From: Rhodoferax sp. BLA1
GTDB taxonomy: Bacteria > Pseudomonadota > Gammaproteobacteria > Burkholderiales > Burkholderiaceae_C
NCBI RefSeq assembly: GCF_013416775.1
Contig: NZ_SZVI01000001.1
Location: 248,001-312,000 of the forward strand
Direction: 5' to 3'
Length of the DNA stretch: 64,000 nucleotides
Under the pieces are notes generated by a model, which had not been told where the DNA came from, did no database searches, and saw only the letters and a program-made list of their open reading frames with translations. Of this stretch, positions 1 through 64,000 are shown piece after piece; the stretch's first letter is position 1, and each line of letters starts with the position of its first letter. The translations under genes were made by a program, and so were the position numbers.

Positions 1-63
1 ATCCTTAAGGTATCGCATGATGCCGTTGCATCCATGCCAACGGATGAAAACCAAGCTCAATAG
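1..63 (+). CDS. possible C-terminal end of a gene cut by the window edge
   Basis: The first frame is open from base 1 to a TAG at 61-63 and would encode the last 20 residues of a protein entering from the left. Nothing in so short a tail identifies a family, and an open stretch of this length can occur by chance. The DNA around it (1-312) is less GC-rich than the housekeeping genes to the right. The remaining bases 64-312 hold no gene I can support: short overlapping frames exist on both strands but neither has a clear start or recognisable protein. Confidence 0.2.
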   Translation: MLKVSHDAVASMPTDENQAQ

Positions 64-312
64 AGGTAGTCCTTCTCAGTTTGAAGGCTATAGTGCAGAT
101 AGCGAATGCGCTCGTGGAGCTGGGCAAGGAGGCGAACAATGCGCAAAGCGGGAGTGGCAACTTTGTCAGAAGCAAATTGCCTGTAAATAAAACAGCACAT
201 TGCTGTAAGCCTATGAAAAAAGGAGATTCTTTTGTGGCACATGAAATGGGCTATCTGACTGGCTGCCTTCTTATCCCGCAAGACTGCGGGATACATCAAA
301 GTTAGCCCTAAC

Positions 313-1128
313 GTGTCCTCCAAACCACAACACGAACCCTCCACTGAGACGCCCAGCCTTCTCAGGTCGGAAAGCTTGATGCTCGCGTTGATCCCTTTTC
401 TCGGCTCTCTGCTTGCGCTGACCTACGAGGCGGGCTATCTATCCTTCTACGATGTTCCCATCACACTGGTGCAGCTGGACTTCGTTCGCATCGTCAGAGC
501 GTCGGCGGTAGTTGGTTTCTTTGCACTGCTGTACCTCCTTTCTTTTGTACTCGTTGGGCTCTTCGTTCAGGGCAAACACCCTGTGCGCCGTGCGTTCGGA
601 CTGCCGTTCGCACAGGCTCTACTACTCGTTCCAATCTTCCTCGTCATCCCGGGACCAGTGACCCGTTGGTGGGTCTTGGCTGGTTTGATGATCTTGAGCG
701 CGGCGGTTAATCTTGTCCCACCTCTGTTCCGCGGCATCCCAGGCACCACATATACCCAACGCTTGTCGTCCATGCTTGCAAAGGAGCGCGTCGCTAGCGA
801 TACCTACAAACAAGAACGCCCGATCGCCTATGCCGTTAACAATCGGCTTTTGGTGCCTCTTGGGGTTCTCTTCTTCGCGACGCTAATCGTCTTCGCCATG
901 GGCCGTAACTCGGCAAGCGAAAAGACTGTGCACTGGCTAACAAAAGAGCAACCCCGATGGCTTCTTGTTGCCAACTACGGGGACACATTGGTTCTGCGCT
1001 CTTATGACGTCACCACACGTCAGGTGGGGCCAGAATTGCGTCTGGCAAAGGCAACTGAGGTACCTTCAATCGTTCTGGTTCGCGAGCGCACTGGTATCGT
1101 CCGGCCGCACACGGTGGAGCAGAGGTGA
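313..1128 (+). CDS. hypothetical multi-pass membrane protein
   Basis: A 271-aa protein I do not recognise. It has a polar N-terminus, then hydrophobic stretches near residues 23-40, 62-85, 100-115, 118-135 and 180-197, so about four or five membrane helices, ending in a soluble C-terminal tail of about 70 residues. The start used is GTG at 313; an ATG at 379 preceded by GGAAAG would remove 22 polar residues and is equally credible. Codon choice is less GC-biased than in neighbouring genes, which hints at accessory or transferred DNA. No partner gene is adjacent, and 1129-1427 holds no gene or clear signal. Confidence 0.55.
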   Translation: MSSKPQHEPSTETPSLLRSESLMLALIPFLGSLLALTYEAGYLSFYDVPITLVQLDFVRIVRASAVVGFFALLYLLSFVLVGLFVQGKHPVRRAFGLPFAQALLLVPIFLVIPGPVTRWWVLAGLMILSAAVNLVPPLFRGIPGTTYTQRLSSMLAKERVASDTYKQERPIAYAVNNRLLVPLGVLFFATLIVFAMGRNSASEKTVHWLTKEQPRWLLVANYGDTLVLRSYDVTTRQVGPELRLAKATEVPSIVLVRERTGIVRPHTVEQR

Positions 1129-1427
1129 GGGCAAACTCCAACGCTGACTGACTGCTGTCTGAAAGTTTGACTTTCAACCTTAGACTGCCTTCGGCCGTAT
1201 GGCAAAAGTGACGCTCATAGTCAGCCCAGCATCAGCCTGCTCAATCGCTCAATTGGGCAGTAAATGACAGAACGGGTGTTTGAGCGCACCGGTACACGTC
1301 AAGCCTCTGCCACCCCGCCACAACTACAGCATCTGTAGCTGCCACCCCTTGCGAAATAAGGGCCATTGTCAGTTTTGACACAAACCCCAGCAAACACCAC
1401 ACGCGGCATGGCCCGCAGACAACCCGC

Positions 1428-2255
1428 CTACGCCCGGTCCGGCGCGGTTGAGTGCTCGCGCTCCCAGTAGCTCGGGCGTTCGTAGTGGTGATAAAGCGCC
1501 TGCTCTTGCTCACGGGTCAGTGGGGTTGATCCATCAAAACGCGGGCTGGTCTGGATGGCCTGGCGGCTCAGGTTGACGCTGACGCGGGAATCGGCCCAGC
1601 GGATGTCGCTGACCCAGTCTGGCGGGATCAGCACCTGGTGCCCCAGCCACCAATTGCTGGTGTCGGCCACCAGGTAACGGATGGTCCAGCTGTCTTCATC
1701 CACCAGCATGCCTTGCACATGGCCGATGTCGCCGTCGCTGGCTTCCAAGTGATCCCCCAGCACCGCCTGGCAACTGCGCAGGTGCGGGTCGTCGTTCTGG
1801 CGCAGGGTCTGCTCGGCGCGGGCGTAGACACCAGCCACCTCGGACCGCACTTGGGCCAGCGCCTCAGGGTTCAGCCCAGCCGGTGGTGCCAGCACCGGGT
1901 TGTACAGGCCGTTGCCCCACAGGTCGTCGCTGCCCCAGTAGTAGGGGTAACCGTAGTAGTCGGCGTATTGCACCTCGTGCTGGCGTGACACCGGCTGGTT
2001 GGTGTCGATGTCGGGGCTGTTTTTGACCGACTCGCGGGTGATGCGCACCGGCAGGCGTTTGTGCTCCCAGTCGGCCTGCATCAGTGAAAACGGCGAGATC
2101 AGCACCTTGCGGCTCAGCAGCCAGGAGCCGGTCTCAACCACCAGAAAACGGATGGTCCAGCGCTGGTCGTCAAAGAAAAAGTCGGTGACGTGGCCAATTT
2201 CGCCATCGGTGGCGCCAATGGTGTAACCCTTGAGGTCGTTCATGCTTCGCAACAT
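1428..2255 (-). CDS. protein with two PRC-barrel domains
   Basis: 275-aa soluble protein with two PRC-barrel modules, one near residues 3-80 and one near 165-245. Each carries the typical pattern of a GxIGHV turn followed by WTIRYLV-type strands and a LLS/LIP segment. PRC barrels also occur in RimM and photosynthetic reaction-centre H subunits; free-standing ones like this are often stress-related and their role is unknown. The start at 2255 was chosen because GAAGGA lies just upstream; a longer frame to 2348 lacks a ribosome site. It is monocistronic, and a dispersed repeat lies upstream at 2368-2412. Confidence 0.75.
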   Translation of the reverse strand: MLRSMNDLKGYTIGATDGEIGHVTDFFFDDQRWTIRFLVVETGSWLLSRKVLISPFSLMQADWEHKRLPVRITRESVKNSPDIDTNQPVSRQHEVQYADYYGYPYYWGSDDLWGNGLYNPVLAPPAGLNPEALAQVRSEVAGVYARAEQTLRQNDDPHLRSCQAVLGDHLEASDGDIGHVQGMLVDEDSWTIRYLVADTSNWWLGHQVLIPPDWVSDIRWADSRVSVNLSRQAIQTSPRFDGSTPLTREQEQALYHHYERPSYWEREHSTAPDRA

Positions 2256-2367
2256 CGCACATCCTTCAGTGTGGTGAACAAGGCCCCACTGTGGACGGTT
2301 TGCTGGGTGGGCTCTGTGCGCCAGCGCGCTAAGGGCCACACCCGGCAAACACCTGCGCTACATGATC

Positions 2368-2412
2368 AGTAGCTACCCACCCTTATCATAAAACGGCTAA
2401 AGGCCGATTTGA
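2368..2412 (+). repeat. dispersed repeat family 1, copy 1
   Basis: Carries the family pattern: TAGCTAC at the left, CCTTATCATAA in the middle and CGGCTAAAGGCC followed by GATTTGA at the right. It is AT-rich compared with its flanks and lies between two genes that are both on the minus strand. Confidence 0.75.
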
Positions 2413-2492
2413 CTCATGCATCAAAGACTTTGGCACATGCCCAAACCCTTTAACCCAGGCCGGATGCAGCCAGCTGCTGGCCAATTGGTGTA

Positions 2493-3140
2493 TCAACGCC
2501 AATGCCCATGACCGTGGCCATAGTTGCCACCCCAGTATCCCCAGCCCAGGTTCACGGACACCGGCGGGTAATAGGGCCGGGGCGCATACACCGGGTATGG
2601 TTGCGTCACGATCACGGTGGTGGGCTGCACCTGGTCGTAAGACAGCTGCGCCGTGGGGGCGGCAGCGGCTGGCGCAGCGCCCACGGGCGTGACCTGCAGC
2701 TGCAGTGTCGGCCCGGGGTCTTGGGGCATTTGCACGCTGTATTGTTTGCCCGCGTACTCGTAGACCACGTTGTAAGCCACGGTGCGGTTCTCGTAAAAGG
2801 TCTGGCTGCTGCAACGCTGCACGTTTTGCAGCTGGGTATCTCCCTGGCCTTCAATCCGGTCGCCCAGGATGGCGCCGCCCATAAGACCCAGCATGGTGGC
2901 AGCCGCCTGCCCACCACCGTGGCCAATGGCATTACCCATGGCGCCACCAGCGATGGCGCCCATGACCGCACCCGCACCTGACTTGGGCTGGGCCACCGCC
3001 ACCTGTTCGGTGCTGCACACCTGGCGTGGCACCGCCACCTGCTGGATAACCGGTGTGCTCGAGACCACACGCCCCACTTCCTGGGCAAAACTGGTGCCGC
3101 AGACAAGCGCCAGGGCGGCCACAAGAATCTGTTGTTTCAT
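2493..3140 (-). CDS. glycine-zipper outer-membrane/periplasmic protein
   Basis: 215-aa exported protein. Residues 1-19 form a signal peptide (positive start, hydrophobic core, cleavage near SFAQ). A glycine-zipper 2TM segment follows at about residues 55-85 (GAVMGAIAGGAMGNAIGHGG and a second GG-rich helix), as in the 17-kDa surface antigen/SlyB group. The C-terminus is rich in proline, tyrosine and glycine and ends in a GHGHGHW tail. Start at 3140 is set by AAAGG upstream and by the signal peptide. Related proteins sit in the envelope, but a specific function is not known. A second glycine-zipper gene occurs at 17706. Confidence 0.75.
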   Translation of the reverse strand: MKQQILVAALALVCGTSFAQEVGRVVSSTPVIQQVAVPRQVCSTEQVAVAQPKSGAGAVMGAIAGGAMGNAIGHGGGQAAATMLGLMGGAILGDRIEGQGDTQLQNVQRCSSQTFYENRTVAYNVVYEYAGKQYSVQMPQDPGPTLQLQVTPVGAAPAAAAPTAQLSYDQVQPTTVIVTQPYPVYAPRPYYPPVSVNLGWGYWGGNYGHGHGHWR

Positions 3141-3338
3141 GATGAGACCTTTCTCAAAGAGAGCCTTGATTGGATCACCGGCTGGCAGCTCAGTTCTGCA
3201 AAGTCTTGTAAAGAAAAATCGCCTGACTGATACTGAACGCCCGCCTTGTCTGCACCATGGCCGCCAGAGCACTATATTTAGCATAGCTGCCAGCCCACGT
3301 AAAATCAGGGCCAGAGCCACATTTTTCATCACACCATC

Positions 3339-4397
<1,059 letters not shown>

Positions 4398-4413
4398 ACA
4401 TCGCGTAGCGACT

Positions 4414-4457
4414 GCTCTCCCCCTCTCACGCAACGGGAGAGGGTCGGGGTGAGGGAG
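4414..4457 (+). terminator. hairpin repeat between convergent genes
   Basis: CCCTCTC at 4421 pairs with GAGAGGG at 4437 around a 9-nt loop, followed by TCGGGGTGAGGGAGG. Sequences of the form GGGAGAGGGTCGGGGTGAGG are a widespread dispersed repeat in proteobacteria. It lies between the 3' ends of aroG and the glutathione peroxidase gene. No T-run follows on either strand, so intrinsic termination is only inferred. Confidence 0.4.
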
Positions 4458-4471
4458 GCTGAGGCGCCGGA

Positions 4472-4957
4472 TCAGGCCGCTAACGCGGCCTCGATGTCCT
4501 TGGCCAGGCTGGCGGGAGTATCGGTGGGGGCGTAACGTTTGAGAACGGCGCCGTCTTTACCCACCAGGAACTTGGTGAAGTTCCATTTGATCGCCTTGCT
4601 GCCCAGCAGGCCAGGCGCTTCCTTGCACAGCCATTGGTAAAGCGGGTGGGCACCGCTGCCATTGACATCAATCTTGGCCATCATCGCAAAACTCACGCCG
4701 TAGTTGCGCTGGCAAAACTGAGCAATCTCACCATTGCTGCCCGAGTCCTGCGCGCCAAACTGGTTGCACGGAAAACCCAGCACCACCAGCCCTTTGGCGC
4801 CATAAGTTTCATGCAGCTTCTCCAGCCCGGCAAACTGCGGCGTGAAACCACAGGCACTCGCCGTGTTGACGATCAGCATCGCCTGGCCCTTGAACTGGTT
4901 CAGGCGCACCGGTTTGCCGTCAATTGACAGCGCCTCGAAGTCATACACAGTGGTCAT
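4472..4957 (-). CDS. glutathione peroxidase (cysteine type)
   Basis: 161-aa thiol peroxidase of the GPx/BtuE family, reducing peroxides with thioredoxin or glutathione. The catalytic tetrad is visible: the peroxidatic cysteine in NTASACGF (residue about 36), glutamine in GFPCNQFG (about 71), and tryptophan and asparagine in KWNFTKFLV (about 125). Cysteine replaces selenocysteine, as usual in bacteria. There is no signal peptide, so it acts in the cytoplasm. It is followed 38 bp downstream in its transcription direction only by the repeat at 4414 and is separated by 38 bp from the end of lplT upstream. Confidence 0.92.
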   Translation of the reverse strand: MTTVYDFEALSIDGKPVRLNQFKGQAMLIVNTASACGFTPQFAGLEKLHETYGAKGLVVLGFPCNQFGAQDSGSNGEIAQFCQRNYGVSFAMMAKIDVNGSGAHPLYQWLCKEAPGLLGSKAIKWNFTKFLVGKDGAVLKRYAPTDTPASLAKDIEAALAA

Positions 4958-4995
4958 GGGAGCCTTTCGAATCTACGTGAAAACACGCCGTGGCA

Positions 4996-6279
4996 TCACC
5001 CGTGGGCTTTGTCGTTTCTGGCTATCGCTAGAAGCCGCTCCACCTCAGTCGCATGGTCGCGACAGTTGCGGGCATGCCAGCGTTTGATCAGCCACATGAA
5101 GCCGGCAATCACCAGGCCAAACATGGTGATGGCGCCAAAGGTGGGCAGCCCAAGGCCGGTGGACAGGCTGTAGAGCGCGCCCAGCACCAAAATACAGGCC
5201 TGTTCGTTGAAGTTTTGCACCGCAATCGAGCGCCCGGCGCCCATCAGGTTATGGCCCCGGTGCTGCAGCAGTGCGTTCATCGGCACCACCAAAAAGCCAC
5301 CCAGCGCGCCCAACAAAATCAAAAACGGCGCCGCCACCCAGACATTGGTGATGAAGATCAGCATGATGATCAGCAACCCCATGCCGATGCCCAGGGTGAT
5401 CACACGCGGGCCGTCTTCGAGCCGCATGCGCATCGAGGCCACCACCGCGCCCACCGCCATCCCAATCGCCACCACCCCTTGCAGGGCCGAGGCCTGGGTC
5501 ACACCGTAGCCCAGCGCGGCAGCCGCCCAGGCCAACACAATAAACCGCAGGTTACCGGCCACACCCCAGATCAGGGTGGTGGCAGCCAGCGAGATCTGGC
5601 CCAGCTTGTCGCGCCACAGGCGGGCATTACACGACCAGAAATCGGGCAGCAGCGAGCTCATTTTTTTGGGCAGCGGGCGCATCAGCACCCCGGTCAGCGG
5701 GATGCGGGTGTTGAACCAGGCCGCCAGCAGGTAGACCAGGATCAGCACCGCAATGGCGGCCTCGGCCCGGGTGTTGATGCCCAGATAGGCAATGGGGAAA
5801 TGCACCGCCAGAATCTTGTCGGCCACCATGGGCGCCACCAATTGGCCACCCAACAGCACCCCCAGGATAATTGAGCCGATGGTCAGGCCCTCGATCCAGC
5901 CATTGGCCTTGACCAGTTGGGAGGCCGGTAGCAGCTCGGTCAGGATGCCGTATTTGGCGGGTGAATAGGCCGCAGCACCCAGGCCGACAACCGCATAGGC
6001 CATCAGCGGATGGGTGCCAAATAACATAAATAAACAGCCCGCCACCTTGATGAAGTTGCTGATCAGCATGACCCGGCCCTTGGGCATGGAGTCGGCCAAG
6101 GCGCCCACAAAAGGCGCCAAAACCACATAAAACAGTGCAAACATCGGCACCAAAGCCGCTTGTTGCCATTGGGGAGAGTGGTTGGAGCGCAGCAATTGCA
6201 CGGCAGCCACAAACAAGGCGTTGTCGGCCAGCGAGCTAAAAAACTGCGCCGCCATGATGGTGTAAAAACCGCGTTTCAT
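4996..6279 (-). CDS. lplT: lysophospholipid transporter LplT (MFS)
   Basis: 427-aa inner-membrane MFS protein with about 12 hydrophobic segments. The N-terminal sequence FYTIMAAQFFSSLADNALFV and the DxxPKGRVMLISNFIK loop are typical of LplT, which flips lysophospholipids into the cytoplasm for re-acylation. In E. coli it is co-transcribed with aas; no aas gene is visible here. The start at 6279 matches the family; the open frame continues upstream to 7110 only as antisense to alr and is not coding. It is divergent from alr with about 130 bp between the starts. Confidence 0.87.
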   Translation of the reverse strand: MKRGFYTIMAAQFFSSLADNALFVAAVQLLRSNHSPQWQQAALVPMFALFYVVLAPFVGALADSMPKGRVMLISNFIKVAGCLFMLFGTHPLMAYAVVGLGAAAYSPAKYGILTELLPASQLVKANGWIEGLTIGSIILGVLLGGQLVAPMVADKILAVHFPIAYLGINTRAEAAIAVLILVYLLAAWFNTRIPLTGVLMRPLPKKMSSLLPDFWSCNARLWRDKLGQISLAATTLIWGVAGNLRFIVLAWAAAALGYGVTQASALQGVVAIGMAVGAVVASMRMRLEDGPRVITLGIGMGLLIIMLIFITNVWVAAPFLILLGALGGFLVVPMNALLQHRGHNLMGAGRSIAVQNFNEQACILVLGALYSLSTGLGLPTFGAITMFGLVIAGFMWLIKRWHARNCRDHATEVERLLAIARNDKAHG

Positions 6280-6408
6280 CAGGGAAGGGACATGCCTGGC
6301 TTGCAGGCTCCAATCGAGGTAAGTTGTCTCCGAACAGGCCGGAGTTATAGCACGGTAGAGCGGTGTCAAAATCTGGCCTGTCGCTATTGTCCCCAAGCCC
6401 CCTCTGCC

Positions 6409-7551
6409 ATGCCACGCCCTATCCTCGCCACCATCCATCCTGCTGCACTGCAACACAACCTGATGCGTGCCCGCCGCGCAGCACCCGACGCCAAAGCCTG
6501 GGCGGTGGTCAAAGCCAACGCCTACGGCCATGGCATCGAACGCGCTTATGAGGGCCTGCGCAGTGCCGACGGGTTTGCCCTGCTCGACCTGGAGGAGGCC
6601 CAGCGTGTGCGAACCCTGGGCTGGCGCGGGCCGATTCTGCTGCTCGAAGGTGTGTTCGAGGCGCGTGACCTGGAGCTGTGCTCGCGCCTGGACCTGTGGC
6701 ATGCGGTGCATTGCGACGAGCAGATCGACATGCTGGCGGCGCACAAGACCAATGTGCCACACCGGGTGTTCCTCAAAATGAACTCGGGCATGAACCGCCT
6801 GGGCTTCACGCCCGAGCGTTTTCGTTCGGCCTGGAGCCGCCTCAACGCCCTGCCCCAGGTGGACGAGATCTCGTTCATGACCCACTTCAGCGACGCCGAT
6901 GGCCCGCGTGGCATCCAACACCAGATCAAGGTTTTCAACCAGTTCACGCGTGATTTGCCGGGCGAGCGCTCGGTGAGCAACAGCGCGGCCACGCTGCGCC
7001 ACACCCGAGCCGACGACGAAACCAGCCCAGACAACGACGAGGCCCTGGCCTCGGACTGGATCCGGCCCGGCATCGTGCTGTATGGCAGCTCGCCCGACTT
7101 TCCAGAGCACAACATCAGCGACTGGGATTTGTTGCCGACCATGACGCTGTCCTCAAAGATCATAGCTACCCAATCAATAGATACGGGGGCTAGCATCGGA
7201 TATGGCTCCAATTTTGTGGCGGAACACCCAACCGTTGTGGGCGTGGTGGCCTGCGGTTATGCCGACGGATATCCGCGCATCTGCCCGACCGGCACACCGG
7301 TGCTGGTGGCCGGCGTGCGCACCCGCACCCTCGGGCGCGTCAGCATGGACATGCTCGCGGTGGACCTCACACCGCTGGTGGCGGCAGGCCAGGCGGTTGG
7401 TTTTGGCACCGAGGTCACGCTGTGGGGCCGTGCCAGCAATGGGGCCGTGCTCAGCATTGACGAGGTGGCCCAACATGCGGGCACCCTGGGGTACGAGCTG
7501 ATGTGTGCACTGGCGCCACGGGTGCCGGTGCAAGTCCAGGTCCAGGACTGA
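6409..7551 (+). CDS. alr: alanine racemase
   Basis: 380-aa PLP enzyme making D-alanine for peptidoglycan. The PLP lysine is in VVKANAYGHG (residue about 35), the N-terminal barrel runs to about residue 240, and the second catalytic tyrosine lies in IGYGSNF near 265; GYADGYPR and GRVSMDM follow as in the family. The ATG at 6409 matches the family N-terminus. Inside the gene, 7161-7200 is an AT-rich stretch that closely matches dispersed repeat family 1 and encodes residues just before the catalytic GYG. The stop codon overlaps the next gene by one base (TGATG), so the two are probably translationally coupled. Confidence 0.93.
   Translation: MPRPILATIHPAALQHNLMRARRAAPDAKAWAVVKANAYGHGIERAYEGLRSADGFALLDLEEAQRVRTLGWRGPILLLEGVFEARDLELCSRLDLWHAVHCDEQIDMLAAHKTNVPHRVFLKMNSGMNRLGFTPERFRSAWSRLNALPQVDEISFMTHFSDADGPRGIQHQIKVFNQFTRDLPGERSVSNSAATLRHTRADDETSPDNDEALASDWIRPGIVLYGSSPDFPEHNISDWDLLPTMTLSSKIIATQSIDTGASIGYGSNFVAEHPTVVGVVACGYADGYPRICPTGTPVLVAGVRTRTLGRVSMDMLAVDLTPLVAAGQAVGFGTEVTLWGRASNGAVLSIDEVAQHAGTLGYELMCALAPRVPVQVQVQD
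7161..7200 (+). repeat. dispersed repeat family 1, copy 2, inside alr
   Basis: CATAGCTACC, an AT-rich centre and GGGGGCTAGCATCGGA align with the intergenic copies (for example 23271-23315), yet here the stretch is read in frame as part of alanine racemase. It may be an insertion that was tolerated or a chance resemblance refined by drift. Confidence 0.5.
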
Positions 7552-8762
7552 TGTCCAGCTATCGGCCAGTGCCTCTGGAGCGGGTGCAGCTGGGCAAACC
7601 GCTGCCGGTGGACATCTGGAGCCCGAGCGGGCGGCTGTTGCTGCGCCGCCAGCAGGTCTTGCAGTCTGAGGCGCACCGCGAGATGTTGCGCAGCCACCAG
7701 GCCTGCATGACCGAAACCGACGCCCAGGCCTGGCAAAAGAGCCTGGAGCGCCAGATGCGCGCCTTCTACAACGAGGGCGCCGACATGTTGCTGATTGCCC
7801 AGTTGCCACTGCCCTGGGTGATTGAGGAAGAAGACTTTTTGTCCGGCCACGAGCTCAACGGCGGCTGGATGGATGTGCAGGACGTGTTGCGTGGCCTGCT
7901 TTACCAGGGTGAGCTGGCGGTTTGCCCGCTGCCCCGGCTGCAGGCGCTGGAAGACCGGGCGCTGGCCTTGCTGACCCAGGACCCCGACGAGGGCCTGTTT
8001 GTGCTGTTCCAGGCGCTGCCCGAGCTGCAGCTGGGCTACTGCGCCAGCCATGCGCTGCTGACCGGTGTGGTGGCGGTGCTCACCGCCGACAAGCTGGCGC
8101 TGCCTCTGGCGGCACGTTTCACGTTGTTGCGCGCGGCGCTGGTGATGAACATCGGTATGGCGCGTCTGCAGGACACACTGACCCACCAAAAAACCAGCCC
8201 GACCCCGGCACAACGGCAAGACATCAACCAGCACGCGGGCCTGAGTGTGAGCATGTTGAGCGCGCTGGGTGTCAAGGACAGCAGCCTGCTGGACCTGGTG
8301 CGCTGGCACCACACGCCTGACCTGCTGACGGATGACCCCAACGCCTTGATGCTGGTGCGCCTGCTGCATCTGGCCGACACGCTGACCGCCAAAATGGCAC
8401 CGCGCCGGGTGCGCCAAGCCATGTTGCCGCTGGACGCCACCAAGATCCTGGTCAAAAACAGCTCACCCGACACCACCTTGCTGCGCCACGCCATGGCAGC
8501 GGCGCTGGGCTTTTACCCACCCGGCAGTTATGTGCAACTGGCCAACGGTGAGACGGCGGTGGTGATCGCCCGTGGCAGCAAGGCCAACAGCCCGCATGTG
8601 GCCAGCATCATCAATGCCGCCGACATGCCGGTCAGCGCCTATGCTTACCGCGACACCAGCCAAGCCAGACTGGCGGTGAAAGCACCGGTGGCCGCCCACA
8701 CGGTGCAGGTCAAGGTCAACCTGGACAAGGTGCAACGCCTGCGCCAGCTGCACGGGGTTTAG
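7551..8762 (+). CDS. HD-GYP-like (HDOD-type) signalling protein, probably degenerate
   Basis: 403-aa soluble protein. The N-terminal 120 residues resemble the domain found before HD-GYP phosphodiesterases (VPLERVQLGKPLPVDIWSPSGRLLLRR). The second half follows the HD-GYP order: a histidine in ASHALLTG (about 170), a helix ending VMNIGMARLQD where the active family has HDIGK, then INQHAGLS (about 228) and VRWHHTP (about 251). The metal-binding HD pair is replaced by MN, so c-di-GMP hydrolysis is doubtful. TGATG overlap with alr suggests co-translation. A role in c-di-GMP signalling is inference from the fold only. Confidence 0.65.
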   Translation: MSSYRPVPLERVQLGKPLPVDIWSPSGRLLLRRQQVLQSEAHREMLRSHQACMTETDAQAWQKSLERQMRAFYNEGADMLLIAQLPLPWVIEEEDFLSGHELNGGWMDVQDVLRGLLYQGELAVCPLPRLQALEDRALALLTQDPDEGLFVLFQALPELQLGYCASHALLTGVVAVLTADKLALPLAARFTLLRAALVMNIGMARLQDTLTHQKTSPTPAQRQDINQHAGLSVSMLSALGVKDSSLLDLVRWHHTPDLLTDDPNALMLVRLLHLADTLTAKMAPRRVRQAMLPLDATKILVKNSSPDTTLLRHAMAAALGFYPPGSYVQLANGETAVVIARGSKANSPHVASIINAADMPVSAYAYRDTSQARLAVKAPVAAHTVQVKVNLDKVQRLRQLHGV

Positions 8763-8773
8763 CAGCCAAGGCC

Positions 8774-11398
8774 TCAGCCTCCCCCGGCTGCACGGAAGCG
8801 CCCGGCAGTTTTGACCGCCTCAAACACCCCCACCAGCAGGCCACCGAGCCCCAGCGCGACGGCCAGCCAGGGCAGCGGCAACACTTCAAACATGAACAGG
8901 CCTGCCAGCCATGGCAGGTACAGGGCCAGCGCCATCAGGGCCAGCGCAGCCGCACACACCCACCACAAGCTGCGGTTGGGCACCCGCAAACTCTTCACCA
9001 GGGAGCCACTGCGTGAACGGTTGACCAGGATCAGCGCCAGGTTACCCGCCACCAGGGTGGCAAAAGCAAAGGCCCGCGCCGCACCTTCGCCCAAATGGGC
9101 AAATCCCCACCAGGTGGCCAACAGCACCACAGCCAGCGCGCCCAGGCCCTGCAGCAGCGCCCACAGCAGGGTCACACCACCAAACAGCGGCGTCGTCACA
9201 TCACGGGGTGGGCGCTGCATCAGGTCGGGCTCGGGCGGTTCGTTCTCAAACACCATCGAGCAGGCCGGGTCAATCACCAGTTCCAGAAAGGCAATGTGCA
9301 AAGGAAACAACACCGTGGGCCAGCCCAGCAGCACCGGCAAGAGCGCCATGCCGGCAATTGGCACATGCACGGCCAGGATGTAACACATGGACTTGCGCAG
9401 GTTGTCAAAAATGCGCCGCCCCAGGCGCACTGCCTGCACCAGCCCGGCAAAGTTGTCATCCAGCAGCACCATCGACGCTGCCTCTCGCGCCACGTCGGTG
9501 CCGCGCTCGCCCATGGCCACCCCCACATGGGCGGCTTTCAGGGCTGGTGCGTCGTTGACGCCGTCACCGGTCATCGCCACCACCTCACCGTTGGCTTTGA
9601 GCGCCTGCACAATGCGCAGCTTTTGGGTCGGGGCAATACGGGCGCAAACACTCACCGTGTCCATGCGCTGCTGCAAAGCAGCATCGTCCAGCTGCGCCAA
9701 GACATCCCCGGTCAACAGCCAGCTTGGGTTTGCCTCGGCCACCGCAGGCACTGGCAAACCCGCCTCCAAGGCAATCGCTTGCGCGGTGGCCGGGTAGTCA
9801 CCGGTGATCATCACGACCCGGATGCCCGCACCGCGCGCCTGTGCCACCGCCTCGGGAATCTCCGGGCGCAACGGGTCGGCCAGGCCCAGCAGACCGATAA
9901 ATTCAAAAGCGAAGTCGTGCTCAATGGCAGGCCAGTCCATGCCCTCAAAACGGGACCGTGCCACACCCAACACCCGCAGGCCCTGCGCCGCCATCACCTC
10001 CACCGCGGCCGCCACGCGTGCCTGGGCGGCGCTGTCCATGTGGCACAAATCCACAATCGCCTCGGGTGCACCTTTGGCAGCCACCACATGGGCCTGGCCT
10101 TCGACCGCTTTCCAGACGTGCGACATGGCGCGCAACTCGGGCGTCAGGCCGTAGTGCTGCATCAGGGTCCAGTCGCGGTGCAGGTGTTCGGTGTCTTTCA
10201 AAAAATGTTGGCCCAGGCGGTGAAAGGCTTTCTCCATCGGGTCAAACGGGTCGCTCATGCTGGCCAGGATCGAGTACTCCACCAGCGTGTGGAAGGCTTC
10301 CGGCAGCTCGGTGCTGCGGGCGTAGTCCACACCCAGGCTCTCCCCCTGGACCCCACCACCCGCAGGTCCGGTGGCCGACTCGGCATACAGCTGGGCCACG
10401 GTCATGCGGTTTTCGGTCAGGGTGCCGGTTTTATCGACACACAACACACTGGTGGCGCCCAGGGTCTCAATCGCGGCAATACGTCGGGTCAGCACCTTGT
10501 GTTTGGACAAACGCCAGGCGCCCAGCGCCGGGATCACCGTGAGCACCACGCTGAACTCCTGCGGCAACAGCGCCATCGCCAGCGCAATACCCGCCAGCAG
10601 CGCACCCAGCCAGTCGCCCTTGAGCAAGCCATAGGCCAGCACCAGGCACAGGCTAGCCACCACCGCGATCAGCGCCAGTGTTTTGACCAGTTGCGCGGTT
10701 TGCTGGCGCAGCGGTGAGGCCTCAGCGCTCAGGCCTTCGAGCGCGCTGCCAATGTGACCAATCTCGCTGCGTGCGCCGGTGGCCGTGACCCGCGCCCGGC
10801 CATGGCCACGCACCAGCAAGCTGCCAGAAAACAGCTGCGAGGACGGTGCTGCTGGCAACACACCTGCGTCCACCGCCGCCTGCTTGTCCACCGGCAAGGG
10901 CTCCCCGGTGAGCAGCGACTCATCCACCTGCACCTCCTCGCCCTGCACCAGCAACGCGTCGGCGGCAATGCGGTCACCCTCGGCCAGGATCAGCAGGTCG
11001 CCCTGCACCACCTCACGCCCGGCAATACGGCGCGGTTCACCGTCGCGCAACACCAGCGCACGCGGGCTGGTCAAATCACGCAGGCTGGCCAGCGCGTGTT
11101 CGGTCTTGCCTTCCTGGTACAGGGTCAGCGCCAGCACCACAAGCACCAAGCCCAACAGGATCAGCCCTTCCTGCAAGTCACCGAGCACCAGGTACAAGAC
11201 AGCGGCGCCGAGCAACAGGGCAAACATCGGGTCGGAGAGGGTCTCGCGCACGATGGCCCACAGGCCACGCGGTTGGTCGGTCGGCAGGCTGTTGGGGCCG
11301 TCCTGCTGCAAACGCTCGGCTGCCTGCGCGGCAGTCAGACCGGGCGCTGCCAGCGTGTCATCTGACGGCGATCCACCCGGTATGTGTTTATCAGTCAT
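8774..11398 (-). CDS. cation-transporting P-type ATPase (P2-like)
   Basis: 874-aa integral membrane ATPase. Seen in order: N-terminal cation ATPase domain, four membrane helices, TGE loop (LLTGEPLPVDK, near 175-185), phosphorylation site DKTGTLTENRMT near residue 325, KGAPE nucleotide-binding loop, TGD and GDGVNDAPALKAAHVG hinge, and a C-terminal six-helix domain. The order matches Ca2+/Mn2+-type exporters (P2A), but helix 4 reads LLPQEFSVVLTV rather than PEGLP, so the ion is uncertain. The start is preceded by AGGAG that belongs to a dispersed repeat. The large plus-strand frame opposite (9095-10717) is antisense shadow. Confidence 0.85.
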   Translation of the reverse strand: MTDKHIPGGSPSDDTLAAPGLTAAQAAERLQQDGPNSLPTDQPRGLWAIVRETLSDPMFALLLGAAVLYLVLGDLQEGLILLGLVLVVLALTLYQEGKTEHALASLRDLTSPRALVLRDGEPRRIAGREVVQGDLLILAEGDRIAADALLVQGEEVQVDESLLTGEPLPVDKQAAVDAGVLPAAPSSQLFSGSLLVRGHGRARVTATGARSEIGHIGSALEGLSAEASPLRQQTAQLVKTLALIAVVASLCLVLAYGLLKGDWLGALLAGIALAMALLPQEFSVVLTVIPALGAWRLSKHKVLTRRIAAIETLGATSVLCVDKTGTLTENRMTVAQLYAESATGPAGGGVQGESLGVDYARSTELPEAFHTLVEYSILASMSDPFDPMEKAFHRLGQHFLKDTEHLHRDWTLMQHYGLTPELRAMSHVWKAVEGQAHVVAAKGAPEAIVDLCHMDSAAQARVAAAVEVMAAQGLRVLGVARSRFEGMDWPAIEHDFAFEFIGLLGLADPLRPEIPEAVAQARGAGIRVVMITGDYPATAQAIALEAGLPVPAVAEANPSWLLTGDVLAQLDDAALQQRMDTVSVCARIAPTQKLRIVQALKANGEVVAMTGDGVNDAPALKAAHVGVAMGERGTDVAREAASMVLLDDNFAGLVQAVRLGRRIFDNLRKSMCYILAVHVPIAGMALLPVLLGWPTVLFPLHIAFLELVIDPACSMVFENEPPEPDLMQRPPRDVTTPLFGGVTLLWALLQGLGALAVVLLATWWGFAHLGEGAARAFAFATLVAGNLALILVNRSRSGSLVKSLRVPNRSLWWVCAAALALMALALYLPWLAGLFMFEVLPLPWLAVALGLGGLLVGVFEAVKTAGRFRAAGGG

Positions 11399-11444
11399 TT
11401 TGGCTCCTAGCCCTTATATATATTGGCCTAGTAGCTATCAAAAA
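11391..11444 (-). repeat. dispersed repeat family 1, copy 3, at the ATPase start
   Basis: Read on the minus strand: GATAGCTACTAGG, an AT-rich centre, AAGGGCTAGGAGCC, then AAAATG. The final ATG is the ATPase start codon, and the repeat core GCTAGAGGCC has become GCTAGGAGCC, giving an AGGAG ribosome site five bases before the start. The rest of 11445-11562 shows no gene. Confidence 0.75.
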
Positions 11445-11562
11445 ACATCAGATACCCACCCGGTCATCCCAGCAACAGCAGGTCGCTACAGCCCCTCTGT
11501 CCACGCACCCATTATTGGACAAAAGTGGCGCACCAAGCGGGCTCTAGCGCACCGACAGACAC

Positions 11563-11916
11563 TCAGCGGATGGTAAAGGCCAGGCTCAGCGCCACCACCA
11601 CCAGCAAACCCAGCCCCACCAGAAACACCACGTCAGCCCAGCGCTCATAACGCCGCCCACCCACACGGGCACGCATGGCAGCAAACGACAAAAAGGCGCT
11701 GGTCAGAAAAATCAGCGCGTCCACCGCCAGCGCCTTGTCGATCAGCATGTGCCAGCTGGCGCCCGCACCCACGCGCCCGATGGACAGCACCGTCATACAC
11801 ACCCCAATCATCGTGGCCGAGGTGGGCAGGATGTGGGCCGACAAACCCGCCGCATCGGGTGCTGCGGGCTCTGCCGCGCCACGTGGGCGCGGTGTCAATG
11901 AAGACCGGTGCCACAT
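11563..11916 (-). CDS. small three-helix membrane protein
   Basis: 117-aa protein of unknown function. Hydrophobic helices lie near residues 30-48, 63-82 and 95-115; a short loop with RVGGRRYERW separates the last two. Its ATG overlaps the stop codon of the DegP gene by one base (TGATG), so it is the second gene of that operon and is probably translated by coupling. The association with a periplasmic protease suggests an envelope role, which is inference. Confidence 0.65.
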   Translation of the reverse strand: MWHRSSLTPRPRGAAEPAAPDAAGLSAHILPTSATMIGVCMTVLSIGRVGAGASWHMLIDKALAVDALIFLTSAFLSFAAMRARVGGRRYERWADVVFLVGLGLLVVVALSLAFTIR

Positions 11917-13418
11917 CAGCCCAGCCGCACCGGTACAAAGATCCGGCTGCCGTCACGCGCAATCAGCAGGGCCACCGACTTGTTCGACTTGGCCACCTGG
12001 CTGCGCACCTGCTCCAGGCTTTGCACCGGCGCACCATTCACCGCGAGCAACACATCCCCGGCCTGGACACCGGCCAATGCGGCGGGACCAGTGGTGTCTT
12101 CAACCAACAAACCAGCCGCAACACCGGCCGCGCGTTTTTCCTGCGGTGTCAAGGCACGCAAGGCCAGGCCCAGACGGCCTTGACCGGCAGCGCCGGGCGC
12201 TGCCGCTACGTTCTCCGTCTTGTCACTGGCATCGCTCACCTTGGCACTGAGGTGCTCGGGCTTGCCCTGGCGCCAAATGTCGAGCTCCAGCTTGTCGCCC
12301 GGTGCGGCGGCGCCAATCAGCGCAGGCAAGTCGCTGGAAGCCACAATCGGCTGGCCATTGACCTTGAGGATCACGTCACCACTCTGCAACCCGGCTTTGT
12401 CAGCGGGGCCACCGGCGTCCACACTCGACACCAGCGCACCCTCGGGGCGAGCCAGGTGGAACGAGTCGGCCAGCGCCTGGTTGACCTCCTGGATCGCCAC
12501 CCCCAAACGGGCATGGCTGGCATGGCCGGTGGCCACAATCTGGTCCTTGATCTTGCTGGCCAGCTCGATCGGGATGGCAAACGACAGGCCCTGGTAACCG
12601 CCGGACTGGCTGTAGATCTGCGAGTTGATGCCCACCACCTCACCGCGTGTGTTGAACAGCGGCCCGCCCGAGTTGCCCGGGTTCACCGCCACATCGGTCT
12701 GGATGAAGGGCACCAGGCTGTCGTCGGGCAGGGAGCGGCCCTTGGCACTGACCACCCCGGCGGTGACACTGTTTTCAAAACCAAACGGTGAACCAATCGC
12801 CAGCACCCATTCCCCCACCTTGAGGTCCTTGGCCTGGCCCAGCGGCACGGTCGTCAGGTTTTTTGCATCGATCTTGATCACCGCCACATCGGTCTTGGGG
12901 TCGGAGCCCAGCACCTTGGCGGCAAACTCGCGCCGGTCGGTCAGTTTGACCATGACCTCGGTCGCATCACGTACCACATGGGCGTTGGTCATGATCAGGC
13001 CATCGGCGCTGACGATGAAGCCCGAGCCCTCACCACGTGTGGGTGTGGGGGAGGCATCGGGCCCGGCCAAACCACCGGGGCCTTGAAAACGCCGGAAAAA
13101 CTCGTAAAACGGGTCATCCGGGTCCAGCCCCGGAAAACCACGCTGGCGCAGCGCCGCGCCGCTGCCCTGGTTGGATACCTTCTTCAGGGAGGTGACGGTG
13201 ATGTTGACCACCGCCGGGCCATGCTGCTGGGCAATCTGCGAGAAGTCCGGCAAGCCCATCGGAGTGTTAGGCACAGAGTTTGACACGGCGGGCGCAGAAG
13301 ACACCAGCGAGGCGGCCTGGGCGTGGGTCAGGCTGAAGGTGGTGACAGCAGCGCCACCCAGAACACCCCCGAGCACCAACGACAACACCACACGGCTGGC
13401 AACAAACGGTTTTTTCAT
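11916..13418 (-). CDS. degP: periplasmic serine protease/chaperone of the DegP (HtrA, MucD) family
   Basis: 500-aa exported protease that removes misfolded periplasmic proteins. Signal peptide at residues 1-35 (RVVLSLVLGGVLGGAAVTTF, cleavage near AQA). The catalytic triad is visible as TNAHVV (His about 147), TDVAVIKID (Asp about 177) and GNSGGPL (Ser about 250). Two PDZ domains follow, at roughly 295-385 and 405-490. It is divergent from nothing; downstream on the same strand lies the small membrane protein it overlaps, and 83 bp upstream lies the histidine kinase of a two-component pair, an arrangement consistent with envelope-stress control. Confidence 0.93.
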   Translation of the reverse strand: MKKPFVASRVVLSLVLGGVLGGAAVTTFSLTHAQAASLVSSAPAVSNSVPNTPMGLPDFSQIAQQHGPAVVNITVTSLKKVSNQGSGAALRQRGFPGLDPDDPFYEFFRRFQGPGGLAGPDASPTPTRGEGSGFIVSADGLIMTNAHVVRDATEVMVKLTDRREFAAKVLGSDPKTDVAVIKIDAKNLTTVPLGQAKDLKVGEWVLAIGSPFGFENSVTAGVVSAKGRSLPDDSLVPFIQTDVAVNPGNSGGPLFNTRGEVVGINSQIYSQSGGYQGLSFAIPIELASKIKDQIVATGHASHARLGVAIQEVNQALADSFHLARPEGALVSSVDAGGPADKAGLQSGDVILKVNGQPIVASSDLPALIGAAAPGDKLELDIWRQGKPEHLSAKVSDASDKTENVAAAPGAAGQGRLGLALRALTPQEKRAAGVAAGLLVEDTTGPAALAGVQAGDVLLAVNGAPVQSLEQVRSQVAKSNKSVALLIARDGSRIFVPVRLG

Positions 13419-13501
13419 AGCGGTTTCTCCACACTTTGTTGAACACCCGTTCAGTGTGTGAACCCCAGCTTAGAGCGGGCTTAAAGCCGCTTAAACCAGG
13501 C

Positions 13502-14860
13502 TTAAGAGGCTTGGGTCGACCCGTTGGGTGCCAGGGGCAACACCGAAGTGGGCCATTCAACCCTGACCCGCAAACCACCCAGCAGCTCGGAGGTGTCGAG
13601 TGTGATCTGTGCCTGCTGGGCATCGGCGATGGTTTTGACAATGGCCAGCCCCAGGCCGCTGCCACCCACCTCGGAACCGGCCACGCGGTAAAAGCGGTCC
13701 AGCACCCGGCTGCGGTCGGCGGGCGCAATCCCCGGACCGCTGTCATGCACCTCCAGCCGGGGTGGACCGTCTTCGGTCAACACCGCCACCAGGATGCGGC
13801 CCGTGGTCGGGGTGTATTTGATGGCGTTGTCGACCAAGTTGCGCACCAGAATCTGCAGGGCATCCACCTGCCCAGACACCCAGGTCGCCGGGCTGATCTG
13901 GCTGTCGATGTGGATCTGCCGGGCCTGGGCCGCTGGCGCCAGCTCGGCCAGCACCAGTCCCAGCGTGGCGCCCAGATCCGCGGGGGTGCTCTGGGTCTGC
14001 GTGCCGGACTGCTGGCGTGCCAGCACCAGCAGTTGCTCGATGAGCCGGCTGGCACGGTCAATGCCGGCGTTGAGCCGGTTGATCGCGATGTCGCGGCTGC
14101 GCTCGTCTGCCGCGCGGCGCAACATCTGCACCTGTAACTTGAGCGCGGCCAGCGGGGTGCGCAACTCGTGCGCCGCATCGGCCACAAAGTTTTTCTGTGC
14201 CTCAAACGCCTGCGTGACCCGGCCAAACAAGAGGTTGAGCTCGTGCACCAGCGGACGGATCTCGTCGGGCAACTGGTCTTCGGCAAGTTCACCGAGTTCA
14301 TCGGCCTCACGTGCCGCCACCTGCTGGCGCACCCTTGTCACCGGAGCCAGTGAGGAACTCACAACCCACCAGACCAGCAGCATCAGCAGCGGCACCAGCG
14401 CCACGGTGGGCAACACGGTGCGTAACGCCAGCTTGGCCGCCATGGCCTGGCGCACCTGTTCATCCTGCGCCACCTGGATCACCTGCGAGCCAGTGTCAAA
14501 AGAGTACAGCCGGTAGGTGGTGCCACGCGCCTGGATGGTGGAGTAACCCAGCACCGCACGCTGGGGCAGGGTTGCATGCGTGGTGGACTGAAACAGGCTC
14601 AGCCCGTCAGAAGTCCAGACCTGGATCAAAAAATCATACTGATCACCACTGCCGTCGCTGGGCACCAGTTGCCCCCCCTCGGGCATGCCGGGGCTGAGCG
14701 ACAAAGCCATTTGCCGCATCTGGATGTCAAACAAGGCGTCGGCTTCGGCCAGCGCGGCACGGTAGGCCACAGCAGCCTGGAGCAAGGCCGTGGCCACCAC
14801 CGCCACCAACAAAAACAATAACAACCGGGCCCGCAAAGAATGGGTATGTGGCAGCTTCAC
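13502..14860 (-). CDS. sensor histidine kinase, QseC/PmrB-like
   Basis: 452-aa inner-membrane sensor. Transmembrane helix at about 12-33, a periplasmic domain to about 155, a second helix at 160-185, HAMP-like linker, then HisKA with the phospho-accepting histidine in DAAHELRTPLAALK (about 250) and an ATPase domain with N (VRNLVDNAIKYTP), DSGPGI and GGSGLGLAIVKTI boxes. The GTG start at 14860 overlaps the response-regulator stop (GTGA), so translation is coupled. Order and sequence resemble QseBC/PmrAB. Target genes are not shown by the sequence; degP lies directly downstream. Confidence 0.88.
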   Translation of the reverse strand: MKLPHTHSLRARLLLFLLVAVVATALLQAAVAYRAALAEADALFDIQMRQMALSLSPGMPEGGQLVPSDGSGDQYDFLIQVWTSDGLSLFQSTTHATLPQRAVLGYSTIQARGTTYRLYSFDTGSQVIQVAQDEQVRQAMAAKLALRTVLPTVALVPLLMLLVWWVVSSSLAPVTRVRQQVAAREADELGELAEDQLPDEIRPLVHELNLLFGRVTQAFEAQKNFVADAAHELRTPLAALKLQVQMLRRAADERSRDIAINRLNAGIDRASRLIEQLLVLARQQSGTQTQSTPADLGATLGLVLAELAPAAQARQIHIDSQISPATWVSGQVDALQILVRNLVDNAIKYTPTTGRILVAVLTEDGPPRLEVHDSGPGIAPADRSRVLDRFYRVAGSEVGGSGLGLAIVKTIADAQQAQITLDTSELLGGLRVRVEWPTSVLPLAPNGSTQAS

Positions 14861-15522
14861 GGCACACCCTTGGGCATCATGTAGCCGACACCCCGCACGT
14901 TCTGGATCAGCTCGGCCCCCAGCTTTTTGCGCAGCCCGTGGATGTACACCTCGACCGCATTGCTGCTGACCTCGTCGCGCCAGCTGTAGAGTTTGTCTTC
15001 GAGTTGTTTGCGCGAGAGCACCATACCCGGACGCGCCAGCAACAGCTCCAGCACCGACCATTCACGCGCCGACAGCGACACGGCCTGCCCACGCACCAAC
15101 ACCTCCCTTGTGGCGGGGTCGATGCTGACACCCAGGTGTTCATACACCGGCTCGGCACGCCCGGCGGCCCGGCGCAGCAGCGCCCGGATGCGCGCCAGCA
15201 GTTCGTCGAATTCGTAGGGTTTGATGATGTAGTCGTCGGCACCTTTGTCCAGCCCGGCCACACGCTGGTTTAGCGCGTCCCGAGCGGTGGCGATCAACAC
15301 CGGCACCCGGTCCTTGCGTGCACGCAGGCGCTCCAGCACCGTGAGGCCGTCGCAGGTGGGCAAACCCAGGTCCAGCAGCAGCAGGTCATAACCGTGCTCA
15401 CGCAACACCTCATCGGCGTGGGCGCCGTCCTTGACCCAGTCGACCGCGTAGCCCTCGGCGCGCAGCAGGTCCAGCACGGCCTCACCAATCATCACATCGT
15501 CTTCAACCAGAAGTAATCGCAT
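14857..15522 (-). CDS. OmpR-family response regulator, QseB/PmrA-like
   Basis: 221-aa DNA-binding regulator paired with the kinase it overlaps by four bases. The receiver domain (1-115) has acidic residues VEDD at the N-terminus, the phosphorylated aspartate in LLLLDLGLPTCDG (about 51), a threonine switch (IATARD) and lysine in IIKPYEFDELL. The winged-helix domain (125-215) has SAREWSVLELLLARPGMVLSR and HGLRKKLG, typical of OmpR. The ATG at 15522 starts directly at the receiver domain; longer upstream frames are not supported. Confidence 0.9.
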   Translation of the reverse strand: MRLLLVEDDVMIGEAVLDLLRAEGYAVDWVKDGAHADEVLREHGYDLLLLDLGLPTCDGLTVLERLRARKDRVPVLIATARDALNQRVAGLDKGADDYIIKPYEFDELLARIRALLRRAAGRAEPVYEHLGVSIDPATREVLVRGQAVSLSAREWSVLELLLARPGMVLSRKQLEDKLYSWRDEVSSNAVEVYIHGLRKKLGAELIQNVRGVGYMMPKGVP

Positions 15523-15715
15523 GGGTTTGAGAAAAGCAGAACCAAGATTTTGCCAAGCCCGACCGTCTGGCGGGCGCTTGGCGCAGTCACACACATGTGC
15601 GTCACCCGGATACTGCCAGCCCTGGCTTAGATCAAGCTTAAAACCAGGCCGGTGACACCGCCGGGCAAACCCAACGGCGGAAAAAATCTGGTGATTTATA
15701 CAGTAATATCCCGGC

Positions 15716-17098
15716 ATGGCCAAAGACAAAACCGTTTTCGTGTGTTCAGAATGTGGTGGCATCAGCCCCAAATGGCTGGGCAAATGCCCGCATTGCCACG
15801 CCTGGAACACTCTGGTGGAGTCTGCCCCCGAGAGCACAGCACCCACCAAAAACCGCTTCGCCTCGCTGGCCAAAACGGCTGAACTGGCGATCCTGGGTGA
15901 CATCGACGCGGTCGACATGGCGCGTATACCCACCGGGCATGATGAGTTGGACCGGGTGCTGGGTGGCGGCATGGTCGAAGGCGGTGTGGTGCTGATCGGT
16001 GGCGACCCCGGCATTGGCAAATCCACCCTGCTGCTGCAGGCGCTCGACTCGCTGCAGCGCAGCGGTCAAAACACGCTTTATGTCACCGGAGAAGAAAGTG
16101 GCGCCCAGGTGGCGCTGCGGGCCCGGCGCCTGGGGCTGGACAACTCGCAGGTTCGGGTGCTGGCCGAGATCGGGCTGGAAAAAATCCTCGCCACGCTGGA
16201 ATCGACCCGGCCCGACATCGCGGTGATCGACTCGATCCAGACGGTGTACTCCGAGCAACTCACCTCGGCGCCGGGTTCGGTGGCCCAGGTGCGGGAATGT
16301 GCTGCGCACCTGACGCGTGCCGCCAAGGCCAGCGGTGTCTGCATCGTGCTGGTCGGCCACGTCACCAAAGAAGGCGCACTGGCCGGGCCACGAGTGCTGG
16401 AGCACATGGTCGACACCGTGCTGTATTTCGAGGGTGACACGCATTCGAGCTTTAGGCTGGTGCGCGCGATCAAGAACCGCTTTGGTGCGGTCAACGAGAT
16501 TGGTGTGTTTGCCATGACCGAGAAAGGCCTCAAAGGCGTGAGCAACCCAAGCGCCATCTTTTTGAGCCAACATGCTGAGCCGGTGCCTGGCAGCTGTGTC
16601 ATGGTCACGCTCGAAGGCACCCGGCCGATGCTGGTGGAAATTCAGGCGCTGGTGGACAGCGGCGGCCCGAGCCCGCGGCGCCTGAGTGTCGGGCTGGACA
16701 AAGATCGGCTGGCCATGCTGCTGGCGGTGTTGCACCGCCACGCCGGGGTGGCGTGTATGGATCAGGATGTGTTTGTCAACGCGGTTGGGGGCGTCAGGAT
16801 ATCGGAGCCCGCAGCGGATCTGGCGGTGTTGCTATCAATTACCTCAAGCCTGCGTGGCAAACCTCTGCCCAAGGGCTTTTTTGCATTTGGTGAGGTGGGC
16901 TTGGCCGGGGAGGTGCGCCCTGCCCCGCGTGGTCAGGAGCGCCTCAAAGAGGCCGCCAAACTGGGCTTCAGTGTGGCGGTGGTGCCCAAGGCCAACCTGC
17001 CCAAAAACCTCCAGTCCAAAGACTTTGAGGGCCTGACGATCCACGCGGTGGAGCGGGTCGAACAGGCCATGGAGATCGTTCGGGACCTGGCTTATTGA
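15716..17098 (+). CDS. radA: DNA repair protein RadA
   Basis: 460-aa RecA-like ATPase helping branch migration in recombination repair. In order: the N-terminal zinc finger CSECGG...CPHCHAW (residues 9-29), Walker A GGDPGIGKSTLL (about 97-108), Walker B AVIDSIQTVYS, the RadA motif KNRFG (about 253), and a C-terminal Lon-like domain (about 290-450) with DVFVNAVGG. Length equals the family norm. The ATG at 15716 begins at the finger. The 3' end overlaps the convergent OmpH-like gene by seven bases. Confidence 0.95.
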   Translation: MAKDKTVFVCSECGGISPKWLGKCPHCHAWNTLVESAPESTAPTKNRFASLAKTAELAILGDIDAVDMARIPTGHDELDRVLGGGMVEGGVVLIGGDPGIGKSTLLLQALDSLQRSGQNTLYVTGEESGAQVALRARRLGLDNSQVRVLAEIGLEKILATLESTRPDIAVIDSIQTVYSEQLTSAPGSVAQVRECAAHLTRAAKASGVCIVLVGHVTKEGALAGPRVLEHMVDTVLYFEGDTHSSFRLVRAIKNRFGAVNEIGVFAMTEKGLKGVSNPSAIFLSQHAEPVPGSCVMVTLEGTRPMLVEIQALVDSGGPSPRRLSVGLDKDRLAMLLAVLHRHAGVACMDQDVFVNAVGGVRISEPAADLAVLLSITSSLRGKPLPKGFFAFGEVGLAGEVRPAPRGQERLKEAAKLGFSVAVVPKANLPKNLQSKDFEGLTIHAVERVEQAMEIVRDLAY

Positions 17099-17655
17099 GC
17101 GCCAGCGGTCTCCAGCAGCTTCAGCACCCGGTCGGTCACATCGTTTTTCGGGTCGACAAAAATCGCGCTCTGCAAAACAAAGTCCAGCTTTTCGGTGGCT
17201 GCGATCTGCTTGACGACTTTGTTGACGCTGGCGATGAGTTTTTGCAATTCTTCGCTCTTGCGTTTGTTCAGATCTTCCTGAAAGCTGCGCTGGGTGCTCT
17301 GCAGGTCACGTTCCTGCTCCAGCAACTTCTTTTGTTGTTCAAGACGCTGTGCTTCGGCGAGCACCGGAGAATCGGTCTGGTACTTGGTCACGGCGGCCTT
17401 GAAAGCGGCGTCCTTGGCGGCGCCATCTTTCTGGCGTGTTGAAAACTCTTTTTCCAGTTTGCCCTGGCTGACTTTGGCCGGGCTGGATTCTTTCAGCACC
17501 CGCTCCATGTTGACAAAAGCAATGCGCCCAGCCGAGAAGTCGGCTGCCTGGGCCAGACCCACGCCCATGGCACACACACAGCCGAGCAACAGGCTGGTGC
17601 CCCAGCGGCGAAACGTACGGGGCGAGTCAAGAAGTGAAGGGCTGCGTTGGGTCAT
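17092..17655 (-). CDS. OmpH/Skp-family periplasmic chaperone-like protein
   Basis: 187-aa exported protein. Signal peptide near residues 14-38 (hydrophobic GTSLLLGCVCAMGVGLAQA). The mature part starts RIAFVNMERVLKES, the classical Skp/OmpH strand, followed by a long charged coiled coil rich in K, E and Q (about 70-150) and a final strand KLDFVLQSAIFVDP. Skp guides outer-membrane proteins across the periplasm, but the usual neighbours (bamA, lpxD) are absent, so this may be a paralogue. The start is uncertain: ATG 17655 fits the signal peptide, while a GTG at 17709 would add 18 residues. Confidence 0.75.
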   Translation of the reverse strand: MTQRSPSLLDSPRTFRRWGTSLLLGCVCAMGVGLAQAADFSAGRIAFVNMERVLKESSPAKVSQGKLEKEFSTRQKDGAAKDAAFKAAVTKYQTDSPVLAEAQRLEQQKKLLEQERDLQSTQRSFQEDLNKRKSEELQKLIASVNKVVKQIAATEKLDFVLQSAIFVDPKNDVTDRVLKLLETAGAQ

Positions 17656-17705
17656 GATGTGTGGAGGTGAAGTGAGTGAAAGAGTGGGATTGTGCGACGA
17701 AAGTC

Positions 17706-18329
17706 TCACTGACGAACCAAGGTGTTGCCCGATTTCCTGACGGCATCACCCACTTTGAAGCCCGGGTCCTGCGCAAAGTCAAATTTGGCGCTGCCACCCT
17801 GGGTGTAGCTCACACTGACTTGCCAGACCTGGGTGGTGTTGATGTGTTCCTGGATTTTTTTGCCCGCATACGCACCACCGGCGGCACCGGCCACGGTGGC
17901 CAGATCTTTGCCAAAACCGCCCCCGATCTGACGCCCCAACACCGCACCCGCCACGCCACCGGCGATCAGGCCGACGGCATTGCTGTCACCCTCTCTTTCC
18001 ACCACCTGCACAGCAGTGACGCGGGCGCATTCGGCGCAGGCTGTCGCCGTCGATTTGGTGCTGTACGTGCCCTTGGCACGCAGGCTGGCCAAGGCCTTGT
18101 CATATTCCGACTGGGCATCACGACGGCACTGCAGACGCGCCTGGGACGAGGACTCGTCGGCGCAGAGTTTTTTGTCGGCTTCAAAACGTGCCTTGGCAGC
18201 CTTCGGGCTCTCGACTGCTGCGGGCTCGGACGACCAGTTGGTTTGTGCAACGGCAAGCCCGCCGGCCAGGGCCAGCAAAGCGCCCGCCAAATAACAGACA
18301 AAACGGACAGAGCGGGCGGGGTGTGACAT
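17706..18329 (-). CDS. glycine-zipper periplasmic protein
   Basis: 207-aa exported protein. Residues 1-29 are a signal peptide (VCYLAGALLALAGGLAVAQ). A cysteine-containing, charged middle (KLCADESSSQARLQCRRDAQ and ACAECAR) precedes a glycine-zipper 2TM motif at about 120-160 (AVGLIAGGVAGAVLGRQIGG). The C-terminus is a small beta-rich tail. The ATG at 18329 follows TGGAGC. It lies just upstream of the OmpH-like gene on the same strand (gap of about 50 bp), suggesting a shared transcript of envelope genes. Function unknown. Confidence 0.75.
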   Translation of the reverse strand: MSHPARSVRFVCYLAGALLALAGGLAVAQTNWSSEPAAVESPKAAKARFEADKKLCADESSSQARLQCRRDAQSEYDKALASLRAKGTYSTKSTATACAECARVTAVQVVEREGDSNAVGLIAGGVAGAVLGRQIGGGFGKDLATVAGAAGGAYAGKKIQEHINTTQVWQVSVSYTQGGSAKFDFAQDPGFKVGDAVRKSGNTLVRQ

Positions 18330-18514
18330 GAGAAGCTCCAGATCAGAAAGGTGGCAAACCACCGGGGAAACAATAAGGATACTCCGAACCGCCGACTTTA
18401 CCGGGTTGGACTTGTGAGCAAATGTCAGCGGACAGCCTCCACAAGTGGGGAATCCAGCCCCTTAAAATGACCGATTTGACCTTCAGCGGTGCGCTGACTT
18501 TTAAGGAATACACC

Positions 18515-19453
18515 ATGAGCCCCCTTCCCCCCTCGATGTCTGACCGCGACGGCAAAATCTGGATGGACGGTCAGATGGTCGACTGGCGTGACGCCAAGAT
18601 CCATGTGCTGACCCACACCCTGCATTACGGTTGCGGCGCATTTGAAGGGGTGCGGGCTTACAACACGGTCAACGGCCCGGCGATCTTCCGGCTGGCAGAA
18701 CACACCGAGCGCCTGTTCAACAGCGCCAAGATCCTGCGCATGAAGATTCCGTTCACCCCGGAGCAGGTCAACGAAGCCCAGTGCGCTGTGATCCGCGAGA
18801 ACAAACTCGACTCTGGCTACCTGCGCCCGCTGACCTGGATCGGTGACAAAAAACTGGGGGTCTCGCCCAAAGGCAACACCATTCACCTGATGGTCGCCGC
18901 CTGGCCCTGGGGCGCCTACCTCGGTGAAGAAGGCATGAAACGCGGCATCCGCGTCAAGATATCTAGCTACACCCGCCACCACGTCAACATCACCATGACG
19001 CAGGCCAAGGCGGTCAGCAACTACACCAACTCGATCCTGGCCAATATGGAAGCCACCGACGACGGCTACGACGAAGCGATGCTGCTCGACGCCAGCGGTT
19101 TTGTCTCGGAAGGCGCGGGGGAAAACCTGTTCATCGTCAAGGGCGGCGGGGTCTATACCCCTGACCTGTCGGCTGGTGCCCTGAACGGCATCACCCGCAA
19201 CACCATCCTGCACATCTGCAAGGACCTGGGTCTGGAGGTGGTACAAAAACGCATCACCCGCGACGAGGTCTACATCAGCGACGAAGCTTTCTTCACCGGC
19301 ACCGCTGCCGAAGTCACCCCGATCCGCGAAGTCGACCGTCTAGAAATTGGTTGTGGCAGCCGCGGCCCGATCACCGAGAAAATCCAGAGCGCGTTTTTTG
19401 ACATCGTCAACGGCCGCAACCCCAAATACGCCCACTGGCTCACGAAAGTCTGA
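18515..19453 (+). CDS. ilvE: branched-chain amino-acid aminotransferase
   Basis: 312-aa fold-type IV PLP transaminase for the last step of leucine, isoleucine and valine synthesis. Signatures: HTLHYGCGAFEGVRAY near residue 33, the PLP lysine in MTQAKAVSNYTNS (about 162), EGAGENLF near 197 and FFTGTAAEVTPI near 260. Start chosen at 18515 because AAGGA lies eight bases upstream and the protein then has the usual 309-aa length; the frame extends further up without support. Followed after five bases by a zinc-finger gene and then waaF. Confidence 0.95.
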   Translation: MSPLPPSMSDRDGKIWMDGQMVDWRDAKIHVLTHTLHYGCGAFEGVRAYNTVNGPAIFRLAEHTERLFNSAKILRMKIPFTPEQVNEAQCAVIRENKLDSGYLRPLTWIGDKKLGVSPKGNTIHLMVAAWPWGAYLGEEGMKRGIRVKISSYTRHHVNITMTQAKAVSNYTNSILANMEATDDGYDEAMLLDASGFVSEGAGENLFIVKGGGVYTPDLSAGALNGITRNTILHICKDLGLEVVQKRITRDEVYISDEAFFTGTAAEVTPIREVDRLEIGCGSRGPITEKIQSAFFDIVNGRNPKYAHWLTKV

Positions 19454-19458
19454 TCACC

Positions 19459-19662
19459 ATGAGCAAACCTGTTGTCGAACTCCTGGCCAAAGATCTCAAC
19501 CATGCAGGCGGTGTCTACTGCCCCAGCCCGCTGGCCGACATGAAGCAGTGGGACACCCATCCCAAGGTGTACCTGGATGTGGCGCACACCGGCCAAGCCA
19601 AGTGCCCGTACTGCGGCACCGTGTACCAGCTCAAGCCCGGCGAACACGTTCACGGCCACTAA
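19459..19662 (+). CDS. small zinc-finger protein (zf-CHCC, NDUFS6-like)
   Basis: 67-aa protein with the CHCC zinc pattern: VYCPSP (Cys about 20), DVAH (His about 42) and KCPYCG (Cys 48 and 51). The domain resembles the mitochondrial complex I subunit NDUFS6/13 kDa zinc finger and occurs as short proteins next to ilvE and LPS genes in Burkholderiales. It sits five bases after ilvE and presumably shares its transcript. Zinc binding is inferred; function is unknown. Confidence 0.82.
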   Translation: MSKPVVELLAKDLNHAGGVYCPSPLADMKQWDTHPKVYLDVAHTGQAKCPYCGTVYQLKPGEHVHGH

Positions 19663-19766
19663 ATGCCACTCAACGTGGCAGGCGCCACCCCCTTGACGCC
19701 TGACTTGGCAAGGGGCCAGTTGGTGTGCGGATCGAAGCCGCTGAGCACAGCCTTTGAGGTGCTGCC

Positions 19767-20798
19767 GTGAAACCGTCTTCGTCCCCGGTCAAACGCGCCC
19801 TGGTCATTGCCCCGCAATGGATTGGTGACGCGGTCATGACTGAGCCGCTGCTGCGCCGCCTGCAGGCGCGTGGTGAGCGCCTGACTGTGGGTGCCCTGCC
19901 CTGGGTGGCACCGGTGTACCGGGCCATGCCACAGGTGGCCGAGGTGATCGAGTTCCCGTTTGCCCACGGCGGGCTGCAACTGCGTGAGCGGCGGCGGCTG
20001 GCTAAACAGATGGATGGCCAGTTTGATGTGGCCTACATCTGCCCCAACTCATTAAAAAGTGCGTTGCTGCCCTTTCTGGCGGGTATCCCAGAGCGTGTCG
20101 GTTACCTCGGTGAAGCGCGTGTGGGCCTGCTCACGCACCGCATGAAAAACCCGGCCAAGGGCCAGCGCCCGCCGATGGTGGCGTTTTACTCGGCACTCAG
20201 CGGTGAGGGTGATGTGGCCAGCGACCAACCCCGCCTACACCTGGATACCACCGAGGCCGATGCCTGCTTGTCTGCGTTGGGGCTGCAACGCAATGGCTAT
20301 TACGTGATGGCCCCTGGCGCCGAATACGGCCCGGCCAAACGCTGGCCAACCTCGCACTTTGCCGAGCTGGCACGCCAGCTCAAAAAACCGGTGGTGCTTC
20401 TGGGCTCGGGTAAAGAAGCGGACTTGTGTGCCGAGATCGCGCAAGCCTGCCAAGCTGCTGACGGCAGCAGCCAAGCCACGATCCTGAACTTGGCAGGCAA
20501 AACCTCGCTGGCCCAGGCGTTGTGCCTGATCAGCGCCACCCAGGGCCTGATCAGCAACGACTCGGGTCTGATGCATGTGGGCGCCGGGTTTGGCGTGCCA
20601 CAGGTGGCGATTTTTGGCTCCAGCAGCCCCTTGCACACGCCCCCGCTCAATGCGGCAGCGCATGTTTTGTGGCTCAAGAATGACCCCGCGTACCAACCAC
20701 CGCTGGACTGCGCGCCGTGTTTTGAGCGCGTCTGCCCGCTGGGCCACACCCGCTGCCTGAACGACATCGACGCAGCCAGGGCACTTGCTTTTTTATAG
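19767..20798 (+). CDS. waaF: ADP-heptose:LPS heptosyltransferase II
   Basis: 343-aa GT9-family glycosyltransferase adding the second heptose to the LPS inner core in the cytoplasm. Family features: IAPQWIGDAVMTEPLL at the N-terminus, a Rossmann C-terminal domain with MAPGAEYGPAKRWP and SNDSGLMHVGAGFGVPQVAIFGSSSP, and the PPLDCAPCFERVCPLGH end. It follows ilvE and the zinc-finger gene in one direction. Its TAG stop lies inside a dispersed repeat (20793-20840), so the last residue or two are repeat-encoded. Confidence 0.92.
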   Translation: MKPSSSPVKRALVIAPQWIGDAVMTEPLLRRLQARGERLTVGALPWVAPVYRAMPQVAEVIEFPFAHGGLQLRERRRLAKQMDGQFDVAYICPNSLKSALLPFLAGIPERVGYLGEARVGLLTHRMKNPAKGQRPPMVAFYSALSGEGDVASDQPRLHLDTTEADACLSALGLQRNGYYVMAPGAEYGPAKRWPTSHFAELARQLKKPVVLLGSGKEADLCAEIAQACQAADGSSQATILNLAGKTSLAQALCLISATQGLISNDSGLMHVGAGFGVPQVAIFGSSSPLHTPPLNAAAHVLWLKNDPAYQPPLDCAPCFERVCPLGHTRCLNDIDAARALAFL

Positions 20799-20840
20799 CT
20801 GCTAGCCCTTTTCTCAAAAGGGCTAGAGGCCATTTTGATG
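20793..20840 (+). repeat. dispersed repeat family 1, copy 4, at the waaF 3' end
   Basis: Contains ATAGCTG, then CTAGCCCTTTT, a CTC loop and AAAAGGGCTAG, which form an 11-bp perfect stem, then AGGCCATTTTGATG. It can fold in RNA from either strand and may end or stabilise the waaF transcript. Confidence 0.8.
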
Positions 20841-20884
20841 TCAATCCGGCAGATCAAGCTGGGTGACAGCGCCCGCGTTGAGGC

Positions 20885-20910
20885 AAAAAAAAGCCACCCG
20901 AAGGTGGCTT
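20885..20910 (-). terminator. intrinsic terminator
   Basis: On the minus strand an 8-bp stem AAGCCACC/GGTGGCTT with a TTCG loop runs into eight T residues. It would end transcripts of the two-component operon at 21109-23189, about 200 bp past its last gene. A second hairpin GTTCCC/GGGAAC lies just before it at 20916-20933. Confidence 0.85.
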
Positions 20911-20933
20911 GTAAAGTTCCCCCGAGAGGGAAC

Positions 20934-21108
20934 GTCGTTGGAAACCTTGCAAAACTGAAAACACCAAACGATCTTTCCAGGAGTTTTGCTTCAAGACTGT
21001 GACAGCAGTGGGGTGAACTTTACAGACTTGACACAGTCTTGGGTATCCCCCATTTGGGGGATATTGCGCGTTTTTCTGCAGAAAAATTGACTATTTTGCA
21101 AGCAAACG
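20934..21108 (-). other. structured 3' region, possible small RNA
   Basis: No protein gene is supported. The minus-strand transcript would contain a perfect ATCCCCC/GGGGGAT-type hairpin at 21045-21062 followed by two more stems ending in the terminator at 20885. This could be an ordinary 3' UTR or the body of a small RNA made with its own promoter; I see no convincing promoter. Confidence 0.3.
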
Positions 21109-22479
21109 TTAATTTTTTGGGGTTTGCAAGGGCAACTCAATGACAAAACAGGCGCCGCCCTCGGGTCGCGCTTCGCAAAACACGCGGCCACCGTGGCGCT
21201 CAGCGATGGATTTCACCAGTGCCAGACCCAAGCCCACCCCACCGTCACGTTCGGTGGCGCCGGGCAGGCGGTAAAACGGCTCAAAAATGCGCTCACGTAA
21301 CTCAGGCGGCACGCCCGGCCCCTGGTCACACACCCGGATCTGCGCCAGGGTGCTGGTTTGCAACAGGCTCAGACTGACCTCCCCTGCGGCATGGCGGCGC
21401 GCATTCTCCAGCAGGTTGCGCACCGCACGGCGCAGCAGCTTGGCCACCCCCTGCACCGGCAACTCCTGAAACGCGGGGCCACCACCGTCTGCGGCATCCT
21501 TCTCGGGCAACAGCAGCTCAGCGTTGACGCGGGCACACTCCTCGGCCGCCAGGCCCACCAGATCCACCGACTCCACCGTCCCCATGTCACTTTGGCGCGC
21601 ATCGAGTCGGCTGGCCAGCAAAATCTCTTCAATCAGCTGGTCCAGCTCGTTGATGTTGCGGGCAATTTCGCTCTTGAAGGCAGCCGAGGCGCTGGGGCCC
21701 AGCAGCTCCAGGCCCATGCGGATACGGGTCAAGGGGGAGCGCAGCTCATGCGAGGCATTGGCCAACAGGGATTTTTGTGAGGCCAGCAAAGCCTCGTGCG
21801 ACTTCACCAGGGTTTCGACCCGCTCGGCAGCCTGGTTAAAACGTTTGGCGAGAAAAGCCACCTCATCCGAACCCGCCTCAGGCACACGGGTCGACAGGTT
21901 GCCCTCACCCCACTGCTGCACTCCGTCTTGCAGGCGCTCCAGCCGTCGTGTCAGGGTGCGCACAATCGGGTAAGTGGCCAGAGCCACCGCAATGCCCACC
22001 CAGACCAGCATCCAGGCAAAACCGAAGGGCGGGCGGCTCCAGACAGAAGGTGGTGGGCGCGTAAGACGCATGCGCATGGTTTGCCCGTCGCGCATGCGCA
22101 CGACAAATTCGGGGCTTGCCGGGCGATCAGGCTCAGCTTCCGAGGACGCCGCAGCCTCCTCCGGGGCCAGAGCGCGGGGCTCAGCGCCGGACTCATCGCT
22201 GGCAGGTCCGACGGCCGCAACAGCCTGGTCAGACGGCTCGGCTTGCTGCCGCGCCTCACGAGCGGCACGGCGCTGCTCACGCCACTCGCGACTGGACAGA
22301 TCATCCGGCAGGTGGTGTGGCCGCCCCCGACCAATGATCAGCCCAGCCTCGTCACTCACCACCACCTCGCGCGGTGGCGGGTCAGCTGACATGCGCCAGA
22401 TCCAGCCCACCAGCAAGATCAGCACCGCCACGGCCAACACCACCGCGAGCCAGATGCGAACGTAGAGCTTCTGGAACAT
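21109..22479 (-). CDS. sensor histidine kinase (CpxA/RstB-like)
   Basis: 456-aa inner-membrane kinase. Transmembrane helix at 8-28; a periplasmic region of about 120 residues, unusually rich in A, E, P and S in its centre; second helix at about 160-180; HAMP domain; HisKA with histidine in ANASHELRSPLTRIR (about 250); ATPase domain with RNLLENARRHA, DQGPGVPPE and GGVGLGLALVKSIAERHGG. The ATG overlaps the response-regulator stop by one base (TGATG). The signal is not evident. Confidence 0.88.
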   Translation of the reverse strand: MFQKLYVRIWLAVVLAVAVLILLVGWIWRMSADPPPREVVVSDEAGLIIGRGRPHHLPDDLSSREWREQRRAAREARQQAEPSDQAVAAVGPASDESGAEPRALAPEEAAASSEAEPDRPASPEFVVRMRDGQTMRMRLTRPPPSVWSRPPFGFAWMLVWVGIAVALATYPIVRTLTRRLERLQDGVQQWGEGNLSTRVPEAGSDEVAFLAKRFNQAAERVETLVKSHEALLASQKSLLANASHELRSPLTRIRMGLELLGPSASAAFKSEIARNINELDQLIEEILLASRLDARQSDMGTVESVDLVGLAAEECARVNAELLLPEKDAADGGGPAFQELPVQGVAKLLRRAVRNLLENARRHAAGEVSLSLLQTSTLAQIRVCDQGPGVPPELRERIFEPFYRLPGATERDGGVGLGLALVKSIAERHGGRVFCEARPEGGACFVIELPLQTPKN

Positions 22480-23189
22480 CAGTCTTGCTGCCGGGCAAAG
22501 ACGTAACCCACCCCACGCACCGTCAGGATGCGTTTGGGGTCTTTGGCGTCGAGTTCAATGGCGGCGCGGATGCGGCCCATGTGCACGTCGATCGAGCGGT
22601 CAAACGCGTCAAGCTCGCGCCCGCGTACCGCCTCCATGATCTGGTCGCGGGTCAACACCCGCCCGGCCCGCTCGGCCAGGGCCACCAGCAGGTCAAACTG
22701 GTAGGAAGTCAACTCGCAGGGCTCACCGCTGACGCTCACCACACGCGCGTCGCGGTCAATTTCCAGCGAGCCAAAACGCAGCAGACTGGTGGCCACCGGC
22801 TGGGCGCCTTCGACATGACGGCGCAACACCGCGCGGATACGCGCCAGCAGTTCGCGCGGCTCAAAGGGTTTGGGCAGGTAGTCGTCGGCGCCCATTTCCA
22901 GGCCAATGATGCGGTCCATCGGGTCGCCCTTGGCGGTGAGCATCAGCACCGGTGTGGTCGCCAGCGCGCCGGGCAAGGCACGGATGCGGCGGCACACTTC
23001 GAGGCCGTCCATGTCGGGCAGCATCAGGTCCAGAATCACCAGGTGCGGCGGCTTGCCTTGCAACGCGGTCAACCCGCTTTGGCCATCTCCCGCATGGGCC
23101 ACGGTGTAGCCGGACTGGCCCAGATACTCGCAGACCATGTTGGCCAGGCGGGCATCGTCTTCAATCATCAAAAGGTGTTGGTTCATCAT
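22479..23189 (-). CDS. OmpR-family response regulator
   Basis: 236-aa regulator for the adjacent kinase. Receiver domain (1-120): IEDD acidic pair, phosphorylated aspartate in LVILDLMLPDMDGLEV (about 54), TAKGDPMD and the lysine in YLPKPFEPRELL. Winged helix (135-232): LTSYQFDLLVALAERAGRVLTRDQIM and a DVHMGRIRAAIE-type recognition helix. Closest overall to RstA/OmpR regulators; target genes cannot be read from the window. First gene of the operon, with about 100 bp to the ampG end. Confidence 0.9.
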   Translation of the reverse strand: MMNQHLLMIEDDARLANMVCEYLGQSGYTVAHAGDGQSGLTALQGKPPHLVILDLMLPDMDGLEVCRRIRALPGALATTPVLMLTAKGDPMDRIIGLEMGADDYLPKPFEPRELLARIRAVLRRHVEGAQPVATSLLRFGSLEIDRDARVVSVSGEPCELTSYQFDLLVALAERAGRVLTRDQIMEAVRGRELDAFDRSIDVHMGRIRAAIELDAKDPKRILTVRGVGYVFARQQD

Positions 23190-23270
23190 GGCAGTCTAGT
23201 TAGCCAGCGCTTCGCAGGCTTGAAGTGTGCGTAAAGATAGGTAAACACGCCGACATAAATATTTCAAAAT

Positions 23271-23315
23271 AAATAGCTATAAACCCTTTATTCATAAGGG
23301 CTAGAGGCCACTTTG
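23271..23315 (+). repeat. dispersed repeat family 1, copy 5, at the ampG 3' end
   Basis: AAATAGCTAT, AAACCCTTTATTCATAAGGG and CTAGAGGCCACTTTGA: the most typical copy in the window. The ampG stop codon (23288-23290) and its last eight or so codons lie inside the element. Confidence 0.85.
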
Positions 23316-24628
23316 AGCCTTGAGGCCAGCCACACCAGCAGCAACACCGGCACACCCAGCAAAGCGGTTGCGACAAAAAAGCTCGGGTAACCAAAGCTGT
23401 CCACATAACGCCCCGAATAACCCGCCAGAAACTTCGGCAGCAAGAGCATCATGGAGCTGAACAACGCGTACTGGGTGGCCGAATACGCCACATTGGTCAG
23501 ACTCGACAGGTAGGCAATGAACGCCGCCGACGCCATGCCACCGGCCAGGTTATCGGCCGAAATCACCACAATCAACCAGCTCAGGTCGTGCCCCAGGGTG
23601 CTCAGATACGCAAACAGCAGGTTGCTGGCGGCACTGAGCACCGCGCCCAGCATCAGCACCCGCATCACCCCCAGCCTCATGGACAAGACACCACCAACAA
23701 ACGCGCCCACCAGGGTCATGATCACACCAAACACTTTGGTCACCGCAGCCACCTCGTCCTTGCTGTAACCCATGTCCACATAAAACGGGTTGGCCATGAT
23801 GCCCATCACCACGTCGCTGATGCGGTAGGTGGCGATCAGCGCCAAAATCAGCGCAGCCTGCCAGCCAAAACGGCTCAAGAAATCGGCAAACGGCGCCACC
23901 AGCGCGCCGTGCAGCCAATCGGTCAGGTTTTTGCTGGGCGGCAAAACTCGGCGCAGGGGTTCGTCCGACAGCAGCACCGTCAACACCCCCAGCAACATGC
24001 TGGCCGCCATCACCAGGTAGGCGGTCTGCCAGGCGCTTTGCTGGTAACCCAGCACACCGTCAGGCTGGGCCCGTGCCGCCACCCACAAGACACCGGCACC
24101 GGCCCAGATCATGGCCAGGCGGTAACCGGTCTGGTAGGACGCAGCGAGTGCGGCCTGCCGGTCCACATCGGCCGACTCGATGCGAAACGCATCCAGCGCA
24201 ATGTCCTGCGTGGCCGAGCCAAAAGCCACCGCCAGCGCACCCCACACCACCGGCGCCAGCGCCACTTGCGGGTCGTTGAAACTCATGGCCACCAGCCCGG
24301 TCAGGATCGCCAGCTGTGACAGCAGCAGCCAGCTGCGCCTGCGCCCAAGCCAACGCGTCAGCAACGGGATCGGTAGCCTATCCACCAGCGGCGCCCAGAC
24401 CCATTTAAAGGCATAGGCCAGGCCGACCCAGCTCAGGTAACCGATGGTGGTGCGGTCGATGCCCGCCTCACGCAACCAGAAACTCAGCGTGCCCAACACC
24501 AGCAACAGCGGCAGGCCTGCCGAAAATCCCAGCAGCAGCATACGCAGCGAAGCCGGTTCCAGATACACCTTCAGGGTGGCCAGCCAGCCCACAGGCTTGG
24601 GTGTGGCGCTTGAGTCGTTCAAAGTCAT
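23288..24628 (-). CDS. ampG: muropeptide permease AmpG (MFS)
   Basis: 446-aa inner-membrane protein with about 12-14 helices that imports anhydro-muropeptides for cell-wall recycling. Family features: LLLGFSAGLPLLLVLGTLSFWLREAG at residues 31-57, WAPLVDRLPIP, LGRRRSWLL and SATQDIALDAFRIE. The ATG at 24628 follows the family; 13 more residues would be added by the frame to 24667. The C-terminal residues SSPYE are encoded by a dispersed repeat. No ampC or nagZ gene is adjacent. Confidence 0.9.
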   Translation of the reverse strand: MTLNDSSATPKPVGWLATLKVYLEPASLRMLLLGFSAGLPLLLVLGTLSFWLREAGIDRTTIGYLSWVGLAYAFKWVWAPLVDRLPIPLLTRWLGRRRSWLLLSQLAILTGLVAMSFNDPQVALAPVVWGALAVAFGSATQDIALDAFRIESADVDRQAALAASYQTGYRLAMIWAGAGVLWVAARAQPDGVLGYQQSAWQTAYLVMAASMLLGVLTVLLSDEPLRRVLPPSKNLTDWLHGALVAPFADFLSRFGWQAALILALIATYRISDVVMGIMANPFYVDMGYSKDEVAAVTKVFGVIMTLVGAFVGGVLSMRLGVMRVLMLGAVLSAASNLLFAYLSTLGHDLSWLIVVISADNLAGGMASAAFIAYLSSLTNVAYSATQYALFSSMMLLLPKFLAGYSGRYVDSFGYPSFFVATALLGVPVLLLVWLASRLKVASSPYE

Positions 24629-24689
24629 CGCGGCATGATAGCGGGGCGACAACAGCACCCTATGCACCTCGGGTGTCTAAAATTTCCGC

Positions 24690-25880
24690 ATGTCACTCCA
24701 CACAATGCGTCTGTTTTTCCTCGGTGACGGAAGACAGGTCTCGCAACCCATCGTCTGGCTGATCGGTTTTTTTGCCTTCTTGAACGTTTATGCCATCCAG
24801 GCCGTGCTGCCGATGGTGATGAGCGACTTTGCCGCCTCGCCGTTGCAAGCCGGCCTGACCGTGGGCGCCACGGTGCTGGCGGTGGGGCTGATCTCACCCT
24901 TCATCGGCATGCTCTCAGACGCGGTGGGGCGCAGGAATGTGATCTGTGTCTCGCTGTTTGCGCTGACGCTGCCCACCGCACTGATTCCGCTGACACAGGG
25001 GCTGAACGCCTTGATCACCCTGCGCTTTTTGCAGGGGCTGGCCATTCCCGGCATTGTGGTGGTGCTGATTGCCTACATTGGCGAAGAGTTTCGCGGTGGT
25101 GGTTTGGCACGCATGATGTCGATTTATGTCGGCGGCACGGTGATGGGCGGTTTTTGCGGGCGGTTTATCACCGGGCACGCGGGGCATTGGCTGGGCTGGC
25201 GCGGCGCCTTTGTGGTGCTAGCCGCCATGACCTTGTTGGGTGCGCTGCTGGTGTGGTGGCGTCTGCCTGCCTCGCGCCACTTTGTGCCCAACCGACAGGT
25301 CAAGGGCGCGTTCACCACCCTGTGGCGGCATCTGCATAACCAGCGCCTGATGGCCTCTTGCGCCGTGGGTTTTTGTGTGTTGTTCTCGCTGGTGGGCACC
25401 TTCACCTACGTCAACCTGCATCTGGCGGCGGCACCGTTTCACCTGTCGTCGGCCGGGCTGGCCAATGTGTTTGCGGTCTATCTGGTGGGGGTGCTGGTGA
25501 CGCCGATGACCAGCCGCCATCTGGAGCGGCTGGGTTTCATGAAAGCGCTGCTGTGGGCTTTGGCCACCTCCGCCAGCGGTCTGCTGATGACGCTGGTGCC
25601 ATCGCTGCCGGTGATTGTGATCGGCTTGGCGGTGTGTTCCAGCGGTGTCTTTTTGTGCCAGTCAGCCACCATCAGCACCCTGGCCAAAGACGTGACCGAG
25701 GGGCGATCCCTGGCCACCGGCATTTACTACATGAGCTACTACGCGGGTGGTGCGGTCGGCACCTGGGGTGCGGGTCTGGCTTATGAAGCCTGGGGCTGGA
25801 GCGGCTCGGTGTTGACCATCGCGGCCGTTCAGGCACTGGCGGCTGCCATCGTGCTCGGGATGTGGCGCAGAGCCAGCTGA
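24690..25880 (+). CDS. MFS transporter, 12-helix exporter type
   Basis: 396-aa membrane protein. MFS motif A appears as GMLSDAVGRRNVI near residue 73 and the N-terminal half has FFAFLNVYAIQAVLPMV. A second-half motif YMSYYAGGAVGTWGAG near residue 350 resembles the YnfM/arabinose-efflux group. Substrate unknown. It is divergent from ampG with about 60 bp between starts and convergent with the next MFS gene. Confidence 0.8.
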   Translation: MSLHTMRLFFLGDGRQVSQPIVWLIGFFAFLNVYAIQAVLPMVMSDFAASPLQAGLTVGATVLAVGLISPFIGMLSDAVGRRNVICVSLFALTLPTALIPLTQGLNALITLRFLQGLAIPGIVVVLIAYIGEEFRGGGLARMMSIYVGGTVMGGFCGRFITGHAGHWLGWRGAFVVLAAMTLLGALLVWWRLPASRHFVPNRQVKGAFTTLWRHLHNQRLMASCAVGFCVLFSLVGTFTYVNLHLAAAPFHLSSAGLANVFAVYLVGVLVTPMTSRHLERLGFMKALLWALATSASGLLMTLVPSLPVIVIGLAVCSSGVFLCQSATISTLAKDVTEGRSLATGIYYMSYYAGGAVGTWGAGLAYEAWGWSGSVLTIAAVQALAAAIVLGMWRRAS

Positions 25881-25906
25881 GGCCCTCAAGGTGTTTGGCC
25901 TTTGGG

Positions 25907-27292
25907 TCAGGCTTTGGCAGGCGCCAAGGCCGCGCCACTTTTGCGCAAAGCCAGGGCCAGCAGCAACATCACGGCCATCAACACCGCCACCACCTCATAA
26001 GCCACACTAAAGCCCTCTGCCCCCTGGCCACTGAAGTCGGCCAGAGCCCCAATCGCGGCAGCCGACAACAAGGTGCCAATGCTGGTACAGATGTTGATCA
26101 AGCCCTGGGCGGTGCCGCGAAAGGCCAGCGGCGCCTCTTCAATGGCGATGGTGCGCAGCGCCCCACTCACCACCACCCCCACACCCAAGCCCACCGGCAT
26201 GGTGGCCAACAGGAAACCCCACAAGCCAAAGCCGGTGTAGGCACACGCACCGTACCCCAGACTGAGCAGGGCAAAACCAGCCACGATCAACACGCGCGCG
26301 CCCAGGCGATTGAGCAAACGCCCGGCGCCCATGGAGCCGATGATCGAACACAGCACCATCGGCAGCAGCACAAAACCGGCGTTCTGCCGCGCCACCGCAT
26401 ACGCCAAGGTGGCGATGGAGGTCAAGAAGACCACGCTGCCCATGCCAAAACCGGCCCCCAGCGTCAAAAAATAGGTCAGTGACAGCTGCCGGTTGGCAAA
26501 CATCGAGATCGGAATCAGCGGCTGCTCGGCACGCTTTTCCACCCACAGGAACAAGGGCAACAAGACGACCAGGGCGGCCAGGGTGAAGGGCCAGACACGC
26601 AGCCCGGTCATGTCGTCCAGCACCCGTGTGACACTGAGCACCAAGGCCGACAACAACAGGAACAGCACCACAATGCCACGCCAGTCCAGCGCAGGCAACA
26701 CACCTGCCGGGCGCTGGGTGGGCAAGGCACGCGCGCCCAGAAACAGCACATAGGCCGCAATCGGCAGGTTGGCCAGGAAAATCCAGTGCCAGTCCAGCGC
26801 CACCATCACCAGACCGGCCAGCGGCGGGCCCAGCACAAAGGCCATGCCATAGGTGGCACCAATCAGCCCCAGCGCGCGGCCACGCTCCTTGGGCGGCAAG
26901 GCGTCGGCAATCACCGCACTGGCGGTGGGAATGATGCCGCCACCACCGACGCCCTGGATCACTCGGCCCAGCACCACCGCCCAGAAGGTGGGCGCCAGCG
27001 CAATCACCAGGGAGCCCAGGGCAAACAGCGAGATGCTGATCAGGTAGATGGGGCGACGGCCATAGCGGTCACCCAGGCTGGCCAGCGGCGCGGTGCTGCA
27101 CAGCGAGGCCAGGATGAACGCAATCATCACCAGGCCCACACGCCGGTTGTCGATCTGGAAAGCCTCCCGAAGCGCGGGGATGGCGGGTGCAATGATGGCG
27201 GTGTCCAAGGCCGACATGAAAACACCAATAAACAGCACCGTCATCAGTCGCCGGTACGCTGGTGTACCGGCCGGGATGGAAACAGACGACAT
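25907..27292 (-). CDS. MFS drug-type exporter
   Basis: About 461-aa membrane protein with about 14 hydrophobic segments. It shows an acidic residue in helix 1 (FMSALDTAIIAPAIP), motif A (SLGDRYGRRPIYL) and the antiporter motif C (GMAFVLGPPLAG), as in EmrB/QacA-type multidrug exporters. Start uncertain: ATG 27292 follows GAGTGGGG, ATG 27307 would add five residues. It lies just before the nif genes but nothing links it to nitrogen fixation. Confidence 0.78.
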   Translation of the reverse strand: MSSVSIPAGTPAYRRLMTVLFIGVFMSALDTAIIAPAIPALREAFQIDNRRVGLVMIAFILASLCSTAPLASLGDRYGRRPIYLISISLFALGSLVIALAPTFWAVVLGRVIQGVGGGGIIPTASAVIADALPPKERGRALGLIGATYGMAFVLGPPLAGLVMVALDWHWIFLANLPIAAYVLFLGARALPTQRPAGVLPALDWRGIVVLFLLLSALVLSVTRVLDDMTGLRVWPFTLAALVVLLPLFLWVEKRAEQPLIPISMFANRQLSLTYFLTLGAGFGMGSVVFLTSIATLAYAVARQNAGFVLLPMVLCSIIGSMGAGRLLNRLGARVLIVAGFALLSLGYGACAYTGFGLWGFLLATMPVGLGVGVVVSGALRTIAIEEAPLAFRGTAQGLINICTSIGTLLSAAAIGALADFSGQGAEGFSVAYEVVAVLMAVMLLLALALRKSGAALAPAKA

Positions 27293-27407
27293 CAAAACCC
27301 CACTCATTACAAACAAGCCATTCGAAAAGCTGGCAGTGTATAGTTTTTGGGCGTTTTGATTCCTCAGCACCCGCTGTGCCCTGTTGGCGCGAAGATGCCG
27401 TGCAGAC

Positions 27408-27728
27408 TCAGAGACTGGCTTGCGCGTGGCTGTAACACTTCTTGGGGCAGATCTTGGAGCAGGCGGTGCAGCCGATACACAGCTCCTGGTGCGCGAGGGT
27501 CATCACCTTCTTCTCGTATTCCCCATCGTCGTCATCGTCGTCATCGTCGTCCATATCTACCGCAATGCGCTCGCCGTCTTCGGTCAGGCCGACCAGTTCC
27601 ATCACGCCGCGCGGGCACACTTTGAAACAGCGGCCGCAGCCGATGCACTTCTCGTCATCGATGGCCGTGACAAAGGCCGGGATCCAGGTTTCGCCACTGG
27701 GCAGGGTGACGCTGAAGGGGGTGCTCAT
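27408..27728 (-). CDS. ferredoxin III, nif-specific (2[4Fe-4S])
   Basis: 106-aa ferredoxin thought to donate electrons in nitrogen fixation. Two clusters are visible: CIGCGRCFKVCP (residues 28-39) and CIGCTACSKICP (about 84-95). Between them is an acidic insert with nine consecutive aspartates, encoded by three tandem 9-bp units at 27524-27550. It is the last gene of the nifE-N-X operon, 26 bp after the DUF683 gene, a conserved order in proteobacterial nif clusters. Confidence 0.9.
   Translation of the reverse strand: MSTPFSVTLPSGETWIPAFVTAIDDEKCIGCGRCFKVCPRGVMELVGLTEDGERIAVDMDDDDDDDDDGEYEKKVMTLAHQELCIGCTACSKICPKKCYSHAQASL
27524..27550 (+). repeat. tandem 9-bp repeat coding the poly-Asp tract
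   Basis: ATCGTCGTC three times in a row; on the minus strand it encodes the run of aspartates between the two Fe-S clusters of the ferredoxin. Confidence 0.9.
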
Positions 27729-27754
27729 GGTGGGTTCTCTTTCTAGTGATGTAC

Positions 27755-27949
27755 TCAGGCCTCGGCCGCCGCCAGGGCTTTGCGCGCGTCCATCAGCAAG
27801 ACGTGGGCGTCAAAACAGCGCTGCGCCACCTCGGGAATTTTTTCCCAGTGGGTAGGCAATTCTTCAGACAGGTCATGCAGGTCCATCTTGGCCTGGGTGG
27901 CGCGGGCATTGAGTTTCTTCAGCTGCGCCTTGTGTTCTTCAATGTCCAT
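27755..27949 (-). CDS. DUF683 (CCE_0567-type) nif-associated small protein
   Basis: 64-aa, highly helical protein (IEEHKAQLKKLNARATQAKMDL at the N-terminus) of the family always found between nifX/DUF269 and a ferredoxin gene. A structurally studied cyanobacterial member binds metal and forms a helical hairpin. It starts two bases after the DUF269 stop, so they are co-translated. Role in nitrogenase maturation is inferred from context. Confidence 0.87.
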   Translation of the reverse strand: MDIEEHKAQLKKLNARATQAKMDLHDLSEELPTHWEKIPEVAQRCFDAHVLLMDARKALAAAEA

Positions 27950-27951
27950 GG

Positions 27952-28446
27952 TCAGGCTCCGTATTGCGCCACATCGGGGTAGGTGCGGATCATGGTGACC
28001 GCTTCGTTCAGGAACTTGGTGCCCGCCTCGGACAGTTTGGCAAGCGAAGCAAAACCGAAGCGGTGCACATCGCGCAGCTGTTTGTTGACCACCACCAGAC
28101 GGCCCGCCAGCAAAACCATCCGGCCAAAACCTTCATGGCTCATCTTCATCATGGGCGATACCATCTGTCCGGTTTCACGCTCGATGGCCACCGCAATCGC
28201 GTTATAGAACAGCTCCAGGCGCCACAAGGTCTCAGGGTCAGGGTCCCCCAGGATCGGCAGCGCACGGCGCTCCTCTGCGGTGTGGATATAGGGTTTGAGC
28301 AGCTGCAGGTCGCTCTTGTTGTCCCAGGTGCCATTCATGTCCTGCGCACGCAACTGCTTGATCAGTTGCTGCACAAAAGGCGTGCCCACATAGACCTCGT
28401 CGCTGCTTGGCTCGGTGGGGATGTCCAGGGTGCTCTGTTCGTTCAT
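27952..28446 (-). CDS. NifX-associated protein (DUF269)
   Basis: 164-aa protein matching the DUF269 family that accompanies nifX. Visible features: [13 protein letters not shown] near residue 25, [23 protein letters not shown] near 64-86 and [27 protein letters not shown] near 107-133. Its start overlaps the nifX stop by four bases (ATGA). Function unproven; the context suggests FeMo-cofactor work. Confidence 0.9.
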
Positions 28447-28853
28447 GGGGTCACCTCGTCTTCTTCAAAGTCAAAGCTGCGCACGCCGTCCTTGGCCAGC
28501 GCCTTGCGCAACCAGGGTGGTGGTGTGCCCTGCAGCACCACCTGAAGTTTGTCCAGAATACCGGTGATGGACTCGGGTTGCGGCACCTTGATCGGGTGGA
28601 TCTTCATGGCCACCACACGCGCGGCGCCCGAGCCACCAATGGCGGCCACATACACGATGGCGCAGTCCTTGATGGCTTCGAGTTTGGGTGCGAGTTTGTC
28701 CTCGTCGCCGTCCTCTTCGAGCTTGTCACCAAACTCAAAACTCTCGACAAAATGGTGCCCGGTGGGCGAGACCTCATACACCACGATGCTTTTGGCCCAG
28801 CCAAAATGGGCGTCAACACGTTCCTTGTCCTGGGTGGCGAAGGCAATTTTCAT
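28443..28853 (-). CDS. nifX: FeMo-cofactor carrier protein NifX
   Basis: 136-aa protein that binds and carries FeMo-cofactor precursor (NifB-co, VK-cluster). It opens [21 protein letters not shown], the NifX/NifB C-terminal-domain signature, and has [14 protein letters not shown] near residue 70. GGGAGG precedes the ATG, which also overlaps the stop of a 29-codon ORF (ATGA). The next gene overlaps its own end by four bases. Confidence 0.93.
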
Positions 28854-28939
28854 AGAACCTCCCGCAAAAATGCCTGAGGGCTGAGACCCACCCCATCCGG
28901 GGCAGGCAAATACATCACACGGTGATCAAGGGGGCTCAT
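28850..28939 (-). CDS. putative 29-aa protein between nifN and nifX
   Basis: A 30-codon frame too short for routine gene finding. It starts with ATG seven bases after a perfect AGGAGG and stops with a TGA that shares ATGA with the nifX start. It encodes MSPLDHRVMYLPAPDGVGLS and nine more residues ending FLREVL. The strong ribosome site and overlap argue that it is translated, either as a real nif microprotein or as a coupling leader for nifX. I do not recognise it. Confidence 0.55.
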   Translation of the reverse strand: MSPLDHRVMYLPAPDGVGLSPQAFLREVL

Positions 28940-28956
28940 GGTTCCTCCTGGGTGGT

Positions 28957-30345
28957 TCAGGCGCTGGCGACAGCCAGACCGGTTGGGGTGGGTGTGGCAA
29001 CAGGTGCGGCGGCGCGCAGCGCTTCGGGGCTCAGCGGCCAGTCATCGGCGTGGTGGTGTTTGATCTGATCGATCATGAGGTTGGCCACCTCAAAAATCAG
29101 TGCCATCGTGCCGCGGTAACCCACCAAACAGCGGTGGGCGTTGCCAACACGGTCAAACACCGGGAAGCCAATACGCAGCAGCGGTTTGTCCAGCCGCTCG
29201 GCGGCCTGGCGGCCATGGGAATGGGTCACGATGAGGTCGCAATCCACCGCACCGCGCTCCAGGTCTTCTAGGTCACCCAAGATCACTGTTAGCGCGGGCA
29301 ACAACGCATGTGAGGCCGATTTGGTGGTGCTGACGCAGCAACGCAGTTCTGCGCCCATCTCGTGTAACAGGCTGCCCACTGCCAGCAGCAAGTCGGGCTC
29401 GGCGGCGATCGCCACCTTGACACCACCGGTGTAAAAATGGCCGTCGAGCATGGCGTCGAGCAGCTGGCTGCGTTGGCGGCGGTATTTGGCGGGGACGGGG
29501 CGTCCAGAAAGTTGGGCCAGACACTGCAGAAAGCGGTCGTTGACTTCCAGGCCGGTGAGCCGGTCAAACATCTCGAATGGTGTCCCGGCAATGTCTTGCA
29601 AGGACAAGGCCGCTTCACGCGTCTGTTCGCCAACACCCAAGGTCAACGCCGAGGCACCGGCTGCCCGGATGTCCTGCAGCGAGGTGCCGCCCAGGGTGGT
29701 GCCGCGCCAGTCCGGCGGAATATGGCCGTCCAGCGAACCCGACACATCGGGCAACACAATTACTGACAGGCCAAAGGCTTCGATGATCTCGCGCAGCTCA
29801 AAAATATCACCGGGCGACAGGTGGCTGCCCGGCAACAGGGTCACCTGGTCGGTTTGGCGCGGCAGGGGCTTGACCAGCGTGCGCGCGATGGCCGTCACCG
29901 CAACACGGTAACCATCCTCAAAACCACCCACATAGTCGGGCGTCGAGGCATACACGATCTCGGTGTCGGCCAGTTCGGGGTGGCGCTTGCGGATGGTGAC
30001 GAGGTAACCCTCCACATCGTCACCCTTGGTCTCGGTCAAACCGGTGGAACAGATGGCAATGATTTTGGGGGCGGCGCGTTTGCGGATATTCAGCAGGGCG
30101 GCCTCGATGTTGTCGTAACCGCCCAGAATCGAAGTCACCTCGTTCATCGCAGTGGTTTGTAAGGGGATGGCTTCCTTAAAGTGACGCACCAACAACACCA
30201 GGCCAAACGAGGTGCAGCCCTGCGAACCGTGCATCACCGGCATACACGCGTCCAAGCCCAGAAAGGCCAGACTCGCCCCGAGCGGCTGACTCATCTTGAG
30301 CGGATTGACCGCACAGGCTTTTTTGGATTCAACAACTAGGGCCAT
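28957..30345 (-). CDS. nifN: nitrogenase cofactor scaffold subunit NifN
   Basis: 462-aa NifK-like subunit of the NifEN scaffold on which FeMo-cofactor is completed. The N-terminus SKKACAVNPLKMSQPLGASLAFLG and the MHGSQGCTSFGLVLLVRHFKE segment (about 40-60) are typical; ICSTGLTETKGDD and LPDVSGSLDGH follow. ATG at 30345 agrees with the family; the ribosome site is weak, and the gap to nifE is 28 bp, so coupling to nifE is likely. Confidence 0.94.
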   Translation of the reverse strand: MALVVESKKACAVNPLKMSQPLGASLAFLGLDACMPVMHGSQGCTSFGLVLLVRHFKEAIPLQTTAMNEVTSILGGYDNIEAALLNIRKRAAPKIIAICSTGLTETKGDDVEGYLVTIRKRHPELADTEIVYASTPDYVGGFEDGYRVAVTAIARTLVKPLPRQTDQVTLLPGSHLSPGDIFELREIIEAFGLSVIVLPDVSGSLDGHIPPDWRGTTLGGTSLQDIRAAGASALTLGVGEQTREAALSLQDIAGTPFEMFDRLTGLEVNDRFLQCLAQLSGRPVPAKYRRQRSQLLDAMLDGHFYTGGVKVAIAAEPDLLLAVGSLLHEMGAELRCCVSTTKSASHALLPALTVILGDLEDLERGAVDCDLIVTHSHGRQAAERLDKPLLRIGFPVFDRVGNAHRCLVGYRGTMALIFEVANLMIDQIKHHHADDWPLSPEALRAAAPVATPTPTGLAVASA

Positions 30346-30373
30346 GGCAGAGGGGTCTCGTTGCGCATGTGGT

Positions 30374-31882
30374 TTATGCAGGCACTTCTTCGGGCGCCAA
30401 ACCCAGTGCATGCGCCGCGACCTCCGTCAGGAACCGATTGGCTTGCAGGTCAGTGGCTGGGGCCGCAAGCACCGGCACCGCACCCAGGGTCTCGCCATCG
30501 TCCCCCCAAGGGGCGGGTAGACGCACCTGTTGCCACACCGGATTGGACAAAGCTCGGTCAATCTCACTCACCAGCTCGACCATGCCTTCGTAACCGGCAT
30601 AGGGGTGGTAACGCTCCTGGTTGATGTCGAGCCAAGGCATGCGGGCCTTGAGTGCCACAAACTGGCTGCGACCACCAGAGAGCATGATGTCGGCGCGGGC
30701 GTCGCGCAGCATGTTGTACATCTCGCGCGGGGTCATGTTGTCGATCATGTGGGCATCGTCCCCCATGATCTCCTTGATCTTCTGTTTGTCTTCCTTGGTC
30801 GACTTCTTGACGCTGGTGCCCACAATCTCGAGCCCGGCCTCTTGCAGCGCGGCCACCACCGACCAGGACTTGACCCCGCCGGTGATCAACAGCACCCGTT
30901 TGCCACTCAGGCGCTGTTTGTATTGCTCGATGCGTTGGTAAGCGCGGGCTTCTTCCACCGCAATCAGCCGTTCGGTGCGGCCAATCAATTCATCGGGTGC
31001 ACCCTGCTGCACCAGCAGTTTGGCGATCTGGCGCAAACTGTCACTCATGTCACCAATGCCGTAGAAAGAACCTTCAAAGTACGGGATGCCCCAGCGCTTC
31101 TCCATCTTGGTGGCGATGTTGATCATCGACTTGGAGCACACCATCATGTTCACCTTGGCCCGGTGGGCGCTGGCGATGTCCTTGTACCGCCCATCCCCGG
31201 CCATACAACACAGGATACGGATACCCAGCGCATCGAGCAGCGGCTTGACCTGCCACAACTCCCCCACCAGGTTGTATTCACCAATGATGTTGATGTCGTA
31301 GGCGGTAGTGAACTCGGGCTCCACCGTGCCAATCACATAGTCCAGCAAAGCCTCGGCGCCAAGTTTGTTGCCCAAGTTTTTGATGCCCGCAAAACCCGGC
31401 GCGTTGACCGGGATGATGGGTTTGCCGAACTTTTCGGTGGCACGTTGGCATACCGCTTCAATGTCGTCACCGACCAGGGCGGTGACACAGGTTTGGTAAA
31501 CAAACACCGCAGGCGGGTCGTACTTCTCCAGAATCTCGCGGATCGACTTGAACAGGCGTTTCTCGCCGCCGTAGATCACATCGAGTTCGTTGATGTCGGT
31601 GGTGAATCCAGTGCGGTAAATCTGCGGACCGCTGGATGCACTGTGCCGGTTGTCCCAGGAGTTGCCTTCACAAGCAATGGGGCCATGCACCAGATGCGCC
31701 ACATCCGCAATCGGCTGCAAGGCGATCTTGGCACCATCAAAGGCGCAGCCACCCGCTGCAGCACCGGGTGCCAGTTGGGCTGAACAGCCCTTTTTGCGGT
31801 CTTTCTCACTTTTGCCCTGGTTCTTGTCGCAACCAGGTTCTTCAAACACGTCGGCAATCCTGGCTTTGAGCGAAGTCGACAT
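30374..31882 (-). CDS. nifE: nitrogenase cofactor scaffold subunit NifE
   Basis: 502-aa NifD-like subunit of NifEN. Seen: an N-terminal extension with CDKNQ and CSAQ cysteines, then GCAFDGAKIALQPIADVAHLVHGPIACEGNSWD near residues 46-78, YQTCVTALVGDDIEAVC near 147, and the C-terminal SGGRSQFVALKARMPWLDINQERYHPYAGYEGM. AGGAG precedes the ATG. A sigma-54 promoter lies 36-50 bp upstream. Head of the operon nifE-nifN-29aa-nifX-DUF269-DUF683-ferredoxin. Confidence 0.95.
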   Translation of the reverse strand: MSTSLKARIADVFEEPGCDKNQGKSEKDRKKGCSAQLAPGAAAGGCAFDGAKIALQPIADVAHLVHGPIACEGNSWDNRHSASSGPQIYRTGFTTDINELDVIYGGEKRLFKSIREILEKYDPPAVFVYQTCVTALVGDDIEAVCQRATEKFGKPIIPVNAPGFAGIKNLGNKLGAEALLDYVIGTVEPEFTTAYDINIIGEYNLVGELWQVKPLLDALGIRILCCMAGDGRYKDIASAHRAKVNMMVCSKSMINIATKMEKRWGIPYFEGSFYGIGDMSDSLRQIAKLLVQQGAPDELIGRTERLIAVEEARAYQRIEQYKQRLSGKRVLLITGGVKSWSVVAALQEAGLEIVGTSVKKSTKEDKQKIKEIMGDDAHMIDNMTPREMYNMLRDARADIMLSGGRSQFVALKARMPWLDINQERYHPYAGYEGMVELVSEIDRALSNPVWQQVRLPAPWGDDGETLGAVPVLAAPATDLQANRFLTEVAAHALGLAPEEVPA

Positions 31883-31917
31883 GGCATGCTCCTGATGGGG
31901 TGAATACAGGAGTCATC

Positions 31918-31932
31918 GCATTTTTGGTGCCA
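31918..31932 (-). promoter_or_regulatory. sigma-54 promoter of nifE
   Basis: Minus-strand TGGCACCAAAAATGC has GG and GC ten bases apart, as required for -24/-12, and matches the consensus TGGCACG-N4-TTGC in most positions. Transcription would start about 24 bases before the nifE ATG. A one-mismatch NifA site (TGA-N10-ACA) ends at about 32018. Confidence 0.7.
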
Positions 31933-32016
31933 GGGTCAAAAAGCCTCTAAATGCAGCTTATTGGCCGGGTCCGTCCTCTTTGCGGTCTGAATTTGGCAGG
32001 TTTGAAGGAATTGCGA

Positions 32017-32061
32017 CAAAAAAAAGCCCCTTTGCTTGAGACAAGGCTCAAGCAAAGGGGC
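32017..32061 (-). terminator. intrinsic terminator of the TRAP operon
   Basis: A 14-bp perfect stem (CCCCTTTGCTTGAG at 32027-32040 and its complement at 32047-32060) with a 6-nt loop runs into eight T residues on the minus strand. It separates the TRAP transporter operon from nifE. Confidence 0.95.
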
Positions 32062-32088
32062 AGTTGACGGGTGAAAACTGATCAGGCT

Positions 32089-33375
32089 TTAATTCACACC
32101 AAACACCAGATTGGGCAGGTACAACACACTGGTGGGCCACACAATCATGAGGATCACCAAACCAATGACCGCAGCCAGCAGCGGCATGGCTTCTTTGATG
32201 TACTCGTCCATCGGGCATTTGAGAATGCCGCAGACGGTGAACATCGCCACACCCACGGGCGGTGTCATGCCACCCAGCGTGACGCAGGTCATCATCACCA
32301 ACCCAAAATGCACCGGATCAATCCCCACACGCATGATGATGGGCATCAGGATCGGGGTCACCAACAGCACAATCACCGTGGCCTCCAGGAACATGCCCAG
32401 CACAATGATGAAGGTGATCAACAGCAGCATCAGGGCGATCCTGTTCTCGGTGATGCTCACCAGGAAGGAGGCCGCATCCTGTGGCACACCTTCGAGCGTG
32501 ATCATGTAGCCAATCATCGAGGAGAACATGATGATCAGCATGATCATGCCGATGTCAGACACCGCATGGCGCAGCGCGTTGAGCAAGGCTTCCAACGACA
32601 GTTCCCGATAGATGACCATACCCACAAAGATCGCATAAGCCACCGCAAAAGCACCCGCTTCCGAGGGGGTGAAGATCCCGTAACGAATCCCCACAATCAG
32701 CAGAATCGGGAACATCAGCGCCCATTTGCATTCCCACATGCGTTTCGCGATCTCTTTGAACGTCGGGGGTTTTGCGAGCTCGGCGGTGTAACCACGGCGC
32801 CGTGCCACGATGTAAGCCACACTCATCAGCACAATGGTCATCAACACACCTGGCACGATGCCGCCGACAAACAGGCGACCGATCGACACATTGCCCATGA
32901 AACCGTAGAGGATCAGCCCGATGCTGGGCGGAATGGTGGCGGTGATCAGTGAGCCCACCGCGATCACCGCACTGGTGTAACCACGGGTGTAGCCCCGTTT
33001 GATCATGTCCGGACCCAAAATGCGGGCTTCCATCGCGGCGTCGGCCACGGCCGAGCCCGACACACCCCCCATCAAGGCGCTGAGCATGATGGCGACCTGT
33101 GCCAGACCACCACGCATCCAGCCGGTGAGCACGGTTGACAAGGAGATCAAGCGGCTGGTGATGCCCGATGCATTCATCAGATGCCCGGCGAACACAAACA
33201 GCGGCACCGCCAGCAGCGGAAAGGACTGCGTTGCAGTGGCAATCTTCTGGATCGCAATCTCAGGTGGAACCGGGCCAAAAATGTAGAACATCACGGCCGA
33301 GATGCCAATCGCAAACGCCACCGGCATGCCGAGGAACATCAGCACCAAAAATAGAAGAGTAAGGATGCCGCTCAT
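32089..33375 (-). CDS. TRAP transporter large membrane subunit (DctM)
   Basis: 428-aa protein with about 12 hydrophobic helices, the channel-forming subunit of a tripartite ATP-independent periplasmic transporter. Typical: LFLVLMFLGMPVAFAIGIS at the start, PLFVFAGHLMNASGI, SALMGGVSGSAVADAA and GMTPPVGVAMF. Its ATG overlaps the DctQ stop by four bases. Substrate is probably a sugar acid, judging from the divergent dehydratase gene. Confidence 0.92.
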   Translation of the reverse strand: MSGILTLLFLVLMFLGMPVAFAIGISAVMFYIFGPVPPEIAIQKIATATQSFPLLAVPLFVFAGHLMNASGITSRLISLSTVLTGWMRGGLAQVAIMLSALMGGVSGSAVADAAMEARILGPDMIKRGYTRGYTSAVIAVGSLITATIPPSIGLILYGFMGNVSIGRLFVGGIVPGVLMTIVLMSVAYIVARRRGYTAELAKPPTFKEIAKRMWECKWALMFPILLIVGIRYGIFTPSEAGAFAVAYAIFVGMVIYRELSLEALLNALRHAVSDIGMIMLIIMFSSMIGYMITLEGVPQDAASFLVSITENRIALMLLLITFIIVLGMFLEATVIVLLVTPILMPIIMRVGIDPVHFGLVMMTCVTLGGMTPPVGVAMFTVCGILKCPMDEYIKEAMPLLAAVIGLVILMIVWPTSVLYLPNLVFGVN

Positions 33376-33863
33376 ATCGCCGTCCCGTCATGACCTTCAA
33401 GTGAAAGAACCTCGCGCCCGGTCAGACCGCGCCACAAACGTGTGACAGCGGTGGCCAGCATCAGGAATGAACCTACCGGGATACACGCGGTGACCCAGCT
33501 GTAGCTGATACCCACGTCACCCAGCACACGCTCCATGTTTTGCAGCGTGAGCTTGGTGCCGTACCAGACCAGGAAGCTCAAGAAACAGATGATGGCAACC
33601 AACCAGATCACGGCCAGCACCTTGCGAACTTCACGCGGAAATTTCCGGATCAAGATATCGATTTCGATGTGTGTGTTTTTCTTGAGCGCCAGATCGGCGC
33701 CCAGCACACACGCCCAGGCAAAACTGAGTTGGGCCAAGTCCACCGCCCAGATGACGGGCACACCCGCCGTCCGGGTGGCTGCCCCGATCAGTACAAAGAT
33801 AGAGGTGGCTGCAAAGAACGCCATGGCCAGGCGTTCCTCCAGCTTAAATAGCAGATGTGCCAC
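33372..33863 (-). CDS. TRAP transporter small membrane subunit (DctQ)
   Basis: 163-aa protein with four membrane helices (about 13-33, 45-62, 84-106, 125-145) and the DctQ signature AWACVLGADLALKKNTHIEIDIL. It links the binding protein and DctM. GTG start at 33863 is preceded by AAGGACG; dctP ends 10 bases upstream. Confidence 0.88.
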   Translation of the reverse strand: MAHLLFKLEERLAMAFFAATSIFVLIGAATRTAGVPVIWAVDLAQLSFAWACVLGADLALKKNTHIEIDILIRKFPREVRKVLAVIWLVAIICFLSFLVWYGTKLTLQNMERVLGDVGISYSWVTACIPVGSFLMLATAVTRLWRGLTGREVLSLEGHDGTAI

Positions 33864-33872
33864 AAAACGTCC

Positions 33873-34844
33873 TTACTTGGCCAGTACAGCATTCACCTGC
33901 TTGCGCAGATCGGTGTAACCCAGCTTCTCGTAGACCACGCTGGTTGAGGCGACGAAAGGTTTGGTGTCAATGTCCACAATCTGCACGCCTTTTTCACGCA
34001 TCAGCTTTTCATAGTTGCCAATGGAGTCGATGGTGGCTTTGGAGGCGGTATCACCGGCCTTGAGGGCTTCATCGCTCACCACTTTTTGCAGGTTGGGTGG
34101 CAGCTTGTCGAACCAGATCTTGGAGCCGACCAAGCCGGTGATCAGGCTGATGTGGCCGGTCTTGGTGATGTACTTCACCACCTCAAACAGACGCTGGCCG
34201 TAGGTGGCAGGTGCTTGTGCTTCGGCGGCGTCGATGGCCTTCATTTGCAGGGCCGAGTAGACCTCTGCCCATGGCATCGGGGTGGGGGTCGCACCCAGGC
34301 CACGAACGGTTTCCAGCCAGACCGGCGCACCAGGGGTACGCATACGCACACCAGCCAGATCGGCAGGTACTTTGACCGGCTTCATGGTCAGCAACTGGCG
34401 GTCACCCTGGTACCAGTTGAAGGACAGAATCTGGTGGCCACTGGCAGCACGCAGCTTGTTGTTCCAGTCATCCATCAACGGCGAGGTCACCACCTTGCGC
34501 ATTTCGGTGTAACCGTGGGTCAGGTAGGGCGCGCCAAGCACACCAAACTCCTTGACAAACGGTGCCAGACGGCCACCATCCACCAGCACCGCCACACCGG
34601 CACCGGAACGGGCTTGTTCAAGCACGTCTTCGTCTGAACCCAGCTGAGAGCTCGGGAACAAACGAACGGAGATCTTGCCACCCGAGTTCTTTTCAACACT
34701 GTCCTTGAACTGCTGCAGACCCTTGAACATCGGGTCATCCACTGTCAGGGACGAGCTCACATTCAGGTTGAAATCTGCCGCGTGGGCCGCAGCGGCCAGC
34801 AAAACGCAGGCGGCTGTCAATGACAACAATTTGATCTTCTTCAT
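33873..34844 (-). CDS. TRAP transporter solute-binding protein (DctP)
   Basis: 323-aa periplasmic binding protein. Signal peptide 1-22 (LLSLTAACVLLAAAAHA). The mature part has the DctP pattern FKDSVEKNSGGKISVRLFPSSQLGSDEDVLEQ and the conserved arginine region GVRMRTPGAPVW near 170, which binds substrate carboxylates. GAGGAAG precedes the ATG. First gene of the dctPQM operon, divergent from the dehydratase gene. Confidence 0.92.
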   Translation of the reverse strand: MKKIKLLSLTAACVLLAAAAHAADFNLNVSSSLTVDDPMFKGLQQFKDSVEKNSGGKISVRLFPSSQLGSDEDVLEQARSGAGVAVLVDGGRLAPFVKEFGVLGAPYLTHGYTEMRKVVTSPLMDDWNNKLRAASGHQILSFNWYQGDRQLLTMKPVKVPADLAGVRMRTPGAPVWLETVRGLGATPTPMPWAEVYSALQMKAIDAAEAQAPATYGQRLFEVVKYITKTGHISLITGLVGSKIWFDKLPPNLQKVVSDEALKAGDTASKATIDSIGNYEKLMREKGVQIVDIDTKPFVASTSVVYEKLGYTDLRKQVNAVLAK

Positions 34845-34910
34845 AGTTGCTTCCTCGATCGTTGGGTGTTTAAAACTTGCTGCCCTGCGGTTACCCCGCT
34901 GGCACTTGTA

Positions 34911-34922
34911 TGGTAGTATACT
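34911..34922. promoter_or_regulatory. possible GntR-type operator
   Basis: The palindrome AGTATACT (34915-34922) with GGT before it lies between the divergent dctP and dehydratase genes. GntR/FadR-family sugar-acid regulators often bind palindromes centred on GTATAC, and a GntR gene sits at the end of this cassette. Confidence 0.4.
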
Positions 34923-35071
34923 TTTCGAGAGCTTGCAACATATTTGCACTTTTTTGATGGGAAAGTTAGGTGGTGGTCGCAGTGGTTTTGAGGCTCCGGA
35001 TTCACGTGCCAGCGTGAGCGGCTGAACCAGCTTTTCCCTCTGTCTGAATTGATCTGAACAGGAGTGATGTG

Positions 35072-36277
35072 ATGAAAATTATTGATGCCGAAGTGATTGT
35101 TTGCTGCCCAGGCCGCAACTTTGTGACCTTGAAAATCACGACCGATGAGGGTGTGACCGGTCTTGGTGATGGCACGCTGAACGGACGCGAGTTGTCGGTT
35201 GCGTCCTATTTGAAGGACCATGTCTGCCCCTTGCTGATCGGCCGTGATCCGCAAAAGATCGAAGACATCTGGCAATACCTTTACAGAGGTGCCTACTGGC
35301 GCCGCGGTCCGGTCACCATGTCGGCCATCGCTGCGGTGGACATGGCCTTGTGGGACATCAAGGGCAAGCTGGCCAACATGCCGGTCTACCAGTTGCTGGG
35401 TGGTGCTTCCCGCGAACACGTGATGGTCTACAGCCACGCCACCGGCCGCGACATCCCTGAAACGCTGGACGCCTTTGCCAAATACCAGGAAAAAGGCTTC
35501 AAGGCGATTCGCGCCCAGTGTGGTGTGCCGGGCATGAAATCGGTCTACGGCGTGTCCAAAGGCGGCGCTTATGAGCCTGCCACCAAAGGCTGGCCTGAAG
35601 AACAGGTCTGGAACACTGAAAAGTACCTGAATTTTGTGCCCAAGCTGTTTGAAGCGATCCGCGAGAAATTTGGCTTTGACACCCACCTGCTGCATGACGC
35701 CCACCACCGCCTGACACCGATTGAAGCGGCACGCCTGGGCAAGGCGGTGGAAGACTCGCGCCTGTTCTGGCTGGAAGACCCGACACCGGCAGAAAACCAG
35801 GAAGCCTTCCGCCTGATCCGTCAGCACACCACCACCCCGATTGCGGTGGGTGAGGTGTTCAACAGCATCTGGGACTGCAAACAGCTGATCGAAGAGCAAC
35901 TGATCGACTACATCCGCATGACGATCACCCACTCGGGCGGCATCACCCACATGCGCCGTATTGCGGACTTTGCCGCGATGTACCAGGTGCGCACCGGCAG
36001 CCACGGCCCGTCCGATCTGTCACCCGTGTGTATGGGCGCAGCCCTGCACTTTGACCTGTGGGCTCCCAACTTCGGCATGCAGGAGTACATGGGTTACCAC
36101 GAGCAGACCATGGAAGTCTTCCAATGCGGCTGGAGCTACAAGGATGGCTTCATGCACCCGGGTGACAAACCAGGGTTGGGTGTGGAAATCGACGAGGAAC
36201 TGGCCAAGAAATACCCGTACGAGCCAGCCTACCTGCCGGTGGCCCGCCTGGAAGACGGCACCTTGTGGAATTGGTAA
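35072..36277 (+). CDS. mannonate dehydratase-like enolase-superfamily enzyme (ManD/RspA)
   Basis: 401-aa enzyme of the mandelate racemase/enolase superfamily. Metal ligands and catalytic motifs match Man[10 protein letters not shown] near residue 210, FWLEDPTP near 232, [11 protein letters not shown] near 258, and [16 protein letters not shown] near 310. ManD members dehydrate D-mannonate (or D-gluconate) to 2-keto-3-deoxygluconate, though some RspA-like members have very low activity. ATG 35072 follows AGGAG. Divergent from the TRAP operon, which probably imports its substrate. Confidence 0.88.
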
Positions 36278-36330
36278 AGGTCTGATTCGGCCGCTGCTGA
36301 CACCGGGTCAGCAGTGTGCCGCAGCCGCCA

Positions 36331-37032
36331 TCAGGCGGACTCGAACAGATCCGGGAACTGCGCTGCGATATCGGGCAGCGACACAATGATTTCGCGCAGA
36401 TGGGCGCGCGTGGCTGCCGCCGCAGCCACCGGGTCACGCGCCTCGATGCCATCGACAATGCGGCTGTGCTGCTCGATGATCAGGTGGATGGGCGTGGCGT
36501 CATCCAGGCTCAGGTAACGGATGCGGTCCATCTGTGCCTTGATGCTCTCCACCATCCGCCAGGCGTAGGTGCGACGCACCGAAAGCGCAATGGTGCGGTG
36601 AAACTCCTCGTCAAGCACCAGAAACTCCTGGTTCAACCCGGGCGCCACCTTGGATTGCTGCGCAATCAAATCACGCAGGTCCTGAATGGCACTGGGCGGC
36701 GCCGAGGTGGCGGCCTCTTCGGCCACGGCGACCTCGATGGCTTCACGCACAAAGCGGGCATCCAGCACATCAGCCACAGAAATCTTGACCACAAAAGTGC
36801 CACGCTGGGGCAGGATGACCACCAGCCGCTCTTCGGCCAATTTGATGAACGCTTCGCGCACCGGCTGGCGGCTGGTCTCATACTGTTTGGCGATTTCAGA
36901 TTCGGACAGGGCCTGGCCTGGGCGCAACTCACCACGGATGATGGCGCCGCGCAGGTGCCGATGCAGCTGGGTGCCAATGGAGACAGGTTCAACGTGCTGG
37001 AAAGCGCGAACGGATTTGGTTTTCGAACGCAT
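36331..37032 (-). CDS. GntR-family (FadR subfamily) regulator
   Basis: 233-aa repressor-type protein. Winged helix at 15-80 (IRGELRPGQALSESEIAKQYETSRQPVREAFIKL) and an FCD ligand domain at 95-220 with metal-binding histidines in EEFHRTIAL, IIEQHSRIVDGI and TRAHL. Convergent with the dehydratase gene; most likely senses a sugar acid and controls this cassette. Between it and the ferredoxin at 37358 lie 325 bp holding only a dispersed repeat (37204-37260) and a weak hairpin at 37268-37295. Confidence 0.88.
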   Translation of the reverse strand: MRSKTKSVRAFQHVEPVSIGTQLHRHLRGAIIRGELRPGQALSESEIAKQYETSRQPVREAFIKLAEERLVVILPQRGTFVVKISVADVLDARFVREAIEVAVAEEAATSAPPSAIQDLRDLIAQQSKVAPGLNQEFLVLDEEFHRTIALSVRRTYAWRMVESIKAQMDRIRYLSLDDATPIHLIIEQHSRIVDGIEARDPVAAAAATRAHLREIIVSLPDIAAQFPDLFESA

Positions 37033-37203
37033 GGGCTCGAGTATCGCACCTAGCTTGCCAAAACAGGCCGTCACAAGGCCGCAAGTTGGCTCTTGTATGG
37101 CAGGTGTTGGCTCCATACCACCGTCTGCCGTTCCTGTGCCATGCGGGGAAAGCCACAACGCACCAGCCAAGCGCGGCGCGTGGCCAACGCAGTAGTCACA
37201 GAA

Positions 37204-37260
37204 CGCTATGAAATCAATTGCCACCTGCCCTTATAGATTAACGGCTAGAGGCACTTTTTT
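37204..37260 (+). repeat. dispersed repeat family 1, copy 6
   Basis: CGCTATGAAATCAATTGCC, CCCTTATAGATTAACGGCTAGAGGCAC and a T-run. It marks the junction between the sugar-acid cassette and the nifHDK operon. Confidence 0.75.
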
Positions 37261-37357
37261 CATATAAGACAGGGCAGATCCAACTGGCCTGCCCTTTGCG
37301 TTTTTGAGACCGTGGTGAGAGCGCCAAGCGGGGCACCCTTCACCTGGCGTTTTGGGT

Positions 37358-37705
37358 TCAAAACTTGACCAGAATATCCTCGTCGCGCACCACCATCTGG
37401 CAGGCCAGCCGCCAAGGGGGTGGCAGGTCTTTGGTCTCGGCATCGGCGATCTGCTGGGCGGTGATCTTGCCCGCGAGCTTGAGCACCAGTTTTTCCTTTT
37501 CGGTCAGCGCCACACCAATCGGTGTTTTGCCCGACAGCACCGACACCTGCACTTGGCAGGAGCCACATTCGCCGTTTTCACACTCGGACTGCAGCGGCAC
37601 GTCGTTGGCCTTGGCCACGGCGAGCAAGGTCTTGGTATCGCCCGCCACGGCATACACCGTCAGGTCTTTTTTCATGCGAGGGGAACTGAAAGTTACATTG
37701 GCCAT
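37358..37705 (-). CDS. 2Fe-2S ferredoxin of the FeSII (Shethna protein II) type
   Basis: 115-aa ferredoxin with the plant-type cluster ligands CENGECGSC (residues 33-41) and RLACQ (about 100). The ending DLPPPWRLACQMVVRDEDILV is nearly the same as Azotobacter FeSII, which locks nitrogenase into an oxygen-protected complex. This, and its place after nifK, suggests a protective role; FdxD is a name used in related bacteria. About 150 bp separate it from nifK, filled by a dispersed hairpin repeat. Confidence 0.9.
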   Translation of the reverse strand: MANVTFSSPRMKKDLTVYAVAGDTKTLLAVAKANDVPLQSECENGECGSCQVQVSVLSGKTPIGVALTEKEKLVLKLAGKITAQQIADAETKDLPPPWRLACQMVVRDEDILVKF

Positions 37706-37751
37706 GATGTTCTCAATTGGTTGTCGGGACCCTCTGAGGGGATGCAATTCC

Positions 37752-37809
37752 CGTCGCGAGCCGATTGAGCTTGCGTTGAGCAGCACAGCCGTACTCCCGT
37801 ACGGCGAGC
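37752..37809 (-). repeat. dispersed hairpin repeat family 3, copy A
   Basis: Contains the hairpin GCCGTACGGGAGTACGGC (7-bp stem, GGGA loop). A 27-nt core is identical, inverted, to 43072-43098, and both copies end with TCGCGACG 58 bases away. Lies between nifK and the FeSII-type ferredoxin. Confidence 0.85.
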
Positions 37810-37853
37810 AGCGCAGACGCAAGATCAACCGGCGCAGCAGGGAAGTGCGCCCC

Positions 37854-39410
37854 TCAGCGGACGATGTCGTAGCTGTAGTCGGTCTTACCGATACCCATGG
37901 TGTTGGCATCCAGCGCTTCGAAGAACTCGTCGAGCAGCATCACCAGCACCCGCATGCCGCCCTCATAACCCCAGGTGGGGTAACGGTGGTGGTGGTGGCG
38001 GTCGTGGATCGGGAACACCAGGCGCACCAGCGGCACCTTGGTGTCGCGCTCAAGGAACTTGCCATAGGTGTTGCCAATCAGGAAGTCCACCGGTTCGGTG
38101 AACAGCAGCGAACGCAGATGCCACAGATCGCGCTTCGGATACACCTTGCAGCCCTTGCCGTAAGGCGTCGAGTCAAACAACGCCTGCACCTTGGCCGCCC
38201 ATTCGTTGGTGCCGTTGGTGGACAACACATGGGTCGGCTCGGCACCCAGCTCCAGCAGGAAGGCGGCGTAACCCAGCAACTGGTCCGGGTCACCGTAGAG
38301 CGCAAAACGCTTGCCATGCAAATGCGCCTGGCTGTCGGCCAGCGCATCCACCAGCTGGCCACGTTCTTTTTCCAGCTCGGCCGGAATCGGTTTGCCGGTC
38401 AGGCGCGAGATTTCCATCAGGAACTTGTCGGTACCCGCCACACCCACCGGGGCATTGAGGGTGACCACTTCCTGGCCGTGTTCAGCGATGAATTTGCTGG
38501 TTTTTTCGCAGCAGAATTCCTGGAACACGATGGTGGCCTTGGCGTGCAGGGCGGCCACGACTTCTTCTTTGGTGGTGCCACCGGCGTACATGCGGAACTC
38601 GCCATCAGTGGGCGTGTTCCAGCTCTCGGACGGGTCACAAATGATGTTCACCTGGACACCGAACAGGTCAAAAATGCGGCGAATTTCCTTCATGTTGCCA
38701 ACAACAAAGCCATCAAAACCACCGATGAAGTTGATGCTGTCGTTGGGCACACGCACCAGCGGTTCGGTGGTTTTGGCCTTGCCGTCCCAGAAGTGGCGCA
38801 ACACACCCAGCAGGGCGTTGTCGTAACCGGTGATGTGGCTGCCGACAAACGCCGGGGTGTGGGCAAACGGCACGTCAAACTCTTCGGGAATGCTGCCCTT
38901 TTGTTTGCTGGTCTTGATGAAGGCGTCGACGTCATCCCCAATCACCTCGGCCATGCAGGTGGTGGACACCGCGATCATGTCGGGCTTGTACAGGCTGTAG
39001 GCGTTGGCCAGGCCGTCGACCATGTTGTTCAGGCCACCAAACACCGCCGCGTCTTCGGTCATGGAAGATGACACACAGCTGGTGGGCTCCTTGAAATGGC
39101 GCGAGAAGTGGGCGCGGTAGTAGGCCACACAACCCTGGCTGCCATGCACAAAACTCAGGGTCTTGGCAAAACCATTGGCAGCAAACACCGCACCCAGCGG
39201 CTGGCAGGCCTTGGCCGGGTTGACCACGAGGGAATCGCGGGCGAAGTTTTTGAGTTTGTAGTCTTCGGTCTTGGTCCACTCCACGGTCTGGCCGATGGTG
39301 GCTTCGGAATGGTTGAACTCAAAGGCCTTCTTCTTCTCGAAGAGGTCTTGGTACTCGGGTTCACGAAACAACATTTCGTGGTCAATGACTTTGTCGGCAA
39401 CTTGAGGCAT
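37854..39410 (-). CDS. nifK: nitrogenase molybdenum-iron protein beta chain
   Basis: 518-aa subunit carrying half the P-cluster. P-cluster cysteines are in KACQPLGA (about 69), SQGCVAYYR (about 94) and [11 protein letters not shown] (about 152); serine SSSMTEDAA lies near 188 in the usual order. ATG at 39410 is preceded by GGAG eight bases away; the ATG at 39422 falls inside that site's upstream region and is not used. Third gene of the nifHDK operon. Confidence 0.97.
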
Positions 39411-39465
39411 GGTGGGCTCCAAAAGTGGTTAAAGGTTGGCGGCTGGCAGTTTTGCGTGGCACCCA

Positions 39466-39541
39466 CGGAACCGGCTAAGCCGGGCCGTTGGGTGCGCCCC
39501 TTGAGGGGTATGCGGCTACACGCAGTGAGCAAGCAACGGGG
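39466..39541 (+). repeat. dispersed repeat family 2, copy A, between nifD and nifK
   Basis: CGGAACCGGCTAAGCCGGGCC, GCCCCTTGAGGGGTATGCGGC and GAGCAAGCAACGGGG. It aligns along its whole length with 62251-62328. It fills most of the unusually long (135 bp) nifD-nifK gap. Confidence 0.85.
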
Positions 39542-39545
39542 AGAA

Positions 39546-41003
39546 TCAGGCCTTCCAGGGGGCCTTGGTCAACCCCCAGACCGGGCTGGAGATCGCCATG
39601 TCCATGTCACGGGCAAAGATGGCAAAGCCGTCGTAGCCGTGGTAAGGGCCGGAGTAGTCCCAGCTGTGCATCTGACGGAAGGGCACACCCATCTTCTGGA
39701 ACACGTACTTTTCCTTGATGCCTGAGCCCACCAGGTCGGGCTTGATGCCTTCCACAAAGTGCTCGAACTCGTAACCCGTCACATCGTCATAAATCAGCGT
39801 GCTGTCCTTGACGTAGTGGGTGGTGCGCTGGTAGTCGTCGTTGTGGGCGAACTCGTAGCCGGTGCCCACAATTTCCATACCCAGGTCTTCGTAGGCGCCA
39901 ATCACGTGACGCGGACGCAGACCGCCCACATACAACATCACTTTCTTGCCTTGCAGACGGGGTTTGTATTTATCGATGACAGCCTGCATCAGCGGTTTGT
40001 ACTTGGCGATCACTTCTTCGGCCTTGGCCTTGATGCTGTCGTCAAAGTGGCTGGCGATCTCGCGCAGGCTGGCTTCGATTTTGCTCGGGCCAAAGAAGTT
40101 GTACTCCACCCATGGGATGCCGTATTTTTCTTCCATGTGCCGGCTGATGTAGTTCATCGAGCGGTAGCAGTGCAGCACATTGAGCTTGGCCTTGGGGGTG
40201 TTCTCGATTTCAGCGATGGTGCCGTCACCGGACCACTGCGAGATCACACGCAGACCCATTTCTTCGAGCAGGATGCGGCTGGACCAAGCATCACCACCGA
40301 TGTTGTAGTCACCAATGATGGCCACGTCATACGGGGTCGACACAAACTGCGAGGTGTGGCCGGTGTCGGTGCGGTCAAACACCCAGTCGCGAATGGCGTC
40401 ATTGGCCAGGTGGTGGCCGAGCGACTGGCTGACACCCCGGAAACCTTCACAACGCACGGGTACGATGGTCTTGCCTTCGTACTCCTTGCTCTTTTTCTTG
40501 GAGACGGCCTCGATGTCGTCACCAATCAGGCCAATCGGGCATTCAGACTGGATCGAGATGCCTTTGTTCAGCGGGAACAGCACCTGGATCTCGTCAATGA
40601 TTTTGTCGAGCTTCTTGTCGCCGCCAAAAACAATGTCTTTCTCTTGAAAGTCAGAGGTGAACTGCATCGTCACAAAGGAGTCGATGCCGGTGGTGCCGAT
40701 GTAGTAATTGCGGCGGTTGGCCCAGGAGTACTGGCCGCAGCCAACCGGGCCATGGCTGATGTGCACCATGTCCTTGATCGGGCCCCAGACCACCCCTTTG
40801 GAGCCCGCATAGGCGCAGCCACGAATGGTCATCACGCCGGGCAGCGACTTGATGTTGGACTTGACCCCGCAATCGGGGCGGCCTTCTTCAAAGGTGCTGA
40901 GGTGTTTGGCGCGCCGTTTGGCCATTTTTTCGGGGTAGGCCTTCAGCACTTCTTCAATCAGGGCCTTGTTGGTGGCCTTGCGCTCTTCAACGGTGGCGGT
41001 CAT
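39546..41003 (-). CDS. nifD: nitrogenase molybdenum-iron protein alpha chain
   Basis: 485-aa subunit that holds FeMo-cofactor. P-cluster cysteines in GCAYAGSKG (about 62), [10 protein letters not shown] (about 88) and [11 protein letters not shown] (about 153); the cofactor cysteine is in [17 protein letters not shown] (about 276) and the cofactor histidine in [12 protein letters not shown] (about 450). GGAG precedes the ATG. Second gene of the operon, 86 bp after nifH. Confidence 0.97.
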
Positions 41004-41089
41004 GGGGTAACTCCAGTAGGTGATGTTGTGGGTGTGGTGAAAGTCCCGGCCTGGTCACGTAGCGCAACGCAGACCGGAATTCACACCTC

Positions 41090-42097
<1,008 letters not shown>

Positions 42098-42136
42098 TCA
42101 CGTTTGGCTGGATGTGAGCCCGCGCAGCCTGTTCAT

Positions 42137-42152
42137 TGCAGCTTCCGTGCCA
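42137..42152 (-). promoter_or_regulatory. sigma-54 promoter of nifHDK
   Basis: Minus-strand TGGCACGGAAGCTGCA matches TGGCACG-N4-TTGCA with one mismatch. The leader to nifH is about 120 nt. NifA would activate from the site at 42247-42262, about 130 bp upstream. Confidence 0.9.
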
Positions 42153-42240
42153 TGCCGTTTGGGCCACGCCTCAAAGCCGGTGTCACACCCTGTTTTCATT
42201 GGGAAAAGCTGTTTTTCTCAGGGCAAAAACCTGGCGTTCC

Positions 42241-42268
42241 GGGTTTTGTTAACTTCCCGACAAAACCC
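42241..42268. promoter_or_regulatory. NifA upstream activator sequence
   Basis: TGT-N10-ACA (42247-42262) embedded in a longer perfect inverted repeat, GGGTTTTGT on the left and ACAAAACCC on the right. It lies between two divergent sigma-54 promoters, about 130 bp from the nifH start and about 115 bp from the other start. Confidence 0.85.
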
Positions 42269-42344
42269 CTGACCGTGTCGCAAAAATCCCGGTCGCAGGC
42301 GCTTGGGATGTGTGTTTGTGTCGGGTTTGCAGCGGGTTTCAGGT

Positions 42345-42360
42345 TGGTACGGTCATTGCA
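42345..42360 (+). promoter_or_regulatory. sigma-54 promoter of the 202-aa gene and dra operon
   Basis: TGGTACGGTCATTGCA matches TGGCACG-N4-TTGCA with one mismatch. The leader is about 50 nt. The rest of 42005-42420 holds the nifH leader, the divergent promoter and the NifA site, with no other gene. Confidence 0.9.
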
Positions 42361-42420
42361 GTTAGAGAGGGGCTTGTATCAAAGCTATCTCTGCCAGCTC
42401 AACCACCCAAAGGACCTCCC

Positions 42421-43029
42421 ATGACCGCCACCCTCGCCCGACCAGAGATCGACGACACCGCTTTTGCCCGCCTTGAGAACGAAGGGCGGCTGCTCAACCC
42501 CTTGCACAAAGCGATCACCGGCGTGCCCGGCCGCGTTGGTTTTCGGGGTGAGCTGGCGCTGCGCTTTGCCCCCAAGCTGGCCGACGAGGCGCGCCCACCC
42601 GAGCTGATGTGCCCCCAGGTCATGGCGATTGCCAATGTGGGCGAAAGTTTTGTGCCGTTTTTTGCCGGTTACCTGCTGAGTTTTGAGAGTCTCAAGGACG
42701 TGGCCGAGGTGTTGGGCGACACCTTGAGCGCCAGCGGCAAGTACTTCTTGTTTTGCGACAACATCGACCTGTCCAAAAAGTACCAGGTGCCCTACAACGG
42801 CGCCACTTTCTACGTGTTGCCGATTCTGGAGTCCACCGTCTACAACGAGTTGCTTGACCTGTTGTACCTGGAAAAGAACTACCTGAAGAAAAAGGACACC
42901 GCAGGCAAGCTCGACGCGGTGGCCAATGCCGCGCTCAAGTTCAGCGCCAACTTTGAGACGATTTCTTACGAAGAGGGGCTCAAGCTCATGGGGCCGGTAC
43001 GCAACCCCAACGAGAACCGTCCTGTTTGA
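42421..43029 (+). CDS. unrecognised protein under NifA/sigma-54 control, before draT
   Basis: 202-aa soluble protein I do not recognise. No signal peptide or membrane segment of note; a moderately hydrophobic stretch near 75-100 (IANVGESFVPFFAGYLL), a cysteine in LMCPQVM and another in FLFCDNID, and a lysine run in YLKKKD near 158. AAGGACC precedes the ATG. Its promoter and position, divergent from nifH and 130 bp before draT, make it part of the nitrogenase regulon. Confidence 0.75.
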   Translation: MTATLARPEIDDTAFARLENEGRLLNPLHKAITGVPGRVGFRGELALRFAPKLADEARPPELMCPQVMAIANVGESFVPFFAGYLLSFESLKDVAEVLGDTLSASGKYFLFCDNIDLSKKYQVPYNGATFYVLPILESTVYNELLDLLYLEKNYLKKKDTAGKLDAVANAALKFSANFETISYEEGLKLMGPVRNPNENRPV

Positions 43030-43071
43030 GCGGTGGCTGGCAGCTGCGCAACCCGATCTCAAAGCTGCGAT

Positions 43072-43129
43072 GCTCGCCGTACGGGAGTACGGCTGTGCGC
43101 CTCGCTCTGACCTCGGGCTTCTCGCGACG
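43072..43129 (+). repeat. dispersed hairpin repeat family 3, copy B
   Basis: Inverted second copy of 37752-37809: same 27-nt core with hairpin GCCGTACGGGAGTACGGC and the same TCGCGACG end. It fills the gap before draT. Confidence 0.85.
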
Positions 43130-43161
43130 CCATCCATTCGCTCAAACGTGAGCAACTGCTC

Positions 43162-44013
43162 ATGGATGTCGACTCCGATGAACTTGATCAGCCCCAGCGC
43201 TGGTACGGCACCAACCTGGTGGGGGTGCCCTCGCTCTTACTCGGCAGCGCGGCGTTCAACGCCCACCCGGTGCCCTTGGCCATTGCGGGCACACGTGAGT
43301 CGCACATGGGGCTGTTTGCGCTGCTGGAACGCAGCCAGGACCTAAGCGAGGCGCAGGACATGTTCACCCACTACATGGCGATTGCGTTTGGGCTGCGCAA
43401 GCCTGATGCGGATGAGCTGCGCAGCATGGGTGCCTCGGAGCAACGGCGCTGGCACAGCAGTTGGCGCAAGCTGCTGCAGGGTTGGGGCATGGATGCCAAC
43501 GGGGTGGCGGGTGCGGTGCTCAAGGGTTGGGTCGAGAGCCGTTTTGGGCTGGTGCCGAGTTTTCACAAAGCGCCTCTGGTGCGTTTCCCGTCGCCGGCCT
43601 GGGTGACCTACCTGCAGGAAAAAACCGCCAGCCGCCACAACAATAACAACATCCACCAGCAGCTCGACCTGCTGTACGAGTTCTGCCAATGGGCGCTGCG
43701 CCGTGGCCTGCTGCCGGGGGTCACACCGCAGAGCAAACACCTGCAACTCTGGCGTGGCAGCAACCGCTGTGAAGAGCAGGTGATCCATGGCCGGCTGCAA
43801 AACCGGCGCTGCACCGTGCGACTCAATAACCTGGTGTCGTTCAGCCTGAGTGCGCAGGACGCCTCGGTGTTTGGCGACTGGGTGTTTGAGGTGCAGGTGC
43901 CGGTGTGCAAGGTGCTGGTTTTTCCCGGCCTTTTGCCCGGCCAGGTGCTGCAGGGTGAGCAGGAGGTGCTGGCCCTGGGTGGCAACTACGAGGTCACGGC
44001 ACGTTATGCGTGA
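43162..44013 (+). CDS. draT: NAD-dinitrogen-reductase ADP-ribosyltransferase DraT
   Basis: 283-aa enzyme that adds ADP-ribose from NAD to the NifH arginine, switching nitrogenase off when ammonium appears or energy falls. Family features: RWYGTNLVGVPSLLLGSAAFNAHP near residue 12, LWRGSNRCEEQVIHGR near 190-206, and VFEVQVPVCKVLVFPGLLPGQVLQGEQEVLALGGNYEV-type ending. ATG at 43162 is the only reasonable start. Its stop overlaps draG by eight bases. Confidence 0.94.
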   Translation: MDVDSDELDQPQRWYGTNLVGVPSLLLGSAAFNAHPVPLAIAGTRESHMGLFALLERSQDLSEAQDMFTHYMAIAFGLRKPDADELRSMGASEQRRWHSSWRKLLQGWGMDANGVAGAVLKGWVESRFGLVPSFHKAPLVRFPSPAWVTYLQEKTASRHNNNNIHQQLDLLYEFCQWALRRGLLPGVTPQSKHLQLWRGSNRCEEQVIHGRLQNRRCTVRLNNLVSFSLSAQDASVFGDWVFEVQVPVCKVLVFPGLLPGQVLQGEQEVLALGGNYEVTARYA

Positions 44014-44944
44014 ACCCCTCGACCGCGCCCTGGGCGCTTACCTCGGTTTGGCCATTGGCGACGCACTGGGCGCCACCGTCGAGTTCATGCGCCCGCGCGA
44101 AATCGCCCACCAATACGGTGTGCACCGCGACATCATCGGCGGCGGCTGGCTCAAACTGGCGCGTGGTCAGGTCACCGACGACACCACCATGAGCCTGGCC
44201 CTCGGTGAGGCGCTGCTGCAAGCGGGTGCACCCGCGCTGATCGCCCATGCACATGGCGACGAGACCCTGACCCGGCGCATCGGCCAGGCCTATGTGCAGT
44301 GGTTCAGAGCCAAACCGGTGGACTGCGGCAACACCTGTCGGCGCGGCATCATGCGCTTCATGCACGAGGGAACACTCTCGGGTGAGCTCAACCCCGGTGA
44401 CGGCGGCAACGGCGCGCTGATGCGCAACCTGCCCGCCGTGCTGGCCACCCTGGGCCACGACGGCTTGTTTGAGCGCCTGTCGATCACTCAGGCGCGCCTC
44501 ACCCACCACCACCCCTTGTCCGATGCCGCCACGCTGGGCCTGGGCCAGTTGCTGCGCCTGCTGCTCACCGGCGCCAGCCACCCAAGCTGCCAGGCCTGGG
44601 TGGCCCAGTGGGTGGCCAACAACCCGAGTTTTGGCTTCACCACCTACCGAGGCCGTGCCACCGCCTATGTGGTCGACACGGTGCAGACCGTGCTGCACTT
44701 CCTGACCCAACACGAGGACTTCGAGGCCGCGATGGTGGCCACGGTGAACCAGGGCGACGACGCCGACACCACCGGCGCGCTGCTGGGCATGTTGGCCGGT
44801 GCCCGCTGTGGCGCCACCCGGCTGCCTTCGCGCTGGTTGCAACGCCTGCGCCCCGACGTGGTACGCGTCATCACCGACCAGACCTATGGTCTGCTGGCCC
44901 TGGCGGCCAGTCTTGACCCCGAGCCAATATCCGCCTCCACCTGA
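44006..44944 (+). CDS. draG: ADP-ribosyl-dinitrogen reductase glycohydrolase DraG
   Basis: 312-aa enzyme that removes ADP-ribose from NifH and so reactivates it. It has the dinuclear manganese-site motifs of the ADP-ribosylglycohydrolase family: GLAIGDALGATVEF (residues 14-27), VTDDTTMSLAL (about 55) and QGDDADTTGALLGMLAGA (about 245). Overlaps draT by eight bases, so both are translated together. Confidence 0.95.
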   Translation: MREPLDRALGAYLGLAIGDALGATVEFMRPREIAHQYGVHRDIIGGGWLKLARGQVTDDTTMSLALGEALLQAGAPALIAHAHGDETLTRRIGQAYVQWFRAKPVDCGNTCRRGIMRFMHEGTLSGELNPGDGGNGALMRNLPAVLATLGHDGLFERLSITQARLTHHHPLSDAATLGLGQLLRLLLTGASHPSCQAWVAQWVANNPSFGFTTYRGRATAYVVDTVQTVLHFLTQHEDFEAAMVATVNQGDDADTTGALLGMLAGARCGATRLPSRWLQRLRPDVVRVITDQTYGLLALAASLDPEPISAST

Positions 44945-44952
44945 GAATCGCC

Positions 44953-45372
44953 ATGGCACACATCAGCTTTTATGAAAAACCCGGCTGTGGCGGCAACGCC
45001 AGGCAAAAGGCTTTGCTGCTCGCCGCCCACCACACCCTTGATGTCAAAGACCTGCTCCAGACCCCATGGACAGAGGAGGAGCTGCTCCTGTTCTTGAGCC
45101 CTCTGGCGGTGCCGGACTGGTTCAACCGCGCGGCACCCCAGGTCAAGTCCGGCGAGGTGGTCCCCGAGTCGCTCAGTGCCGATGCCGCGCTGGCGCTGCT
45201 GTTGGCACAGCCTTTGCTGATCCGTCGGCCATTGATGGCTGTGGGTGAGCAGCGGATGGTCGGCTTTGACACCGCTGCGGTGCACGCCTGGGTCGGCCTG
45301 GGGGACCAGCCACCACCTGGCTCGCTCGAAGGCTGCGCCGCAGCCGCTGGCCACTGCAGCTCACCCCTTTGA
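44953..45372 (+). CDS. nifO: nitrogenase-associated ArsC-like protein NifO
   Basis: 139-aa thioredoxin-fold protein of the ArsC/Spx group that occurs in nif clusters. Seen: ISFYEKPGCGGNARQKALLLAAHH (3-26), DLLQTPWTEEELL, and LIRRPLMAVGEQRMVGFD near 87-104 with the conserved RRP turn. It has one cysteine in PGCGGN where arsenate reductases have CX5R. In Azotobacter, NifO affects the choice between nitrate assimilation and nitrogenase. Eight bases after draG. Confidence 0.85.
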   Translation: MAHISFYEKPGCGGNARQKALLLAAHHTLDVKDLLQTPWTEEELLLFLSPLAVPDWFNRAAPQVKSGEVVPESLSADAALALLLAQPLLIRRPLMAVGEQRMVGFDTAAVHAWVGLGDQPPPGSLEGCAAAAGHCSSPL

Positions 45373-45385
45373 ACTGGAGATCACC

Positions 45386-45637
45386 ATGCCCCTGTATGAC
45401 TACCAATGCCAGGCCTGCGGCCACCACTTTGAGGCGCTGGTGCGCTCTGGCAGCACCCCCGCCTGTCCAGCCTGCGCCAGCGTGGCGCTGACCAAATGTG
45501 TCTCACCGATTGCTCCTGCCGGCAAGATCGAAGCCATCCGTATGGCGCACCGCCGTGTCGCCGCCGCCCAGGGCCTGTTTGACAACTACAGCCCATCCGA
45601 CAAAGCCAAACTGCTGCAAGGCAAGAAAAACATCTGA
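45386..45637 (+). CDS. FmdB-family zinc-ribbon protein
   Basis: 83-aa protein with an N-terminal zinc ribbon: YDYQCQACGHHFE (Cys 8 and 11) and PACPACAS (Cys 27 and 30), followed by a basic helical tail. FmdB proteins accompany formamidase/amidase genes and many metabolic clusters; function unknown. The ATG at 45386 gives the normal family length. Between nifO and cowN and surely co-transcribed. Confidence 0.85.
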   Translation: MPLYDYQCQACGHHFEALVRSGSTPACPACASVALTKCVSPIAPAGKIEAIRMAHRRVAAAQGLFDNYSPSDKAKLLQGKKNI

Positions 45638-45643
45638 TCTGAC

Positions 45644-45916
45644 ATGAACACCGTTGACCGCTACCGCAGCTTCAAAGGCATTGACTTCGACGGCCAGGCC
45701 GCCCGCATGATTGCCCGCATCGAGGCCCACACCCAGGGGCTGGACGACCCGTTCTGGGCCTATTTCTTCCAGCGCCGCAACGCCACCGAGGGCATGCGTT
45801 ACGACGACCAGTTGCTGCTGTCGAGTTTTGTCAACCAGATCCGCGAGCTGCTGGAAGCCAGACACGACGAGACCGGTCTGGCCTGGCTTGACCAGCTCGA
45901 AACCGAGTGTTTCTGA
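45644..45916 (+). CDS. cowN: N2-fixation-sustaining protein CowN
   Basis: 90-aa soluble protein. The pattern DRYRSFKGIDFDGQAARMI at the start, DPFWAYFFQRR in the middle and VNQIRELLEA...LEQLETEC-type end match CowN, which keeps Mo-nitrogenase active in the presence of carbon monoxide. It starts six bases after the FmdB gene. Last gene of the draT-draG-nifO-fmdB group before a repeat at 45998. Confidence 0.88.
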   Translation: MNTVDRYRSFKGIDFDGQAARMIARIEAHTQGLDDPFWAYFFQRRNATEGMRYDDQLLLSSFVNQIRELLEARHDETGLAWLDQLETECF

Positions 45917-45997
45917 GCCGTTTGCCCTGGCGGGTTTGCCACGACCCTGGCGGTTTTGCCACACCGATGCGACGGCCTTGGCCCGCGCCAGAAGCCT

Positions 45998-46056
45998 ATA
46001 TCGCTATCTAATTAAAAGCATTCAGCCATTCATAAATAAGGGCTAGAGGCCAATTT
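45998..46056 (+). repeat. dispersed repeat family 1, copy 7
   Basis: TATCGCTATCTAATTAAAAGC, then CATTCATAAATAAGGGCTAG and AGGCCAATTT. It separates cowN from the promoter at 46086. Confidence 0.85.
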
Positions 46057-46085
46057 CCTCCATAACCTCTCCAAAAAACCGGCTT

Positions 46086-46101
46086 GGGCGCGCTATTTGC
46101 T
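46086..46101 (+). promoter_or_regulatory. sigma-54 promoter of the 134-aa gene
   Basis: GGGCGCGCTATTTGCT has GG and GC ten bases apart and matches TGGCACG-N4-TTGCT at all but two fixed positions. A ModE-like box covers its -12 half. No TGT-N10-ACA site is seen upstream. Confidence 0.65.
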
Positions 46102-46114
46102 TTTATATACAGCG
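46091..46114. promoter_or_regulatory. ModE-like box over the 46086 promoter
   Basis: Imperfect inverted repeat CGCTATT...TATATACAGCG resembling the molybdate-repressor site (CGnTATATA-N-TATATAnCG). From TTGC onward it is 18 bases aligned without gaps to the box before modE. Confidence 0.65.
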
Positions 46115-46216
46115 AGCACAGGATGTGTCGGCTTCGCTCCATCTGCGCCAACACCCCACCCTGTTTCACCACCGACGCTGGCACCTGCCACACGCCGGAC
46201 CACCTTGGAGGCTGGA

Positions 46217-46621
46217 ATGTTCCCTACACAAGCTGCATCGTCTTCTCTCGAAGTTCAGGCCCACTGCCCGTTTGCCCCTGAGCCCCAGGTGGCCTGGAGC
46301 GAGGCTTTGCCCGCGCTGCTGAAACCGCTGGTGGTGGCACCGGTGCACTTTCGGGTGTTTGAGGACTATGAGCTGCGGGCGGGTCGTATCACCGGCTGCG
46401 ACGAGGCCAACCAGCCTTGTTACTGTGCCTCGTTTTTTGTGCTGACCGATCTGCGCTCGGACGACGACGAGGTGTTTTACGAGACCCCGGTGTACACCGA
46501 ATTCGTCACCGCCTGGCGGTTGATTGACCAGCGCTGGCTGGTGTGCCACACCAGCTTCAACCGACTCAAGCCCGGCGGCAAAACCACCCGCTTTTCCGTC
46601 AGTCAGACGATGCCCAGGTAA
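46217..46621 (+). CDS. unrecognised 134-aa protein under a sigma-54/ModE-type promoter
   Basis: Soluble protein I do not recognise. Features: a short polar start, HFRVFEDYELRAGRITGCDEA (about 50-70), cysteines in QPCYCASFF near 75, an acidic DLRSDDDEVFYE stretch and a basic C-terminus. TTGGAGG precedes the ATG at 46217; a longer frame from 46097 is unsupported. Its promoter arrangement matches that of modE, suggesting a role tied to molybdenum status and nitrogen fixation. Confidence 0.7.
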   Translation: MFPTQAASSSLEVQAHCPFAPEPQVAWSEALPALLKPLVVAPVHFRVFEDYELRAGRITGCDEANQPCYCASFFVLTDLRSDDDEVFYETPVYTEFVTAWRLIDQRWLVCHTSFNRLKPGGKTTRFSVSQTMPR

Positions 46622-46661
46622 AACCCGAGCCCAGCCAGACTGTGCCGTTTGTCAGTGACTG

Positions 46662-46677
46662 TGTGCCATTGCCGACA
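46662..46677. promoter_or_regulatory. possible NifA site upstream of modE
   Basis: TGTGCCATTGCCGACA fits TGT-N10-ACA, about 175 bp upstream of the predicted start of the modE transcript. This pattern can arise by chance in a few percent of such regions. Confidence 0.45.
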
Positions 46678-46686
46678 AGGCTTGAT

Positions 46687-46712
46687 ATCGTTATGTAGGC
46701 ATTGATACATTG
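46687..46712. promoter_or_regulatory. second ModE-like half-palindrome
   Basis: TCGTTATGTA on the left and TACATTGCC on the right, eight bases apart: a weak molybdate-repressor-like site between the NifA-type site and the modE promoter. Confidence 0.4.
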
Positions 46713-46817
46713 CCTTAGACAATGCTTTGGGCAACAGGACGCCTCTGTGCCTGTATGTTCAGGGAGGAACCCGCAAACACCAGGGAAAACCTCAGTCATC
46801 AACTTATCAAGCTCACG

Positions 46818-46833
46818 TGGCACGTCGTTTGCT
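46818..46833 (+). promoter_or_regulatory. sigma-54 promoter of modE operon
   Basis: TGGCACGTCGTTTGCT is an exact match to TGGCACG-N4-TTGCT. Its -12 half lies inside the ModE-like box at 46825-46847. Transcription would begin about 15 bases before the 17-codon leader ORF. Confidence 0.9.
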
Positions 46834-46847
46834 TTTGTATATAACGA
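46825..46847. promoter_or_regulatory. ModE-like box over the modE promoter
   Basis: TCGTTTGC on the left and TATATAACGA on the right. The right half is a full match to the ModE half-site. Bound ModE would block sigma-54 RNA polymerase, giving molybdate-dependent autorepression. Confidence 0.75.
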
Positions 46848-46860
46848 CAACCAAGGAAAG

Positions 46861-46910
46861 ATGTCCATGCACACCGCCCAGCCCCTGCCCCAACAACTGG
46901 CCAGCATCAC

Positions 46911-46914
<4 letters not shown>
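46861..46914 (+). CDS. 17-codon leader ORF coupled to modE
   Basis: Starts at ATG 46861 (or 46867) just after AAGGAAAG and ends with TGA overlapping the modE ATG (ATGA). It encodes MSMHTAQPLPQQLASIT. modE itself has no clear ribosome site, so its translation probably depends on this leader. Confidence 0.5.
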
Positions 46915-48514
<1,600 letters not shown>

Positions 48515-48583
48515 CAGGCCCCGCGTGGTCGGCATGAAACTGGCTAGGCTGATGCAGGATGTACTTCACAAGGATGTCAGGCC

Positions 48584-48970
48584 ATGAAGATTGCCATTGC
48601 CACCAAGGCCAACGGCACCCAGGTGTCCGGCCACGCCGGGCAAGCCACCGACTGGCTGGTGTATGACTGCCAGCCCGGTGCCCCCTTGCCCGAGCCGCAG
48701 CACATCCAGCTCACCAAGGCCCAGTTGCCGCACCACTTCCAGGACGACGGGCCGCACCCTTTGCATGGGGTCGAGGTGGTGGTGGCCGCCAGCGCGGGTG
48801 ATGGCTACATCCGCCACCTGGAGAAATGGGGCGCACAGGTGCTGCTGACCGGCGAGAGTGATCCGTTAACCGCCCTCCAGAAGATTCTGGCCGGTGAGGC
48901 CCTGGCCGACACCCGCTTTGACATCACCACCACGCTGTGCAAGCTGCGTGACCTGTTCTCGCGTCATTAA
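48584..48970 (+). CDS. NifX/NifB-domain cofactor-binding protein
   Basis: 128-aa protein of the dinitrogenase iron-molybdenum cofactor family (KIAIATKANGTQVSGHAGQATDWLVYD start; VVVAASAGDGYIRHLEKWGAQVLLTGE near 66-92). It differs from the nifX at 28443 in lacking its acidic insert. AAGGATG precedes the ATG. Its place in the mod operon, between modA and modD, suggests a carrier for molybdenum or cofactor precursor; untested. Confidence 0.82.
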   Translation: MKIAIATKANGTQVSGHAGQATDWLVYDCQPGAPLPEPQHIQLTKAQLPHHFQDDGPHPLHGVEVVVAASAGDGYIRHLEKWGAQVLLTGESDPLTALQKILAGEALADTRFDITTTLCKLRDLFSRH

Positions 48971-48971
48971 C

Positions 48972-49808
48972 ATGCTTGTGCTGAACGACGCCCAGCTCAA
49001 CGCCCTGCTGCAGGACGACGTGCCTTTTGGCGACATCACCACCGACAGCCTGGGTATCGGCGGCCAGCTGGGTCAGCTCAGCTTTCAGACACGCCAGGCC
49101 ATGACCGTCTGTGGCTCCGAAGAAGCCTGCCGCTTGTTTGAACTCGCGGGCGCCCAGGCCACGCGGGTGCTGCCATCAGGCGCAGTGGCCCAGGCGGGTG
49201 AACTGCTGTTGCAGGCACATGGCCCGGTCGCTGGCCTGCACCGCGCCTGGAAAGCCGCCCAGACTTTGGTGGAGTGGGCCAGCGGCATCAGCAGCGCCAC
49301 GGCTGCCATCGTGGCAGCGGCCAATGGGCTGGCCGTGGCCTGCACCCGCAAAAATGTGCCGGGCACCAAAGCCTTGTCGGCCAAGGCGGTGAAGGCTGGT
49401 GGCGGTATCCTGCACCGGCTGGGCCTGTCGGAAACCATTCTGGTGTTTGCCGAGCATCGGCTGTATCTGGACGAGGCCCCTGCCGACACCCTGGCACGGC
49501 TGCGCCGGACCCAGCCTGAGAAAAAACTCGCCGTCGAGGTCGCCAATGTGAGTGAGGCGCTGATGTGGGCACAGGCCGGTGCCGAGGTGTTGCAGCTCGA
49601 AAAATTCACGCCCGAGGCGGTGGCCGCCTGCCGCTTGGCTTTGGCAGAGATTCAACTGCCGACCCGCCCCTTGCTCGCCGCTGCCGGTGGCATCCACGCC
49701 AACAACGCAGCCGCTTATGTGGCTGCCGGGGCAGACTTTTTGGTGACCTCCGCACCCTACTGGGCACCGCCCAAGGATGTGCAGGTGGTGTTTGGAGCCC
49801 ACCCATGA
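48972..49808 (+). CDS. modD: ModD (quinolinate-phosphoribosyltransferase-like) protein
   Basis: 278-aa protein of the NadC fold. Seen: LLQDDVPFGDITTDSLGI (12-30), ARKNVPGTK-type motif TRKNVPGTKALSAKAVKAGGG (about 130-150) and AAGGIHANNAAAYVAAGADFLVTSAPYWAPP at the end. ModD lies in molybdate operons of several diazotrophs; its reaction is unproven. Starts one base after the NifX-like stop and overlaps nifQ by four bases (ATGA). Confidence 0.9.
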   Translation: MLVLNDAQLNALLQDDVPFGDITTDSLGIGGQLGQLSFQTRQAMTVCGSEEACRLFELAGAQATRVLPSGAVAQAGELLLQAHGPVAGLHRAWKAAQTLVEWASGISSATAAIVAAANGLAVACTRKNVPGTKALSAKAVKAGGGILHRLGLSETILVFAEHRLYLDEAPADTLARLRRTQPEKKLAVEVANVSEALMWAQAGAEVLQLEKFTPEAVAACRLALAEIQLPTRPLLAAAGGIHANNAAAYVAAGADFLVTSAPYWAPPKDVQVVFGAHP

Positions 49809-50371
49809 ACACCCCCTTGGCTCACCGGCCCGGGCTGATGGCCGAGCTACTGGCCCGGCCTGCCACTGCACCCGCCACCGCCGACCCGCTGCGCCCGGTG
49901 CTGGCCAGTCTGCTGGTGGGGCGCGCCTTGCAGCAAGGGGTGTTGAGCGCCACCCTGGGTTTGTCACAAGCGGATTTCGCCGCACTCTTGGACGCGTACT
50001 TTCCGGGTGAGCCGATGCCGTTACAAGATGGCCCCGGCAAAGACTCGCTGGAGCTTGACGACATCCACCAGCTGCTGCTGGGCCACCGCGCGGGCAACCA
50101 GGTGTCTGAAGTCTGGCTGGCGCGCATTGTGGCCTGCGCCTGCTGCGGACGCGACCACCTGTGGCAGGACCTGGGGCTGGCCAACCGCACTGAACTATCA
50201 AGCCTGATGGACTTGGCCTTTCCGACACTGGCGGCATTGAATGTGGGCGACATGAAGTGGAAAAAGTTCATCTACCGCCACTACTGCAGCACCGAGAGCA
50301 TTTACCTGTGCCCGGCACCCAGCTGCGGGGAATGTGCCGACCACGCCAAGTGTTTCGCCCCAGAGGAATGA
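49805..50371 (+). CDS. nifQ: NifQ, molybdenum donor for FeMo-cofactor
   Basis: 188-aa protein. The conserved cysteine motif C-x4-C-x2-C-x5-C is at the C-terminus (CPAPSCGECADHAKC, about 170-184) and binds a Mo-Fe-S cluster that delivers molybdenum to NifEN. FPTLAALNVGDMKWKKFIYR precedes it. ATGA overlap with modD places it firmly in the mod operon. Confidence 0.93.
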   Translation: MNTPLAHRPGLMAELLARPATAPATADPLRPVLASLLVGRALQQGVLSATLGLSQADFAALLDAYFPGEPMPLQDGPGKDSLELDDIHQLLLGHRAGNQVSEVWLARIVACACCGRDHLWQDLGLANRTELSSLMDLAFPTLAALNVGDMKWKKFIYRHYCSTESIYLCPAPSCGECADHAKCFAPEE

Positions 50372-50415
50372 AGGCCGCTGCGGAAAGCCTCTTGTGAACA
50401 CGCTAAGCTGACGAC

Positions 50416-51096
50416 ATGTTGTTGACCCCTGATGACTTACAAGCCCTGTGGCTGACCGTGCGCCTGGCTGGCACGGTGACACTGATCCTGCTGCTGCTGG
50501 GCACGCCGCTGGCCTGGTGGCTCGCGCGCGCCAAAGCCTGGTGGAAAGGGCCGCTCAGCGCGGTGGTGGCGCTGCCGCTGGTGTTGCCCCCTTCGGTCCT
50601 GGGCTTTTATCTGCTGCTGGCCATGGGGCCGAACGGCCCGGTGGGGCAGCTGACACAGACGTTGGGGCTGGGTCTGCTGCCCTTCACCTTCTGGGGGCTG
50701 GTGGTGGCCTCGGTGTTTTATTCGCTGCCCTTCATGGTACAGCCCTTGCAAACCGCGTTTGAGGCGATTGGTGAGCGTCCGCTAGAGGTGGCAGCCACCT
50801 TGCGTGCCTCGCCGCTGGACGCCTTTTTCACCGTGGTGGTGCCATTGGCGCGACCCGGTTTTATGACCGCGTGTATTTTGACCTTTGCCCACACCGTGGG
50901 GGAGTTTGGGGTGGTGCTGATGATTGGCGGCAACATCCCGGGCGTGAGCCGTGTCGCCTCGGTGCAGATCTACGACCATGTCGAAGCTTTGGAGTACGTG
51001 GACGCCCATCGCCTGTCAGCGGTGATGCTGGTGTTCTCGTTTGTGGTGCTGCTGGCGCTCTACGCCCGGCGGCCAAAACCTGTCCGAGAAAGCTGA
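50416..51096 (+). CDS. modB: molybdate ABC transporter permease ModB
   Basis: 226-aa membrane protein with five or six helices. The ABC permease EAA loop appears as [27 protein letters not shown] (about 120-146). [17 protein letters not shown] and [12 protein letters not shown] are typical for ModB. Start at 50416 ATG. Ends one base before modC. Confidence 0.93.
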
Positions 51097-51097
51097 G

Positions 51098-52168
51098 ATG
51101 GCGGACATACAGGCGCGTTTTCACATCGACTGGCCGGGCTTCACGCTGGACGTGGACCTGGACCTGCCCGCGCGCGGGGTGACCGCGCTGTTTGGCCACT
51201 CAGGATCTGGCAAAACCACGCTGCTGCGCTGTATTGCCGGGTTGGAACGCGCGCCGCATGGGCAGCTGCGGGTCAATGATGAGGTCTGGCAGGACGACAC
51301 CCACTGGCTGCCCACCCACCAACGCCCGCTGGGCTATGTGTTTCAGGAGGCCAGCCTGTTCCCGCACCTGACGGTGCTAGGCAACCTGCGTTATGGCCTC
51401 AAGCGCACAAACGCTGCGGCGCGCGTCAGCCTGGATCAGGCGATAGCTTTGCTGGGTATTGCGCATCTGCTGGATCGCCAGCCCGAGCATCTGTCAGGTG
51501 GTGAACGCCAGCGTGTCAGCATCGCACGCGCCCTGGCCTTGAGCCCGCGCATCTTGCTGATGGACGAACCCCTGGCCGCCCTGGACATACAACGCAAGCA
51601 GGAGATCCTGCCCTACCTGGAACGCCTGCACCACGAGCTAGACATTCCGGTGCTGTATGTCAGCCACGCGCCCGACGAGGTGGCGCGGCTGGCCGACCAC
51701 ATCGTGGCGATGGAGGGTGGCCGTGCGCTGGCCTGCGGGCCGCTCGGTGAGACGTTGGCGCGGCTGGATTTGCCGATTCGCCTCGGTGAAGATGCCGGTG
51801 TGGTGCTGGATGCGGTGGTGGCCGAGCGCGACGCCACCTGGCACCTGGCGCGTGTAACGTTCCCCGGTGGCAGCCTGTGGGTGCGTGATGGCGGCCACGC
51901 CCTGGGCAGCGCGGTGCGGGTGCGCATCCTGGCGCGTGATGTCAGCGTCGCCCTGCACCCGGTGCTTGATACCAGCATCCTGAACTGCCTGCCCGCCACG
52001 GTGGACCAGCTGGCGCCAGATGACCACCCGGCGCTGATGCTGCTGCGTCTAAAGCTCGGGGACTCACCGCTGATCGCCCGACTGACCCAACGCTCGGCCG
52101 CTGGCCTGGGCCTGGCCCCCGGCCAACCGGTGTGGGTGCAGATCAAGGCGGTGGCGCTGATTGGTTAG
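51098..52168 (+). CDS. modC: molybdate ABC transporter ATPase ModC
   Basis: 356-aa ATPase. Walker [13 protein letters not shown] (32-43), Q-loop [13 protein letters not shown], signature [15 protein letters not shown] (about 130-144), Walker [14 protein letters not shown]-loop YVSHAPDE; a C-terminal TOBE domain at about 290-350 senses molybdate. ATG 51098 follows the modB stop directly. Last gene of the mod operon; a dispersed repeat follows. Confidence 0.95.
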
Positions 52169-52188
52169 CGCCTGGTTTAACGATAAAA

Positions 52189-52230
52189 ACTAGCTGTAGC
52201 CCTTTTTGAGAAAGGGCCATATGCTGCATT
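52189..52230 (+). repeat. dispersed repeat family 1, copy 8, after modC
   Basis: TAGCTGTAGCCCTTTTTGAG and AAAGGGCCATATG can form a stem of eight or nine pairs. The remainder of 52231-52450 shows no supported gene. Confidence 0.7.
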
Positions 52231-52450
52231 TGTCGTAGCAAGATGGTCGCTTGTGACCTGCCCGTTGAAGCACACCAGCGGCGGCACCCATTGGTGGGTG
52301 ACAAGCGACAAAACCGACAAAGCGGCGCTGCCACAGTTCTTGCTTGACACCCCCCGTCTGCGCATTTGGCCTGTGGCACGGGGCCACAGCAAGTCACCTT
52401 GGCAGCACGGCATCCGGTGCAGCATGCACTGCAATTCATAGCACATTACC

Positions 52451-52470
52451 CAACATTCATAAGGGCTACA
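52451..52470 (+). repeat. partial family 1 repeat before the 159-aa gene
   Basis: ACATTCATAAGGGCTACAGC keeps only the right core of the family. AAGGG in it is the likely ribosome site of the gene at 52473. Confidence 0.5.
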
Positions 52471-52472
52471 GC

Positions 52473-52952
52473 ATGGTTTCTCACACAACCCCTGCCGACC
52501 ACACCCCCATGGCGCCCACCGACCTGTTTGTCCACAACCGGGTGATCCTCACCCACTTTGACAGTTACAGCGCGGCCTTGCTTTTCCCGCGCTGGGACCA
52601 GACCTTGCTTTGGCCCTCTGCCCTGCCGGGCGACGCCGTGCCGATGCGTTCACCCGCAGTCATCACAACCGAGTTTTCGGGCCAGGCAGTGCGCCAGGCG
52701 GTGATCGACTGCTGCGGTTTTGATCCCGCCACGCTGGAACGTGTCCAGGAGTTCAACCACTGGGCCAGCACCGAGGACGGCCCGGTGCGTATCCACCTGC
52801 TGCGTTTCACCACCCGCGACGCGCCCAAGGCAGCCATTGAGGCGTTGGGCGGCGAGTTCAAGCCAATCAGCCTGCTGCGCAGCAGCGCGATGAGTGAGCT
52901 GGTGCTGCTGCGCGAGGTGTTCAACCTGATCGTCAGCGCGGGCATGCCCTGA
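52473..52952 (+). CDS. unrecognised 159-aa protein
   Basis: Soluble protein I do not recognise. The core LFVHNRVILTHFDSYSAALLFPRWDQTLLWP (17-47) and the second half SEDGPVRIHLLRFTTRDAPKAAIEALGGEF-type sequence look globular, with cysteines in IDCCGFD near 90. Start may be 52473, where a repeat-borne AAGGG acts as ribosome site, or ATG 52509. It lies between the mod operon and a transglycosylase gene; role unknown. Confidence 0.65.
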   Translation: MVSHTTPADHTPMAPTDLFVHNRVILTHFDSYSAALLFPRWDQTLLWPSALPGDAVPMRSPAVITTEFSGQAVRQAVIDCCGFDPATLERVQEFNHWASTEDGPVRIHLLRFTTRDAPKAAIEALGGEFKPISLLRSSAMSELVLLREVFNLIVSAGMP

Positions 52953-52978
52953 GTTCTGACCCGGCCGACAATGGGGGC

Positions 52979-54280
52979 ATGAACACTTTTTTGCCCTCTA
53001 TCGCACGCAGCGCCCTGCCATCACGCTGGCTCGCCCCCTGTGTGCTGGCCTGCCTGGGCCTGGCCGCGTGCACCACGCCACCCCAACCCACCGCCCCCCA
53101 AACCGCACCGCCAGCCCAGCAGACCACTGCGGCAAACGCAGCCTCGGCAGACCTGGACGTTCATGCCCAACAGTTTGCGCGCTGGGTGGCGGAGTTCAGC
53201 GACAGTGCCCGTGCCGCTGGCATCGACGAAGCCACGCTGCACAGTGCGTTTGACACCGTTCGTTTTGTACCTCGCGTGATTGAACTCGACCGCGCCCAGC
53301 CCGAGTTCAACCGGACGGTGTGGGACTACCTTGACAACGCGGTGTCCAAACAACGTGTGATACGCGGTCAAGACAAGCTCCAGCAATCGCGCACGGACAT
53401 CGAGGCCGCAGCGCGCCGTTACGGCGTCCCAGCGGAGATCCTCGTGGCGATCTGGGGCATGGAGAGCAACTACGGCAGCTTCATGGGCGACATACCCACC
53501 ATCGATGCACTGGCCACATTGGGCTTTGAAGGCCGACGCGGGCCCTGGGCGCGTGGGCAATTGCTTGCCGCGCTAAAGATGCTGCAAAACCACGAGCTTG
53601 AACGCGACCAGATGATCGGATCGTGGGCCGGCGCCATGGGCCAGACCCAGTTGCTGCCGTCCAACTACCTGGCCTATGCAGTCGACGCTGACGGCGATGG
53701 CCGCCGAGACATCTGGGCCAGCCTGCCCGATGTGATGGGCTCAACGGCCCATTTCCTGGCCAAATCCGGCTGGCAGGCCGACCAGCCCTGGGCGGTTGAA
53801 GTCCGGTTGCCAGCAGGATTTGACTTTGCACTAGCCGATGGCGACCTGCGTCAGCCAAGCTCAGCATGGCAGCAACAGGGTGTGCAGTCGCTCGACGGCG
53901 GCCCCTTGCCTGATCTGCCCGACAGTGCGCTGCTTCTGCCAGCCGGTGCACGCGGCCCGGCCTTCCTGGTCGGCGCCAACTTCCGCGCCATCCTGCGTTA
54001 CAACAACGCTACCAGTTACGCGCTGGCGGTGGGCCTACTGGCCCAACAACTGGCGGGCGGCCCCGGCGTACAAGCCCCTTGGCCGCGCGATGTACAAGCC
54101 TTGTCTCGCACGCAATTGCAGGCTTTGCAGACCGCCCTCAGCGCGCGTGGCTTTGACACTGGGCCTGCCGACGGGGTGATGGGCCCGGCCACGCGCCGCG
54201 CCATTCGCGCGTACCAGCGCAGTGTGGGCCTGCCGCAGGACGGTTACCCCACACTGGAGCTACTGACCCAACTGCAGTGA
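52979..54280 (+). CDS. lytic murein transglycosylase (MltB-like) with peptidoglycan-binding domain
   Basis: 433-aa envelope enzyme that cleaves glycan strands. Signal peptide with lipobox LGLAAC (cysteine about 29) suggests a lipoprotein. The SLT_2 domain (about 60-350) has the catalytic glutamate in IWGMESNYGSFMG (about 163) and GAMGQTQLLPSNY. The last 60 residues form a peptidoglycan_binding_1 domain (QALQTALSARGFDTGPADGV). ATG at 52979. Confidence 0.9.
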   Translation: MNTFLPSIARSALPSRWLAPCVLACLGLAACTTPPQPTAPQTAPPAQQTTAANAASADLDVHAQQFARWVAEFSDSARAAGIDEATLHSAFDTVRFVPRVIELDRAQPEFNRTVWDYLDNAVSKQRVIRGQDKLQQSRTDIEAAARRYGVPAEILVAIWGMESNYGSFMGDIPTIDALATLGFEGRRGPWARGQLLAALKMLQNHELERDQMIGSWAGAMGQTQLLPSNYLAYAVDADGDGRRDIWASLPDVMGSTAHFLAKSGWQADQPWAVEVRLPAGFDFALADGDLRQPSSAWQQQGVQSLDGGPLPDLPDSALLLPAGARGPAFLVGANFRAILRYNNATSYALAVGLLAQQLAGGPGVQAPWPRDVQALSRTQLQALQTALSARGFDTGPADGVMGPATRRAIRAYQRSVGLPQDGYPTLELLTQLQ

Positions 54281-54311
54281 ACGCGTGGATAGGCGCGGGC
54301 TGGCCCACCGA

Positions 54312-55031
54312 CTAGCTGATGCCCAGGCGTTCCTTGATCTCTGGCAACAGGCGTCGGCTGATCGGAATGACGCGACCCCGTTGCGTGACAAACTCGGCCA
54401 GACCACTCTCCAAATATTGCAGTTTGTGCACCAGGTCGATGTTCACAAGGTACTGCCGATGGCAGCGCAGCAGCTTGGTCCGCTGCTGCAGGATGTTCAG
54501 GCGCAAGGCGGTGGGGCGCTCCTGGCCATCGGTGTCTGACACATAAATACCGGTGTTGCGTGCTTCGACAAACTCGACCTCATCGGCCTTTACAAAAATC
54601 ACACTGCTCTGGCTGAAACACGGGATTTGCCGCAAGTGGCAGGCCTCGGGCAATACACTGAAATCCTGCTTTAAAAAACTGTTGCGCAGGCGTTCCAAGG
54701 TCAGCTCCAACCGGTCTGCGGTGACCGGTTTGAGCAGGTAGTCAAACGCGTTTTTCTCAAACGCCCGCACCGCATACTCGTCATAAGCGGTCAGAAAAAC
54801 AATCTGCGGCATGGTCTGCGGGTCCAGCATGCCCAGCATCTCGATGCCGGTGATCTGTGGCATCTGGATGTCGAGAAACACCACATCGGGCTTGTCGACA
54901 TGGATGCGTGTCAGGGCGTCGATGGCATTGCCACATTCGCCCAGAATCTGGATGTCTTTGGATGGCTCCAGGGTGCGCCGCAACTCGCGCCGCGCAAAGG
55001 GTTCGTCGTCAACGATCAGGGCGGTCATCAT
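54312..55031 (-). CDS. LytTR response regulator, BtsR-like
   Basis: 239-aa regulator. Receiver domain (1-120) with phosphorylated aspartate in VVFLDIQMPQITG (about 57) and FEKNAFDYLLKPVTADRL; LytTR DNA-binding domain (135-237) with FVEARNTGIYVSDT and LRCHRQYLVNIDLV. Matches BtsR/YehT. Its kinase ends one base upstream. In E. coli BtsR activates a pyruvate transporter; here it sits with serine catabolism genes. Confidence 0.88.
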   Translation of the reverse strand: MMTALIVDDEPFARRELRRTLEPSKDIQILGECGNAIDALTRIHVDKPDVVFLDIQMPQITGIEMLGMLDPQTMPQIVFLTAYDEYAVRAFEKNAFDYLLKPVTADRLELTLERLRNSFLKQDFSVLPEACHLRQIPCFSQSSVIFVKADEVEFVEARNTGIYVSDTDGQERPTALRLNILQQRTKLLRCHRQYLVNIDLVHKLQYLESGLAEFVTQRGRVIPISRRLLPEIKERLGIS

Positions 55032-55032
55032 C

Positions 55033-56733
55033 TCAGGTCAAAGCCTCCATGGGGATGCGGACAGTGGCACGGGTCGACACCTGGCGCTCACAGGCCATGG
55101 TCACACCGAAGGATTCACCGTAGCGGTTTTTGATGCGCCGATCCACGATGTTCATGCCCAGGCCGCCACCGCCGGGCTGGGGATCATAAAGGCCGGCGTT
55201 GTCCTCCACCACCAGGAAGACGGCCTGCCCGTCCTGATGGGCCCGGATGCAAATCCGTCCGACGCGGATCATTTGCCCGGTACCGTGTTTGATCGCGTTC
55301 TCGACCAGCGGCTGCAGGGTGAACGCGGGGACATGCACACCCAGCAGCGGCTCGGGGATGTCGATCTCGACCGAGAGCCGATCTTCAAAACGCGCCAACT
55401 GGATACCCAGATAGGCCTTGGTGTGCTCGATTTCTTCAGACAACACCACGTCCTCGGTCGGGCGCTTGAGGTTTTTGCGCAGAAACACCGCCAGGTCACT
55501 CAGCAAGGCGCGCGCCTTGGCGGGGTCGTCATGGGTGATCGCAATGATGGTGTTCAAGGTGTTGAACAGAAAGTGCGGGTTCACCTGCGCATGCAGCAGC
55601 TTGAGCTCTGACTCCAGCAACAGGCTCTTCTGCCGCTCGTAACGTCCGTCCAGGATCTGACTGGACAGCAGCTTGGCAATGCCTTCGCCGAGCGTGCGGT
55701 TGATGGTGGAGAAGATCCGGGTCTTGGGCTCGTAGAGTTTGATCGTGCCGATGACCTGCCGGTTCTCGCCCACCAGCGGAATCACCAGCGAGGAGCCGAG
55801 TTTGCAATGTGGGCTGAGTGAACACTGGAACGGGACTTCGTTGCCGTCGGCAAAAATCACCTCGTTGCAGCTGATGGCGTGGAGGGTGTGCTGCGACGCA
55901 ATCGGGGTGCCTGTCAGATGGTGGTCGGCACCGATACCGATGAAAGCCAGAATTTTCTCGCGGTCGGTGATGGCCACCGCACCGACACCGGTTTGTTCGT
56001 AAATGATGCGCGCCACACGCATGCTGTTCTCCTGGTCGAAACCATCGCGCAACACACCGTCCACATGCGCGGCAATCTCCAGCGCCTTGGCCGAGAACGC
56101 GCGCGACTGGCGGTCAATGCTGTCGCGCCGATCCAGCAGGATCTTGACAAACACCGCCGCACCGGCGGAGTTGGCAATGAGTTCGGGCAGTGCAATCAGG
56201 GTGACGATATCCAGCGCCTCGGCGAAGGGTCGCGACAGCGCCAGATCAATGCCCAACTCGATCAGGATGGTGACAAAGGTCAACCCACCTGCCAACAAGG
56301 GGCTGAACAGCAGCCGCGTCTTGCCACGCTTGATCAAATAGCGGTGGGTCAGGCCACCCGCCAGCCCTTGCATCACGATATCGATGGACGCCGCCAGACC
56401 AAAGGAGCCGCCCAGGGTGTATCGGTGCAGCCCCCCCGTGATGCCAACGGCGAGGCCCACCACCGGCCCACCAAGCAAACCGCCCAGCACCGCGCCAATC
56501 GCCGGGGTGTTGGCGATCGCATTGCCACTGACCACGGGCAGCCCGAGCAAGGTCCCCATGATGCAGAAGGCCGAAAAAATCAGATAACAGGCGATCCGGT
56601 GGGGCCAGCGGATGCTGGCCCGGGTCAGGGGTATGAACAAGCGTGTCCGGCTCAGCGCATACGCCACCACCAGATAGACGCACATCTGCTGCAGCAGCAA
56701 GACCGACAGTGAGGCAATCGATTGCAAGTTCAA
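55033..56733 (-). CDS. LytS-type sensor kinase, BtsS-like
   Basis: 566-aa membrane kinase. Residues 1-200 form the 5TM-5TMR_LYT sensor with several helices (GNAIANTPAIGAVLGGLLGG conserved). A GAF domain follows (about 225-350). The His_kinase domain has the phospho-accepting histidine in LHAQVNPHFLFNTLNTI (about 390) and an ATPase part with GGGGLGMNIVDRRIKNRYG. This order is that of BtsS/YehU, a pyruvate sensor. Third gene of the serine operon, 40 bp after sdaA. Confidence 0.88.
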   Translation of the reverse strand: MNLQSIASLSVLLLQQMCVYLVVAYALSRTRLFIPLTRASIRWPHRIACYLIFSAFCIMGTLLGLPVVSGNAIANTPAIGAVLGGLLGGPVVGLAVGITGGLHRYTLGGSFGLAASIDIVMQGLAGGLTHRYLIKRGKTRLLFSPLLAGGLTFVTILIELGIDLALSRPFAEALDIVTLIALPELIANSAGAAVFVKILLDRRDSIDRQSRAFSAKALEIAAHVDGVLRDGFDQENSMRVARIIYEQTGVGAVAITDREKILAFIGIGADHHLTGTPIASQHTLHAISCNEVIFADGNEVPFQCSLSPHCKLGSSLVIPLVGENRQVIGTIKLYEPKTRIFSTINRTLGEGIAKLLSSQILDGRYERQKSLLLESELKLLHAQVNPHFLFNTLNTIIAITHDDPAKARALLSDLAVFLRKNLKRPTEDVVLSEEIEHTKAYLGIQLARFEDRLSVEIDIPEPLLGVHVPAFTLQPLVENAIKHGTGQMIRVGRICIRAHQDGQAVFLVVEDNAGLYDPQPGGGGLGMNIVDRRIKNRYGESFGVTMACERQVSTRATVRIPMEALT

Positions 56734-56773
56734 CGCGGAACCCTTTGTGATACGGGTGAGGCAGCGGCTTGTG

Positions 56774-58186
56774 TCAAGGCGCCCAGCAAATGCACTCGGG
56801 CTCGAGGTCAGCTGCCACCGAAGGTATCGGTGCCAACATTTTCAGGGCCAAGCCGCCACAGGAGGTTTCACGGTATTTGGGATTCATGTCTTTGCCAACT
56901 TCAAACATCACCTCGATCACTTTGTCGAGGGGAACAATCGGCTCACTGGTACGACACAGCGCCATGCGCGCCGCATTGATGGCCTTGACCGCACCCATCG
57001 CATTGCGCTCGATACACGGGATTTGCACCTGCCCGCCAACCGGGTCACAGGTGAGGCCCAAATTATGTTCCATGGCAATTTCCGCGGCGATGCAGACCTG
57101 CTCGGGCGAGCCGCCCAGCAACTCGGCCAGACCGGCAGCCGCCATCGAACACGCCACCCCGACTTCCCCCTGGCAACCCACTTCGGCACCCGAGATCGAC
57201 GCATTGCGTTTGAACAAACCACCAATGGCGGCGGAGGCCAGAAAGAAGCGGTTGCAGCTGTCTTCGTCGAGCTTGTGGATGAACTGGTCATAGTAGGCCA
57301 GCACCGCCGGCACGATGCCACAGGCACCATTGGTCGGCGCGGTGACCACGCGGCCGCCAGCGGCGTTTTCTTCAGACACCGCCAGTGCAAACATATTGAC
57401 CCAGTCAATGATGTTCATCGGGTCTTTGGACAGTGGTCCGGCCGAGCTCAGCCGCCGGTGCAGCGCCACCGCTCTGCGCGGCACACGAAACGGACCGGGC
57501 AACACACCTTCGGTCTTCATGCCCCGCTCCATACACTGGGACATCCGCGCCCAGATGTTGCCAAAGTAGCTGCTGATCTCTTGCTGGGTGTGCAGACACA
57601 GCTCGTTCTCCAACACCAGACCAGAGAGAGACAGACCTGTGCGGCGGCATTGGGCCAGCAGCTCTGCGGCATTGGTATAGGGATACGGGGCGGCGGTCTC
57701 TGAGTCATCCGCGCTGGTGGCGCAGCCATCCTCGATGACAAAACCACCCCCAATCGAGTAGTAGTTTTTGTCCAGCAACAGGCGCTCTCCCGCAAAGGCT
57801 TTCAGGGTCAGGCCGTTTTCGTGCCTGGGCAGGTTGGAGTGATGAAAGGTCATGGCTGTGCGCCCGAAATCCACCTCGGGGCCATCCAGCCCCAGCTGGA
57901 TGCGCTGGGTGCTGCGCACCTTCTGGATCAGGCCGGGGATGGCACCCACATCAATGGTGTCGGGCAGCTCACCCATCAGGCCCAGCAGCAGCGCCACATC
58001 GGTCTTGTGGCCCAGCCCGGTCAGGGCCAGCGAGCCATACACATCGATCACGACCGAAGTGGCTTGGGCCAGTTTGCCCAGCCCACGCAGATCATCCACA
58101 AAACGCCTGGCGGCATTCATCGGACCCAGGGTGTGGGAGCTGGAGGGGCCGATCCCGACCTTGTAGAGGTGAAACATGCTGATCAT
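56774..58186 (-). CDS. sdaA: L-serine ammonia-lyase (single-chain, 4Fe-4S)
   Basis: 470-aa enzyme turning L-serine into pyruvate and ammonia. N-terminal beta domain with FHLYKVGIGPSSSHTLGPM; alpha domain with APTNGACGIVPAVLAYY (about 285-301), CDPVGGQVQIPCIERNAMGAVKA (about 385-407) and YRETSCGGLALKML, whose cysteines hold the Fe-S cluster. Start at 58186 (MISMF) matches E. coli SdaA. Downstream of the serine carrier gene by 93 bp. Confidence 0.94.
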   Translation of the reverse strand: MISMFHLYKVGIGPSSSHTLGPMNAARRFVDDLRGLGKLAQATSVVIDVYGSLALTGLGHKTDVALLLGLMGELPDTIDVGAIPGLIQKVRSTQRIQLGLDGPEVDFGRTAMTFHHSNLPRHENGLTLKAFAGERLLLDKNYYSIGGGFVIEDGCATSADDSETAAPYPYTNAAELLAQCRRTGLSLSGLVLENELCLHTQQEISSYFGNIWARMSQCMERGMKTEGVLPGPFRVPRRAVALHRRLSSAGPLSKDPMNIIDWVNMFALAVSEENAAGGRVVTAPTNGACGIVPAVLAYYDQFIHKLDEDSCNRFFLASAAIGGLFKRNASISGAEVGCQGEVGVACSMAAAGLAELLGGSPEQVCIAAEIAMEHNLGLTCDPVGGQVQIPCIERNAMGAVKAINAARMALCRTSEPIVPLDKVIEVMFEVGKDMNPKYRETSCGGLALKMLAPIPSVAADLEPECICWAP

Positions 58187-58279
58187 GGTGTGAATTCCAG
58201 TTTGAAACGGAGGCTCTTGCCAGCGCCACCAACCCAGTTGGCTTGGGGCGCAAAGGCAAAAGGAAGCGTTGGTTGACGA

Positions 58280-59560
58280 TCAGAGGCCAAGCAGGGAGTA
58301 GAAGATCGCCGACATCGCCACGGCACCGATGAACAGCACCAGGACATTGGTCGGGTTGTTGGCATATTTGCGCATCGACGGCACTTTGCGGATCGCATAC
58401 ATCGGCATCACAAACAGCAGGGCTGCAATGACCGGACCACACAGGGATTCGATCATGCCCAGGATGCTCGGGTTGAGCGTGGCCACAGCCCAGATCGTCA
58501 CGAACATGAACAACATGCTGTAGCGGTTGATGGTCTTGGTGCTGGCAGACTTGTTGCGGCTTTCGAGTTGCTGTGCAATAAAACCGTTCAGGCCTTCACG
58601 TGCACCGAGGTAATGGCCGAGGAAGGACTTGGACATCGCAATAAAGGCCACCATCGGCGCGATCAGGGCCACGTAGGGGTTCTGGAACTTGTTGCCGATG
58701 TAGGACAGGATAGAAATGTTCTGGTCTTTGGCTGCGGACAGATCGGCCGGAGACAGTGCAAACACACAGCTGAAGACAAAAAACATCACCACCACCACCA
58801 TCAGCAAAGCCGCGTATTTTTCAATGCGATCGGCCTTTTTGACCGCGCTGTTGCCGTACTGCAGCTGTTGCGCCACCGCAAAACGGGAGATCACCGGCGA
58901 GTGGTTGAAGGAAAACACCAGCACCGGAATGCTCAGCCACAGCGTCACGCTGAACTTGCTGGCCGACGGCACACCTTGCAGCACCGCGCCATTCCATTCG
59001 GGAACCAGGAACAAGCCAAGACCGATCAGAACAAAAATGAACGGGTAGACCAACCAGCCCATGACACGTACCACCATCTGCTCACTGGCGCAGACAATAC
59101 CAATCAGCCCTGCCGTCAGGACAAAGGACAGAAGCACACGTGGCAAAGCCGCCATGCCCATCTGGTGCACCATGAAGGATTCGACCGTGTTGGTCAGGCC
59201 AACACCGTAGAGCAACAGGATCGGCAGGATCGTGAAGAAATAGAGCAGCGTGATGAGCTTGCCAGCCATCGGGCCAAAATGTTCGCCCACCACCTCGGTG
59301 ATGTCGCTGCCAGGTTTGGACGACGACAGAATGAAGCGGATCAAACCACGATGCGCCAGGTACGTCATCGGAAAAGCCAGGACCGCCATGACCAACAGGG
59401 GCCAGATGCCGCCCAAACCTGCGTTGATCGGCAGGAACAAAGTGCCCGCACCAATGGCGGTTGCAAACAGGCCCAGAACCCATGTTCTGTCGTGGGCTGT
59501 CCAGGATGACGCGGCGGCGGGGCGGAAGGTGCCGCCGTCTAGGGTATTGCTGATGGACAT
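58280..59560 (-). CDS. sdaC: serine transporter SdaC/YhaO-type (STP family)
   Basis: 426-aa membrane carrier with about 11 helices. Typical: WVLGLFATAIGAGTLFLPINAGLGGIWPLL (27-56) and FSFNHSPVISRFAVAQQ near 225, as in SdaC/TdcC H+/serine symporters. AAGGAG precedes ATG 59560. First gene of sdaC-sdaA-btsS-btsR-like operon. Between it and the MFS gene, 59561-59987 holds its promoter region and no supported gene. Confidence 0.88.
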   Translation of the reverse strand: MSISNTLDGGTFRPAAASSWTAHDRTWVLGLFATAIGAGTLFLPINAGLGGIWPLLVMAVLAFPMTYLAHRGLIRFILSSSKPGSDITEVVGEHFGPMAGKLITLLYFFTILPILLLYGVGLTNTVESFMVHQMGMAALPRVLLSFVLTAGLIGIVCASEQMVVRVMGWLVYPFIFVLIGLGLFLVPEWNGAVLQGVPSASKFSVTLWLSIPVLVFSFNHSPVISRFAVAQQLQYGNSAVKKADRIEKYAALLMVVVVMFFVFSCVFALSPADLSAAKDQNISILSYIGNKFQNPYVALIAPMVAFIAMSKSFLGHYLGAREGLNGFIAQQLESRNKSASTKTINRYSMLFMFVTIWAVATLNPSILGMIESLCGPVIAALLFVMPMYAIRKVPSMRKYANNPTNVLVLFIGAVAMSAIFYSLLGL

Positions 59561-59987
59561 AACTACTACTCCTTTTTGATGGCCGTGATCGTTGAAGCTG
59601 ACCTCGGATGCGGCGCAGTGTAGGAATGCCAAATTGGCCTTGTTGGCCTAAATTCGGAGCGGCAGAATAGGCAATGGAATGGTCGATTCAGCACACGAGC
59701 GGCGGCACTCGGCGCACACTTTGTGCATGTCGACACAGGCGCAAGAGAGGGCAGCAGTTGCCCGCCCCAAGCGCATGGACTTGCCAGACAAGCAGGTGTT
59801 TGTGAGCCCTTTGTGTGATCTGCCTGGTTTTTAAGCACCCCTCACCAAGCCAAGCCTGGCGCGGGTTCTGGCAGTTGTTCAGCAGCTTGTCCACAGCTTT
59901 GGTCCCGCGTTTTGGGGACAAGGCAGCGCGTCCTGCCCCAGCAGATCGTCAGCGTGGGGCCAATGGCGCCTGCGGTAAGCTCAACCC

Positions 59988-61202
59988 ATGCCTCAAACCC
60001 ACGTCCGCAAGCTGTTTTCCCAAGGTCCCTTCATGCGTTTCTGGTTCGCCCGACTGGCGGGTGTGAGCGCCAATCAGATGCTGATGGTGGCGGTGGCCTG
60101 GCACATGTATGACATCACCTCCAGCGCCTGGGATCTGGGCCTGGTGGGTCTGTTCCAGTTTGTGCCCGCCCTGCTGCTGATGCTGCCCGCTGGGCATGTG
60201 GCCGACCGATTCCACCGTGCCCGCATCTTTGCGGCCTGCCTGGGGCTCCAGGGCATGGTGGCCTTGGTCTTGATTGCTGCCACCCAATACCACCTTGCCT
60301 CACGCGAGCTGATGCTTGGCATCTCGATCCTGCTCGGGGTGGCGCGGGCTTTTCAGATGCCGGCCCAACAAGCCTTGGTGCCACAGCTGGTGCCACAACA
60401 GCTGTTGCAAAGCGCGGTGGCCTTGAGTTCCAGCGGCATGCAGGTGGCCATCATTGGCGGCCCGGCGCTGGGCGGCCTGTTGTACACAACCGGTGCCACC
60501 ACCGTGTATGTCACCTGTGCAGTGTTGCTGGTGCTGGGGGCCGTGCTGGCCCTGACGGTGCGATACCAACACCAGCTCGCGCCACTGAACACCACCTGGC
60601 AGACCGTGCTGGCGGGGTTTACGTTTGTCTGGCAACACAAGGTGATCCTGGGCGCAACCTCTCTGGACCTGTTTGCGGTGCTGCTGGGTGGTGCCACCGC
60701 CTTGTTGCCGATTTATGCCCGCGACATCCTGCACACCGGCCCGGTCGGTCTGGGGGTGTTGCGCTCGGCCCCGGCGGTCGGCGCCCTGTGTATGTCGCTG
60801 GCCATCATGCGCTGGCCATTGGCCCGGCATGTGGGGCGACACCTGCTGGTGGCGGTCGCGGTATTTGGTCTGGCCACCCTGGTGTTTGGGTTGTCCAGCC
60901 ATTTTGGGCTGTCGCTGATGGCCCTGGTGGTGACCGGTGCGGCCGACAGCGTCAGTGTGGTGATCCGCTCCACCCTGGTTCAGTTGGAGACACCCAACGA
61001 GATGCGGGGCCGGGTGTCGGCGGTCAACTCGATGTTCATCGGTGCCTCCAACCAGCTGGGGGAGTTCGAGTCGGGCGCCACCGCCGCCCTGTTTGGCGCT
61101 GTGGGCTCCGTCGTGCTGGGAGGTGCTGGCACCGTGTTGATAGCCGCATCTTGGCTCAAACTGTTCCCAACCCTGGCCCGCCGTGACCACATGCAGGTTT
61201 GA
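59988..61202 (+). CDS. MFS exporter (EntS-like, DHA3 type)
   Basis: 404-aa membrane protein with about 12 helices. The start FSQGPFMRFWFARLAGVSANQMLMVAVAWHMYDIT and motif A-like PAGHVADRFHRARIF match the EntS/macrolide-efflux branch. RSTLVQLETPNEMRGRVSAVNSMFIG near 325 is also typical. Substrate unknown. Followed by a family 1 repeat. Confidence 0.82.
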   Translation: MPQTHVRKLFSQGPFMRFWFARLAGVSANQMLMVAVAWHMYDITSSAWDLGLVGLFQFVPALLLMLPAGHVADRFHRARIFAACLGLQGMVALVLIAATQYHLASRELMLGISILLGVARAFQMPAQQALVPQLVPQQLLQSAVALSSSGMQVAIIGGPALGGLLYTTGATTVYVTCAVLLVLGAVLALTVRYQHQLAPLNTTWQTVLAGFTFVWQHKVILGATSLDLFAVLLGGATALLPIYARDILHTGPVGLGVLRSAPAVGALCMSLAIMRWPLARHVGRHLLVAVAVFGLATLVFGLSSHFGLSLMALVVTGAADSVSVVIRSTLVQLETPNEMRGRVSAVNSMFIGASNQLGEFESGATAALFGAVGSVVLGGAGTVLIAASWLKLFPTLARRDHMQV

Positions 61203-61246
61203 CAGCTGACAGTCTGCCCCCAGGCAGCCAAGGGCGCTCTAGAAAA

Positions 61247-61290
61247 CAGAGCTATCAGCCCTTTTAGGTATTGGGCCAGAGGCCGATTTT
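61247..61290 (+). repeat. dispersed repeat family 1, copy 9
   Basis: CAGAGCTATCAGCCCTTTTA and TTGGGCCAGAGGCCGATTTTG; diverged in the core but same layout. Confidence 0.7.
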
Positions 61291-61351
61291 GTCGAAATGT
61301 TCCCAATGGAGGCGACCGGTGTGTGGCTGGGCAAAAAGGCGTGACCAAGCC

Positions 61352-62191
61352 TCACGCAGCCACGCTGGGCTGCATTGCGCCGATCAGCAGCGGCGCAAAC
61401 TCGGCCAGCGGCATCGCCACGCGGGTGATGTTTTGCTCGGCCAGAAAACGTGCTTCCATGCGGGTCGGCTCGTTTGGCAACACCGCCCAATGCTGGTCGC
61501 TGGTGCGTTTCATGATCTGGCGGGCAAACGAGCGGGTCAGTTGGTCGTCAAAACGGCAGCCCAGAAACAAAAAGTGGCGCCCGCTGCGCCAGGCCTGCAC
61601 CTGGGGCGGGATCGGTGTCTGGATGTCGATCTCGGTCAGCACCTCGACATAGTCGCTGTCCGACACCAGATAGTTGCCTGCCGGGCTGTGTGCGCCCCAG
61701 GGTTTGTAGAGCAGCCGCCCGGGCGCCTCTGACAGCTCGGCCAGCGGTGTGCCATCTGCCGCGTAGGCACCGGTCCACTGACCAAAGTGTTCGGACTGCG
61801 ACAGCCCCTGCACTTGCACCCAGGGCTGCTGGCTCTGCACCAGCGCGCTGGCAAAGCTGTCGTCGTACCAGGTGTCCACCCACAGCTTGGCGCCACTGCT
61901 GGCCAGCGCCAGCTGCAGGGCCGAGGGGCTGGGTGTGGTGGCAAAAGCCTCGTTCATCAGGTGCACCACCGACTTGCGGTGTTTGAAGTTCTCGATGAAC
62001 TGCGCGGTTTGCGTCAGGCGCTTGCGGATCTTGTGCGGCACACTGACCTTGGCCGTCATGCTGTCGGCCAGCGCCAGCGGCGTCATCGGCACCGCCACAT
62101 CGCTGCACAGCGACAACATCTCCGGTCCCATGTAAGGGATGACCGAGCCGGTGGCCAGTTGGCTGGCAATGTCGTTGATCAGATCAGTCAT
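61352..62191 (-). CDS. SIR2-like domain protein in a nif block
   Basis: 279-aa soluble protein. The nucleotide-binding start IPYMGPEML (about 18-27) and the late motif FLFLGCRFDDQLTRSFARQI (about 214-233) are those of the SIR2_2 type, in which proteins bind or cleave NAD. The catalytic histidine of true deacylases is not obvious. It follows the DegT-like gene by 144 bp, with a family 2 repeat between. Role unknown; a nif link is inferred from nifT two genes upstream. Confidence 0.75.
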   Translation of the reverse strand: MTDLINDIASQLATGSVIPYMGPEMLSLCSDVAVPMTPLALADSMTAKVSVPHKIRKRLTQTAQFIENFKHRKSVVHLMNEAFATTPSPSALQLALASSGAKLWVDTWYDDSFASALVQSQQPWVQVQGLSQSEHFGQWTGAYAADGTPLAELSEAPGRLLYKPWGAHSPAGNYLVSDSDYVEVLTEIDIQTPIPPQVQAWRSGRHFLFLGCRFDDQLTRSFARQIMKRTSDQHWAVLPNEPTRMEARFLAEQNITRVAMPLAEFAPLLIGAMQPSVAA

Positions 62192-62250
62192 AAGTTTCTT
62201 TCAGTGACAGTGGAAGTGGCAGGAATGGGGCAACTAAGCCAGAAATGCCG

Positions 62251-62328
62251 CGGAACTGGCTTTGCCAGGCCGCTGGCATTGCCCCCTGAGGGGGTATGCG
62301 GCTACGCGCAGCGAGCAAGCAACGGGGG
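62251..62328 (+). repeat. dispersed repeat family 2, copy B
   Basis: CGGAACTGGCTTTGCCAGGCC, GCCCCCTGAGGGGGTATGCGG and GAGCAAGCAACGGGGG align end to end with 39466-39541. Confidence 0.85.
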
Positions 62329-62335
62329 GGAGCCA

Positions 62336-63496
62336 TCAATAAATCGTAGCACCGGCGCCGACATTGGAAGCCGTGTCCTTGAGCGTTTTGACGATGTACT
62401 GCACCTGTTCTTCGTCCAGATGTGTGTGCAGAGGCAGCGCCAGCGCGCGGTCGCCGATACGTTCGGTGTCGATCAGCAGACCACGCGGCTGCCCAGTGGT
62501 CTCGCTCGTGTTCATGTAATAAAACTGCTGGTGTAACGGGTGGCTGTAGGCAGCGGACTCGATGCCGCAGGACAGCAGGTCATCCATCATCTGGGCGCGT
62601 GTGCTGCCCGAGAAACGTTTACCCAGGTGCACCACGTAGAGCATCCAGTGCACTTCGTCCACGTCCTGCCCGATGTAGGGCGGCTTGATGCCTTCAAAAC
62701 TTTGCATCTGCTCGTGGTACCAGGCCACCACCTGCTGGCGCGCCGCCAGCCGATCATCCAGCCCTGCCAGCTGCGCCAGACCGAGTGCGGCGGTGAGTTC
62801 ACTCATGCCCGCCTGCAGCGGCACCCGTGCGCCGACCGAGACCGACGCCCGGTCAGCCAGCCGACGCTGGCGCAGGTAACGCAGCTCATGCACCAACGCG
62901 TCGTTGTCGGTGACCAACATGCCGCCCTCACCAGTACACAGGGCGCAGGGCGCCGAAAAATCAAACACCGACACATCCCCAAACGTGCCCACCACCTGCC
63001 CCTGGTAACGCGAGCCCAAGGCCTCGGTGCTGTCTTCGATCAGAGCCAAACCATGCGCATCTGCCAGCTGGCGCAGCGCCTGCCAAGCCGCCGGGTGGCC
63101 GTTGGTGTTACCGGCCAGCACCGCACGCGTCTGGAGGCTGATCTTGAGCGCGGCTTTGTCGGGGCTCAGGCAACCAGTCCAGTAGTTGATGTCGGCAAAC
63201 ACCGGCGTCGCCCCGGCCAGGGTGATGGCTTGTGCCACCTGGTGCCAGGTGTGGGCGGTGCAGATCACCTCGTCACCGGGGCCAATGCCCAACGCACGCA
63301 GCGTGATCCAGCAGCCCAAGGTGCCGCTGCCCACCGCCACCGCGTGTTGGCGCCCAACCCAGGTCGCAAAGGCCGACTCAAACGCCTGCACCATCGGGCC
63401 GTCCCCCCAGCAGCCAGACTGCAGCACCGCGCGCACCAGATCGTGTTCACGCGCGCCACAGTCGGGCTCAAACAAGGGGATGACGTCAATGTCCAT
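62336..63496 (-). CDS. DegT/DnrJ-family protein lacking the PLP lysine
   Basis: 386-aa protein of the sugar-aminotransferase fold (fold type I). AVGSGTLGCWITLRALGIGPGDEVI (about 50-74) and ALIEDSTEALGSRYQGQVVGTFGDVSVFDF (about 155-184) are typical, including the PLP-ring aspartate. The lysine of the usual FSFHxTK motif is replaced: the sequence reads FDFSAPCALCTGEGG with cysteine in the lysine position. It therefore cannot be an ordinary transaminase. ATG at 63496; the frame to 63565 is unsupported. Confidence 0.82.
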   Translation of the reverse strand: MDIDVIPLFEPDCGAREHDLVRAVLQSGCWGDGPMVQAFESAFATWVGRQHAVAVGSGTLGCWITLRALGIGPGDEVICTAHTWHQVAQAITLAGATPVFADINYWTGCLSPDKAALKISLQTRAVLAGNTNGHPAAWQALRQLADAHGLALIEDSTEALGSRYQGQVVGTFGDVSVFDFSAPCALCTGEGGMLVTDNDALVHELRYLRQRRLADRASVSVGARVPLQAGMSELTAALGLAQLAGLDDRLAARQQVVAWYHEQMQSFEGIKPPYIGQDVDEVHWMLYVVHLGKRFSGSTRAQMMDDLLSCGIESAAYSHPLHQQFYYMNTSETTGQPRGLLIDTERIGDRALALPLHTHLDEEQVQYIVKTLKDTASNVGAGATIY

Positions 63497-63504
63497 GGCA
63501 CGGC

Positions 63505-63771
63505 TCAGTCTTGCGTCAGGATCAGTGCAGTGGCCTCTTCGGGCTGCGCGGTGGTGCTCCAACAATGCCCGTTGGAGGTGGCCAGGTAGATGCTGCGCGC
63601 ACCACAGCGCAGTGCGGCGGTTTCACCACGCATGTCCATCGCATCCACCACCACCACGCGCTGCTCGGGGTGGCTGGCACGCCAGCTGGCGGCGGCCTCG
63701 CGCACACTGGCGGCCGAGACCAGCAGCTGCGCGGCGCTGTGTAAATCAGCCTGGGTGATAGCCATGCTCAA
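63505..63771 (-). CDS. small nif-cluster protein (possibly DUF6129)
   Basis: 88-aa protein. It has a helical first half with EAAASWRASHPEQRVVVVDA and a second half IYLATSNGHCWSTTAQPEEATALIL, which resembles small proteins found beside nifT in other diazotrophs (DUF6129, from memory). Its ATG overlaps the nifT stop (ATGA), so it is co-translated; ATG 63765 is an alternative. Function unknown. Confidence 0.7.
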   Translation of the reverse strand: MSMAITQADLHSAAQLLVSAASVREAAASWRASHPEQRVVVVDAMDMRGETAALRCGARSIYLATSNGHCWSTTAQPEEATALILTQD

Positions 63772-63995
63772 TCACCCGCGTCTTCGGTCAAGGCCAAGCG
63801 GCGCGCCTCCACCGTGATCGGCAGCGGGGTGTCGGCTGGCATCTCGGGCAGATCAAACTGCCAGCCGTTGCCCAAGGTGACCACCCCACCCCACATGCCG
63901 GGATTGGCCATGGCCACAATCGGTTCCTCCAGGTCTTTTTTGGCGACATAACCGGTCAGCGTGCCTTTGCTGTCTTTGCGAATCATGAGTTTCAT
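63768..63995 (-). CDS. nifT: NifT/FixU-family protein
   Basis: 75-aa protein. KLMIRKDSKGTLTGYVAKKDLEEPIV (2-27) and WGGVVTLGNGWQFDLPEM (about 35-52) are the NifT/FixU pattern. It usually follows nifK; here nifK lies 24 kb away, so nifT heads or continues a separate block that extends beyond the right edge. The ATG is five bases from the window end, so its ribosome site is not seen. Confidence 0.9.
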   Translation of the reverse strand: MKLMIRKDSKGTLTGYVAKKDLEEPIVAMANPGMWGGVVTLGNGWQFDLPEMPADTPLPITVEARRLALTEDAGD

Positions 63996-64000
63996 GGGTG

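Follow-up and report, generated by a model that had tools for sequence, protein, structure and literature searches.

A putative ModE operator built into a predicted NifA/sigma-54 promoter ahead of modE in Rhodoferax sp. BLA1

Sigma-54 promoters are usually described as being controlled through their activators. The region upstream of modE in Rhodoferax sp. BLA1 raises the question of whether such a promoter may also carry the binding site of a metal-sensing repressor on the very bases that form its -24/-12 element. The region lies in a stretch of 64,000 nucleotides (the window) that is part of a 4.46-Mb genome (G000, contig C10). An initial annotation of the window had proposed that a sigma-54 promoter ahead of modE is covered by a ModE-like palindrome, and that the operon is activated by NifA and repressed by molybdate and by its own product. 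We followed up these proposals by motif scoring within the window and by comparison with related genomes.

The modE locus

The operon runs in the order modE-modA-NafY-like-modD-nifQ-modB-modC (Table 1). The intergenic gaps are short and modD and nifQ overlap; modE through modC are presumably transcribed together. Family matches bear out the statement of the initial annotation that the promoter precedes a modE operon carrying nifQ and modD. The product of 48584..48970 is taken by us to be NafY/NifX-like. Terminator-like matches on both strands of 46800-52400 numbered 9 compared to 5.1 expected, which was unconvincing, and a scan of 45000-53000 against Rfam for the molybdenum-cofactor riboswitch and other RNA families returned no match up to an E value of 0.5.

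The modE product matched E. coli ModE structures over residues 21-271 with an E value of 2.1e-39. An N-terminal DNA-binding domain and tandem Mop domains are both present, TIGR00637 and TIGR00638 being above their cut-offs. The score against the NCBIfam equivalog PRK10676 was 192 bits, below the cut-off of 369; this model is probably a narrow one, built on close relatives of E. coli. The genome has one modE and, above curated cut-offs, one nifA and one rpoN. ModE was 98% identical to that of Rhodoferax sp. U11-2br (locus L001) and 92% identical to that of R. antarcticus (L002), both of which belong to the same-genus genome set (G718 and G686, respectively).

On the minus strand, the neighborhood of the operon contains nifH (TIGR01287) followed by two ORFs that are probably nifD and nifK. 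On the plus strand, draT, an ADP-ribosylglycohydrolase gene (draG), cowN, and orfX are followed by the modE operon. No family was found for orfX in Pfam at 0.001 or in NCBIfam, and a structural model of its product (mean pLDDT 80.8) gave no Foldseek match to the PDB library at E ≤0.001. In 19 of 27 loci (L001-L027), orfX precedes modE on the same strand, in some cases with intervening genes. It adjoins modE in the window; reverse-strand genes separate the two in some relatives (L001 and L024). At least 12 relatives have a ModE-like box over the first orfX codons, and the window has no such box.

Although the ModE proteins of the window and L001 are nearly identical, the leaders and spacers upstream of modE differ strongly between the two. 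In L001, orfX and modE are approximately 2.7 kb apart, and the interval includes reverse-strand stretches matching ModE and ModB; the ModE-matching stretch probably corresponds to the Mop part. The leader ORF of the window sits behind AAGGAAAG. By eye, a similar leader is present in L002 and absent in L001. This leader ORF, the P1 composite, UAS1, UAS2, and O2 (Table 1) were not listed in the initial annotation.

Table 1. Features of the modE region, in window coordinates
Feature	Position	Strand	Basis or remark
P1 sigma-54-like element	46086..46101	+	2 mismatches; weak, GGGCGC replacing TGGCAC
Putative ModE box on P1	46091..46114	+	first in window with both matrices (matrix 1: 20.9)
orfX	46217..46621	+	conserved small protein; upstream of modE
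UAS1, putative NifA upstream activator motif	46662..46677	+	TGT-N10-ACA; pattern match
O2, weaker ModE-like box over UAS2	46689..46712	+	score 12.3, third in window; 14/20 in frame 46687-46714
UAS2, putative NifA upstream activator motif	46694..46709	+	TGT-N10-ACA; pattern match, ambiguous
P2 -24/-12 element	46818..46833	+	TGGCACGTCGTTTGCT, zero mismatches to TGGCACRNNNNTTGCW; GG 46819-46820, GC 46831-46832
O1, putative ModE box on P2	46823..46846	+	CGTCGTTTGCTTTTGTATATAACG; 24 bp, CG-N20-CG, about -21 to +3
Leader ORF, 17 codons	46861..46914	+	stop overlaps modE start (ATGA); read from sequence
modE	46911..47732	+	TIGR00637 103.5 bits (cut-off 98.5); TIGR00638 145 bits (cut-off 55)
modA	47759..48514	+	TIGR01256 251.7 bits
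NafY/NifX-like protein (Nitro_FeMo-Co), presumed label	48584..48970	+	Pfam PF02579 21.9 bits, under its cut-off 26.3
modD	48972..49808	+	TIGR01334 262.7 bits
nifQ	49805..50371	+	Pfam PF04891 169.8 bits
modB	50416..51096	+	TIGR02141 237.6 bits
modC	51098..52168	+	TIGR02142 431.7 bits

Promoter elements and putative ModE boxes

The -24/-12 element at P2 is exact, as the initial annotation had said. It is one of two exact matches to TGGCACRNNNNTTGCW in the window, the other starting at 45203. Genome-wide there were 9 exact matches compared to 3 for a reversed control pattern; an exact match by itself is therefore weak evidence, and the context decides. From the usual sigma-54 spacing, which we assume to hold here, the P2 transcript is predicted to start at 46844. 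The second exact match in the window (45203-45218) lies within an ArsC-like ORF, upstream of a zinc-ribbon gene and cowN, and may be due to chance. Between the divergent nifH and draT genes there are also sigma-54-like elements with one mismatch each, at 42137-42152 (minus strand, nifH side) and 42345-42360 (plus strand, draT side), and a single TGT-N10-ACA motif lies between them at 42247. Neither of these two elements (42137-42360) is within the 20 best ModE boxes of the window.

The context at P2 includes the two TGT-N10-ACA motifs UAS1 and UAS2, which strengthen the earlier proposal of NifA/sigma-54 activation. They are spaced 32 bp apart and begin 156 and 124 bp upstream of the P2 element, with centers approximately 174 and 142 bp upstream of the predicted start. 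In the whole window, TGT-N10-ACA occurred 11 times compared to 15.5 expected by chance. Since the motif is not in excess, it is the pairing at P2 that counts. In five relatives (L001, L002, L003, L006, and L007), modE has a sigma-54 site no more than 100 bp away; 3 of them keep the pair, with spacings of 32 bp in L001, 32 bp in L006, and 33 bp in L007. One motif only was found in L002, and L003 has a pair 52 bp apart. UAS2 is ambiguous because TGT-N10-ACA is frequent within the ModE boxes of relatives. Predicted control of P2 by NifA is well supported by the sequence.

The E. coli-type ModE consensus, in the accessible part of its description, is ATCGNTATATA-N6-TATATANCGAT, spanning 24 bp from CG to CG (PMC545781). 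Upstream of modE and orfX in the relatives, many 24-mers of the form CGYT-N16-ARCG were found. O1 has the same 24-bp spacing. Its right half (ATAACG, outside the -24/-12 element) is near-perfect, whereas the left half, within that element, is poor (CGTCG, compared to CGYTR elsewhere), so that the operator at P2 may be weaker than the one at P1. The initial annotation had placed the box at 46825-46847, as a palindrome TCGTT-N13-AACGA beginning inside the promoter spacer and covering the -12 half and the start site. A ModE-like box is indeed present over the promoter and the quoted letters exist, but the palindrome has arms of 5 bp and its register is wrong, with a score of -19.7 at 46825 compared to 17.1 at 46823. 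The predicted start is covered as claimed; the box itself begins further upstream than the annotation had it (Table 1).

These scores come from a matrix (matrix 1) of 38 distinct CGYT-N16-ARCG sites from 41 places at other loci, none of them superimposed on a GG-N2-CG-N6-GC core. One training site, upstream of orfX in L002, is a degenerate counterpart of P1. In the window, matrix 1 ranked the P1 box first, O1 second, and O2 third. When the window was shuffled 100 times at first order, scores of 17.1 or more turned up at a rate of 0.02 per shuffle, the top score being 19.3; this chance figure is optimistic because such shuffling takes no account of how AT-rich intergenic DNA is. A stricter matrix 2, made from 27 sites that were all from loci without the composite, returned the same three boxes in the same order; however, 8 of 100 first-order shuffles, with the same optimism, reached the score of 46823. 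The E. coli consensus was also used blind in 28-bp frames and gave 14/20 at 46687, 14/20 at 46089, and 13/20 at 46821-46848, against chance levels per 64 kb of shuffles of 0.05 at ≥14/20 and 0.42 at ≥13/20. A score of 13/20 was also seen at two unrelated window positions. Upstream of a distant modE outside the training set (L092, 57% identical), matrix 1 found boxes scoring 24.2 and 26.6, which supports the matrix as a ModE motif. A genome scan with the box pattern at up to 2 mismatches gave no enrichment (114 matches vs 134 for the control). A genome-wide ModE regulon drawn by pattern was rejected as inseparable from chance at 2 mismatches.

The P1 box was the only zero-mismatch match to the box pattern in the genome, among the matches listed, and with its sigma-54-like element it forms a second composite promoter in the window (46086-46114), upstream of orfX. 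Across 11 P1 loci, the -24 position reads GGCACG in 6 and GGTACG in L013. TGT-N10-ACA was absent from the 400 bases upstream of P1 in all 11. Within 250 bases downstream of P1, the motif was seen in 8 of the 11 (L004, L008, L010, L012, L013, L024, L027, and L079), 39-229 bases past the P1 GG, and the L024 copy lies inside a ModE-like box. These could be downstream enhancers or something else.

Conservation of the composite

We scored all GG-N2-CG-N6-GC cores in 29 sources (n = 773) for the overlapping box. Thirteen scored at least 17, and the next best scored 5.7. Eight of the 13 lie upstream of orfX and 5 upstream of modE; they are related by descent, and are therefore not 13 independent events. 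Strict sigma-54 sites in the same sources (n = 22) had a right half-site score above 10 in 6 cases and of -2 or lower in 16, so the half-site is no general feature of sigma-54 promoters. Outside the P2 site, the leaders of the window, L001, L002, and L003 look different from one another by eye.

At the level of the genus, the composite pattern with at most one mismatch was found at 13 sites in 9 of 89 genomes, compared to 0 in 89 with the reversed control. The molybdate locus accounts for all 13: 7 before orfX, 5 before modE, and 1 before modA. Ten were placed through annotated loci, 2 are the window's own, and 1 (contig C13 of G758) was placed by its likeness to L024, with which it shares both sequence and distance from modE and where orfX comes next. 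The site before modA is in G727, in the arrangement draG-arsC-Zn-ribbon-modA-nifQ. A search of 399 genomes of the order (12 of the family, own genome included) produced one further hit, a degenerate one in G314 with none of the genes of the window nearby.

The composite does not follow modE throughout. Fifteen genomes of the genus had a modE match at 1e-60, and 8 of these were without the composite at one mismatch (G686, G689, G701, G715, G722, G742, G214, and G747). In G686, the P2 composite is present but carries two mismatches; G689, G701, G722, G742, and G214 have ModE-like boxes at other positions; and no ModE-like boxes were found in G715 and the truncated G747. In G703 and G727, the composite was found but modE gave no match at 1e-60. 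The version in L012 spans 23 bp, and L006 and L007 have a sigma-54 site and nif linkage but not the 24-bp composite. When 27 loci were classified by hand (the window, L001-L024, L027, and L079, leaving out L025, L026, L028, and L029), 9 of 13 nif-linked loci had the composite compared to 2 of 14 others (Fisher p 0.006), a difference that is confounded by descent and is given little weight here. The composite is lineage-conserved across part of the genus.

Proposed regulation, competing readings, and known systems

Taken together, these data indicate that 46662-46848 is probably a two-input promoter, in which NifA and sigma-54 would activate, molybdate-bound ModE would occlude the core, and modE would repress itself. 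When nitrogen fixation is on, NifA at the motifs at 46662 and 46694 would activate sigma-54 polymerase at P2, and perhaps it drives P1 as well. When molybdate is plentiful, a molybdate-ModE dimer would sit on O1, from the -24 element through the start site. Because the box spans the core promoter, polymerase and repressor would be mutually exclusive, and modE, as the first gene of the operon, would limit its own synthesis. A second copy of this composite, P1, precedes orfX. At P2, binding, activation, repression, the start site, and co-transcription are all predictions from these features. Mutants in nifQ are rescued by excess molybdate in the accessible part of one report (PMC6448029), and repression of nifQ by molybdate would therefore make sense. 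A more elaborate version, which we regard as unlikely, is that molybdate-ModE blocks both inputs, with dimers on O1 and O2 (134 bp apart, center to center), perhaps a repression loop replacing the NifA loop, and P1 as a third operator.

Four other readings of the region were weighed. The one that survives best, although we judge it improbable, is that the P2 box is a relic: the sigma-54/NifA promoter would be real, ModE control would be exerted at P1 or O2, and P2 would escape molybdate. The degenerate left half of O1, mismatched to the box pattern where P1 has no mismatch, is consistent with this reading, as is the retention of the sigma-54 site without the 24-bp composite in L006 and L007. 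However, the near-perfect right half of the P2 box recurs with unchanged spacing in L001, L002, and L003 despite their differing leaders, and the O1 score lies within the range of the matrix 1 training sites (9.9-29.6).

A second reading, which we consider quite improbable, makes O2-bound ModE an activator or a competitor of NifA, with the overlap at the core promoter being secondary. ModE is able to activate in E. coli. Boxes like O2 lie over the second enhancer motif in L001, L002, L006, and L007, where they score higher than in the window (22.2, 25.6, 15.5, and 20.4, respectively), and in L002 the upstream box outscores the core box (25.6 vs 19.7). In contrast, O2 itself has the lowest matrix score of the three boxes of the window, although with 14/20 it is not the weakest by the E. 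coli consensus. Moreover, the overlap of O2 with UAS2 may be nominal, since the ModE consensus itself places TGT-N10-ACA within many boxes. In L084, which corresponds to L003, the upstream ModE-like box (20.2) does not lie over a TGT-N10-ACA.

Slightly less probable still is a dominant sigma-70 promoter or read-through, with the sigma-54 element playing a minor part or being served by NtrC. R. capsulatus mopA-modABC is described as a member of the NtrC regulon, with NtrC acting there together with RpoD, in the accessible part of PMC6925177, and one sigma-70-like match was found at 46682-46711. However, this match is near chance (1 vs 0.5 expected), 46800-52400 gave no sigma-70-like promoter match, and both the sigma-54 core and the arrangement of the UAS motifs are conserved. 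The idea that the sigma-54 and ModE consensus sequences simply have CG...TTTGC in common, the remainder being coincidence, is very remote: the -24/-12 letters do dictate the left half-site, but every genus site is at the molybdate locus with an empty reversed control, and the 399 genomes of the order held a single degenerate hit beyond the own genome.

The two-input promoter that we favor has relatives among known systems, each described here from the accessible part of its report. R. capsulatus morAB depends on NifA, and MopA/MopB, which are ModE-like, repress it together with molybdate (PMC6925177). It resembles the present operon in being molybdate-transporter-like, and it combines the NifA activation and ModE-type repression that the sites predict here; it differs in that, as described, it is without its own ModE, nifQ, and modD (PMC6925177). 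Since NifA activation with ModE-type repression was shown for morAB, the logic is already known. In A. vinelandii anfA, a sigma-54 promoter and a putative ModE site also share one promoter region, and molybdenum represses all transcripts (PMC9542535). However, the ModE site there is at a separate start, TSS3, and not at TSS1 behind the -24/-12 element; a modE1 modE2 double mutant keeps some molybdenum repression; and the gene encodes the activator of Fe-nitrogenase (PMC9542535). H. seropedicae nifQ-modABC and alphaproteobacterial modABC are NifA/sigma-54 operons or have predicted NifA sites (PMC3093359, PMC3912193, PMC4999443). They share with the present locus mod genes and nifQ under NifA, reported or predicted, whereas the accessible parts of these three reports make no mention of a ModE site or of molybdate repression. 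In Azoarcus BH72, modA1 and modE are upregulated during nitrogen fixation (PMC3916325). With NifA control of mod genes on record, it is not out of the ordinary for the mod genes of a diazotroph to have a sigma-54 promoter. O1 has in common with E. coli-type ModE operators the 24-bp CG-to-CG span and a strong TATATAACGA right half, as far as these are described in the accessible part of PMC545781. Its left half, unlike theirs, follows the sigma-54 consensus, with TTTGC replacing TATA.

In the literature searched, with most subscription journals outside its scope, we found no ModE box over a -24/-12 element. What appears to be new here, within that literature, is a putative ModE operator built into a -24/-12 element, conserved in part of the genus, doubled, and placed before modE. 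The putative site of a metal-sensing repressor and the promoter element would occupy shared bases, and this overlap has been kept in part of the genus. Competition between a repressor and sigma-54 polymerase could be studied at P2, which is a simple promoter. If the proposed regulation is true, the promoter would act as a compact AND-NOT gate, open when the cell is fixing nitrogen and lacks molybdenum, with feedback on its own sensor. Molybdate uptake and NifQ would be withdrawn together at plentiful molybdenum, and the organism would gather molybdenum only when nitrogen is being fixed and the metal is short.
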